Under the pieces are notes generated by a model. It was not told the DNA's origin and searched no databases. It worked only from the letters and a program-made list of their open reading frames with translations. Source: Alphaproteobacteria bacterium SS10 (GTDB taxonomy: Bacteria; Pseudomonadota; Alphaproteobacteria; TMED2). From it: 41,622 nucleotides of DNA. The translations under genes were made by a program, and so were the position numbers. The stretch covers positions 1,283,096 to 1,324,717 of the forward strand of contig JAHCML010000003.1 in assembly GCA_019192455.1 (NCBI GenBank). The letters are read 5' to 3'. Shown here piece by piece: positions 1-41,622 of the stretch (within the stretch, counting starts at the first letter, position 1; each line of letters begins with the position of its first letter).

Positions 1-797
1 GTACCAACCGGGATATCAAAATCCAGCTCTTCATATACATCGTAAGGCTGGGATTTTCGTAGATCCCAAGGCAATCCGGCGCCACGGATCATCGGGCCGG
101 TAAAGCCCCAAGCGATGGCCTCTTCCTGCGTACAGGTGCCGATATCAACCGTACGCTGCTTAAAGATACGGTTCTCGGTTAGCAGGTTATCGAGGTCATC
201 AATAAAGGCCGGATAGCCTTCCATGAACTCCGCAATGTCATCCAACAGACCGGCAGGCAGATCCTGGTGCACACCACCCGGACGATAGTAGTTTGAGTGC
301 AGACGCGCGCCGCAGACCCGGTCATAGAAGCTCATCAGCTTCTCGCGCTCTTCAAAGCCCCAAAGTGCTGGGGTTAGCGCGCCGATATCCAGGGCAAACG
401 TGGTGATATTCAATAGGTGATTAAGGATGCGGGTAATCTCCGCAAACATCACCCGAATGTACTGGGCACGGCGTGGTGCGGTAATGCCCAACAGCTTCTC
501 AACCGCCAAGGCGAAGGTATGCTCCTGGCACATTGGCGAGACGTAATCGAGGCGGTCGAAATACGGCACCGCCTGAATGTACGTCTTATGCTCGATCAGC
601 TTTTCCGTACCACGGTGCAGTAGACCGATATGTGGGTCGGCCCGTTCGACAATCTCACCATCCATCTCCAGGACCAGGCGCAGAACGCCGTGTGCCGCCG
701 GGTGCTGGGGCCCGAAATTGAACGTATAGGGCTTAATGCGGGTTTCATCTGCCATGCCAGATGCGGCCGGCGAGATGGCTCCAGATTGCATGTTCAT
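1..797 (-). CDS. nuoD: NADH-quinone oxidoreductase subunit D (partial, C-terminus beyond window)
   Basis: NuoD (49 kDa subunit) lies in the peripheral arm of respiratory complex I and helps form the quinone-binding pocket at the cytoplasmic face of the membrane. About 265 residues are present; the family is usually near 400, so the C-terminal third lies outside the window. The signature [15 protein letters not shown] is at residues 27-41, followed by the typical HRGTEKLIE and [11 protein letters not shown] segments. The chosen ATG overlaps the nuoC stop as TAATG, with a G-rich Shine-Dalgarno upstream inside nuoC. A later ATG at 755 would give a more usual family N-terminus but has no ribosome site. 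It is the fourth gene of the nuoABCD run. Function is certain; only the exact start is open. Confidence 0.97.
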
Positions 798-1534
798 TAT
801 GACTTACCCCCCTGGGCGCCGTCATCAGAGCCATGGTGCCGAGAACCGGAACCACTCTCCGTTGGATTGAACTTTGGATGCGCAGCCTTCTCATCACCCG
901 GCAGCATGACATCGGTCATACCCTCCCATGGGCTGAGGAAGTCAAAGCTGCGGAAATCTTGGGTCAGCTTCACCGGCTCATACACCACCCGCTTCTGCTC
1001 TTCATCGTAGCGAAGCTCAACAAAGCCGGTTAGCGGGAAGTCTTTGCGAAGTGGATGCCCCTCAAAACCGTAATCCGTCAGGATACGGCGCAGGTCGGGA
1101 TTGCCATCAAAGAACACGCCATAAAGGTCCCAGCACTCACGCTCGAACCAACCGGCGGAGGGGTGAATGCCGACGATGCTTGGCACCGGCTCATCATCAT
1201 TGGTACGCAGCTTTAGGCGCACCCGATGATTATGCTTCATGCCCAACAGGTTATAGACAATCTCAAACCGGGGATCTTCAGCAGGGTAGTCAACGCCACA
1301 GATATCGATCAGCTGATCAAACAGGCAGTTTTGATCATCACGAAGGAAGCTGATCACACCGAAAAGCTGCGCTGGATCGACCAAGATCACCAACTCACCG
1401 GCTTCGACGCGGATTTCGCGCACCCGCTCCCCGAACACATCGGTCAGGTAGCTTGAAAGCTCTTCAAGCGGTGATGGCTCAACAACCTCAGCGGTTGCGA
1501 CCTCATCTTCTTCCGTTGTGGTCTCTTCACTCAT
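797..1534 (-). CDS. nuoC: NADH-quinone oxidoreductase subunit C
   Basis: NuoC (30 kDa subunit) is part of the hydrophilic connecting module of complex I. The 245-residue protein has the family signature ERECWDLYG at residues 131-139 and HPLRKDFPL at 160-168. The first 25 residues are acidic and variable. After residue 205 there is a polar Gly/Ser/His-rich tail, as in many alphaproteobacterial NuoC proteins. The open frame could begin one codon earlier at a TTG, but the ATG at 1534 is the natural start, 8 bases after the nuoB stop. The stop overlaps the nuoD start as TAATG, which suggests translational coupling. NuoC and NuoD are separate here, not fused as in Escherichia coli. Confidence 0.97.
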
Positions 1535-1542
1535 CAATCATC

Positions 1543-2133
1543 TCAACGGAATAGCGGTGTCTCGTCACGGCGGATTTTCTTCTGCAGCTGCAGAATGCCG
1601 TAAACCAATGCCTCAGCCGTCGGTGGACAGCCCGGCACGTAGATATCGACTGGCACGATCCGATCACAGCCACGCACCACAGAGTAGGAGTAGTGGTAAT
1701 AGCCACCACCATTGGCGCAAGAACCCATGGAGATAACCCAACGTGGCTCTGGCATCTGGTCGTAAACCTTGCGCAAGGCCGGGGCCATTTTGTTGGTCAG
1801 GGTGCCAGCAACGATCATCACATCGGATTGCCGCGGGCTTGGCCGCGGGATCACACCAAACCGGTCAAGATCGTACCGGCTCATATAGGCGTGGATCATC
1901 TCCACGGCACAGCAGGCCAAGCCAAAGGTCATGGGCCATAGGGAACCTGTCCGTGCCCAATCGACCAGCTTCTCCATATTGGCAACGACGAAGCCCTTAT
2001 TCTGCAGCTCATCCGATGCCGCACTGATCAACGCATCCTGCGCGGCACCTGGCGGCAAGCCGCGGGCGTCAGGGTTTATTGGCTGGGCCGGACCAGGCGG
2101 AATTCCAGGCGTCAAAGGTGCCGGATTATTCAT
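1543..2133 (-). CDS. nuoB: NADH-quinone oxidoreductase subunit B (cluster N2 subunit)
   Basis: NuoB (PSST subunit) carries iron-sulfur cluster N2, the last electron carrier before quinone in complex I. The cluster ligands are visible: Cys74 and Cys75 in GLACCAVEM, Cys139 in GSCANGG and Cys169 in PGCPP. The conserved core starts near residue 45 ([17 protein letters not shown]). The first 35 or so residues are a Pro/Gly/Ala-rich extension longer than in most NuoB proteins. The start ATG at 2133 leaves about 50 bases to nuoA, and the stop lies 8 bases before nuoC. Identity is certain; the start could be slightly further in if the extension is not translated. Confidence 0.97.
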
Positions 2134-2183
2134 AGCGTAGCCTCAACAATCGGGCGCATGGATATGGACATAGGTGTTCACCC

Positions 2184-2561
2184 CTACTCCCACTCAAGCG
2201 CGCCCTTCTTCCATTCATAGATAAAGCCGACGGTCAGAATGCCGAGGAAGGCAACCATCGACCAGAATCCAAACATACCGATCTGCCCAAGGGAGATAGC
2301 CCAGGGGAACAAGAACGCCACCTCAAGATCGAAGATGATGAAAAGGATCGCGACCAGATAGTAGCGAACGTCGAACCGGGTTCGGGTGTCGTTAAACGCA
2401 TCGAACCCACATTCATAGGCCGAGACCTTTTCAGGATCGGGGTTCTTCACACCAACCAGGAAGGACAGCCCGTAGGCCGCGCCGGCGATGATGATTGAGA
2501 TCACCAAGAACACCAAGATTGGCAAGTATTCGCGCAGTAGGGCGTTTAGCTCTGGGTCCAT
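2184..2561 (-). CDS. nuoA: NADH-quinone oxidoreductase subunit A
   Basis: NuoA (ND3 homologue) is a small membrane subunit of complex I whose TM1-TM2 loop sits beside the quinone cavity. The 125-residue protein has three membrane segments at about residues 13-37, 66-88 and 93-113. The conserved loop contains YECGFD with the key Cys, followed by [18 protein letters not shown]. The frame stays open to 2660, but those 33 extra codons resemble no NuoA and would give an abnormal N-terminus, so I place the start at MDPELNALL. No strong Shine-Dalgarno is seen before it. This is the first gene of the nuo operon. Confidence 0.95.
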
Positions 2562-2899
2562 AATCTGGCACCAAGTTCGACTAAGATTTCCGACGGCTAG
2601 CTGACGGCTAGTTGCACCGGTCATCAACATGAAAATCAGACCAAATGACTTACGCTTCAATCACAGGAATTCCAAGCCTGATAGGCCGATATGACGCGAT
2701 TAATTGGCATCCCTGCCCGATTGGCAAACATTCAGGCTCGGCTACTTGCGAAGCACTTGCAACAACCATCCGAACCACTTGTCGTCCACGATAATGGATG
2801 AACCCGAACAAGCGGTTACCAAGCTATCGGCATGTGCCGGATAGCAGCAATCGATCCTAGCTCGTGCGTAGGTAAGCGATTCTTGATTTTAAGGATAAA
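2562..2899. other. Intergenic region upstream of the nuo operon
   Basis: This 338-base gap lies between the nuoA start and the 3' end of tRNA-Asp. It should hold the nuo promoter and 5' leader on the minus strand, unless the operon is read through from the tRNAs. The stretch 2562-2660 is open in the nuoA frame but does not look coding. I see no convincing -35/-10 pair, terminator or RNA fold. Confidence 0.5.
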
Positions 2900-2976
<77 letters not shown>

Positions 2977-3128
2977 GTATTATCGGCGCGACCTGTTTGA
3001 TCGCGGATAATCGAGAGCGCCTTTCCTACGGCCTCACCGGGTTGGTGTCAACGACCGATGATCGATGAAAAGGCAAAAAAACATATCACGGCCAGTATGA
3101 CCGTATCTCGACTGCAAAATGCCGGAAA

Positions 3129-3204
3129 TGGTGGGCGGTACTGGGCTCGAACCAGTGACCTTTCGGGTGTAAACCGAATGCTCTCCCAACTGAGCTAACC
3201 GCCC
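3129..3204 (-). tRNA. tRNA-Val (anticodon TAC)
   Basis: The minus strand gives a complete cloverleaf. The acceptor GGGCGGT pairs with ACCGCCC, the D-arm contains AGTTGGGAGAGC, the anticodon stem TTCGG/CCGAA encloses loop TTTACAC with TAC, and the T-arm contains GGTTCGAGCC. The discriminator is A and CCA is encoded at 3129-3131. It lies about 130 bases downstream of hupB, beyond the hupB terminator, and about 150 bases upstream of tRNA-Asp. Confidence 0.97.
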
Positions 3205-3251
3205 GTACGTGAAACATGGGCCAATCGCCCCTGTCTCTCTTGGCATATAGC

Positions 3252-3296
3252 AAAAAATAAATCCGGTCGCACCCCGTAAACCGAGGGCGACCGGAT
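3252..3296 (-). terminator. Rho-independent terminator of hupB
   Basis: A perfect 10-pair stem (ATCCGGTCGC at 3261-3270 with its complement at 3287-3296) is followed on the minus strand by TTATTTTTT. It sits about 35 bases after the hupB stop and separates hupB from tRNA-Val. Confidence 0.9.
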
Positions 3297-3331
3297 CTAA
3301 AACTCGAACACGCTAGGCGTGTCGTACCGTC

Positions 3332-3604
3332 TTAGTTGACGGCTTCTTTAAGGCCTTTACCAGCCTTGAACTTAGGCTGATTGGAAGCCGGGATCTTGAT
3401 GGTCTCACCGGTCCGTGGGTTACGGCCTTCAGAAGCAGCGCGCTTGGTCACCAGGAAGGTACCAAAGCCAACGAGGCGAACTTCGTCGCCCTTTTTAAGA
3501 GCGCTGGTAATAACTTCGAAAACAGCTTCAACAGCTTTGGTAGCGTCAGCCTTGCTGAAATCACCGTGTGCCGCAACTTCTGCGACCAACTCATTCTTAT
3601 TCAC
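3332..3604 (-). CDS. hupB: HU family DNA-binding protein
   Basis: HU is a small dimeric nucleoid protein that bends DNA without strong sequence preference. The 90-residue protein is full length. It starts MNKNELVAEVA, has the dimer-core segment VRLVGFGTF near residues 43-51, and carries the DNA-binding beta-arm signature GRNPRTGETIKIPAS at about residues 60-74. The start has a G-rich Shine-Dalgarno just upstream. It lies 150 bases after lon on the same strand, the usual lon-hupB order of proteobacteria, and has its own terminator. The lone hup gene here may act as a homodimer, but other copies could exist outside the window. Confidence 0.97.
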   Translation of the reverse strand: MNKNELVAEVAAHGDFSKADATKAVEAVFEVITSALKKGDEVRLVGFGTFLVTKRAASEGRNPRTGETIKIPASNQPKFKAGKGLKEAVN

Positions 3605-3754
3605 AGGGGGCCCCCTTCTTGAGGTCAGGATCTAATAGGTTGGGCTTGATTGAAAAAGCCCGGAAAACCGCCGCGGAGTGTAGTTAGGCGAATGGCTGTC
3701 GTCAAACCAAACCGACCAATTTTATCCACCGAATCGCTAGGTTTTCCGCGATTT

Positions 3755-6169
3755 TTAGTGTCGAACCACTTCTGAGGCGTCATCACCATCGCCAGATGGG
3801 GGCACACTGTCCTCTTCAATCGCAGTATCGTCCCAATCAATGGGCTCTACCGGGCGAATCAGAGCGTGCTTCAAAACCTCTTGCACAGTACTCACCGGGA
3901 TAATCTCAAGACCACGCTTCACGTTTTCCGGGATATCCCGAAGGTCTTTTTCATTATCAGCCGGAATTAGTACGGTTTTGAGCCCACCACGGAGTGCGGC
4001 CAGAAGTTTTTCTTTTAAACCACCAATCGGCAGCACGCGACCACGCAACGTAATCTCACCGGTCATTGCAATATCCCGGCGTACCGGAATCTGGGTCAAA
4101 ACCGACACGATTGACGTGATCATACCCACACCAGCCGATGGACCGTCTTTTGGAGTCGCCCCCTCTGGCACGTGGACGTGGATGTCGCGCTTCTGGAACA
4201 TGGTTGGCGGAATGCCAAACTCATGGCTACGTGACTTACCGAACATCTCGGCCGCCTGAATAGACTCACGCATCACATCACCGAGCTTACCGGTCATGGT
4301 GACCTTGCCCTTACCAGGCAGGGTCACGGATTCAATCGACAGCAACTCACCGCCGACCTCGGTCCAAGCCAGACCGGTCACAACACCGACCAGATCATCC
4401 TCTTCCGCCATCCCGAAGCGATAGCGCGGAATACCGGCCAGCTTCTCAAGATTGCGTTTGGTGATGCTCATCTTGTCGAGCTGCTTCATCAGGATTTCCT
4501 TCACCGACTTACGGCAAAGGTTGGCGATCTCACGCTCAAGGTTCCGCACGCCCGCCTCACGGGTATACCGGCGGATCAACTCGCGCAGCGCCTCATCTGA
4601 AATTGAGAACTCACCCTCTTTCAGACCATTGGCCTGCATCTGCTTGTTTAGCAGGTGACCCTTGGCGATCTCGACCTTCTCATCCTCGGTGTAGCCAGGG
4701 ATGCGAATGATCTCCATCCGGTCCAGCAAAGGTTGCGGCATCCGCAACGTGTTCGCCGTGCAAAGGAACAGAACATTGGAAAGATCGTAATCAACCTCAA
4801 GATAATGGTCGTTGAAGGTTGAGTTCTGCTCAGGATCCAAAACCTCAAGCAAAGCGGAGGATGGATCACCGCGCCAATCGGCGCCGAGCTTGTCGATCTC
4901 ATCAAATAGGAAGAGCGGGTTATTGGTCTTTGCCTTCTTCATGCCCTGGATAATTTTGCCAGGCATGGACCCGATATAGGTCCGGCGGTGACCACGCACT
5001 TCTGCTTCATCACGCACACCACCAAGGGAGATACGGACGAAGTTACGGCCGGTCGCCTCAGCAATAGATTTACCGAGGGAGGTTTTACCAACACCTGGGG
5101 GGCCAACGAGGCAAAGGATCGGGCCTTTGACCTTATCAATCCGCTGCTGAACCGCGAGATATTCGAGGATGCGCTCTTTCACCTTCTCCAGACCATGGTG
5201 GTCACGGTCGAGAACTTCTTGAGCCAGCTTGATGTCCTTCTTCACCTTGGACTTCTTCGCCCATGGGATTGAGATCATCCAATCTAGGTAGTTGCGCACG
5301 ACGGTGGCCTCAGCCGACATCGGGCTCATGGATTTGAGTTTCTTCAACTCAGCCAGGGATTTTTCCCGGGCTTCCTTCGGCATCTTCGCCTTTTTGATAT
5401 TGTCTTCCAGCTCAGCCAGGTCGTCGCGAACTTCCTCGCCCTCTCCCAGCTCCTTCTGGATCGCCTTCATCTGCTCGTTCAGATAGTACTCGCGCTGAGT
5501 TTTCTCCATCTGCCGCTTCACGCGGGTGCGGATGCGCTTTTCAACCTGAAGCACGCCAATCTCATTCTCCATGAGGGCGTAAACCCGCTCGAGCCGTTCG
5601 GAAACTGACTGAATTTCCAGCAGCTCCTGCTTCTCGCCAATCTTCAGCGAGAGGTGGGACGCGACGGTATCGGCCAGCTTGCTGGGCTCTTCGATCTGGT
5701 TGATCGAGACGAGAACTTCCGGCGGGATCTTCTTATTCAGTTTGATGTACTGCTCAAACTGGGACACGACGGCACGCGACAGCGCTTCAAGCTCACGTTC
5801 CTGATCGTCTTCATCGCTGAGCGGCTCGACGGTCGCTTCGAAGAAATCGTCATTGTCAGTGAAATCAGCGACGCGGGTACGTTGCGCGCCCTCAACCAGC
5901 ACCTTCACCGTGCCATCGGGCAGTTTCAGCAACTGCAAAATCGTGCCAAGCGTGCCGATATCGTAAAGATCCTTCGGCTCTGGATCATCCTGGCTGGCAT
6001 CGCGCTGGGTCAGCAGCAGAATCTGCTTATCGTCTGCCATCACATCTTCAAGCGCGCGCACTGATTTTTCACGCCCAACGAATAGCGGAACGATCATATG
6101 CGGAAAGACCACGATGTCGCGCAGCGGGAGAACGGGATAGGAGGCTGCGCTCGCTTGGTCGTCACTCAT
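3755..6169 (-). CDS. lon: ATP-dependent protease Lon (La)
   Basis: Lon is a cytoplasmic homohexameric AAA+ serine protease that unfolds and degrades damaged proteins and short-lived regulators. The 804-residue chain is full length. The N-terminal LON substrate domain spans about 10-205, followed by a coiled region to about 300. Walker A GPPGVGKT is at 356-363 and Walker B LFLFDEIDK has Asp423 and Glu424. In the C-terminal protease domain Ser678 lies in KDGPSAG and the partner Lys721 in GLKEKLLAA, giving the Ser-Lys dyad. The last 25 or so residues form an acidic tail. The ATG has GGAG eight bases upstream; a second upstream ATG at 6173 is out of frame. It lies downstream of clpX and upstream of hupB. 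Confidence 0.98.
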   Translation of the reverse strand: MSDDQASAASYPVLPLRDIVVFPHMIVPLFVGREKSVRALEDVMADDKQILLLTQRDASQDDPEPKDLYDIGTLGTILQLLKLPDGTVKVLVEGAQRTRVADFTDNDDFFEATVEPLSDEDDQERELEALSRAVVSQFEQYIKLNKKIPPEVLVSINQIEEPSKLADTVASHLSLKIGEKQELLEIQSVSERLERVYALMENEIGVLQVEKRIRTRVKRQMEKTQREYYLNEQMKAIQKELGEGEEVRDDLAELEDNIKKAKMPKEAREKSLAELKKLKSMSPMSAEATVVRNYLDWMISIPWAKKSKVKKDIKLAQEVLDRDHHGLEKVKERILEYLAVQQRIDKVKGPILCLVGPPGVGKTSLGKSIAEATGRNFVRISLGGVRDEAEVRGHRRTYIGSMPGKIIQGMKKAKTNNPLFLFDEIDKLGADWRGDPSSALLEVLDPEQNSTFNDHYLEVDYDLSNVLFLCTANTLRMPQPLLDRMEIIRIPGYTEDEKVEIAKGHLLNKQMQANGLKEGEFSISDEALRELIRRYTREAGVRNLEREIANLCRKSVKEILMKQLDKMSITKRNLEKLAGIPRYRFGMAEEDDLVGVVTGLAWTEVGGELLSIESVTLPGKGKVTMTGKLGDVMRESIQAAEMFGKSRSHEFGIPPTMFQKRDIHVHVPEGATPKDGPSAGVGMITSIVSVLTQIPVRRDIAMTGEITLRGRVLPIGGLKEKLLAALRGGLKTVLIPADNEKDLRDIPENVKRGLEIIPVSTVQEVLKHALIRPVEPIDWDDTAIEEDSVPPSGDGDDASEVVRH

Positions 6170-6401
6170 TCATTTAACTCCAACATGCCGCCGCTGATTT
6201 GCGTTGCGGCCAATTCCTAAAACTTATGTCGCTACCGAAGGCGATCAATCACCCAACCATTCAGCGATACCACAGAAATGGCGGGCCGATGCCCCGAGTT
6301 CAAGCACCCCACCCCACTGCCCATGGGGATATGGTGCAAGTGTGACAACGCGCGCGCCATGGCAACTCGTCTAAACCTGATCATGCACATATTCCGGGCG
6401 T

Positions 6402-6433
6402 AAAAAAGGCCCGGAATGCCAAGGCATCGGGCC
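6402..6433 (-). terminator. Rho-independent terminator of clpX
   Basis: On the minus strand GGCCCG pairs with CGGGCC and the inner ATGCC pairs with GGCAT around a TT loop; six T residues follow. It begins about 30 bases after the clpX stop. The rest of the 6170-6462 gap should hold the lon promoter, but I could not assign one with confidence. Confidence 0.92.
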
Positions 6434-6462
6434 AATTTTACACTGATTATCCAGCTGATCGG

Positions 6463-7773
6463 TTAAGAGGCGCTATCGGCAACTTCTTCCTTCCGATCTG
6501 AGTAAATGTAGAGCGGCTGACCGGTATTTTGGACCACGTCCTTATTAATGACGATGGATTCCACATCATCGAGGCCAGGCAGATCGAACATTGGGTCGAG
6601 CAGGAAGCCCTCCATGATCGAGCGAAGGCCACGAGCACCGGTCTTACGCTCAATCGCTTTAGCGGCGATTGCCCGTAAGGCGTCTTCTTTAAACTCGAGG
6701 TCGATCTTCTCCATCTCGAACAGGCGCTGGTACTGCTTAACCAGTGCGTTCTTTGGCTCGGTCAGGATTTGGATCAGCGCATCCTCATCCAGATCTTCCA
6801 GCGTCGCGATGACAGGCAGGCGACCAACGAATTCTGGGATCAAACCGAACTTCAGCAGATCTTCTGGCTCAAGGTCACGCAGTGCCTCACCAATCCGGAC
6901 ATCTTCCTCATCCTTCACATCGGCACCGAAGCCCATGGCACTGCCTTTGTGGCGCTGGCCAATAATCTTATCGAGGCCAGCGAAGGCGCCACCACAGATG
7001 AACAGGATGTTGGTCGTATCAACCTGGAGGAATTCTTGCTGCGGGTGCTTACGGCCACCTTGTGGTGGGACGGATGCAACCGTGCCTTCCATGATCTTCA
7101 GAAGTGCCTGCTGCACACCCTCACCTGAGACATCACGTGTGATGGATGGGTTGTCAGACTTGCGGCTGATCTTATCAACCTCATCGATGTAGACGATGCC
7201 ACGCTGCGCACGCTCAACATTGTAGTCGGCGGCCTGGAGAAGCTTGAGAATGATGTTCTCAACGTCTTCACCGACGTAACCAGCTTCCGTCAGCGTGGTT
7301 GCATCAGCCATGGTGAACGGCACATCAAGGATACGGGCAAGCGTCTGGGCGAGCAGGGTCTTACCGGAACCGGTTGGGCCGATAAGCATGATATTCGACT
7401 TAGCCAGCTCGACCTCACCACCCTTCGCGGTGTGTGACAGCCGCTTGTAGTGGTTGTGAACCGCAACCGAGAGAACCCGCTTAGCGAGGTCCTGGCCGAT
7501 CACATAATCATCAAGAACGGTTTTGATGTCGCGCGGCGTTGGCACGCCATCTTTGGCTTTGACCAGCTGGGTCTTGTTCTCTTCACGGATGATATCCATG
7601 CAGAGCTCAACGCATTCATCACAGATGAAGACGGTTGGACCAGCAATAAGCTTGCGCACCTCATGCTGAGATTTGCCGCAGAACGAACAGTACAGCGTGT
7701 TCTTGCTGTCGCCGTTCCCGTTGCCATCACCGTTATCGGTACCGTTGCTATCGCCGCCGGAAGATTTTGACAT
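6463..7773 (-). CDS. clpX: ATP-dependent Clp protease ATP-binding subunit ClpX
   Basis: ClpX is the hexameric AAA+ unfoldase that feeds tagged proteins to ClpP. The 436-residue protein has a C4 zinc domain (Cys29, Cys32, Cys51, Cys54), Walker A GPTGSGKT at 132-139, the pore-loop GYVG at 165-168 and Walker B with Asp197/Glu198 in VYIDEVDK. The C-terminal small domain includes GARGLRSI. A Gly/Asn/Asp repeat-like stretch occupies residues 6-24 before the zinc finger and is longer than usual. The frame is open to 7848, but the ATG at 7773 has an AAGG ribosome site and gives the usual MSKSS-type start. It lies 150 bases downstream of clpP and ends at a strong terminator. Confidence 0.98.
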
Positions 7774-7923
7774 TTGCCTTACGCTCCGAGGATGGACGTT
7801 GCCACCCCCTTGTCTACGGGTGGATGCGGCGGTGGCAACTGCCACCATGCATCCTTACTCTCATTCAATACCAAGGCAGGACCGTCGATCAACCATTGGC
7901 CTGCGCATTAACCGTTTTTACGA

Positions 7924-8586
7924 TCAATTCTTCTTGTCGCCGCCTGATTTGCCGCCCTTGGTATCCTTATCATCCTCATCATCTTCTTCGGGTCGGTTCT
8001 CGACCACCTCATCGATGAGGCCAAACGCCTTAGATTCTTGTGGCGTCATAAAGTTATCGCGTTCCATCGCATTTTCGATGGTCTCGATATCTTGGCCGGT
8101 GTGATCGACATAAATTTGGTTCAGCCGCTCACGAGTTTTCAAGATCTCTTTGGCCTGGATTTCAATATCCGTGGCCTGCCCCTGCGCTCCGCCTGATGGC
8201 TGGTGGATCATGATCTTTGAGTTTGGCAGGGCAAAACGCTTACCCGGCGCACCGGCGGTTAGCAGCAGTGAGCCCATGGAAGCCGCCAAGCCCATGCAAA
8301 CCGTCGACACATCACACTTGATGTACTGCATGGTGTCATACATCGCCAGGCCGGCAGTAACGACGCCACCTGGGGAGTTAATGTAGAAGGAGATGTCCTT
8401 CTTCGGGTTTTCTGACTCAAGGAATAGCAGCTGCGCGCAAATCACTGAGGCCACCTGGTCATGAACCGGGCCGGTCAGGAAGATGATCCGCTCCTTCAAC
8501 AGACGTGAGTAGATGTCGAAGGCGCGCTCGCCCCGGTTGGTTTGTTCGACCACCATCGGGATGAGGGCGTTCATTTGCGTATCCAT
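7924..8586 (-). CDS. clpP: ATP-dependent Clp protease proteolytic subunit ClpP
   Basis: ClpP forms the tetradecameric serine-protease chamber used with ClpX or ClpA. The 220-residue protein has the catalytic triad Ser103 ([11 protein letters not shown]), His128 ([11 protein letters not shown]) and Asp177 (MERDNFM). The N-terminal propeptide is short. The ATG at 8586 has GAGG about eight bases upstream; the open frame to 8631 has no such site. After residue 197 comes a tail of Asp/Glu followed by Lys/Gly, absent from the Escherichia coli protein, probably disordered and on the outer ring face. Order tig, clpP, clpX, lon is standard for proteobacteria. Confidence 0.98.
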
Positions 8587-8784
8587 TTGCTTACCTCGGG
8601 TGTCCCAGTAGCTAAGAGCTAGCCATTCCATAGGACGTTACGGAGAGACTGATAAACAGGACAATAATGTCGATCCACGCGGGTGCAAGCGTGCGGTTTG
8701 TATATCAGCAAAAATTATCGCCCAAATTGGGGATCAACGATGGATGAGAGCCCTCAAACGCCATTTTCGGGCGCCCTAGCCTAA

Positions 8785-8823
8785 ACGAAAAACGGCCACC
8801 TGAACTCGATCAAGGTGGCCGTT
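8785..8823 (-). terminator. Rho-independent terminator of tig
   Basis: An 11-pair stem (AAACGGCCACC at 8790-8800 with its complement at 8813-8823) is followed on the minus strand by TTTCGTTT. It begins 36 bases after the tig stop. The 200 bases beyond it should contain the clpP promoter. A short inverted repeat CCCAA-N-TTGGG lies there at 8721-8731, of unknown meaning. Confidence 0.9.
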
Positions 8824-8858
8824 TCTCTATGTTTCATCCAGTGCGAGTTGAGGGATGC

Positions 8859-10184
8859 TTACTCTTCCTCTGGGCTCTCGGTGAGCTCTTCAACGCTAAC
8901 CTTCTTCTCGGTGACCTTTGCCATCTCAACGATGAAATCCACCACCTTCTCTTCAAAGATTGGGGCGCGAAGCGTGGCAAGAGCCTCAGGATTCTTTTGA
9001 TAGTACTCGATCACCTGGCCTTCTTGGCCTGGGAAGCGGCGCGCTTCATTGAACATCGCTTGGGTCAGAGATTGCTGATCGACTTCAATCTCGTTCTTAC
9101 GGCCAACTTCTGAGAGGACCAGGCCGAGGCGGACACGACGCTCAGCGATGTCGCGATACTCTTTTTCCAGATCCTCGTCGGATTTGGCTGCATCTTCCTC
9201 TGACAGCTCACCGGCTTCTTTAGCAGCGGTGATCTGCTTCCAGATTTGCTCAAACTCGTTTTCCAGCATTGCTGGTGGCACATCAAAACTGAACTCACCG
9301 GACAGCTTGTCGAGAAGCTCACGCTTCATGTGGCCCCGGCTCATCTGGCCGAACTCATTCTCGAGCTGCTCTTTGACGGCTTCTTTCAGCTCATCGACGG
9401 TGTCTTTGCCGAAAGACTTGGCCATCTCATCGTCAATTTCTGGGGTGGCCAGCTCTTGGATGTTCTTGATCTTCACCTCAAACACAGCGGCTTTGCCGGA
9501 TAGGCTCTCTTCGCCGTAGTTCTCTGGGAAGGTAACGTTCACAGTGACGTCGTCGCCGATGCTCTTGCCGACCAGCTGCTCTTCGAAGTTATCGATGAAA
9601 CGGCCGCTACCCAACTCGATTTGGAAGTCTTCAGCCTGCATGCCCGGGCGACGTTCGCCGTCAACTGAGCCATCAAAATCGATGGTCAGCATGTCCTTCA
9701 TTTTGGACTTACGCTTACGCTTCAAATCCTGCGGGGTTTGATTGCTGCTGGCGATACGCTCTAGCGCGTCGTTGATTTCTTTATCGCTGACCTCAGCAAC
9801 TGGCTTCTCAAGCTTCAGCTTGCCGAAATCGATCAGCTCAAACTCTGGCAGCAGGTCGATCTTCAGGGTGTATTCGAGGTCGGTACCTTCCTCGAAATTC
9901 ACGTCCTCAACCTGTGGGTTCGCCGCTGGGCGCAGCTCATTGTCCTCAATGGTTTTGGCAGCAGCGTCGTTCACCGCTTGCTCAACCACCTCACCCATGA
10001 CGCTTTGGCCGTATTTCCGGCGCAGCATGGCAATCGGCACCTTACCTGGGCGGAAGCCTGGCATCTTCACCTCTTTGCCAAGCTCTTCCAGTTTACCGGT
10101 GACGCGCTGCTCAAGATCAGCAGCAGGGATCTTCACCCGGTAAGAACGGCTTAAACCTTCGGTGGTGGTTTCGGTAACTTGCAT
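8859..10184 (-). CDS. tig: Trigger factor (ribosome-bound chaperone, peptidyl-prolyl isomerase)
   Basis: Trigger factor binds ribosomal protein L23 at the exit tunnel and protects nascent chains. The 441-residue protein has the ribosome-docking signature GFRPGKVP at residues 43-50, a central FKBP-type PPIase domain at about 155-240, and the helical C-terminal chaperone arms. It ends in an acidic stretch. Length matches the family. The ATG at 10184 lies about 60 bases after tRNA-Leu on the same strand, so it may be read from the tRNA promoter or from a short promoter between them. A clear terminator separates it from clpP. Confidence 0.97.
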   Translation of the reverse strand: MQVTETTTEGLSRSYRVKIPAADLEQRVTGKLEELGKEVKMPGFRPGKVPIAMLRRKYGQSVMGEVVEQAVNDAAAKTIEDNELRPAANPQVEDVNFEEGTDLEYTLKIDLLPEFELIDFGKLKLEKPVAEVSDKEINDALERIASSNQTPQDLKRKRKSKMKDMLTIDFDGSVDGERRPGMQAEDFQIELGSGRFIDNFEEQLVGKSIGDDVTVNVTFPENYGEESLSGKAAVFEVKIKNIQELATPEIDDEMAKSFGKDTVDELKEAVKEQLENEFGQMSRGHMKRELLDKLSGEFSFDVPPAMLENEFEQIWKQITAAKEAGELSEEDAAKSDEDLEKEYRDIAERRVRLGLVLSEVGRKNEIEVDQQSLTQAMFNEARRFPGQEGQVIEYYQKNPEALATLRAPIFEEKVVDFIVEMAKVTEKKVSVEELTESPEEE

Positions 10185-10244
10185 GCGATTTCTGCCCTAT
10201 TGGCCCTGCTGGTCGTCAAAGAATTCTGTTTATTTCGGGATGCT

Positions 10245-10329
10245 TGGTGCGGGCGGAGGGACTTGAACCCCCACGGCCAAGGCCACTGGTACCTAAAACC
10301 AGCGCGTCTACCAATTCCGCCACGCCCGC
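10245..10329 (-). tRNA. tRNA-Leu (anticodon TAG)
   Basis: The minus strand folds as a class II tRNA with a long variable arm (GTGGCCTTGGCCGT region). The acceptor GCGGGCG pairs with CGCCCGC. The anticodon stem CTGGT/ACCAG encloses loop TTTAGGT with TAG, which reads CTA and other CTN leucine codons. The T-arm contains GGGGGTTCAAGTCCC. The discriminator is A and CCA is encoded at 10245-10247. Confidence 0.97.
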
Positions 10330-10421
10330 GATCAAGCGCAAATCAGACCCTCAAAAAAGGTTCCAAAATGCCCGGTGGGTGCGGTTGGTAGCACAGTTTG
10401 CAGGGAGGTCAAAAGGAAGTT

Positions 10422-10446
10422 GCGCTGCCCTATCGCAAGGCAGCGC
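10422..10446 (-). terminator. Possible terminator hairpin after the small unknown gene
   Basis: An eight-pair GC-rich stem (GCGCTGCC at 10422-10429 with GGCAGCGC at 10439-10446, nine-base loop) lies 47 bases after the stop of the small minus-strand gene and before tRNA-Leu. The following minus-strand bases, AACTTCCTTTT, are only a weak T-tract, so the function is uncertain. Confidence 0.45.
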
Positions 10447-10493
10447 TACAATAATCTCATCAAAGGGGTGTTGAGAGCGGTTTTCGGCCCTTA

Positions 10494-10748
10494 TCAAGCA
10501 CTCTCTAATGCGGGGAACATACCGCGGAAGGCTTCAACGGCCAGGGTCCGCCGATCGGTCATCTCAATCCGACCATAGCGGCGCAGGCTGTAGCGGAATT
10601 GTACATGGGGGATACCGAAGGCATCTTGAGACACGCTCATCACCTCCGCCGTCTCTGTCAGGCCCGCTTGAATTGCCCTTTCATAGTGGCAGCCAATTCG
10701 TATTTCTTCCCGTGAATTGGACTTTCGTAAAATTTGTAGGAAATGCAT
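10494..10748 (-). CDS. Small protein of unknown function
   Basis: I do not recognise this 84-residue protein. It starts MHFLQILRKS and is basic in the first third. The core has CHYERAIQAGLTETAEVMSV and an FRYSLRRYGRIEM segment that look like a compact alpha/beta fold. There is no signal peptide, membrane helix or metal motif, and a single Cys near residue 20. The frame is open to 10781, but the internal ATG at 10748 has AGG about 10 bases upstream. It lies between nnr and tRNA-Leu on the same strand, with a possible terminator after it. The 5' end and upstream flank are notably AT-rich. It could be a conserved alphaproteobacterial hypothetical; being a real gene is likely but not proven. Confidence 0.55.
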   Translation of the reverse strand: MHFLQILRKSNSREEIRIGCHYERAIQAGLTETAEVMSVSQDAFGIPHVQFRYSLRRYGRIEMTDRRTLAVEAFRGMFPALESA

Positions 10749-10920
10749 TTTTCCCAACCTTGTAATACCTCGCTTAATCAAAGGGTTATTCGTTTTTCCT
10801 AGGCGTGCAACAATTTTAAATTCAGCTAATTTCGAAGCGAGTTTGGATAAAAATTGTAGCTATTTTTGTGTGAAATCGATGGGTTGGCCAACGCCACCCG
10901 GTGGCGTTCGAAAACTCCAA

Positions 10921-12399
10921 CTAAGCTTTTGAAATATTGAGTAATAAATCGTCTGCAATGACGCCTGCGGTTCCAGCGTCGGCCGCCCTCGCCGCCTCGG
11001 CATGGTTGTAAACGCCAGCAGCAGCGGCGGAAAAAGCAGACACCCTGCGGGCCAGATAGGCACCGATTATGCCCGCCAGCACATCCCCGGTGCCTGCAGT
11101 GGCAAGGGCTGGGGTGCCATTCGTATTGATCAAAACCCGCCCATCAGGCCCCGCAATCACGGTATCGGGCCCTTTCAGCACCAGAACCGCGCCCGACTTC
11201 TCAGCCGCAGCGAGAACCCGATCAATTCGTGTTCCCTGAAGCTCTGGGAACAAGCGGGCGAACTCACCCTCATGGGGTGTAAGAACCGTTTGCCCGGGCA
11301 GCTGTTTGAAGAGGGCATCCCCCTCACCGGCAAAGGCATTTAAGGCATCCGCGTCCAGAACGGTGGCGCCAACAGAGGCAAGACCACGCTCTACATACTC
11401 TTTGGGTGACGGCAGATCGGCCAAACCGGGGCCCATTACAACGCTATCGGGCCTAAACCGTTTGAGGCAGGCATCCCAGCTCTCCACCCCTTCGATCTCA
11501 GCGACCAATAGCGCGCGTTCCCGTTGTCTAAGTGACGGCGTGGCACTGGATGGCGCTGCAATGCCAACCAGCCCGGCACCAGCTCGAAGCCCTGCCCCAC
11601 CGGCTAAAGCGGCAGCGCCTGTCATCCAGGGGCCACCCAGAATCCATAGGCGCCCACGCTGATACTTGTGTTCAGCCATCTTGCGGTCAGGAATGTCAGA
11701 AGCCCAGCAATCGGGGTGGTTGAGGCCATAGAGCTGATCCGGCTCAGCAACATTGGCTGGGGTCAACCCTATCTCGGCGACCTCCAATAGGCCCGCTAGC
11801 TGGCGACCTGGTTGCAAGTAATGCCCGGGTTTTGGCCTAAAGAAGGTTACGGTCGCATCGGCCTTAACGGCAGCGCCACGAACGGCACCGGTTCGGCCAT
11901 CAACGCCACTCGGAATATCAATCGCGATCACGGTCGAACTAGCGTCGTTTATTGACTGCACGAGGCTGGCGGCATCGCCGCCCAAATCCTTGTTAAGCCC
12001 GGCACCGAACAACCCATCTATTATATAGGTGACATCCGGCAGTGCATTTGTGGCCAAGGGCACAGCGTGCCCCCAGGCGCTGATCGCTTTGCCGCGATCA
12101 CTATTGGGATCAGTAGATGGATCACCTGGTTCAATCGCTTCAGGCCAGGCCACGACCTCAACCCGCCATCCAGCCTCCCGCAGCTTTGCAGCCGCAACCA
12201 ACCCATCTGCACCATTATTCCCAGGCCCGCACACAACCAGCACGGGTCCCTTCGGATAGCCGAACATTAGATGCTGGGCGACGGCGCCACTGGCGGCCAA
12301 CATAAGGTCCCAGCTATCGCCACCCATGTCGACATAGCGGGCATCGGCCCGACCAGCCTGGTCAGGTGTCAGCAACCATTGGGTATCTGGGAAGGCCAT
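10921..12399 (-). CDS. nnr: Bifunctional NAD(P)H-hydrate epimerase / ADP-dependent NAD(P)H-hydrate dehydratase
   Basis: This metabolite-repair enzyme restores NADH and NADPH damaged by hydration: the N-terminal half epimerises R- and S-NAD(P)HX, the C-terminal half dehydrates the S form using ADP. The 492-residue chain has a YjeF_N domain at about 10-225 with GPGNNGADG at 58-66 and IDIPSGVDGR near 160-169. The ribokinase-like YjeF_C domain at about 235-490 has VMGPG at 321-325, LTPHEGEF at 373-380 and AGTGDVLAG at 435-443. Both halves keep their core motifs, so both activities are expected. It lies about 65 bases after tRNA-His on the same strand. The ribosome site is weak. Confidence 0.96.
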   Translation of the reverse strand: MAFPDTQWLLTPDQAGRADARYVDMGGDSWDLMLAASGAVAQHLMFGYPKGPVLVVCGPGNNGADGLVAAAKLREAGWRVEVVAWPEAIEPGDPSTDPNSDRGKAISAWGHAVPLATNALPDVTYIIDGLFGAGLNKDLGGDAASLVQSINDASSTVIAIDIPSGVDGRTGAVRGAAVKADATVTFFRPKPGHYLQPGRQLAGLLEVAEIGLTPANVAEPDQLYGLNHPDCWASDIPDRKMAEHKYQRGRLWILGGPWMTGAAALAGGAGLRAGAGLVGIAAPSSATPSLRQRERALLVAEIEGVESWDACLKRFRPDSVVMGPGLADLPSPKEYVERGLASVGATVLDADALNAFAGEGDALFKQLPGQTVLTPHEGEFARLFPELQGTRIDRVLAAAEKSGAVLVLKGPDTVIAGPDGRVLINTNGTPALATAGTGDVLAGIIGAYLARRVSAFSAAAAGVYNHAEAARAADAGTAGVIADDLLLNISKA

Positions 12400-12465
12400 G
12401 GAAGCGGTCCCGGCGAAACAAACTCAACCGGTTTAAGCATATAGAGATGTCTTAAAGGGGGGAAC

Positions 12466-12541
12466 TGGGGCGACTGACGGGATTTGAACCCGCGACAGCT
12501 CGGATCACAACCGAGTGCTCTACCCCTGAGCTACAGTCGCC
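12466..12541 (-). tRNA. tRNA-His (anticodon GTG) with encoded G-1
   Basis: The minus strand folds as tRNA-His. There are eight bases before T8-A9, so the 5' G at 12541 is G-1, facing C73 at 12469. The acceptor GCGACTG pairs with CAGTCGC. The anticodon stem CTCGG/CCGAG encloses TTGTGAT with GTG, the T-arm contains GGGTTCAAATCCC, and CCA is encoded at 12466-12468. The G-1:C73 pair is the normal bacterial identity element for histidyl-tRNA synthetase. Confidence 0.96.
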
Positions 12542-13194
<653 letters not shown>

Positions 13195-13369
13195 CCCACC
13201 CTCTTTTTAGAATTCGACTGGCTGGCCGAACGCCCAATAGAGATGGGCCAGGCCACCCGAGCGGCGAAACGCGGGGGACGCCACTCACAAAAGCCAGACG
13301 ATCCCACTCCTCCCAGGCCGCGCGCTTAGCGGTCACATATCTCACCATTAAATGAAGGATGACGCCACC

Positions 13370-14779
13370 ATGGCAGACGTGAAGACGATCATGGAAATGA
13401 TCAAAGAGCACGACATCAAATTCGTGGATTTCCGCTTCAGCGATCCACGCGGGAAGATGCAGCACACCGCCCAGCATGTGAACACGATCGACGAAGAGAT
13501 GCTGACTGAAGGCGTGATGTTCGACGGCTCCTCGATCGCTGGTTGGAAGGCGATTAATGAGTCCGACATGATCCTCAAGCCGGACCTGTCCACCGCCCAT
13601 ATGGACCCGTTCTCAGCCCAGCCACTGCTGAACCTGTTCTGCGACGTTTACGAGCCATCCACTGGCCAGCCGTATGCCCGTGACCCACGCTCAACCGCTA
13701 AAGCTGCTGAAGCCTACCTCGCGTCCACCGGCATCGGTGACACCGCGTTCTTCGGCCCAGAGGCTGAGTTCTTCGTCTTTGACGACGTTCGCATGAAGGT
13801 CGACATGAACGAGATCAGCATCAAGCTGGACTCTGAAGAAGGCCCCTACGCCAGCGGCGACGAAATGGAAATGGGCAACATGGGTCACCGCCCAGGCGTT
13901 AAAGGCGGTTACTTCCCAGTGGCACCAGTCGACAGCATGAACGATCTCCGCGCTGAGATGGTTAGCACCCTCGACGAAATCGGCGTTCCAGTTGAGAAGC
14001 ACCACCACGAAGTTGCCCCATCTCAAAACGAGCTGGGTATCAAGTTCGACACCTTGGTGACCTGTGCTGACAACATGCAGCTCTATAAGTATGTGGTGCA
14101 CAACGTTGCCCATGCTTACGGCAAGTCGGCCACCTTCATGCCGAAGCCAATCTTCGGCGATAACGGTTCCGGCATGCACTGCCACCAGTCGATCTGGAAA
14201 GGCAATGAGCCAACTTTTGCTGGCTCTGGTTATGCCGATCTGTCTGAAACCGCCCTTTACTACATTGGCGGTATCATTAAGCACGCCCGCGCGCTGAACG
14301 CCTTCACCAACCCATCGACCAACAGCTACAAGCGTCTGGTCCCAGGTTATGAAGCACCAGTTCTGCTGGCTTACTCCTCACGGAACCGTTCTGCTTCTTG
14401 CCGGATCCCATATGTGACCAGCCCGAAAGCCAAGCGCGTTGAGGTTCGCTTCCCAGATGCGACCGCCAACCCATATCTGGCCTTCGCAGCTATGCTGATG
14501 GCTGGCCTCGACGGCATTCAGAACAAGATCCACCCTGGCGATGCCATGGACAAAAACCTGTACGACCTGCCAGCTGAAGAGCTGGAAGCCGTGCCGACTG
14601 TCTGCGGTAGCCTGCGTGAAGCAATCGAATCGCTGGCCGCAGATCACGAATTCCTGCTCAAAGGGGACGTGTTCAACAAGGATCAGATCGATGGCTACAT
14701 TGACCTGAAGATGGAAGAAGTTGAGGCATTCGAGACCATGCCACACCCCATCGAGTTCCAAATGTACTACAGCGCCTAA
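13370..14779 (+). CDS. glnA: Glutamine synthetase type I
   Basis: GlnA makes glutamine from glutamate, ammonia and ATP as a dodecamer and is the main entry point for ammonia. The 469-residue protein has the beta-grasp motif [11 protein letters not shown] near residues 52-62, [10 protein letters not shown], the ATP-site region [16 protein letters not shown], and NRSASCRIP. Tyr398 in [10 protein letters not shown] is the adenylylation site, so it is a regulated GSI-beta enzyme. The ATG at 13370 has AAGGA ten bases upstream; the in-frame ATG at 13352 has none. It lies 175 bases after glnB and ends at a terminator. The gap has an imperfect inverted repeat (TGGCTGGCC and GGGCCAGGCCA, about 13220-13257) that could tune expression, but this is weak. 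Confidence 0.98.
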
Positions 14780-14839
14780 GGCGCAGAATTCTGCCGATTT
14801 TGACAGTTTTTCAAACCCTGTCAGCGGCGCAAGAAACAA

Positions 14840-14867
14840 GGGGTCCGGCCAGTTCGGGCCCCTTTTT
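14840..14867 (+). terminator. Rho-independent terminator of glnA
   Basis: An eight-pair stem (GGGGTCCG at 14840-14847 with CGGGCCCC at 14855-14862, one T-G wobble) is followed by TTTTT. It lies 60 bases after the glnA stop and closes the glnB-glnA unit. Confidence 0.92.
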
Positions 14868-14986
14868 CGTGCCCCATCACCATTTCAGAAACTTCAGTTT
14901 TCCACAGGATTTAGCGGCCTAAAGGTGCGCTTCCCACCACATGTTGTAGCGTGACGCATTGGATTCGTTTGCCCAAAGGCCCGCCC

Positions 14987-16738
14987 ATGCGCGCTCCATC
15001 GCTATTCATAAACCGCCATTCGTTCGGTGCTCTCGCCCTGACCGCGCTCCTGGGGCTGCCAGCAAATGCACAGACCATTGCAGGCCAGGCACCAGGCTAT
15101 TTGCCAGCAGCCCCGCGCACACCGGTGGCAACGACGGCGTTTAACCCGCTGCAGGCTGGCCATGTTGTTACTGGCGGCGCCGTGGTTGAACGGGCAGGCA
15201 TTCTGAATGTTGAGGGCAACACGATCCGGCTACTTGGCATCATCGTGCCATTGGAGACCGCCGCACAAAGCAGAGCGGCTGGTGACCTTATCCGTCTTAC
15301 GAACAACCAGATTGTTGAATGTGCGATCGTCGGCACTGACACCGATGGCCTGGCGCTTGGTGCTTGCGGTACCGATACCTTCCCCAATCTTGCCCTGGCC
15401 ATGATCGATAGTGGCCGTGCCCTGGTGGATCGTCAGCAGGTCGCCGGCACCCCGGTTGCAGACCTTTATCTTGATGCTGAGCGTCAGGCACGTCGTGCCG
15501 ATCTCGGCCTTTGGGGACCTGAGGCAGGTCCAGTGCCGCGCCACCTGGCGGGCATTCCCCGCTCCACCCCGTCTGATTTGGCTCCTCCGGGCCGTAAACC
15601 TGGTATGGAGAACCTAGTTGCCAGCCTAGGTGTTGGCCCTGTCCTGCGCCTGCAGGATGGCACTGAGGTTCCAATTAACACCCTGGTCGCCGCCGCTACC
15701 CAAGCAACACCAGCAGCACCGGCTGAAACCATGGCGGCTGATCTAAGCGCCAGCTTCGTTCCGCCCGATGTGCCGCTGCCCAATGCACGCCCAACTGGCA
15801 CCCCGCCCGCCTCCCAGCTGGATCTTTACACCCTTGGCTTGAGAGAACTGCCGGGCAGTGAGATGTCACGACAGGTTGCCAGCCTCGATGGCCCTGCCCC
15901 GATGGTGCTTGAGCAACAAGCCGCTGGCGTTGGCAATGGCCTCGTTAGCCTGATCGGGCATCTGGATCAGGTCATTAACCGTCATCAAGCGGCCAAGGAT
16001 AATGGCCAGCTATACCTGCCAACCGCACCTGGCCAATCGCCACGAACTGAACCACTCAATGGTGGCATTAGCTTCTTTGGTTGGTTGCTACTACTGAGTG
16101 CTAGCGGTGCCTTCGGCGCCGCGGCTGCCTATGCCTATCGTTGGTATTCCGGCCTTTGGCCTTGGGAGCGTGTCACCACTGAACCTGCAGCTGTTTGGGC
16201 TGAGCGTCAGCGCCAGGCCCTGGTGCTGGCTCAAGAGTTAGACCGGGAGGCACTAAACCTATCCTTTGCCCTGTCTGAGCGTGCCGACATTGCGCGGCTT
16301 GCAGCTGCCAAGCCATCGGGCCGCACTGCCGGTGATCTTAGGACGCTGCGCGTCGATCCACTTAATCTCATTACTGATAACTGGGACCGCATTGGCCGGA
16401 TCAGCCGATCCATTGGCCTGCAGGCCCGTATGCTGCACAGCCGGATGGCGGAGTATGATCGCCGGGTTAGCGAGCTTGCGACCATGGCCGCTGATGGCCG
16501 CCTGCATGAGAGTGGGCATGAGGTGTTTGGTGCCCTGGCCAAGCGGTTGGATGAACTATCCCTGGAATCCAAGGCACTGCATCAATCCTTGCGCCAACGA
16601 ACCAAGGCTGCAAAGCCAAAGCGTCGGAAGCAACGACGCCCTGCCAGTGCCCGCACCACGGCGCGGGTTAAACAGGATGTGCGTGTCGCCCCGCTTGGCC
16701 CATCAGTTGGTGGTTGGTCAGAGGTTGCGCGTGCGTAG
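14987..16738 (+). CDS. Membrane protein with a degenerate thermonuclease-like (SNase) periplasmic domain
   Basis: The 583-residue protein starts with a signal peptide (MRAPSLFINR, hydrophobic to ANAQ near 29). Residues 60-177 resemble a staphylococcal-nuclease fold: IRLLGIIVPLE matches the RLLxVDxPE strand, and YLDAERQARRADLGLWG matches the closing Y..E..AR...LGLW helix. The catalytic set looks broken: the Asp and Glu of DxPE become Ile and Leu, and the Arg after the YG turn is Asp. Cys112 and Cys127 could form a disulfide. A Pro/Ala-rich linker follows, then one membrane helix at about 361-386, a helical cytoplasmic domain at 400-540 and a basic tail (KRRKQRR). A GTG start at 14951 is possible, but the ATG at 14987 fits the signal peptide. 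Function unknown. Confidence 0.75.
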   Translation: MRAPSLFINRHSFGALALTALLGLPANAQTIAGQAPGYLPAAPRTPVATTAFNPLQAGHVVTGGAVVERAGILNVEGNTIRLLGIIVPLETAAQSRAAGDLIRLTNNQIVECAIVGTDTDGLALGACGTDTFPNLALAMIDSGRALVDRQQVAGTPVADLYLDAERQARRADLGLWGPEAGPVPRHLAGIPRSTPSDLAPPGRKPGMENLVASLGVGPVLRLQDGTEVPINTLVAAATQATPAAPAETMAADLSASFVPPDVPLPNARPTGTPPASQLDLYTLGLRELPGSEMSRQVASLDGPAPMVLEQQAAGVGNGLVSLIGHLDQVINRHQAAKDNGQLYLPTAPGQSPRTEPLNGGISFFGWLLLLSASGAFGAAAAYAYRWYSGLWPWERVTTEPAAVWAERQRQALVLAQELDREALNLSFALSERADIARLAAAKPSGRTAGDLRTLRVDPLNLITDNWDRIGRISRSIGLQARMLHSRMAEYDRRVSELATMAADGRLHESGHEVFGALAKRLDELSLESKALHQSLRQRTKAAKPKRRKQRRPASARTTARVKQDVRVAPLGPSVGGWSEVARA

Positions 16739-16754
16739 TGCAGAGCGTTCAGGA

Positions 16755-17150
16755 TCAGTTGTCCGTCTGTTTAACCGGTCGGGGTCGTCGGTCCTCACCC
16801 AAGGCAACATAGGTAAAGTCACCCTCGGTCACCTTGACCGCATGGCCGTTAATACGATTGCGGGCATAGGTGGTGACCTTCACCGTGACGGAGGTATTAC
16901 CAACCCGGACCAGGTCGGCGTAGCAAAGCACATCATCGCCAACCATCACGGGCTTATGAAAGGTCATGGCCTGGACCCCGACGGTGGCGACACGGCCCTT
17001 GGCCTCTTCAATGGCGAGGACACTGCCGGCCAAATCCATTTGGGCCAGCAGCCAACCGCCAAAGATGTCGCCATTCGGGTTGGCATCGGCCGGCATGGCA
17101 ATGGTGCGGAGCGCCGGCGCGTCCTTAAAATCGTGCTGAATGTCGCTCAT
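16755..17150 (-). CDS. yciA: Acyl-CoA thioesterase, YciA-type hotdog protein
   Basis: YciA-type enzymes hydrolyse acyl-CoA thioesters in the cytoplasm and work as hotdog-fold oligomers. The 131-residue protein has the family motif NPNGDIFGGWLLAQMD at residues 24-39, whose Asp is the catalytic residue, and the strands VGVQAMTFHKPVMVGD and DLVRVGNTSVTVKV. Length matches YciA. It is convergent with the membrane protein (16 bases apart) and divergent from parE, with 149 bases between the two starts. The family is clear; the physiological substrate is not shown by sequence. Confidence 0.92.
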   Translation of the reverse strand: MSDIQHDFKDAPALRTIAMPADANPNGDIFGGWLLAQMDLAGSVLAIEEAKGRVATVGVQAMTFHKPVMVGDDVLCYADLVRVGNTSVTVKVTTYARNRINGHAVKVTEGDFTYVALGEDRRPRPVKQTDN

Positions 17151-17299
17151 CGGCTAAAGTCTCTGTTATGGCTTGCGGCGGCGGCTGGCACCTATCAACT
17201 AGACAAGCCCGAGCCGTGGCGCCAAGTTTTGGCCTAGGGTTTAGCCATAAAGCAAATCGCTACTCGTATTGACCAGTCGTTTCGAAAGTTCTGCATTTC

Positions 17300-19306
17300 A
17301 TGTCCGATCTCTTCGCTAGCAAAACCCCGGATGAGAATAGCTATACCGCCCAGGAAATTGAGGTCCTGGAAGGCTTGGAGCCGGTACGCCGGCGCCCGGG
17401 CATGTATATCGGCGGCACGGATGAGCGCGCGCTGCATCACCTCTTTGCCGAAGTGCTCGACAACTCAATGGATGAAGCCGTCGCCGGCCACGCCAATCGG
17501 ATTGAGGTGTCACTGACTAAAGACGGGACAATTACGGTCTCAGATAATGGCCGGGGAATTCCGGTCGACCCGCACCCGAAGTTTCCGGATAAATCCGCAC
17601 TTGAGGTCATCATGACCACCCTGCACTCAGGCGGTAAGTTTGAGGGCAAGGCCTACGCAACATCTGGCGGCCTGCACGGTGTTGGTATCTCCGTTGTGAA
17701 CGCCCTCGCTGATAAGATGAGCGTTGAGGTCGCCCGGGATCGCCAACTCTGGCGGCAAGAATTCTCCCGCGGCAAGCCCCAGGGCAAGCTTGAGAATGTA
17801 GGCCCGGTCCATAATCGCCGGGGCACGACGGTGACCTTCCACCCAGATGCAGAGATCTTTGGCGCCAATGCAGTGCTGAAGGCCGAGCGCATTTATCGGA
17901 TGGCCAGGTCTAAGGCCTATCTCTATCGCGGTGTTGAAATTCGCTGGCAATGCGACGCCGACATGCTGCCCGCCAATTCGGAAGTGCCTGCCGAGGCTGT
18001 GCTGCATTTCCCAGGCGGGCTGCTCGACTTCCTCGTCTCGGGCCTTGGCGACACCCCCATCCTAACCGCCGAGCCGTTTCATGGGCAGGCCGATCTCGCC
18101 GATGATAAAGGCCGTGTTGAGTGGGCGGTTGCCTGGCCAATGCGCGGTGAAGGCTTCACCAGCACCTATTGTAATACGATCCCAACACCGCAAGGCGGCA
18201 CCCATGAGAGCGGCCTTCGCACAGCTCTCACCCGCAGCCTTAAGGGCTTCGGTGAGTTGGTGGGCAATAAGAAGGCAGCGCAGATTACCAGTGACGATGT
18301 CCTGGGTGGTGCCAAGGTTCTGCTGTCACTTTTCCTGCGAGACCCACACTTCCAAGGTCAAACGAAGGAGAAGCTGGCCAGTGCCGAGGCTAGCCGCCTG
18401 GTCGATAACGCAATCAAAGACCGGTTCGATATCTGGCTCTCAAATGATCCCAATGCGGCCAAGCCACTGCTTGAGGCGATTATCGAGCGTGCTGAAGAGC
18501 GCCTCCGCGCCCGCGCCGCTCGCGATACATCACGTAAAACCGCGACGAAGAAGCTGCGCCTTCCCGGCAAGCTCGCGGACTGCACCCTCAACACATCTGA
18601 GGGCACCGAGCTCTTCATCGTTGAGGGTGATAGTGCGGGCGGTTCAGCGAAACAGGCCCGACGGCGCGAAAGCCAGGCTGTACTACCCCTGCGTGGTAAA
18701 ATCCTGAATGTTGCCAGTGCATCGGCTGACAAGCTTAAAGCCAATCAGGAGTTAAGCGACCTCGCGCTCGCCCTGGGCACCAAACTTGGCAAAGATTTTG
18801 ACCCCAATGATCTGCGGTATGAGCGGATCATCATCATGACCGATGCTGATGTGGACGGTGCGCATATCGCGTCCCTGCTCATGACCTTCTTCTATAAACA
18901 GATGCCTGGACTGATTGAGACTGGGCGCCTGTTCATCGCGCTGCCACCACTCTATCGCCTGGCGAAAGGTGGGCTTGTTCACTACGCCCGTGACGATGAA
19001 CACAAGGATGAGTTGATGGCGGGCGTGTTCAGTGGCCGGGGTAAGATTGAGATATCCCGCTTTAAGGGCCTGGGCGAAATGCCCGCCGCCCAGCTGCGCG
19101 AGACCACCATGGACCCGGACAAGCGTTCCCTGATGCGGGTCTACATCCCGCAGCAGACCGATGATGGTGTTCCAGAGGCTGGTAAGCCAATCGGTGCCGA
19201 TCCGGCGACCAACACTCTTGTTAATGACCTTATGGGGAAACAGGCCGATGCCCGGTTCCGCTTTATCCAAGACAATGCCCGCTTTGTTGAGGAACTGGAT
19301 GTTTAA
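17300..19306 (+). CDS. parE: DNA topoisomerase IV subunit B
   Basis: ParE is the ATPase subunit of topoisomerase IV, which unlinks daughter chromosomes. The 668-residue protein has the GHKL ATPase with Glu51 in EVLDNSMDE, DNGRGIPV at 82-89 and GGLHGVG at 123-129. The TOPRIM domain has EGDSAGGSAKQARRR starting at Glu442 and DADVDG at 515-520. The ending RFIQDNARFVEELDV and the AKQARR form of the TOPRIM motif mark it as ParE, not GyrB, and there is no GyrB-type insertion. Its last 8 bases overlap the start of a lipoprotein gene. The ribosome site is weak. Confidence 0.95.
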   Translation: MSDLFASKTPDENSYTAQEIEVLEGLEPVRRRPGMYIGGTDERALHHLFAEVLDNSMDEAVAGHANRIEVSLTKDGTITVSDNGRGIPVDPHPKFPDKSALEVIMTTLHSGGKFEGKAYATSGGLHGVGISVVNALADKMSVEVARDRQLWRQEFSRGKPQGKLENVGPVHNRRGTTVTFHPDAEIFGANAVLKAERIYRMARSKAYLYRGVEIRWQCDADMLPANSEVPAEAVLHFPGGLLDFLVSGLGDTPILTAEPFHGQADLADDKGRVEWAVAWPMRGEGFTSTYCNTIPTPQGGTHESGLRTALTRSLKGFGELVGNKKAAQITSDDVLGGAKVLLSLFLRDPHFQGQTKEKLASAEASRLVDNAIKDRFDIWLSNDPNAAKPLLEAIIERAEERLRARAARDTSRKTATKKLRLPGKLADCTLNTSEGTELFIVEGDSAGGSAKQARRRESQAVLPLRGKILNVASASADKLKANQELSDLALALGTKLGKDFDPNDLRYERIIIMTDADVDGAHIASLLMTFFYKQMPGLIETGRLFIALPPLYRLAKGGLVHYARDDEHKDELMAGVFSGRGKIEISRFKGLGEMPAAQLRETTMDPDKRSLMRVYIPQQTDDGVPEAGKPIGADPATNTLVNDLMGKQADARFRFIQDNARFVEELDV

Positions 19307-19877
19307 GCCCGCCCTGCTCAGTGCCGCGCTACTGATCCTCGCGGCGTGCACCAACCACACCCAGATTGGCAGTGCCAGCCTGCAGCCAGCCTATTCACCA
19401 CGGGACCTCGCCTATGCTGGCGCTGGTCGCGATATGGAGGTGAAGGTCTTCGGCAATCCGTTCAGCCCAGGGATCCCTGATCCGGAGTTTGCGGAAATGA
19501 TGGCCGAGGCCATGCGCGGCAAGCACTTTGGCCCGGCGATTAACTTCACCACCAAACCCGATGACAGTGCCCGACCGAACTACCGGGTCGTTATGCTGTT
19601 CTCTCAGGAAACACCACAAACAGGCTTCCGAATTTGCGAGCGAGTGGCGGTCGGTCAGGTACCAGTGACCACCGAATCGAGTGGCTCGATTCCCGTAAAA
19701 ATGGCCTTTTGTAATGGTCGAAAACTGCTGACCGAGGTTCTTGCTCATCTAGGCGGTGGTCCGGGTGTAACCGTTGAATCAGCCTCTCAGCTCGTCTCAA
19801 ACATGACGCCAGTTCTGCTGCCAAATCGCAATCCGGTCAGCAGTGACCCGCTAGATAGCGACTATACCCTATTCTAA
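19299..19877 (+). CDS. Predicted lipoprotein A, first of a tandem pair
   Basis: The 192-residue protein starts MFKPALLSAALLILAAC, a lipoprotein signal with lipobox LAAC and the lipid-bearing Cys17. The mature part contains VFGNPF at 50-55, a GPAINF strand, and Cys113 and Cys138, which may form a disulfide. The next gene shares this layout (GNPF, then GP..F, an R-x-Y-containing strand, then two Cys), so the two are paralogues. The open frame extends to 19161 inside parE, but the lipoprotein signal fixes the start at 19299. It overlaps parE by 8 bases, suggesting coupled translation. I know no function; an outer-membrane anchor is inferred since residue 2 after Cys is Thr, not Asp. Confidence 0.85.
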   Translation: MFKPALLSAALLILAACTNHTQIGSASLQPAYSPRDLAYAGAGRDMEVKVFGNPFSPGIPDPEFAEMMAEAMRGKHFGPAINFTTKPDDSARPNYRVVMLFSQETPQTGFRICERVAVGQVPVTTESSGSIPVKMAFCNGRKLLTEVLAHLGGGPGVTVESASQLVSNMTPVLLPNRNPVSSDPLDSDYTLF

Positions 19878-19913
19878 TCATTGAATAATTTCGCTTGGCT
19901 GTGGCCAAGGCTT

Positions 19914-19947
19914 AAGCGCCCGTGGTGATGACCGACCGGGCGCTTTT
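19914..19947 (+). terminator. Rho-independent terminator after lipoprotein A
   Basis: A perfect nine-pair stem (AAGCGCCCG at 19914-19922 with CGGGCGCTT at 19937-19945, 14-base loop) ends in TTTT. It lies 36 bases after the stop of lipoprotein A and should end the parE transcript. Confidence 0.88.
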
Positions 19948-20124
19948 GCATTGGGTGGTCGGTTTTGCCGCCTGTTGCAACAGCGTCCCACCATGCGCGT
20001 GGGAAGCATTTTTCTATCCACAGTTTGGTTGTGGATAGATCAGCCAACCAGTCCCATGGGTGTCAGACACACCAGCCGTGTCGCGGTGGCTCCGCGTTCG
20101 GCGATACATTGGGAAGGCATTACC

Positions 20125-20826
20125 ATGCGACTGCGCGCTCTTGGCGTGCTGTTGTTGGCAGCGGTCGGACTCTCCGGCTGTCTTGGCGCCAACTACGGCA
20201 CCGGCTCCACACGGACCTTTATTGATCCCGTCACCTATAACCCTGAAGAGAAGGGTTATGCCGGTGAGTGGAACAACTACATGATGGCCCGCCGGAATGT
20301 GAATACGGAGATCCACGGCAATCCATTCAATATGGATAAGGAAGTCTTCGACCTCGTTGCCGCCCAGGTGATGACCGAACGGCAGACGGGCCCAAAGATG
20401 TTCTTCCAGCCTAAGGTTTGGAACCGCAACCTGCCTGGTGAGGCCGCCCGCGAGCAGTACAACTTCATTATTGTCTTCAACCCCACCGCCTCGGTGACGG
20501 GTCAGGAGCTTTGCGCCGGTGCGCAGGTGCCGACCATTCCGTCCTTCGACAAGCGGTTGGTTATCCGGACTGCCTTCTGCCGCTATGGCGAGTATGTGGT
20601 TGGTGCCACGACTGAGCGTTTCAATGTCGGCGATGTCCGGGACCAGGATTTCTCAAAAGCGGTCAGCAATGTGCTGTCTGCCACCTTCCCACGGTCCGTC
20701 CATGCTGGCGGGGATCAAAGCCGCTATGACCGCCGCTTTGACACCATTCGCTACCATGGGACCCTGTCATGCGAGCGGCTTGGCACATGCAGCCCTTACG
20801 CAGGCGCAAATGTCAGAGCGTTCTAA
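20125..20826 (+). CDS. Predicted lipoprotein B, second of a tandem pair
   Basis: The 233-residue protein starts MRLRALGVLLLAAVGLSGC, a lipoprotein signal with lipobox LSGC and Cys19. The mature part has HGNPF at 64-68, the GPKMFF strand, QYNFIIVFNP at 111-120, and Cys130 and Cys152 matching the Cys pair of lipoprotein A. It has an extra C-terminal Arg/Tyr-rich part with two more Cys (216 and 222). A good ribosome site, GGAAGG, lies seven bases upstream. It stands alone between two terminator-like hairpins, so it probably has its own promoter. Function unknown; the resemblance to its neighbour suggests a joint envelope role. Confidence 0.85.
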   Translation: MRLRALGVLLLAAVGLSGCLGANYGTGSTRTFIDPVTYNPEEKGYAGEWNNYMMARRNVNTEIHGNPFNMDKEVFDLVAAQVMTERQTGPKMFFQPKVWNRNLPGEAAREQYNFIIVFNPTASVTGQELCAGAQVPTIPSFDKRLVIRTAFCRYGEYVVGATTERFNVGDVRDQDFSKAVSNVLSATFPRSVHAGGDQSRYDRRFDTIRYHGTLSCERLGTCSPYAGANVRAF

Positions 20827-20851
20827 ACACTGAATAATTTCGATTATGTGG

Positions 20852-20871
20852 CGGCCCCTTCTGGGGCCGTC
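20852..20871 (+). terminator. Terminator-like hairpin after lipoprotein B
   Basis: A seven-pair GC-only stem (CGGCCCC at 20852-20858 with GGGGCCG at 20863-20869, loop TTCT) lies 25 bases after the stop of lipoprotein B. Only TCGCTTGTT follows, so the T-tract is poor. Confidence 0.6.
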
Positions 20872-21045
20872 GCTTGTTACCGATCACGCTAAATGGCGCA
20901 GGAAATTTGACTTTGCAGCGCAAAAAAACCATCTTCCGGCCCATTCGGTGATTTGATTTCTAAGGGCCTCGCCCGTTTTGGTGTCAGCAAAGCAGTCTGA
21001 CAACCAGCATCACCGGGTAACCTCCAGTGATTAGGATAGTGATCT

Positions 21046-22497
21046 ATGGGCTTTGATCAGCTCGGGCTGAACGACAAGATTATGCAGGCGGTGACGGAGT
21101 CTGGCTATAACGAGCCAACCCCGATCCAGGCCAAGGCAATCCCGCCCATTTTGATGGGACAGGATGTGGTCGGCTGCGCCCAAACGGGTACCGGTAAGAC
21201 CGCGTCGTTCACACTGCCGATGATCGAGATCCTATCAACCGGTCGTGCGCGGGCCCGGATGCCCCGCTCCCTCATCCTTGCACCGACCCGCGAACTGGCG
21301 GCACAGGTCGCAGAGAATTTCGACAAATACGGCAAGTACATCCCCCTGACGAAGGCACTCTTGGTCGGTGGCGTCTCAATGAATGAGCAGATCGATAAGC
21401 TCGATCGCGGTGTTGATGTGCTGATCGCCACCCCCGGCCGCCTGCTCGACCTGTTCGAGCGTGGCCGCATTCTGCTGTCCGACATCAAGTTGCTCGTGAT
21501 CGACGAATGCGACCGGATGATGGATATGGGCTTCATCCCGGATATTGAGCGGATTGTCGGCCTACTGCCAAAGCGCCGACAAACCTTGATGTTCTCGGCC
21601 ACGTTGGCGCCGGAAATTCGCCGCCTGGTCAACAGCTTCATGATGACCCCGAAAGAGATTTCGGTGGCACCGCCAGCTAGCCCAGCCAAAACCGTGACCC
21701 AATCGCTTGTGAAGGTCGCGCCACGGCAAAAGAACAAGACCCTGATTGCCTTGCTTGATCAGGAAGAAGTCAAAAACGCCTTCATCTTCTGTAACCGCAA
21801 ACGCGACATCGATGGCGTTAAGCGCGCCCTTGATAAGGCTGGCTATAAAGCAGGCCAGCTTCATGGCGACATGGTTCAGACTGCCCGGACCGAAACGCTG
21901 CAGCGTTTTAAAGATAATGAGATCAACCTACTTGTCTGCTCAGATGTGGCGGCAAGAGGCCTTGATATCAAAGGCTTAAGTCATGTGTTTAACGTCGATG
22001 TGCCGTTTAACGCAGAAGACTATGTACACCGCATCGGCCGCACTGGCCGTGCCGGTATGAAAGGTCGCGCCTTCACACTCGCTGGCTCAGAAGACGACAA
22101 GTTCGTCGATGCCATTGAGAAGCTGGTTGGCGGCGCCATTCCGGTGATGGAGATCGGGGGCAAAGCGTCGGGCAAGCCGGCAAAGCAAGCGACCGACGAA
22201 GAAGCCAACGACAAGCCAGCGCCGAAGCAGAAGTCAAAAGGCCGGAAGACCACTGACGATATGCTGGATGAGAAGCAAGGCGCTTCCAGTGATGATGGCG
22301 ATCAGGAGAATGATGGTCGGGATAACCGCCGCCGTCGTTCCCGTTCCCGCGATGATAATCGCTCCCGTGATGACCGTTCTCGTGATGACCGTTCTCGTGA
22401 TGACCGGCCAAAGCGCCGCCGTAACAACGACCGAGGCGATGATGACGGCCGGGATGAGGTCGGTTTTGGCGATCACATGCCAGCCTTTATGCGGTGA
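21046..22497 (+). CDS. DEAD-box family ATP-dependent RNA helicase, RhlE-like, with DECD motif II
   Basis: The 483-residue protein unwinds RNA or remodels RNA-protein complexes, as in ribosome assembly or cold adaptation. It has the Q motif (FDQLGL to PTPIQ), Walker A AQTGTGKT at 45-52, PTRELA, TPGR, motif II DECD at 153-156, SAT at 184-186, ARGLD and HRIGRTGRAG. Motif II is unusual in having Cys where Ala is normal. After about residue 370 comes a charged, disordered tail with RSRDD repeats and basic clusters, typical of RNA-binding tails in RhlE-type proteins. AGGA lies nine bases before the ATG. The 219-base leader contains a possible -35 TTGACT at 20907 but no clear -10. Confidence 0.94.
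   Translation: MGFDQLGLNDKIMQAVTESGYNEPTPIQAKAIPPILMGQDVVGCAQTGTGKTASFTLPMIEILSTGRARARMPRSLILAPTRELAAQVAENFDKYGKYIPLTKALLVGGVSMNEQIDKLDRGVDVLIATPGRLLDLFERGRILLSDIKLLVIDECDRMMDMGFIPDIERIVGLLPKRRQTLMFSATLAPEIRRLVNSFMMTPKEISVAPPASPAKTVTQSLVKVAPRQKNKTLIALLDQEEVKNAFIFCNRKRDIDGVKRALDKAGYKAGQLHGDMVQTARTETLQRFKDNEINLLVCSDVAARGLDIKGLSHVFNVDVPFNAEDYVHRIGRTGRAGMKGRAFTLAGSEDDKFVDAIEKLVGGAIPVMEIGGKASGKPAKQATDEEANDKPAPKQKSKGRKTTDDMLDEKQGASSDDGDQENDGRDNRRRRSRSRDDNRSRDDRSRDDRSRDDRPKRRRNNDRGDDDGRDEVGFGDHMPAFMR
22342..22404 (+). repeat. 15-base tandem repeat coding for RSRDD units
   Basis: Two identical units (CGTTCTCGTGATGAC at 22375-22389 and 22390-22404) follow a near copy at 22360-22374 and a more divergent copy at 22342-22356. 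Each codes for Arg-Ser-Arg-Asp-Asp in the helicase tail. Because the unit is a multiple of three, copy-number change would keep the frame. Confidence 0.85.
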
Positions 22498-22677
22498 TGA
22501 GCCCAGCTTTGGGCGCATTCTGTCCCCGCTATTCAGGTAAAGTTGATACTCAAATCCTGCGCTAGGGCCCTCAGATCATTGAATTTAACGTGGTTTTACG
22601 GCATCAGAAGCACGCCGTGATTCGCATACGGCTGAGCTGTAATTGACCATTGGGCGCTGGGTGGCGACAAAACCGAC

Positions 22678-24984
22678 ATGGCTAGTCTGCAGGGTGAAAC
22701 ACCCAATCAGCACCGTTTATCGAGCTCTCTCAGAGCCTTAACGCCATTCCACGCCGCGAATGGTGGGCGGAATCGGCTTGCCAGCTTACTGCTTTTTACT
22801 GCCCTTGTTGCCGCCCCTAACATCGCATCGGCGCAGCAACAACGCAGCCTGTCGGCAGATGATCAGGAAACGCCGATCTTCTTCACCGCTGATGAGCTGA
22901 TCTTTGAGCGCAATGAGCGCCTGGTCATTGCCCGCGGCAATGTTGAGATCATCCGCGACGATCGGGTTTTGACGGCCGATGAGGTTAGCTTTGACCGGGA
23001 TGAGAACCTCGCGATTGCCAATGGCAACGTCACCCTGACCCAAGAGGACGGGAATGTCCTGTTTGCGGATCAGTTTGAGGTGACTGGGGATCTTCGTGAG
23101 GGCTTTGCCGAACGTCTTCGGGTTCTGCTGGATGATGATAGCCGCCTCGCCGCCGTATCGGGTGAGCGGGTCGAAGGCAACGTCACGGTCCTAAACCGCG
23201 CCGTCTATTCACCCTGTCATCTTTGTGAGGATGATCCAGAGGCGCCGCCGCTGTGGCAGATCAAGGCCGACCGTGTTGTTCATGATGAGACGGCGAAGGA
23301 TGTTATCTACCGCGATGCGACGGTTGAGTTCTTCGGCGTGCCGGTGTTCTACACCCCCTACTTCGCCCATGCGGATCCGACGGTTTTTCAGCGCACTGGC
23401 CTGTTGAGCATTACCGGTGGTAGCGACAGCGATCTCGGCACCTTCGCCAGCGGCGAATACTACGTTGCCATTGATCGCAGCACCGATGTCACCCTGAACA
23501 CAACGATTACAACAGATCAGGGCGCCCTGCTCGGTGCCGAGTTCCGCAAGCGCTGGAGCTTTGGCGACCTATACCTCGATGGCAGCATCTCAGATTCTGA
23601 CCGGGAAGAAGGTGTCGGCGCGGCACGTCGGGAGATCGACGATGATTTCCGTGGCCACTTGTTCGGTACCAGCCGCTTTGACCTAACCGAGAATTGGCGC
23701 GCAGGTATGGACCTGCAGCTGACCTCGGATGACAGCTATCGGCGTGAGTTCAATATCTCCAGCGAGGACATCCTGGAGAACCGCCTCTATGCCGAGAACT
23801 TCCATCGCCGAAACTATGCGGCGATTGAGGCGTTCTATTTCGAGGATATCCGCCAAAACATCCCAGAGGATGAGCCAATTGTGGCGCCGCAGGCCGAATG
23901 GAGCCTGATCGGTGATCCAAACGGTTTGATGGGTGGCCGTTGGGCCATGGATTTTGGCCTTCGCACAATTACCCGCGCCGATGGGCCTGATAACACCCGC
24001 ATCTCAGGCGAGGCTGGCTGGCAGCGTCGCTTTATCTCAAACACCGGTTTGGTGGCTGATCTGGATTTAAGCCTGCGCTCAGACATGTTCTTCAGCAATG
24101 ATCTGTTGAGCGACCCAACCGCGTCCGCGAATGAAGATAACGAGACTGACGGCCGTATCCTGCCGCAGGCGAGCCTGATGATCGGCTATCCGATGGTGCG
24201 GGAGGCCTGGGGCTTCACCCAAACCATTGAGCCCATGGCAGCGGTCATCGCCTCACCCGATATCGATGACGATCAAACCGATATCCCGAATGAAGACAGC
24301 ACGACGGTTGAGTTCGACTTCTCAAACCTGTTCCGGGATAACCGCTTCCCCGGTGATGACCGGTTAGAGAGCGGCACCCGCGTGATCTATGGCGCGAAGT
24401 TCTCAGCCCAGAACCAGAATGGCCAGGGCCAGCTATTCCTGGGCCAATCGCACCGGTTTAATAATGAGAGCATCCTGCCGGAGGATTCCGGGCTTGAGGA
24501 TCGCACCTCAGACATCGTCGGTGGCCTCCGTGTTGCTGCGCCTGGCTACGCCGATGTGAACTATCTATTCCGCTTTGATGACAATGACTTCGGCGCAGGA
24601 CGTCATGAGGTTACCTTCGCTGCTGGCCAGCCCATCATGCGGGTTGCGGGCTCCTATCTCTTCACCGAGGGGATTGAGGGCACGGATACCGAAGATGATC
24701 GCCAGCAACTGTTCTTGAGCGCCCGATCCAGAATGAATGACAACTGGTCCGCTGGTGCGTTCCACCGCCGTGACTTGGGCGATGAGTCTGGTTCACTGCA
24801 AACCGGCTTCCAGCTCACCTATCAGGATGAGTGCTTCCTGTTCTCTGTTCAGGCGAGCCGTGATTTCACCCAACGTGACGGTATCGAGGAAGGCGACACG
24901 ATCTTCTTCCGCTTTGCGCTGAAAAACCTGGGTGAGTTCGTAACCCCAAGCTTCGGTCTCGACTTCCTGCGCGACGATCCTTAG
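22678..24984 (+). CDS. lptD: LPS-assembly protein LptD (outer membrane)
   Basis: LptD is the outer-membrane beta-barrel that, with LptE, places lipopolysaccharide in the outer leaflet. The 768-residue protein has a long N-terminal signal (hydrophobic LASLLLFTALVAA, cleavage after IASA near 52). A periplasmic OstA beta-jellyroll follows at about 65-180, with repeated V/I-x-A-x-GNV strands (ARGNVEI, ANGNVTL). A barrel rich in alternating aromatic strands occupies the rest. Only three Cys are seen: Cys180 and Cys183 as CHLC, and Cys719. The Escherichia coli protein uses two disulfides between the N- and C-terminal parts, so the pattern differs. It is followed by a transporter, not surA. Ribosome site weak. 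Confidence 0.95.
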   Translation: MASLQGETPNQHRLSSSLRALTPFHAANGGRNRLASLLLFTALVAAPNIASAQQQRSLSADDQETPIFFTADELIFERNERLVIARGNVEIIRDDRVLTADEVSFDRDENLAIANGNVTLTQEDGNVLFADQFEVTGDLREGFAERLRVLLDDDSRLAAVSGERVEGNVTVLNRAVYSPCHLCEDDPEAPPLWQIKADRVVHDETAKDVIYRDATVEFFGVPVFYTPYFAHADPTVFQRTGLLSITGGSDSDLGTFASGEYYVAIDRSTDVTLNTTITTDQGALLGAEFRKRWSFGDLYLDGSISDSDREEGVGAARREIDDDFRGHLFGTSRFDLTENWRAGMDLQLTSDDSYRREFNISSEDILENRLYAENFHRRNYAAIEAFYFEDIRQNIPEDEPIVAPQAEWSLIGDPNGLMGGRWAMDFGLRTITRADGPDNTRISGEAGWQRRFISNTGLVADLDLSLRSDMFFSNDLLSDPTASANEDNETDGRILPQASLMIGYPMVREAWGFTQTIEPMAAVIASPDIDDDQTDIPNEDSTTVEFDFSNLFRDNRFPGDDRLESGTRVIYGAKFSAQNQNGQGQLFLGQSHRFNNESILPEDSGLEDRTSDIVGGLRVAAPGYADVNYLFRFDDNDFGAGRHEVTFAAGQPIMRVAGSYLFTEGIEGTDTEDDRQQLFLSARSRMNDNWSAGAFHRRDLGDESGSLQTGFQLTYQDECFLFSVQASRDFTQRDGIEEGDTIFFRFALKNLGEFVTPSFGLDFLRDDP

Positions 24985-25070
24985 GCTTCGCCAGATCAGA
25001 CACAGGCGCTATTGCGATAGCCGCATAGCTTGCCCCACCCTTTGCCCCAACACGGATTCAAAACCAGCCG

Positions 25071-26984
25071 GTGATCATCCTCGATCAATCGATACATATC
25101 GCCATGGTGGTGGTGATCTTACTTCTGGTGATGGGTGCCTTCGCCTGGGAGAAGTATCCGCTTGAGCTTGTGGCACTGACCACGATCGCGCTGTTGCTTG
25201 TCCTCTATCAGGTTTTTCCGGTTCCTGGACCAGATGGGCAGAACCAGCTTGATGCCACCACCCTACTCTCGGGCTTTGCCAACCCGTCGCTAGTCGCGGT
25301 GATTGCCCTCCTGATCATCGGTCAGGGGTTGGTCCAGACCAATGCCCTAACACCGGCAGTCAGGTTGATGGAGGGAACGGCCAGGAATGCCCCCGTCCTT
25401 GGGATCATCATCGCCCTTTTAGCTGTCCTGACCATCAGTGGCATGCTGAACAACACGCCCCTGGTCATTATCTTTATTCCGATTATGCAGACCCTGGCCG
25501 TTGAGGCGCGCCGCCCCTTAGGCGAGGTCATGATGCCACTAAGCTATGCGGCCATTCTGGGCGGCATGACGACCGTGGTGGGATCATCCACCAACCTACT
25601 TGTCTCTAGTGCCCTCACTGATCTGGGTTTTGAACCGCTCGGCTTCTTTGAGTTCTTTTGGCCGGGCATCACCCTCGCGGCTGTCGGCTTTGTCTACGTT
25701 CTGCTGATCCTACCGCGTCTCTTGCCAGACCGTGGCACCCTACTCGCTGAGTTTGCGGGGTCTGGTAAGCAATTCATCGCAGAGCTCACCGTGCCTGAAG
25801 AGAGCGCACTAATCGGCACCAAGGTCAGCGGCGGCAAGCTCGAGAAGCTGCCCAACATCAACCTCCGCCAGGTTCACCGCGGCATGGTGATGATTGGTGC
25901 ACCGTTTGAGAGTTATGAGGTTAAGGCTGGCGATATCCTTATCGTGGCCGCAACCCGCGCCGCACTATCCGAGCTGTTATCCGGTAATGCGGGCGGCCTG
26001 CTAATGCCGGAATCCCCAGCTACCGTTCATGATGAAGTCAGCGTTCAGGTCACCGAAGACGCCGTCGATGATGAAGCAACCGCCAGTGATACAAGCGAGA
26101 AGCTAAAGCGGATGGGGCCGGAGCGTATCCTGGCCGAGGTTATGATCGCCCCAGCGTCGCGCCTGGCGGATCGCACCATTGATCAGCTGACCTCCAATGA
26201 GCGGTTTGGCGGGGTTGTCCTGGGTGTTCAGCGACGTGCCCGCATGGTCCGTGGCCGCCTATCTGAAACGCGCCTGCAGGCCGGTGATGTGCTGCTGATT
26301 ATGGGCAATCGCGAGCTGATGAAGTCGCTGGAACCCAACCCAGACCTGTTGGTACTGGCGCGCTCCCTTCGCGATATGCCGATCCCAGGCCGGGCACCCC
26401 ATGCCATCTCAGTCTTTATCGCGACAGTTGCCCTGACTGCACTTGAGATCTTGCCTATTGCCGTTGCGGCCATTGTAGGCGTGACCGCGATGATTGCGCT
26501 GGGCTGCCTGAACGTTCGTCAGGCCGTTCGGTCAATTGATCGGAAGATTGTGCTGCTGGTCGCGGCCTCCCTCGCCCTTGGTGCAGCCATGCAGTTCACT
26601 GGTGCGGCAGAGTTTCTGGCCCGGAAGTTCTTTATCCTATCGGGTGAGCCAGGCCCGGCCATGACGGCCAGCTTACTGTTCCTGATCGTTGCCATTGCCA
26701 CCAATCTGTTGAGCAACAACGCCTGTGCGGTTCTGTTTACCCCGATTGCCGTTAGCCTGGCGCAGAGCCTTGGCATCCCACCGATCACCTTTGCCATCAC
26801 GGTTGTCTTGGCCGCCAACTGCTCATTCGCCAGCCCGATAGGCTATCAGACCAACCTCTTAGTGATGGGCCCAGGCAACTATCGCTTCATCGACTACGCC
26901 CGTGGTGGGGCGCCGCTGGTTGTCCTGCTTTGGTTGGTTTATTCAATGATGACGCCAATGCTGATCCCGGCAGTGGCCCCGTAA
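25071..26984 (+). CDS. SLC13-family permease with two RCK_C (TrkA-C) domains
   Basis: This 637-residue inner-membrane protein belongs to the divalent anion/sodium symporter group; members carry sulfate, dicarboxylates or other anions. Both membrane halves contain the substrate signature: GSSTNLLVS at 171-179, and NLLSNNACAVL at 545-555 with YQTNLLVMGPGNY at 592-604. Two cytoplasmic RCK_C domains at about 236-304 and 350-420 lie between the halves and probably sense a ligand. A charged acidic linker (about 320-345) joins them. The start is GTG at 25071; an ATG at 25104 would cut into the first helix. Substrate cannot be told from sequence. It lies 86 bases after lptD. Confidence 0.9.
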   Translation: MIILDQSIHIAMVVVILLLVMGAFAWEKYPLELVALTTIALLLVLYQVFPVPGPDGQNQLDATTLLSGFANPSLVAVIALLIIGQGLVQTNALTPAVRLMEGTARNAPVLGIIIALLAVLTISGMLNNTPLVIIFIPIMQTLAVEARRPLGEVMMPLSYAAILGGMTTVVGSSTNLLVSSALTDLGFEPLGFFEFFWPGITLAAVGFVYVLLILPRLLPDRGTLLAEFAGSGKQFIAELTVPEESALIGTKVSGGKLEKLPNINLRQVHRGMVMIGAPFESYEVKAGDILIVAATRAALSELLSGNAGGLLMPESPATVHDEVSVQVTEDAVDDEATASDTSEKLKRMGPERILAEVMIAPASRLADRTIDQLTSNERFGGVVLGVQRRARMVRGRLSETRLQAGDVLLIMGNRELMKSLEPNPDLLVLARSLRDMPIPGRAPHAISVFIATVALTALEILPIAVAAIVGVTAMIALGCLNVRQAVRSIDRKIVLLVAASLALGAAMQFTGAAEFLARKFFILSGEPGPAMTASLLFLIVAIATNLLSNNACAVLFTPIAVSLAQSLGIPPITFAITVVLAANCSFASPIGYQTNLLVMGPGNYRFIDYARGGAPLVVLLWLVYSMMTPMLIPAVAP

Positions 26985-27016
26985 TCGACAACCGTAACCA
27001 CTGAAGCCTCGCCACG

Positions 27017-27745
27017 ATGACCGGCCTCTTTGAAACTCGCCGCCAACAGGCCCGCCGCCAGAAACGGCGCCGGTTCTATATCACCCTCGCCCTGACCCTA
27101 ATTGGTGGTGCGGCAGCGGGTGGTTTCTATTTTGGCCGGGAAAGCGTGATTTCAAAAGATGCCGATCTCTACGCCCAGATCGCCGAGCTGGAGTCCGTTC
27201 GGGATGGCCTGAATGAAGGCCTGCGGATCATGCAGGTGGAGATTGACCGAACCACCGCTGAGAAAGGCTTGGTCGAAGAGCTCTATAACCAAGACGTGCC
27301 ACCACCAGCCTTGCGGCCTCTCGTCGGGCAATTGAAGGACCGTATTGATGATGGCATGGCGGTTGATCGCCTGGCCTTTGTCTTGGAAAACCTCTCCGCC
27401 GTCGATCGGTGTAAGCGGATTGAGGTGAAGCGGTTCCGCCCAACAACCCGCCTAACCCCACAGCAGGGCGTGGATGACCGCGTTAGCTTTGCCCTGGGGG
27501 CGGTTCAGATCACGGCGACGGGTCAACCAGCAGATGATGAATTGGGCAATCCAGTCGCTTGGTACAACCCAGCGGAGCGAGTAACCGTGGAGTTCACGCT
27601 AGTTGATGGCCGGATTGTTGAGACCGATGGCGCGTTGCCAATCAACGACCGCATCGTCATCGGCGATCGGGAGCATCGCTTCATCTTCAGCGAGGGGCCA
27701 CGCAGCTTCCTACTCGCGACCCACCAGTCCTGCGAGTTTCCGTAA
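27017..27745 (+). CDS. Single-pass membrane protein with coiled coil, unknown function
   Basis: I do not recognise this 242-residue protein. It has a very basic start (RRQQARRQKRRR), one membrane helix at about 20-44 with a Gly-rich centre, a coiled coil at about 48-90, and a beta-rich C-terminal domain at 105-242. The C-terminal domain has two Cys (in VDRCKRIEV and at HQSCEFP), which could form a periplasmic disulfide. The layout, with a short cytoplasmic tail and the bulk in the periplasm, recalls PilN/PilO or FtsB-like bitopic proteins, but I see no family motif. It follows the permease by 32 bases and is convergent with ydbL (18 bases). Confidence 0.8.
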   Translation: MTGLFETRRQQARRQKRRRFYITLALTLIGGAAAGGFYFGRESVISKDADLYAQIAELESVRDGLNEGLRIMQVEIDRTTAEKGLVEELYNQDVPPPALRPLVGQLKDRIDDGMAVDRLAFVLENLSAVDRCKRIEVKRFRPTTRLTPQQGVDDRVSFALGAVQITATGQPADDELGNPVAWYNPAERVTVEFTLVDGRIVETDGALPINDRIVIGDREHRFIFSEGPRSFLLATHQSCEFP

Positions 27746-27763
27746 GAAGCAAGAGCTGAGGGC

Positions 27764-28123
27764 TTACTTCTTTACCCAGCTGCCGTCTTGCGCCTGGACG
27801 AAGGTGCCGCGTGGCACGTTTTCGTAAATCTTACGACCGGCGATAGCCTGAACCTGGGATAGCGGCGTCTGCTCAACCCGTGAGATGTTTTGGTATGCCG
27901 CGAGACGATCAACATTGATCTTCTGGACCAGCTGAATAACGGCCGGATCATTCACAATCGCGCCAATCAAACCATTTGGCAGCTCACCAACCAAACCTTG
28001 TGACCGGGCCACATCCAAGCTCAGCTGTTGGGCCAAAGCGGGACCAGAAACAGCGGTGGCGGCCATCAGACCAGCAGCGATGGCGGTGAAAGCAGCACGG
28101 CGGCTAAAAACACGGTTAAGCAT
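27764..28123 (-). CDS. ydbL: YdbL family protein (DUF1318)
   Basis: The 119-residue protein has a signal peptide (MLNRVFSRRAAFT, hydrophobic to ALAQ near 32) and a mature periplasmic domain with LDVARSQGLVGELPNGLIG and the closing KIYENVPRGTFVQAQDGSWVKK, which fits the YdbL family. In Escherichia coli ydbL is the third gene of ydbH-ynbE-ydbL. There YdbH and YnbE bridge the membranes for phospholipid transport and YdbL modulates them. The same gene order is kept here. Its ATG overlaps the ynbE stop as TGATG, a coupling arrangement. Confidence 0.9.
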   Translation of the reverse strand: MLNRVFSRRAAFTAIAAGLMAATAVSGPALAQQLSLDVARSQGLVGELPNGLIGAIVNDPAVIQLVQKINVDRLAAYQNISRVEQTPLSQVQAIAGRKIYENVPRGTFVQAQDGSWVKK

Positions 28124-28353
28124 CAGAAGATATCCGGGTTTTGTTCAAACAAATCATCGACTTCACGTTCGATTCTAACACGAACCTCTTGCTCAATCTT
28201 CACATTCAGATTGATTTCGATGGGTTCGTCTGGCGCCTCAACCCTCACGGTTGGTTGGCACGCGGCAACAACTACTACCAAGACCAGGCCAAGGCCCAAT
28301 CGGCTAGCGCTGTTGAAGACGTTCCACCAAACGGTCGGGGATGGCAAGCGCAT
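28123..28353 (-). CDS. ynbE: YnbE-like lipoprotein
   Basis: The C-terminal half, EPIEINLNVKIEQEVRVRIE to EVDDLFEQNPDIF, closely fits the YnbE family (EPI.IN.NVKIE...). Before it is a lipoprotein signal (LGLGLVLVVVVAAC, lipobox VAAC). YnbE is a small outer-membrane lipoprotein that pairs with YdbH to span the periplasm. The start is unclear: ATG at 28353 gives an n-region with one Arg and overlaps ydbH by 50 bases, ATGs at 28377 and 28389 would add more, and a TTG at 28299 just after the ydbH stop would leave no positive charge. I chose 28353. No start has a good ribosome site. The stop overlaps the ydbL start as TGATG. Confidence 0.85.
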   Translation of the reverse strand: MRLPSPTVWWNVFNSASRLGLGLVLVVVVAACQPTVRVEAPDEPIEINLNVKIEQEVRVRIEREVDDLFEQNPDIF

Positions 28354-31027
28354 CCAGGCTGCGGCGGGCGATAGCATCGAGCGTTCCACTGAGATTAATG
28401 TTCAGATTGATCGGATACCCGTCATAAATGTCAGGATTACGACCGGCAAGCCGAAGATTTGCCATCTGTTCGCCACCAAGTGCCCCCTCAAGGGCCACAT
28501 CCAGGCTGTCATAGTGGAAATTCTCCAGCACATCGAAGGCAAGCGCTGCCTGTTCAGCCGTTGCGCCTAATGGCACATCGCTCTTGTAGCTGAGAATGCC
28601 ATTCGAAGAATTGAACGCGCCCTCTCTAAGGGTGATGCCATTCTCACCCGATTGGATGATCACATCGCCGGTTAATTGCCCTTGCAACGATGTCGAGTCA
28701 GTACCCAGCACCTGTTCAGCCTTATCCAGGTTAAGCCCGTCCACTCGAAGCGTGGTCTCAATCTGGTCATTGAAATCCAAGCGGTAGTCCAAGGGCTCTA
28801 TGAGTATCCGCCCCCCGAACAGATCGAAATCGGCGCCATCAAACCGGAAGCGGCTTGGTTCTAGTTTTCCCTGCAGTGAGAAATCAGAGGCAACGATCCC
28901 TTCACCCAGCTGCCATTGATCAAATCGCGCCGTTATCGGCAGATCATAGAGCGGCCGCTCAACCGTGCCGGAGAGCGTCAAAGGAGCCTTAAGCTCCAGC
29001 TGTTCAAGTGATGTTCCCGCCAGCCCTAACTCACCAAGAGAAACACTCAAAGCGCCAGAGGCAGCAACCTCCTCCGCGTTATAGCTTCCATTGCCCGTCA
29101 CATTTACCGCCCCGGTAAGGGATGTGACCCAGCCAGCTAAACTAGGTGGCATGATTGGAGAACCAGGGCCGAACCACGTCTGGTCCACGGTGATCAGCTG
29201 TTCTGCTATCTCCACATCAATCTGGATCGGTGCTGGCTTGATCTTCGCGGCTGCCCTTAAAGCGGGCGCACCGAACAAATCGACGGCTCTCGCTTCAATC
29301 TCTGCCTCATACGGACCGGCTAGCGGTCCCCCACCCTGCCATTGATAGCCAATGTTTAAGGGAGTGACAGGGACTAGGGATAAGGCGGCGATACCAGCCA
29401 AATCGCTCTCAACCTCTCCCGACTTAACCGCGATCTCACCGCTGCTGGACACCCGTTGGATGGGTCCAACGCCCAACACATGGTTGAGATCAGACACCAG
29501 GGTGACATCGCCATTAAAGCCGATGGTGCCAGTCAGATTGCCATCGGATGTCACTATGGGTTCAGCACCATCTGTTAGGCTTAGGCTTGAGCTCAGCTCT
29601 GCACCCGTAAAGCTCAGGGATTGGGATGAACAACACACCAGTTCGGGCAACTGCGCTTCCATGTTGGTAAAGAAGCTGGGCATCGCGGCATTAACCGCCA
29701 TAACAATTGGCTGCTCTAAGGGCCCGGTTTTAAGATTGTTCTCGCTAAACTCTATCGTTGGCAGGTGCTCAAAACGGCCGTTGAACTCACCGCCATTTAA
29801 GGCCTGAATGCGCCCACTGAGGTTGAGCGTATCTTCGAGCACCAGCGTCAACTTCTGATTGGCATAACCAAACTGACCCGCGGCCTCGATGCTGGCAGAC
29901 TGGACCATTCCGGACCAACCAAGCCCGTCACCTTCTACCTGAAAACGGCCGGATAGGTTGTCAGTCGCGTTACCGATCACCGCACCGCTAACGCCGATGC
30001 TTGCCGTGGGCTCTAGCAGCAGCCTGGGATCTAGCGTGAATAGCCACTCGCCCTGCGCCCCAAGGTTGAACTCGACTGTTAAGCCATCATTCAGCAAGGC
30101 GGAGGCATCGAGCGCCACGGCATCATTAGGATGTGACACCGTCATCAGGGCGCCAGCCCCAAACCCATCCCGCATGTCGAGCGCGATTGCTAGATCTTCA
30201 AGAATGGGCTGGTCTTCACCGATCAACTTTAGCGCAACGGAAGTCGCCTTAGCCTGGCCATGACTGTCCAGCCAGACGCCCTGGGGAATGGTGAGGTCAA
30301 TCTCAACGCCCTCAGCGTCGACTGCGAAGCTGGGGGAAACGGCATGTTCCAACCGTGGTAATAGCGCGGTGACACTGACGGTGGCATTGCCCTGCCACTC
30401 AATCTGGGCAGAGCCAGGGACATCTGTGCCGGACACGCTATCGAGGCTAAGCTCGAGCGCCCCGCCCTGCCCCCTAACAAGTTCACCAGACAAACGACCA
30501 GATGATGCATCGGCGAGACCTACGCTTAGGTCACGCAGGGTAAGACCGCCGATTGGCAAGATACCCGGGGTTGGGATGGGCAACTCTGGCAGCAACTGCA
30601 GCGGGTTTGTAAGATCTATCCCGGTCGGCTCGAACGGATCGGCCGGCTCCACCCTATCGACCGGGGCCTGCATAACGCGCCCACCGGTAATCTGTATCCT
30701 GACATCTGTAAGCTCCGGCGCCTTAAGGGACATAGGGTGCAGGATATCAATCCGTGCCTCTTTGATGGACCAACCCAGACTTGTTTCCAAGCTGACATCA
30801 TGCAGCCTGGTTGCCCCCAGATCGGTCTGGATATCGCCCAAGGACAACACCCAGCCATCTGGCAGAAAGCCCGGGGCAACCGCCCGGATCAGATGCGGAC
30901 CAGACCAAGGCCAGGACAGCAGGAAGCCCGCCACGAACAGGCCGAGGAATAGCAGCAGCTTTGATAACGGCCCGATGCGACGCCTTACGCCAGGAACCGG
31001 GCTTGGCGTCGGTGCCTCACTCGACAT
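28304..31027 (-). CDS. ydbH: YdbH family protein (AsmA-like intermembrane lipid transport)
   Basis: The 907-residue protein has a short cytoplasmic N-terminus, one membrane anchor at about 22-44 (LSKLLLFLGLFVAGFLLSW), and a long periplasmic beta-rich part made of repeating strands, as in AsmA-like bridge proteins. The C-terminal segment NPDIYDGYPINLNINLSG followed by TLDAIARRSLDAL fits the YdbH family ending. Length is close to Escherichia coli YdbH. In that species YdbH acts redundantly with TamB and YhdP in moving phospholipid to the outer membrane. The gene order ydbH-ynbE-ydbL strengthens the call. Its start overlaps the putA stop by 11 bases, so it seems to be translated from a putA message. 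Confidence 0.9.
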   Translation of the reverse strand: MSSEAPTPSPVPGVRRRIGPLSKLLLFLGLFVAGFLLSWPWSGPHLIRAVAPGFLPDGWVLSLGDIQTDLGATRLHDVSLETSLGWSIKEARIDILHPMSLKAPELTDVRIQITGGRVMQAPVDRVEPADPFEPTGIDLTNPLQLLPELPIPTPGILPIGGLTLRDLSVGLADASSGRLSGELVRGQGGALELSLDSVSGTDVPGSAQIEWQGNATVSVTALLPRLEHAVSPSFAVDAEGVEIDLTIPQGVWLDSHGQAKATSVALKLIGEDQPILEDLAIALDMRDGFGAGALMTVSHPNDAVALDASALLNDGLTVEFNLGAQGEWLFTLDPRLLLEPTASIGVSGAVIGNATDNLSGRFQVEGDGLGWSGMVQSASIEAAGQFGYANQKLTLVLEDTLNLSGRIQALNGGEFNGRFEHLPTIEFSENNLKTGPLEQPIVMAVNAAMPSFFTNMEAQLPELVCCSSQSLSFTGAELSSSLSLTDGAEPIVTSDGNLTGTIGFNGDVTLVSDLNHVLGVGPIQRVSSSGEIAVKSGEVESDLAGIAALSLVPVTPLNIGYQWQGGGPLAGPYEAEIEARAVDLFGAPALRAAAKIKPAPIQIDVEIAEQLITVDQTWFGPGSPIMPPSLAGWVTSLTGAVNVTGNGSYNAEEVAASGALSVSLGELGLAGTSLEQLELKAPLTLSGTVERPLYDLPITARFDQWQLGEGIVASDFSLQGKLEPSRFRFDGADFDLFGGRILIEPLDYRLDFNDQIETTLRVDGLNLDKAEQVLGTDSTSLQGQLTGDVIIQSGENGITLREGAFNSSNGILSYKSDVPLGATAEQAALAFDVLENFHYDSLDVALEGALGGEQMANLRLAGRNPDIYDGYPINLNINLSGTLDAIARRSLDALAIPDRLVERLQQR

Positions 31028-34000
31028 CGTCGGTCAGGGTCACCAGGCTCGTGTTACCGCCAGCAGCAGTGGTGTTCACGCTGACATGACGTTCGGTCAC
31101 AAAGCGATGCAGGTAATGGGGGCCACCCGCCTTGGGCCCCGTACCCGATAGCCCCATCCCACCGAAGGGCTGAACCCCGACAATCGCACCGATAGTATTC
31201 CGGTTGATATAGGCGTTGCCGGCATTGATCCGCCGACAAATCGACCGAGCGAAACTGTCGATGCGGCTATGGACCCCGAAGGTCAGGCCGTAACCGGTGC
31301 TGTTGATCGCCTCGACCACCTTACCCAGCGACCCTCGCTCATACCGGATCACGTGGAGAATGGGGCCGAAGACCTCGCGCTTAAGGCGGCTAAGCCGGTC
31401 AATCTCAAACGCAGTTGGGGCAACATAGGTACCGTGTTCGGTTAGCTCTTCACTGATTGGCGTGGTGCCAAGCAACGTGCCCTCCCGTTTCATCCGGTCG
31501 ATATGGGCCTCCAGCATCTGCTTGGCATCGGCATCGATCACGGGGCCCACATCGGTGGTCAGCTCCATGGGGTCACCAACCCGCAGCTCTTGCATCGCGC
31601 CGACCAGCATTTCAATCGTGTGATCAGCCACATCGGATTGAACAAACATTACACGGGTCGCCGAGCAGCGCTGCCCGGCGGAGCGGAAAGCCCCCATGAT
31701 GACATCGTCAACGACCTGTTCCGTCAGCGCGGTACTATCGACAATCATCGCATTCTGACCGCCTGTCTCGGCAATCAGTGGCACGATGGGCCCCTCACGC
31801 TGGGCCAGGGAAAGATTGATCGCACGGGCCGTTTCAGTGGAGCCAGTAAAGGCAACACCCGCAATCCGTGGATCATTAACCAGGGGCACCCCAATCTCAC
31901 CGCCCGTGCCGGGCAACAGATTGATTACCCCCTCTGGTATCCCTGCCTCTTGCATCAACCGAACGGTTTCACCGGCCATCAGCGAGGTTTGTTCAGCCGG
32001 TTTGGCGATGACGCAATTGCCGGTCACCAAGGCGGCAACCACCTGCCCCGTGAAGATCGCCAATGGGAAGTTCCAGGGGCTAATACAGACGAACACACCT
32101 CGCCCTTCGATATGGAGGCGGTTCTGCTCACCCGTTGGGCCCGGCATCGTGCTTGGCTCGCCCTGGAGGGCCTCAGCTTGCAGCGCGTAGTAACGGCAGA
32201 AATCGACAGCTTCCCGAACCTCGGCGATGCCATCGTCAAAGGTCTTGCCCGCCTCAGCAGAGCAAAGGCCGATCAATGTCGCCATATTGTCTTCAAGCAG
32301 ATCGGCAAACCGGCGCAGGCAATCCGCACGCTCGGTAACCGGCTTATCCCGCCAATCGGGAAATGCCTCCAACGCTGCCGTGATGGTTTTCTCAACCTGC
32401 GCCTCATCGGCATATGTCTTCTGACCAATCGTACGGCGTAGGTCGGATGGTTCGGCCACTGGTGCCTCTGCCCCGCCGCCGCTGACGCCCAAGGCAACGG
32501 GTTTCACCTGCCATTGCCGTTCCAACACCGCCTTTGCGTTGCGTTGCAGGCGGGCACTGACCAGGGGATCATCAAGCTCCATCCCCTTGGCGTTCGGTCG
32601 GTTATCACCATAAAGATTGGGTGGCAGCGGGATCTTTGCATGTGGTGCCCCGCCTGACTGTTCAGCCAGGGGTAATGGATCCCGGATAACATCACTGATC
32701 GGCAGCTTGGCATCCTGAAGCCGGTTCACAAACGATGTGTTAGCACCATTCTCAAGCAGGCGACGGACTAGATAGGGGAGCAGATCCTCGTGACTGCCAA
32801 CCGGCGCATAAACCCGGCAAGCTGGCATTGGGCGGTTCGCTCGAGCCAATTCGGCATACAGTTCCTCCCCCATCCCATGGAGGCGCTGGAACTCAAAGGA
32901 GCGCTCTTGCCCATCAAATGGTGCCTGATCGGCAAGCTCTAAGATTGCTGCCACCGTATGGGCGTTATGGGTGGCGAATTGCGGGAACAGCACATCGCGC
33001 CGGTCCAACATCTTGGCCGCACAGGCGAGGTATGACAGGTCGGTGTGATGCTTGCGGGTAAAGACCGGGTATTCGTCAAACCCGCCCTCTTGGGACCATT
33101 TAATCTCACTATCCCAATAGGCGCCCTTAACCAGCCGAACCATCATGCGCCGGCCATGTTGTTCGGCGAGCGCGATCAGCCAATCGACAAGGTCCACCGC
33201 ACGCTTCTGGTAAGCCTGGATCGCAAGGCCGAAGCCTTCCCAACCTTCAAGCTCGGGATCGCTGTAAACCTGCTCAATGATATCGAGGGAGACGTCTAGG
33301 CGGCGTGCCTCCTCCGCATCGACACAGAGGCCGATATTCGCTGCCTTCGCTGCAAGAGCCAGCTTCTTAAGCCGCTCAACCAAGACCGGTACAGCGCGGT
33401 CTGCCTGTAGAATTGAGTATCGCGGATGTAAGGCTGATAGCTTTACCGAGATGCCGGGTGCCACCGACACCGACTGCCCGTCAGCTGCAGCCACTGTCCG
33501 ATGCTGTGCCAAGGTGTTCAGCGCCTGCTCATAGGCATCGAAGTAGCGCTCAGCATCCTTGGCCGTGCGCGCGGCTTCCCCCAACATGTCATAGCTGTGT
33601 CTGGTGCCGATGCGTTCCGCCGGTTGGGCCCGGTCAAGGGCCTCTTCAAGTGTGCGCCCCATAACAAACTGGCGCCCCATGATCCGCATCGCCTGAAGCA
33701 TGGCCTGGCGAATAACCGGCTGGCCCATGCGGGCGACCATCCGATCAAAGATGCTGCCCGCATCACTATCGTCGGTATCGGCACGCAGGACCTTACCACT
33801 CAGCATCAGCGCCCAGGTTGAGGCATTGGCGAACAGGCCATCAGCCTCCTCCGCTGCCTTACGCCATTCCCCCTCGCCCAGCTTGTCCTTGATCAGCTTA
33901 TTCGCCGTGTCGGCATCCGGAATGCGCAACAGCGCCTCCGCAAGGCACATCAGGGCGACCCCCTCACGAGTTGAGAGATCATAGGTGTTCATGAAGTCTT

Positions 34001-34229
34001 CAAGCGGATCGCCACCATCATCAGCGGCGCGCATCCCCTCCACCAAGCCATGGGCCCGGGCGTTGATGCCAGCCTGGGCGGATCGAACCGGATCAAGGCC
34101 AGCCAGAATACGGCGCACCTGATCTTCCTCACCGAGGCGATAGCTCTTACGCATTGCCAACCGCGCCTTCTCCAAATCGGCGGCTAGGTTGGCCCGGCTT
34201 TCAGTTTGGCTGTTGATGGCTTCTGACAT
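31017..34229 (-). CDS. putA: Bifunctional proline dehydrogenase / glutamate-5-semialdehyde dehydrogenase PutA
   Basis: PutA oxidises proline to glutamate in two steps and passes electrons to quinone via FAD. The 1070-residue protein has a helical arm (1-140), a PRODH barrel (about 240-480) with MMVRLVKGAYWD at 362-373, and an aldehyde dehydrogenase domain (about 600-1050) with base Glu821 in AETGGQNA and nucleophile Cys855 in AGQRCSA. There is no ribbon-helix-helix domain at the N-terminus, so it is a bifunctional PutA that does not regulate its own gene. The frame is open to 34298, but ATG 34229 gives the natural MSEAINSQ start. It is divergent from an MBL-fold gene and overlaps ydbH downstream. 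Confidence 0.97.
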   Translation of the reverse strand: MSEAINSQTESRANLAADLEKARLAMRKSYRLGEEDQVRRILAGLDPVRSAQAGINARAHGLVEGMRAADDGGDPLEDFMNTYDLSTREGVALMCLAEALLRIPDADTANKLIKDKLGEGEWRKAAEEADGLFANASTWALMLSGKVLRADTDDSDAGSIFDRMVARMGQPVIRQAMLQAMRIMGRQFVMGRTLEEALDRAQPAERIGTRHSYDMLGEAARTAKDAERYFDAYEQALNTLAQHRTVAAADGQSVSVAPGISVKLSALHPRYSILQADRAVPVLVERLKKLALAAKAANIGLCVDAEEARRLDVSLDIIEQVYSDPELEGWEGFGLAIQAYQKRAVDLVDWLIALAEQHGRRMMVRLVKGAYWDSEIKWSQEGGFDEYPVFTRKHHTDLSYLACAAKMLDRRDVLFPQFATHNAHTVAAILELADQAPFDGQERSFEFQRLHGMGEELYAELARANRPMPACRVYAPVGSHEDLLPYLVRRLLENGANTSFVNRLQDAKLPISDVIRDPLPLAEQSGGAPHAKIPLPPNLYGDNRPNAKGMELDDPLVSARLQRNAKAVLERQWQVKPVALGVSGGGAEAPVAEPSDLRRTIGQKTYADEAQVEKTITAALEAFPDWRDKPVTERADCLRRFADLLEDNMATLIGLCSAEAGKTFDDGIAEVREAVDFCRYYALQAEALQGEPSTMPGPTGEQNRLHIEGRGVFVCISPWNFPLAIFTGQVVAALVTGNCVIAKPAEQTSLMAGETVRLMQEAGIPEGVINLLPGTGGEIGVPLVNDPRIAGVAFTGSTETARAINLSLAQREGPIVPLIAETGGQNAMIVDSTALTEQVVDDVIMGAFRSAGQRCSATRVMFVQSDVADHTIEMLVGAMQELRVGDPMELTTDVGPVIDADAKQMLEAHIDRMKREGTLLGTTPISEELTEHGTYVAPTAFEIDRLSRLKREVFGPILHVIRYERGSLGKVVEAINSTGYGLTFGVHSRIDSFARSICRRINAGNAYINRNTIGAIVGVQPFGGMGLSGTGPKAGGPHYLHRFVTERHVSVNTTAAGGNTSLVTLTDDVE

Positions 34230-34391
34230 GGTTTGGACACCCGCGCTTAGCTGATCGCATTCATTGTTCTTGGCCCGCAGATGGTGGCATCGGGGCATAT
34301 GCTTGGGTTAGAAATTAAGCCCTGTAATGGCGCGCGAAAAGAGACAATCAGCCTCGCCCGCTAAGACACTGATTTTTCAGGGGATAAAGCC

Positions 34392-35435
34392 TTGCCCGAT
34401 ACGATTTCAGCGCCCAGCCTAGAGTTCCCATGGGCGGAACGGCCAAATCCTCTAGAGCCGGTAGAGATTGCACCTGGCCTGCTCTGGCTTTGCCTGCCGC
34501 TGCCATTTGCCCTCAACCATGTAAATCTATGGTTGCTGGATGATGGTGATGGCTGGACCCTGATCGATACGGGCATTGATACGGATCACCTGCGCCAGGT
34601 CTGGAACGATCTGCTTGATGGGCCGCTCTCCGGGTTTCGGATCAACCGGATTATTGCCACACATTTCCATCCTGATCATGTGGGCCTGGCCGGTTGGTTA
34701 TGCGGTCGGTTTAGGGCCCCGCTTTTCATGCCGCGCACCGACTGGATGAAGGCGCGGTGGCTATCCCTCGACGACAGCGACCGGCTGGCTGCCAATGGCA
34801 CGGCCTTCTATCGCAAAGCCGGGGTTGAGGCTGAGGCACTGCTTGAGATCGGTAGCCGGGGTAATCTCTATGCCCGGCGGGTCAGTCCAATTCCCCGCAC
34901 CTACAACCGCCTGATTGATGGTGCAGTTATCAAGATGGGCGGCGGTGACTGGTCAATCATCACAACACCCGGCCACGCGCCAGAGATGACCTGTTTTCAC
35001 AGTGCTGAGCGGAAGATCTTCATCGCGGCCGACCATATCCTGCCTGAGATCAGCCCGAATGTTAGCGTCTGGGCGGATGAGCAGGAAGCCAACCCGCTTG
35101 ATGAGTTCCGCGACTCCCTCGCCAAGGTACGCGCACAAGTTTCCGATGAGTGCTTGGTTCTGCCAAGCCATGGTCGGCCGTTTAGGGGGCTCCATGCCCG
35201 CATCGACTGGTTAGCAGCTCACCATGAAGAGCGGCTGCGTTTCACCCTTGAGGCCTGTAAGGATCCATCCACCGGTAAAGAGGTGATGCTGCGCCTGTTC
35301 GACCGGCAGTTGGACCCCCATCAATGGGGCTTTGCCATGGGTGAGGCCCTGGCCCATCTGCACTGTCTGATGGCGAGTGGCGCCCTCACCCGCCAGATGG
35401 CAGATGATGGCGCCTATCGCTACCAAGCTGTCTAA
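34392..35435 (+). CDS. MBL-fold metallo-hydrolase
   Basis: The 347-residue cytoplasmic protein has the metallo-beta-lactamase motif THFHPDHVG with His91, His93, Asp95 and His96, further ligands in TTPGHAPEM, and LPSHGRPF, a set seen in LACTB2-like and glyoxalase II-like hydrolases. A C-terminal helical region (about 275-347) fits the winged-helix tail of LACTB2-like members. The start is TTG at 34392, supported by AGGGG eight bases upstream; no ATG in frame precedes the conserved N-terminus. It is divergent from putA (162 bases) and convergent with the TipN-like gene (9 bases). The substrate is not known. Confidence 0.92.
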   Translation: MPDTISAPSLEFPWAERPNPLEPVEIAPGLLWLCLPLPFALNHVNLWLLDDGDGWTLIDTGIDTDHLRQVWNDLLDGPLSGFRINRIIATHFHPDHVGLAGWLCGRFRAPLFMPRTDWMKARWLSLDDSDRLAANGTAFYRKAGVEAEALLEIGSRGNLYARRVSPIPRTYNRLIDGAVIKMGGGDWSIITTPGHAPEMTCFHSAERKIFIAADHILPEISPNVSVWADEQEANPLDEFRDSLAKVRAQVSDECLVLPSHGRPFRGLHARIDWLAAHHEERLRFTLEACKDPSTGKEVMLRLFDRQLDPHQWGFAMGEALAHLHCLMASGALTRQMADDGAYRYQAV

Positions 35436-35444
35436 CCCTGTTGG

Positions 35445-38400
35445 TTAGGCCTGGCCCTGGGCTGGCATTTTTTCGATGTCTTCATCGGAGAGCGGTTGAC
35501 GCTCAATGCCCTGGCAAAGCGCTAGATAGAGCTTACCGATATCTGAGGTCATGAAGGTTGAGCTCAGCAGATCACCGTGATCGGTGCTGATTGCCCGGCC
35601 AAACACTTCCTCGAACTGGCGGATATAGCGCTGAACATAGAGGCGGAATTCGCTGTTCTCTTCAAACAGCATCTTGATCTTACCAACCGCAATCTTGTCC
35701 TTGCTGGACACAAGGCGGCGGGTAAAGACGCTGGTGTCACCAGAAGCAAACGACTTCCAGAGGGCCTCAGGCGCTTCATCATCGAGCATCCGAACAAAGT
35801 CGACAGAGATTGAGTGTAGGCTCTCAATCACGAATTTCGCGGCCGCCAGGAAGGCGTCACGCTGGGCCTCAGAGTCCGTATCCTTGATCAGCTTGGCCTG
35901 CTCCATTGCCTTCTCTGCCGCCTCGGCAAGAGCCTCGGCATGGCGACGGAAGGTATCGGACACATCGCTCGACTTGGTCGACGCGCTGTCGGCGGCCTCC
36001 ATAAGCTTCTCAGAATGGCGGGACACGCTAGAGCTTGCACCCTCAAGTGACTTCACAACCCGGTCGGTACGATCACCCAGTTCTTGTAGGCGGATACCGA
36101 GGCTGATCGTGCTGTCTTCCAGGCGGTTCAGCGTGGCGTCATAGGCAGCAGCGAAGTTGGCCCGCTGCTCCATCATCTTGTTCTCAATCTGGCCAATCCG
36201 GATGAACACCGTCTCGGTTGATGTCACGAACTGGTTCGACTGGTTGCTAAGTGACATGCGAACACTGTCGAGCTGGCTAACCTGATCATTTGTCTGGTTA
36301 AGCACACCGTCGAGGTCGGAGCGCAGCTCACCAAGCGCGCCATTCAGCTTATTCACCGTCTCATCGGCCATATCGTTGATCTGGCTGACTTCCTCGACCA
36401 AGGCTTGGCCTAGGCCACGTAGGCGTTCGGTATTGCCCTCGGCACCTTCGCTGAGTTGATCCAGATAGGTGCGCAGACGCTCCTCAACCGAACCAAACTC
36501 ACCAAGCGCATCGCCCAAGGTGTCGTTCAGGAAGTTCAGGCGACCTTGCAGACCCTTGCTGAGGTTATCAACCCGCTGACCCGTACGGTCGACCAGGGCA
36601 TCAACGTCATCCAGCTTCTCACCCAACTGATCAGACAACGCCTGAACCTTCTCAAGAACCTCATCCGGCTTACCGGTGATGTTGGCCATCTCACGGTCGA
36701 AGGTTGCTGCAATAGATGCCAGACGCTCACCGGCGAGATCCGAAGATTCTTGCAGTTCAGCGAGCTTGCCGGACAGATCGCCCTCAATATCACCAATGCG
36801 GTTAAGCGATTTGCCAACCAGGGCATCGGCCTCGGTCACCGTCTCGGTCAAACGCGAGGACACGGCGTTCAGGTTGTCGAGGGTCATGCGTGACAGCTCG
36901 CCCAGATCGCCACCACGCTTGGAGAAGTTAGTGATGATGTCGTCCATATCGGACTGGACACGCTGCATACCGGATTTCAGCTCGCCAATTTGCTCGCTGA
37001 TCTTCGTACCGATGCGGTTAACCCGCGCCTCGGTCTCCGCGGCACCGGAGCGCAGAACCTCAAGCTCATCAGCGACGCGCTTGCTGGCAACGCCCAAGTT
37101 CTCGGCGACGGTCTCACCCACCTGATTGATTTGCTCAGCTTGATTATCCAAACCGGCAGAGGCTTGGTTGACCTGGGAAACAGCATCGTTAGCCGCCTCA
37201 CCAAGCGCCAGCGCCTCACGGGACAAGCTATCCCGCATGGAGGTTAGCTGCTCCAGAGCACCATTGGTCAGGGCGGTCAGCTTGTTCACCTCTTCGCCCA
37301 GATTGTCGTTCATGGCTTGGCTGCTGCCGAGCAGATGCTTGGAGAGTTGATCGACACGCTCTTCCTGACCATCCAGGGTCGCGACAAAGCTTTCGGCCTC
37401 GACCTTGGTCTGTTCACCGGCCTCTTGAAGTTTCGCGATAGACTCAGACAGCTGATCGACGACGAGGTCACTGGTCCCTTTAGCATTCTCACCAGCAGCA
37501 CGAACCCGCTCAGCCTGGGCCACAAGGGTTGCATCCAGACTACGCAGATCACCGAGGCGGGCATTGAGCTCTTCTTCAATGCCACGCAACGTGGCGGTCT
37601 GACTTTCCGTATCGCTGTTGGCGTCCTTCAAGGCGTCGGTCGCGGTGTTCAGATCACCGGTAAGTTGCTGGGTTGCCCCCGCTGCTTTGGCCAGGGTGGT
37701 TGCCGTCTCACCAATCTCACCACGCATGGCGATGAACTTCTCAGTCAGGGCCACCGTGGCTTCACGCAATGCCTCGATAGTCTGGCTCGACTGCTCATTG
37801 ACCTGGTCGCCGTTCACCTTGGCATCGGCCATGGCCTTCTGAACCCGGGCCACCTGGTCTTCAATCTTCGCGGCCAGGCCATCAACGACAGATGATGCAT
37901 TGCCATGTGCTGCTTCAAATGCGGTCAACTGACGACGCATCATTTCATTAGCGGCACGCATGCCCTTAGCCGACTGAATAGCGGCAGTCCGCAACAGGTC
38001 CGCATTCCGGCCCAATGGAACCGCGAGGCTCTCAGCCAGTGTTGAAGCGTTCTCAGCCAGGATTTTGTAGTCGTCGACACGGCGGCCCAGGGCAGCCTCG
38101 GCGTCGGTTAGACGATCCGTGATGGTTTGGGTCGTCTCTTCCACCTTGCTGAATTGACCAGCGGTGGACTCCCGCGCCTGCTCCAACTTCTCTTGGAAGG
38201 TATCGGCTGCGGTGCCAAGCTCATCGACCATGCCGCTTACCTGGACCTTAAGGTCACCGGTACGGCCCTCAAGCGAGTTCAGAATGGCGGCGGTCTGCTC
38301 TTCAGTATTATTGGCCTGATCACGAAGCAGGCCAATCGCCTCATCAATCCCGGCACTTTGCTCTCGAAGGAATGAGCCAACCCGGTCCACCTCACCCGCA

Positions 38401-38936
38401 CTACGGGCGGAGACAGCAGTGAGTGCTTCGGTTTCATGGCGGAGGGATTGGCGTGCCTGATCAATCCGGCTGATCGCTAGATTGGTGGCATCGGCGAGCA
38501 TTTTGACCTGACGGTCCGTTGCCTCCGTAATCGCTTGCAGGCGGGCCTCAGCCTTATCAACCGGCATGGTGATCTGGGCGGAGGTTTTGCGGAGTGCTTC
38601 AGCAACTGTTCGCTGATCGGCATTGCGCTGAATGAACAGGGCAATCAGCCATAGAACGGCAAGCGGTGCGATACCGACGCTGAACTGGCTAATGATCTCC
38701 AAAACCGGGGTGGTCTGAAGGTCTAGACCTTGTTGAACCAGGAGGTAGCCGAGGCCACCAACCCAACCAATGCTGACCAACAGTGATAACCAACCAAACA
38801 GACGCGGCAGCAACGGGCGCTTCACCTCAATCACGGCTGGGGCAGATTGTGGAAGGTAAGAGACACCACCACGCGCACGTGGGTGGGTTGCTGCCAACGC
38901 TTCATCACGCATCGGCGTATTGATCGTCTCGGTCAT
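35445..38936 (-). CDS. Large coiled-coil membrane protein, TipN-like
   Basis: The 1163-residue protein has a cytoplasmic start of about 45 residues and two membrane helices at about 46-67 and 83-102. A very long helical part from about 110 to 1020, rich in Glu, Gln, Ser, Thr and heptad-like Leu/Val, follows. The end (about 1020-1163) looks globular, with APEALWKSF, FTRRLVSSKD, LYVQRYIRQFEEVF and SSDIGKLYLAL-like segments (SSTFMTSDIGKLYLAL). Two N-terminal membrane helices plus a huge coiled coil match Caulobacter TipN, a new-pole landmark that guides polarity and flagellum placement. The call is by architecture, not shared residues. Alternatives are an MCP-like or kinesin-like coiled coil of unknown role; no signalling hairpin of a chemoreceptor is seen. 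Confidence 0.75.
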   Translation of the reverse strand: MTETINTPMRDEALAATHPRARGGVSYLPQSAPAVIEVKRPLLPRLFGWLSLLVSIGWVGGLGYLLVQQGLDLQTTPVLEIISQFSVGIAPLAVLWLIALFIQRNADQRTVAEALRKTSAQITMPVDKAEARLQAITEATDRQVKMLADATNLAISRIDQARQSLRHETEALTAVSARSAGEVDRVGSFLREQSAGIDEAIGLLRDQANNTEEQTAAILNSLEGRTGDLKVQVSGMVDELGTAADTFQEKLEQARESTAGQFSKVEETTQTITDRLTDAEAALGRRVDDYKILAENASTLAESLAVPLGRNADLLRTAAIQSAKGMRAANEMMRRQLTAFEAAHGNASSVVDGLAAKIEDQVARVQKAMADAKVNGDQVNEQSSQTIEALREATVALTEKFIAMRGEIGETATTLAKAAGATQQLTGDLNTATDALKDANSDTESQTATLRGIEEELNARLGDLRSLDATLVAQAERVRAAGENAKGTSDLVVDQLSESIAKLQEAGEQTKVEAESFVATLDGQEERVDQLSKHLLGSSQAMNDNLGEEVNKLTALTNGALEQLTSMRDSLSREALALGEAANDAVSQVNQASAGLDNQAEQINQVGETVAENLGVASKRVADELEVLRSGAAETEARVNRIGTKISEQIGELKSGMQRVQSDMDDIITNFSKRGGDLGELSRMTLDNLNAVSSRLTETVTEADALVGKSLNRIGDIEGDLSGKLAELQESSDLAGERLASIAATFDREMANITGKPDEVLEKVQALSDQLGEKLDDVDALVDRTGQRVDNLSKGLQGRLNFLNDTLGDALGEFGSVEERLRTYLDQLSEGAEGNTERLRGLGQALVEEVSQINDMADETVNKLNGALGELRSDLDGVLNQTNDQVSQLDSVRMSLSNQSNQFVTSTETVFIRIGQIENKMMEQRANFAAAYDATLNRLEDSTISLGIRLQELGDRTDRVVKSLEGASSSVSRHSEKLMEAADSASTKSSDVSDTFRRHAEALAEAAEKAMEQAKLIKDTDSEAQRDAFLAAAKFVIESLHSISVDFVRMLDDEAPEALWKSFASGDTSVFTRRLVSSKDKIAVGKIKMLFEENSEFRLYVQRYIRQFEEVFGRAISTDHGDLLSSTFMTSDIGKLYLALCQGIERQPLSDEDIEKMPAQGQA

Positions 38937-39178
38937 ATATATGTCGACACCGGATAGCGCCCGGCCTTACCAGACCAAGCGCACAGCATCGTCCCTCTCC
39001 TGTTGATCAGCAGCTAACGCCACCAACTGCACAATTTGTGCCTGGAAAAGGTACCAGAGCGACAAATCTGCAACCAAGTGAATGCAACATTTGCTGGGGA
39101 TTACAGGTTTTTTGCCTGTGCCCCCGCTGTCGAATCGGAAAACGACTCGGCAGCAGCCTAGGAAGGGAGCAAAGCACA
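38937..39178. other. Intergenic region upstream of the TipN-like gene
   Basis: The gap to the four-cysteine gene is 297 bases, ending in that gene's terminator. The rest must hold the minus-strand promoter of the TipN-like gene. No open frame in it looks coding and I see no clear promoter motif. Confidence 0.4.
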
Positions 39179-39210
39179 ATAAAAAATCGCGCAACCTGGG
39201 CTGCGCGATT
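39179..39210 (-). terminator. Rho-independent terminator of the four-cysteine gene
   Basis: A perfect nine-pair stem (AATCGCGCA at 39185-39193 with TGCGCGATT at 39202-39210) is followed on the minus strand by TTTTTTATT, counting the T residues shared with the stem base. It lies about 25 bases after the stop. Confidence 0.92.
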
Positions 39211-39233
39211 CGCTTTAATCGATGGGCGATCGG

Positions 39234-39788
39234 TTACTCGGCGGTGCTAGATGCCACTGCCTCTTGGGTGCAAAGCGGGCGACTGGTCACCGCGGCTTCA
39301 GGTGCGGTGGTCAGGATCGCTTTAAGCGGTTTGCTGTTAAATTGCGGGGCGCCCTCAAGGGCCTCCAACATCTCGCCCTTATTGCTGCAATAGATCTCAG
39401 CAGAGCTGTAGGCCGCACGGGTCGATACAGCATTGGCGATGGATGTCCGCCAATGGTCAAAGCGACGCTTGGCATTCCCCTCAGCATGCTTTGCGAAGTA
39501 ACCGATCATCGCCTCTTCATGGGCCACGATGTCGGCACGGTGTTGATTCGTAAACTTGGCATACCGGACGAAAAGCGCCGGGTCGTTAAACTGTGCGGCA
39601 CAGGTTAAGCCAACCACCATCAACTCCGAATGCAGGCGAATTGCCTGTTCCGCTGCGGCTTCCTTCGCGGAGTAACAGGTGGCAAGCGCCTGCCCGGCAA
39701 AGCCCAGGGTGGCAATGGTTGTGATCGCAATAGAGGCAAGGCGACGAAGCTGTCGCGGCAGGTTTACAGAACTTGGTCCAGAAAACAT
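39234..39788 (-). CDS. Secreted four-cysteine protein of unknown function
   Basis: The 184-residue protein has a signal peptide (RQLRRLASIAITTIATLGFAGQALA, split here as n-region RQLRR and a hydrophobic core to residue 36) with cleavage before TCYS. The mature part is mostly helical and has four Cys (38, 63, 134, 173), enough for two disulfides. Segments such as RLHSELMVVGLTC and FVRYAKFTNQHRADI look conserved, and a Thr/Ala-rich tail ends the chain. The ATG at 39788 has AGGAAG seven bases upstream, so the longer frame to 39899 is not used. It stands alone with its own terminator and is divergent from mak. I do not know its function. Confidence 0.85.
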   Translation of the reverse strand: MFSGPSSVNLPRQLRRLASIAITTIATLGFAGQALATCYSAKEAAAEQAIRLHSELMVVGLTCAAQFNDPALFVRYAKFTNQHRADIVAHEEAMIGYFAKHAEGNAKRRFDHWRTSIANAVSTRAAYSSAEIYCSNKGEMLEALEGAPQFNSKPLKAILTTAPEAAVTSRPLCTQEAVASSTAE

Positions 39789-40145
39789 GGATGGCTTCCT
39801 GTTTGTTGAGGCCAATCGAAACAACCGCGCTTGCAGATCGAGACAACCAAAATGTCCCGCAGCTATCGCCGTCGGTTTAGGCGTGAATGGTGCCCCCACC
39901 CGCCTAAATTGGACCCGGAGTGTGCCGCAAAGCCGTCAAATTTGGCAACCGAATATGACCATGGTTATTCAAAACAGCTGTGCATGCCCTGGGGGGAAAT
40001 CTTAACCGCATCTGGCACACCGGTGCTTGCAACCATGCCCCGCATCGGCTTTAACGAGCGCCGGTTTGCCGTTGGCCACCAAGAGGGCCCTCGGCTCGCA
40101 AACCAGCGCATCACCGTTAGATATAAAGACATAAAAGAACGACCG
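39789..40145. other. Divergent intergenic region between the four-cysteine gene and mak
   Basis: This 357-base gap must hold both promoters. The mak frame stays open upstream to 39831, but those residues have no kinase similarity and no ribosome site was seen for them. I checked for a sigma-54 site at TGGCAC (40013) and the spacing is wrong. No RNA gene or repeat is visible. Confidence 0.45.
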
Positions 40146-41069
40146 ATGATCCGTATTGGCATTGATTTGGGCGGCACCAAGATTGAGGCGGTTGCCCTTG
40201 ATAACACCGGGAACGAGCTGCTTCGTCAGCGCGTGGCGACCCCTAAGGATGATTACGAGGGCACAATTGCTGCCATCGACAATCTGATTAAGGCCGTGGA
40301 GCGCCAGGTGGGCGATACATCGACGGTTGGCATTGGTATGCCCGGGGCAATCTCCCCAGCTAGTGGCCTGGTGAAGAATGCCAACTCCACATGGTTGATT
40401 GGCAAGCCATTCGACAAGGATGTGGCAGCCGCCCTGGGCCGCCCCGTACGCGCGCAAAACGACGCCAACTGTCTGGCCGTATCCGAGGCTACCGACGGTG
40501 CCGCCGCCGGTGCTGAGGTTGTCTTTGCCGTCATCATCGGTACCGGGACCGGTGCTGGCATCGCCATTAACGGCCGCGCCGTAACCGGCCGCCATGCAAT
40601 CGCTGGTGAGTTTGGCCATAACCCACTTCCTTGGCCGAGCGCTGAAGAACTGCCGGGCCCCAAATGCTATTGCGGTAAGTATGGATGCATTGAGACCTGG
40701 GTGTCTGGCCCCGGCTTCTCCCGCGATCACGCCAAGCACACCGGCCAAGAACTGGATGGCCCTGCCATTCACAATTTGGTCCGCACCGGTGACCCGCAGG
40801 CAATTGCCTCTATTGAACGGTATGAGGATCGCCTCGCCCGCTCCCTATCCCATGTCATCAATATCCTCGATCCGAATGTGATCGTTCTGGGTGGCGGCAT
40901 GTCGAACTTTGACCGGCTCTATGACAACCTGCCCGGTCTCTTGAACAAATACTGCTTCTCAGATGGTGTGGATGTACCAATCCGCCCGGCTGTCCACGGC
41001 GACAGCAGCGGCGTACGTGGTGCTGCCAATCTGTGGACCGCTGAAGAGGCCGCCGCGGCAGCTGCTTAA
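40146..41069 (+). CDS. mak: Fructokinase, ROK family
   Basis: The 307-residue cytoplasmic kinase phosphorylates a hexose, most likely fructose, at the 6-position with ATP. It has the phosphate loop GIDLGGTKIE at 5-14, catalytic Asp106 in NDANCLA, and IIGTGTGAGIA. The ROK zinc site is formed by His158 in GEFGHNPLPW with Cys174, Cys176 and Cys181 in CYCGKYGCIETW. GHNPLPWPSAEEL, VVKNANSTWL-like VKNANSTWL and HGDSSGVRGAA fit the Mak (manno(fructo)kinase) branch better than NagK. The start ATG is chosen by family length. The stop overlaps the next gene as TAATG. A GlcNAc or other hexose substrate is possible. Confidence 0.9.
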   Translation: MIRIGIDLGGTKIEAVALDNTGNELLRQRVATPKDDYEGTIAAIDNLIKAVERQVGDTSTVGIGMPGAISPASGLVKNANSTWLIGKPFDKDVAAALGRPVRAQNDANCLAVSEATDGAAAGAEVVFAVIIGTGTGAGIAINGRAVTGRHAIAGEFGHNPLPWPSAEELPGPKCYCGKYGCIETWVSGPGFSRDHAKHTGQELDGPAIHNLVRTGDPQAIASIERYEDRLARSLSHVINILDPNVIVLGGGMSNFDRLYDNLPGLLNKYCFSDGVDVPIRPAVHGDSSGVRGAANLWTAEEAAAAAA

Positions 41070-41622
41070 TGGAAAAGGTGGCCCCACCAACCGATCTTGA
41101 TCGGCTGACCCTCAATGGGGTCGAACTGGAGTATCGCTGGATACCTGCCAGCGAGCGGTGGGCGCCGACGATCATCTTCCTGCATGAGGGGTTGGGCTCC
41201 GCTGGTCTATGGCGTGATTTCCCCGACCGCCTTTGTAAGGCCACCGGTTGTAGTGGCCTCGCCTATTCCCGTCAGGGCCATGGCCAATCGACCCCGATCC
41301 CACGAGATGATCAGGATGAGGTGGCACCAGATGCCGACTACCTGAAGCGTGAGGCGGATGAGGTATTGCCAGCCGTGATGGCCGAGCGTGGTATCGAACG
41401 TGCCATCCTGATGGGTCATAGCGATGGCGCCACCATTGCTCTGATGATGGCCGCGACCAATCCAGACAAGGTCCAAGGCTGCATCGTTGAAGCGCCCCAT
41501 GTGATGGTGGAAGACGAGACGATTAAAGGTATTCGCCGTGCCGCCCGGGCTTACTCCAGCGGTGACCTTCGTGATGGCCTATCTAAGTATCACGCTGACC
41601 CTGAGGGGATCTTCCAGCGTTG
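41069..41622 (+). CDS. Alpha/beta hydrolase (partial, C-terminus beyond window)
   Basis: About 184 residues are present. The fold shows the oxyanion segment FLHEGLGSAGLWRDFP near 37-52, a GLAYSRQGHGQS strand-turn at 63-74, and the nucleophile elbow MGHSDGA with Ser117. The acid and His of the triad would lie beyond the window edge. There is no signal peptide, so it is cytoplasmic. Its ATG overlaps the mak stop as TAATG, implying coupled translation with the fructokinase. Members act as esterases, C-C hydrolases or haloperoxidase-like enzymes, and the substrate cannot be told. Confidence 0.9.
   Translation, partial: MEKVAPPTDLDRLTLNGVELEYRWIPASERWAPTIIFLHEGLGSAGLWRDFPDRLCKATGCSGLAYSRQGHGQSTPIPRDDQDEVAPDADYLKREADEVLPAVMAERGIERAILMGHSDGATIALMMAATNPDKVQGCIVEAPHVMVEDETIKGIRRAARAYSSGDLRDGLSKYHADPEGIFQR

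Follow-up and report, generated by a model that had tools for sequence, protein, structure and literature searches.

The locus analysed here raises the question of whether a membrane protein that keeps the scaffold of a staphylococcal nuclease (SNase) domain can still be a nuclease and, if not, what its barrel may serve for. Its gene lies in the window, i.e. the whole stretch of 41,622 nucleotides under analysis, and its features are collected in Table 1.

The gene and the layout of its product

The reading frame runs from an ATG at 14987 to a stop codon at 16736–16738, with 583 codons without interruption, and a GTG at 14951, upstream of this ATG, is a possible alternative start. On its 5′ side lie glnB-glnA, and on its 3′ side genes for a thioesterase (convergent) and for a ParE/GyrB-type topoisomerase. 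The G+C content by codon position (14987–16735) was 0.72/0.54/0.57, with values of ~0.59–0.66/0.39–0.44/0.65–0.71 in the neighbouring genes. Elsewhere in the window, a 1,163-aa protein (35448–38936) gave sub-threshold Pfam matches only, which were coiled-coil-like.

Table 1. Features of the gene and its product, in window coordinates
Feature	Residues	Position	Strand	Basis
Whole gene; bitopic membrane protein of 583 aa, SNase domain degenerate		14987..16738	+	Open reading frame
Predicted signal peptide (..LTALLGLPANAQ)	1–29	14987..15073	+	Sequence; A-x-A then Q
Post-signal proline motif APGYLPAAPRTPVA	34–47	15086..15127	+	Regular-expression match
Degenerate SNase domain, predicted periplasmic	57–178	15155..15520	+	AlphaFold2, VIA-align, Pfam SNase
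Former active-site strands: Asp19 to Arg69, Asp21 to Gly71, Arg35 kept (Arg81), Asp40 to Ile86, Glu43 to Leu89		15191..15253	+	Alignments
Probable disulfide bridging strands 4 and 5, with Leu122 between the two Cys	Cys112 and Cys127	15320..15367	+	Cys conservation
Low-complexity periplasmic linker	181–363	15527..16075	+	Low pLDDT, composition
Single membrane helix	~361–383	16067..16135	+	Hydropathy; model helices 364–387
Predicted cytoplasmic three-helix region	401–542	16187..16612	+	AlphaFold2
Basic C-terminal tail (KPKRRKQRR...)	543–583	16613..16735	+	12 Lys/Arg vs. 2 Asp/Glu; pI 12

The A-x-A followed by Q at the end of the predicted signal peptide also appears in relatives (AFAQ, AHAQ and VTAQ). 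Right behind the signal peptide, a proline motif (P.P..xPRxPV) was found by regular expression in 25 of 25 members of the nearest clade, the window included, as against 0 of 25 in the second clade and 2 of 969 background ORFs; the window carries a shortened form of it (APRTPV), and a similar stretch, PPPPAVPV, occurs in the third clade. Further on, the linker is 42% Pro/Ala/Thr/Gly and had AlphaFold2 pLDDT values mostly below 50, with a single small ordered element near residues 219–238, while the cytoplasmic region was modelled as helices 401–440, 458–502 and 510–542 (pLDDT mostly 65–86). The one membrane helix, the helical C-terminal region and the basic tail described in the earlier note were thus borne out by hydropathy, model and composition. 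Moreover, one membrane helix was found behind the SNase domain in the long members of the family described below, and an excess of Lys/Arg C-terminal of this helix appeared in 43 of 50 members, as expected for a cytoplasmic C-terminus. In the window protein the charge bias around the helix is neutral (1 vs. 1), and we infer an orientation with the N-terminus outside, the SNase domain in the periplasm and the C-terminus in the cytoplasm.

The SNase fold and its active site

The input alignment for AlphaFold2 contained 41 SNase fragments from related loci, so that the model was guided by true SNase relatives; it is supported independently by residue conservation and by the match to the profile. 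Residues ~57–180 were modelled with a pLDDT of ~97, with strands and helices ordered as in SNase, and the superposition of residues 57–178 on staphylococcal nuclease by VIA-align gave a Z of 16.3 (rmsd ~2.4 Å, 119 residues, 21% identity), in agreement with the fold claimed in the earlier note. All 50 of the 50 matches listed by Foldseek against the PDB were staphylococcal nuclease (E from 5e−8), and a relative from clade A, modelled from its own alignment, matched SNase as well. The barrel and the closing helices are present in the window protein, including the closing helix that had been noted before (YLDAERQARRADLGLW, residues 161–176). The Pfam SNase profile (PF00565) scored 19.7 bits in the window, with a cut-off of 21, and 23.2 bits in the whole-genome search, above that cut-off, and it matched 9 of 9 family members scanned, with a best E of 3.6e−14. 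A phmmer search of the PDB with the whole window protein gave no match, NCBIfam gave weak local matches only, and the anti-phage defence models of PADLOC gave one weak local match in the window (SNc+LTD, E 8e−4), restricted to the SNase closing region, and none in the relatives.

The active site was compared with that of a canonical relative, L015 (VIDGDT...RLHGIDAPE...RYGR), using staphylococcal nuclease numbering, in which we take Asp21 and Asp40 to be metal ligands. Of the six active-site positions, Arg35 (Arg81) is the sole survivor in the window protein; the Ca2+-ligand positions Asp21/Asp40 read Gly71/Ile86, and Arg87 aligns to Leu122. The catalytic set is hence lost, as the earlier note had stated, and the Ile and Leu that it read at the catalytic Asp and Glu were right, but the second Arg is replaced by Leu122, next to Asp120-Gly121, and not by Asp. 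The roles of Arg35, Glu43 and Arg87 in staphylococcal nuclease are given in PMC8436206, while in a mycoplasma SNase the ion ligands are two Asp and a Thr, and the catalytic site consists of Arg, Glu and Arg (PMC3585158). A fold kept this well without the metal ligands, the general base and Arg87 speaks for a role other than catalysis, and the window protein would thus be without nuclease activity.

Cys112 and Cys127 have counterparts in 51 of 51 long family members and probably form a disulfide that stabilises the barrel. The changed pocket is itself strongly conserved in the nearest order (RLFGIVPPQLSA..GPQAR), which suggests that it is under selection for a different role and is not decaying. 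The window protein has no GPQAR pocket motif.

A family in several alphaproteobacterial orders

Scans of genome and viral contigs with a single protein gave no relatives, and long relatives were recovered by searches within the class. The domain profile was matched in 28 of 33 genomes of the order of G353, mostly by long proteins, in 68 of 94 genomes of the order of G219, where long proteins and short thermonucleases were mixed, and in 15 of 17 genomes of the order of G037. The named contigs of the G353 group are proteobacterial metagenome bins, mostly alphaproteobacterial, two of them labelled Micavibrio. The bitopic layout of the window protein (signal peptide, degenerate SNase domain, one membrane helix and helical C-terminal region) has its equivalent in these three other orders, where a signal peptide or N-terminal hydrophobic stretch is followed by SNase, one membrane helix and cytoplasmic helices. 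The architecture is therefore real and recurrent, as a family of degenerate SNase membrane proteins in several alphaproteobacterial orders and not a one-off; a description of it was not found in the open-access literature, so one may still exist.

The fold, the residue loss, its conservation across the family and the single membrane helix are computational observations. A total of 51 long proteins were compared, comprising the first two groups (orders of G353 and G219), L005 from another family and the window protein, and the catalytic loss extends across them: Glu43 was present in 0 of 51 and Asp40 in at most 5, some of which may be alignment shifts. In the third group (order of G037), Asp40 was lost in at least 13 of 14 members, L149 being uncertain, and Glu43 was retained in two (L145 and L147). 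Other positions are kept more often, as clade A mostly retains Asp19, Arg35, a Glu at position 21 and Arg87, and clade C retains Asp19, Asp21 and often Arg35. Furthermore, a distant relative, L012, has the intact D-D-R-D-E set in the same layout, so the layout by itself does not imply inactivity.

In the domain tree, a branch with a support of 73/80 set apart the long proteins of the first two groups, and the window protein came next to the first clade (80/79), but its own branch is so long that this placement is unsure. Among the long members the window protein has diverged furthest, with an end branch of 2 changes per site, and it stands as one divergent sequence without a close relative in the genomes searched. 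Because of this divergence and the missing GPQAR, inferences made at the level of the family may not hold for it.

The C-terminal regions gave fainter signals. A helical C-terminal domain was common to the first two clades by hhalign at an E of 1e−4, with a probability of 30% only, and L123 of the third clade matched the pooled profile of both. The C-terminal region of the window protein had no match to the two clade profiles or the pooled one, gave one single-sequence match, to L123, that is suggestive only, scored 5.9 bits against the combined family profile, a value reached by 24 of 5,000 shuffled sequences, and gave marginal matches only when searched alone against 385 genomes of the class (best E 0.002). 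A long helix followed by others was seen in the C-terminal regions of both the window and the clade A relative models, and the relationship of the window region to the cytoplasmic domain of the family is suggestive only. Three members (L148, L149 and L150) stop just past the membrane helix, and the cytoplasmic domain is thus not essential in every member.

No neighbouring gene conserved across orders was found, as the flanks differ from order to order and sharing between orders is sporadic, e.g. a lipoate ligase-like gene at three loci. In three genomes of one family of the second clade (L054, L055 and L056), the pseudo-SNase gene adjoins xseA, the gene for the large subunit of exonuclease VII; the conserved surroundings include purD and, slightly further away, a TerD-domain gene. 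Another family gene (L044/L047, G395:C1:641697-642201) is split over two reading frames, which looks like the result of a frameshift or an assembly error.

Possible roles of the barrel

The window protein shares with the staphylococcal nuclease/thermonuclease family (PF00565) its export, the barrel topology, the closing helix and the likeness to solved structures measured above, but it lacks the catalytic Asp, Glu and second Arg, and its barrel belongs to a bitopic membrane protein that also has a cytoplasmic domain. The short alphaproteobacterial thermonucleases L015 and L152 likewise have a closing helix of the form Y..E..A....G.W and the conserved Cys pair around the fifth strand, whereas they keep VIDGDT, GIDAPE and the catalytic-type DR(Y/D)GR and have no cytoplasmic domain. 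In eTudor/Tudor-SN, an SNase-derived domain with mutated catalytic residues is reused for protein binding (PMC7641849), which sets a precedent for a dead SNase-derived fold as a protein binder, although eTudor is eukaryotic, carries an inserted Tudor domain and has no membrane helix. The plant CAN proteins are also SNase proteins associated with the membrane, but they are described as DNases, and what attaches them to the plasma membrane is a predicted lipid modification instead of a membrane helix (PMC3505149). SNase proteins of bacteria readily receive a nuclease annotation, and the label 'thermonuclease' would mislead for this family, since the catalytic residues are lost while the fold and the membrane architecture are kept.

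We lean slightly towards the proposal that a non-catalytic SNase barrel in the periplasm serves for binding or as a scaffold, and that it is coupled across the membrane with a helical domain in the cytoplasm. The protein would sit in the inner membrane with its N-terminus outside and its barrel in the periplasm, stabilised by the conserved Cys pair. This barrel would no longer cut, because Asp21 and Asp40 (Ca2+ ligands), Glu43 (general base) and Arg87 are gone, and it could instead offer a surface for a protein or other envelope component rather than for nucleic acid, with the long flexible linker and the one membrane helix connecting it to the cytoplasmic helices and their basic tail. Nucleic acid, which the earlier note had considered as a ligand, is disfavoured because the SNase domain of the window protein is acidic (pI 4.5, with clade medians of 6.1 and 5.8). 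The class of ligand, a partner and signalling across the membrane are matters that we infer, and ligand sensing fits no better than protein binding or scaffolding. Should the barrel serve as a receptor or scaffold, bacteria would have a parallel to the reuse of the dead SNase fold in eukaryotic eTudor proteins.

A transmembrane receptor family spread over several orders, in which the nuclease-dead barrel senses a ligand and signals via one membrane helix to a helical domain in the cytoplasm that has not been described before, is a reading that we hold only tentatively and consider rather doubtful. An envelope scaffold without ligand sensing, whose dead barrel, proline motif and linker hold a structure of the periplasm or cell wall to the inner membrane and to a partner in the cytoplasm, seems similarly unlikely: the proline motif in all members of the nearest clade, the long linkers of variable length, the Pfam scan with no signalling domain and the members without a cytoplasmic domain speak for it, but the changed pocket conserved in the nearest order resembles a binding site and most members keep the cytoplasmic domain.

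Residual activity may be conceivable in members with Asp19, Arg35, Glu/Asp at position 21 and Arg87. That the family is still a nuclease using this other residue set is consistent with the residues mostly kept in clade A, with those of clade C, two of which also have Glu43, and with the intact set of L012 in the same layout; we nevertheless judge it quite improbable, as the window protein has Arg35 only and hydrophobic residues at the Asp40 and Glu43 positions. There is a comparably slim chance that the window copy is a decaying relic of a functional ancestor, being lost in this lineage. The longest branch among long members, the lost GPQAR motif and a codon-position G+C content (0.72/0.54/0.57) unlike that of the neighbours would fit such decay, but the 583-codon frame is intact, the fold is predicted with confidence, and the residues that determine it are kept, as are the two Cys and the closing helix.

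In its own genome, the window ORF was the only full-length match, and three further SNase proteins (L118, L119 and L120) were found. The 16S of this organism has ~90% identity to Ensifer records among plasmids. As L119 and L120 retain VIDGDT or VVDGDT plus DIQAPE motifs, nuclease function may be covered elsewhere in this genome. The third, L118 (290 aa, G000:C5:185534-185857), has an apparent twin-arginine-type N-terminus and GIQAPK in place of the expected GIDAPE; its Asp40 and Glu43 positions also look changed, and comparable GIKAP forms appear in L045 and L057.

Follow-up and report, generated by a model that had tools for sequence, protein, structure and literature searches.

A long coiled-coil membrane protein of an alphaproteobacterium as an ordinary-length member of the TipN/GPR/RgsE family

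Introduction

The window, that is, the whole 41,622-nucleotide stretch of the genome of Alphaproteobacteria bacterium SS10 analysed here, encodes a long membrane protein described in its initial annotation as a TipN-like polarity factor of unusual length located outside a polarity locus. The locus raises the question of whether this likeness to TipN is one of descent or of layout only, and what follows from the answer for the role of the protein. TipN and the GPR/RgsE proteins have mostly been studied as different proteins. GPR is credited with "similarity to" TipN in the available text of one paper (PMC8546619), and the two are called analogous in that of another (PMC13170164). No description of a C-terminal domain (CTD) common to TipN and GPR/RgsE was found in the parts of the literature covered, and a literature search pairing TipN with RgsE returned nothing.

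The gene and the layout of its product

The gene occurs as a single copy in its own genome, and the features of its product are collected in Table 1. The layout proposed initially was confirmed: the protein has two N-terminal membrane helices, a long rod of about 890 residues and, within its last 140 residues, a compact and conserved C-terminal domain. The net charge around the membrane hairpin is +2 on each flank and -1 in the loop, and both ends of the protein are therefore predicted to be cytoplasmic. The rod has a hydrophobic period of 3.57 residues (25/7; 3.566), with a spectral power of 80, compared with no more than 12.7 among 200 shuffled versions, and a lag-25 autocorrelation of 0.41 versus at most 0.07 in the shuffled sequences; its hydrophobic positions are read as a succession of 11+7+7 residues.

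Table 1. Features of the family gene and of its two neighbours in the window
Feature	Position in the window	Strand	Basis
TipN/GPR/RgsE-family gene	35445..38936	-	ORF, 1163 aa
Membrane helix 1, about residues 46-68	38733..38801	-	Hydropathy; hairpin module aligns with TipN
Membrane helix 2, about residues 77-105	38622..38708	-	Hydropathy; hairpin module aligns with TipN
Rod, residues 121-1010, 25-residue (7+7+11) hydrophobic repeat	35907..38576	-	Hydrophobic periodicity
Conserved CTD, about residues 1022-1147, predicted all-helical	35496..35873	-	Profile searches, model
MBL-fold hydrolase gene	34392-35435	+	
Gene of a 221-aa protein	39234-39899	-	

Relationship to TipN

The CTD alone gave matches in 15 of the 40 genomes sampled as relatives. 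Weak matches of its 15-row alignment A1, which contains no rows from families f61 (Caulobacteraceae) or f23, to members of f61 prompted a separate search with the CTD of that family, which was positive in 37 of 40 genomes. A profile search of the genome contigs with the f61 CTDs (alignment A2) then yielded 80 loci, mainly from Caulobacter and Phenylobacterium. Among the homologues is a protein of Caulobacter vibrioides DSM 9893 (L121) of 882 aa counted from the first ATG, with two membrane helices, a rod and the CTD. Since C. crescentus TipN is likewise stated to be 882 aa long (PMC13170164, available text), this protein can be identified as TipN by species, length and layout, though not by accession. 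It has no match in Pfam or NCBIfam at E 0.01.

The two sides find each other in profile searches: A1, with zero Caulobacteraceae rows, recovers the C. vibrioides TipN with E 3.6e-10, and the TipN-side profile A2 recovers many members from outside the Caulobacteraceae, with values down to E 1.2e-14. When the two CTD alignments were compared directly with hhalign, they matched over 119 columns with a probability of 98.5% (E 3.7e-15); none of 40 column shuffles exceeded 1.2%, and reversing the alignment gave 0.2%. The pairwise identity of the CTD of the window protein with those of TipN is low, about 17%, which counts against the relation. The membrane end behaves in the same way. For the hairpin with the following helix, 37 rows from outside the Caulobacteraceae, from which six loci (three short f23 proteins, L063, L069 and L203) had been omitted beforehand, were compared with 20 Caulobacteraceae rows; the match extended over 131 columns at 98.7% (E 1.6e-16), and the hairpin helices alone gave 93.6%, the maxima in shuffles being 0.4% for the module and 0.6% for the helices only. 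The suspected relation to TipN is thus supported: a profile search restricted to the CTD bears it out, and so does the membrane end.

Like TipN, the window protein has a two-helix N-terminal hairpin, a cytoplasmic rod and the homologous CTD at the extreme C-terminus, and both are single-copy. In TipN, by contrast, the hairpin is preceded by a Pro/Ala-rich leader of at least about 100 residues, and the rod is shorter and less regular, with a period of about 3.59. In the CTD tree the TipN domains form a separate, long-branched clade (100/100) with the window CTD outside it, so the window protein is not a TipN in the strict, Caulobacteraceae sense.

The AlphaFold2 models of the CTDs of TipN (37 rows, pLDDT 87, pTM 0.79) and of the window protein (33 rows, pLDDT 83, pTM 0.76) are both nearly all helical, with the helices in the same order; as the window model was built with TipN rows only, this agreement is not independent evidence of kinship. 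None of the 43 matches of the TipN model in a Foldseek search of the PDB reached E <=0.001, and VIA-align gave a best Z of 3.5, or 4.9 for the window model, with no convincing PDB match. At the sequence level, the CTD taken alone (a 181-aa fragment) matched nothing in Pfam or NCBIfam and nothing below E 0.09 among PDB sequences. Weak hints of annexin (alignment A3 versus annexin VI, E 0.19; one A1 member versus PF00191, E 0.074) received no support from the fold searches and were set aside. In the libraries searched (Pfam, NCBIfam and PDB), the CTD is indeed, as had been suggested, a domain without a described family.

Relationship to GPR and RgsE

A tblastn search of a plasmid collection with the CTD of the window protein returned six records, one each from Sphingomonas and Shinella and four from Sinorhizobium. 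The S. meliloti match (E 3e-18, 36.8% identity) lies in a coding sequence annotated as "kinesin", of 6270 bases or 2089 aa. The published length of RgsE, a homologue of the 2115-aa GPR of Agrobacterium, is also 2089 aa (PMC7327166, available text), and the S. meliloti protein can be identified as RgsE by species, length and layout rather than by accession. The presence of the CTD in RgsE makes the kinship wider than TipN. One of the Sinorhizobium replicons with such a gene, "pSymB" of S. meliloti Ak57 (L194, CP090106.1), is 3.72 Mb long, carries cytochrome bc1 and folP as well as the RgsE-type gene, and looks like a mislabelled chromosome.

GPR of Agrobacterium and RgsE of Sinorhizobium and Brucella share the hairpin, the rod and the CTD with the window protein, the RgsE CTD being 37% identical to that of the latter. 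They differ from it in their length of about 2100 aa, in the 11-residue periodicity of the rod (3.65-3.67) and in matching the Pfam Apolipoprotein model (PF01442), which recognises the RgsE rod and does not match the window protein. Most lineages, that of the window included, have a rod period of about 3.57 with a 25-residue repeat, while in the Rhizobiales-type rows (L194, L196, L213, L214 and L215) the period is 3.65-3.67 and the repeat 11 residues, the ends of the proteins still being conserved. An 11-residue rod of the Rhizobiales type agrees with the Apolipoprotein match to RgsE and with its absence from the window protein. With a period of 3.566, 1163 aa and no PF01442 match, the window protein falls outside GPR/RgsE in the strict, Rhizobiales sense as well. 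It is, by its TipN-homologous hairpin, its CTD, its long rod and its single copy per genome, a member of the broader TipN/GPR/RgsE family.

Extent and variability of the family

Of 387 alphaproteobacterial genomes, 152 match profile A1, 147 of these with a single match, and 158 match the 54-row profile A6; in the remaining 229 of the 387 the latter profile detects no CTD, indicating that the role of the protein is dispensable, or unrecognised, in many genomes. In a sample of the phylum, 114 of 397 genomes match and all the matches listed belong to the class of the window, the number of genomes drawn from other classes not being given; a restriction of the domain to this class is therefore not claimed. 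No relative was found in the viral contigs searched. This is a class-wide alphaproteobacterial family, mostly single-copy, in which the ends are conserved and the length of the rod varies greatly.

The 63 homologues measured, a non-random sample of which about a third (20) are from Caulobacteraceae, span 324-2743 aa; 43 of them fall short of the window protein in length and 19 exceed it. Its 1163 aa are therefore ordinary for the family, and the unusual length claimed initially did not hold: the protein is literally longer than TipN (1163 versus 882 aa), which does not mark it as exceptional in size within the family. At least two membrane segments are predicted within the first 400 residues in 60 of the 63, the exceptions at this threshold being L063, L069 and L203, and, L069 apart, every protein has its CTD at the extreme C-terminus or close to it. 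The L069 frame, of 930 aa, carries the CTD midway, followed by 408 residues with a transporter-like membrane region, and lacks the N-terminal hairpin; this is possibly a broken or fused gene. At the other extreme, three f23 proteins (L055, L056 and L057) of 324-348 aa consist of the hairpin and a divergent CTD and are almost rodless.

In the CTD tree the window protein groups with L072 (f41), L071 (f15) and L212 (f126) with support of 98/92; these three resemble it in belonging to the same clade, in their length of 1029-1253 aa and, all three, in the rod period of 3.57, and differ in coming from other genomes with partly other neighbours. Support for the deep forks of the tree is weak, too weak to place TipN relative to GPR, and TipN sits on a long branch.

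Gene neighbourhood

The window gene and the gene of an MBL-fold hydrolase are convergent, tail to tail, with their ends 9 bases apart; putA lies beyond the latter. The same arrangement is found in L071 (MBL-fold hydrolase gene at 10505-11533, -). As a functional lead this neighbour was rejected, since among the homologues it is adjacent in L071 only, and in L055 and L057 it lies about 3-7 kb away. Upstream of the window gene is the gene of a 221-aa protein that probably carries a signal peptide and matches nothing in Pfam; a relative of this protein (31% over 162 residues) is encoded near the L212 homologue (12887-13372, -).

In 12 of the 63 loci a small gene of a single-domain histidine phosphotransferase (Hpt) is located divergently upstream of the family gene (L061, L062, L063, L074, L194, L195, L196, L201, L213, L214, L215 and L218), and in L105 an Hpt gene lies 3.2 kb from it. 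Of these 13 loci, 7 supplied the sequences of the Hpt profile, with which the remaining 6 were then detected. No Hpt gene was found beside the window gene or the tipN of C. vibrioides. The neighbours of the latter, named from their Pfam domains, are metG, genes of an MFS transporter and a sugar transferase, and a cysN/C-type gene. A position outside a polarity locus, noted initially as a distinguishing point, is consequently not one, as tipN of C. vibrioides also has no polarity locus around it. The genome of the window encodes MreB, TolQ and a DUF2497 protein, which we take to be PopZ.

Possible role of the protein

The product of the window gene probably helps to mark or organise a cell pole, by analogy with its characterised relatives. 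TipN interacts with Tol-Pal (PMC7403779), Tol-Pal is required for the polar localisation of TipN (PMC7391070), and two-hybrid tests detected an interaction between RgsE and TolQ (PMC7327166), each according to the available text. Loss of the last 221 residues abolishes the function of GPR, the last 10 matter for cell shape, and GPR lacking the last 332 residues still forms paired foci, i.e., rings, as described in the accessible part of PMC8262873. If the CTD of GPR is placed as that of RgsE, it is required for function but dispensable for the assembly of rings, in keeping with an end that binds a partner.

The reading that we favour, and regard as reasonably probable, is that of a TipN/GPR/RgsE-family member of ordinary length acting as a landmark or scaffold of the new pole, with Tol-Pal perhaps recruiting it. 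The two-helix hairpin would anchor the protein in the inner membrane, both ends being predicted to lie in the cytoplasm; the long rod with its 25-residue repeat would self-associate and keep the CTD end away from the membrane; and the C-terminal helical domain would, as the analogy with GPR suggests, bind a partner. Judging from TipN and RgsE, the protein would most likely be recruited at a late stage to the division site, perhaps via Tol-Pal, and be left at the new pole, where it would present its CTD.

The main competitor, which we consider unlikely but deserving of attention, accepts common descent with TipN and GPR and sees in the window protein an envelope or division protein of the inner membrane with a general role, for instance a Tol-Pal-linked factor confined to the septum, the polar roles having been derived separately in Caulobacter and the Rhizobiales. 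GPR acts in polar growth and TipN in polarity, so that function is not simply transferable between them, and the different jobs of RgsE/GPR and TipN, though both are described as touching Tol-Pal, speak for this explanation, as does MreB in the genome of the window, with which a polar elongation scaffold of the GPR type would not be needed. The characterised proteins, TipN, GPR and RgsE (S. meliloti, Brucella), are all polar according to the available texts, which argues against it. That the window protein is instead an unrelated long coiled-coil membrane protein, like the tail of a ZorA motor, an SMC or an MCE protein, and resembles TipN in layout only, is very improbable. The full-length protein does match the SMC, ZorA and MCE models, along with Baculo_PEP_C and ApoLp-III, but all these matches fall within the coiled coil and below the cut-offs, those to SMC (45.8 against 567 bits) and ZorA (31.5 against 190 bits) far under the curated values, and are to be regarded as spurious; the CTD alone matches none of the SMC, ZorA and MCE models, and both ends of the protein match TipN under strong shuffle controls. 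The comparisons of the CTD and the hairpin thus disfavour a resemblance of layout only.

Beyond the landmark or scaffold role favoured for the window protein, a broader and more doubtful proposal can be made for the family. The CTD and the hairpin may represent one ancient alphaproteobacterial division or pole-tethering protein, the ancestor of TipN and GPR/RgsE, whose conserved job would be to dock, at the new pole, a partner linked to Tol-Pal. The rod would then be an exchangeable spacer, with its length (from almost none to more than 2000 residues) and its repeat (25 versus 11) retuned by lineage, and the divergent single-domain Hpt encoded next to it in many lineages would feed phosphorelay signals to the protein.

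Significance

The window protein is one ordinary example of a family with a shared CTD and hairpin. Defined in this way, the two modules make a short query with which a homologue can be found in a new genome. The defined ends also suggest which end to mutate, and Tol-Pal as a conserved partner becomes directly testable.
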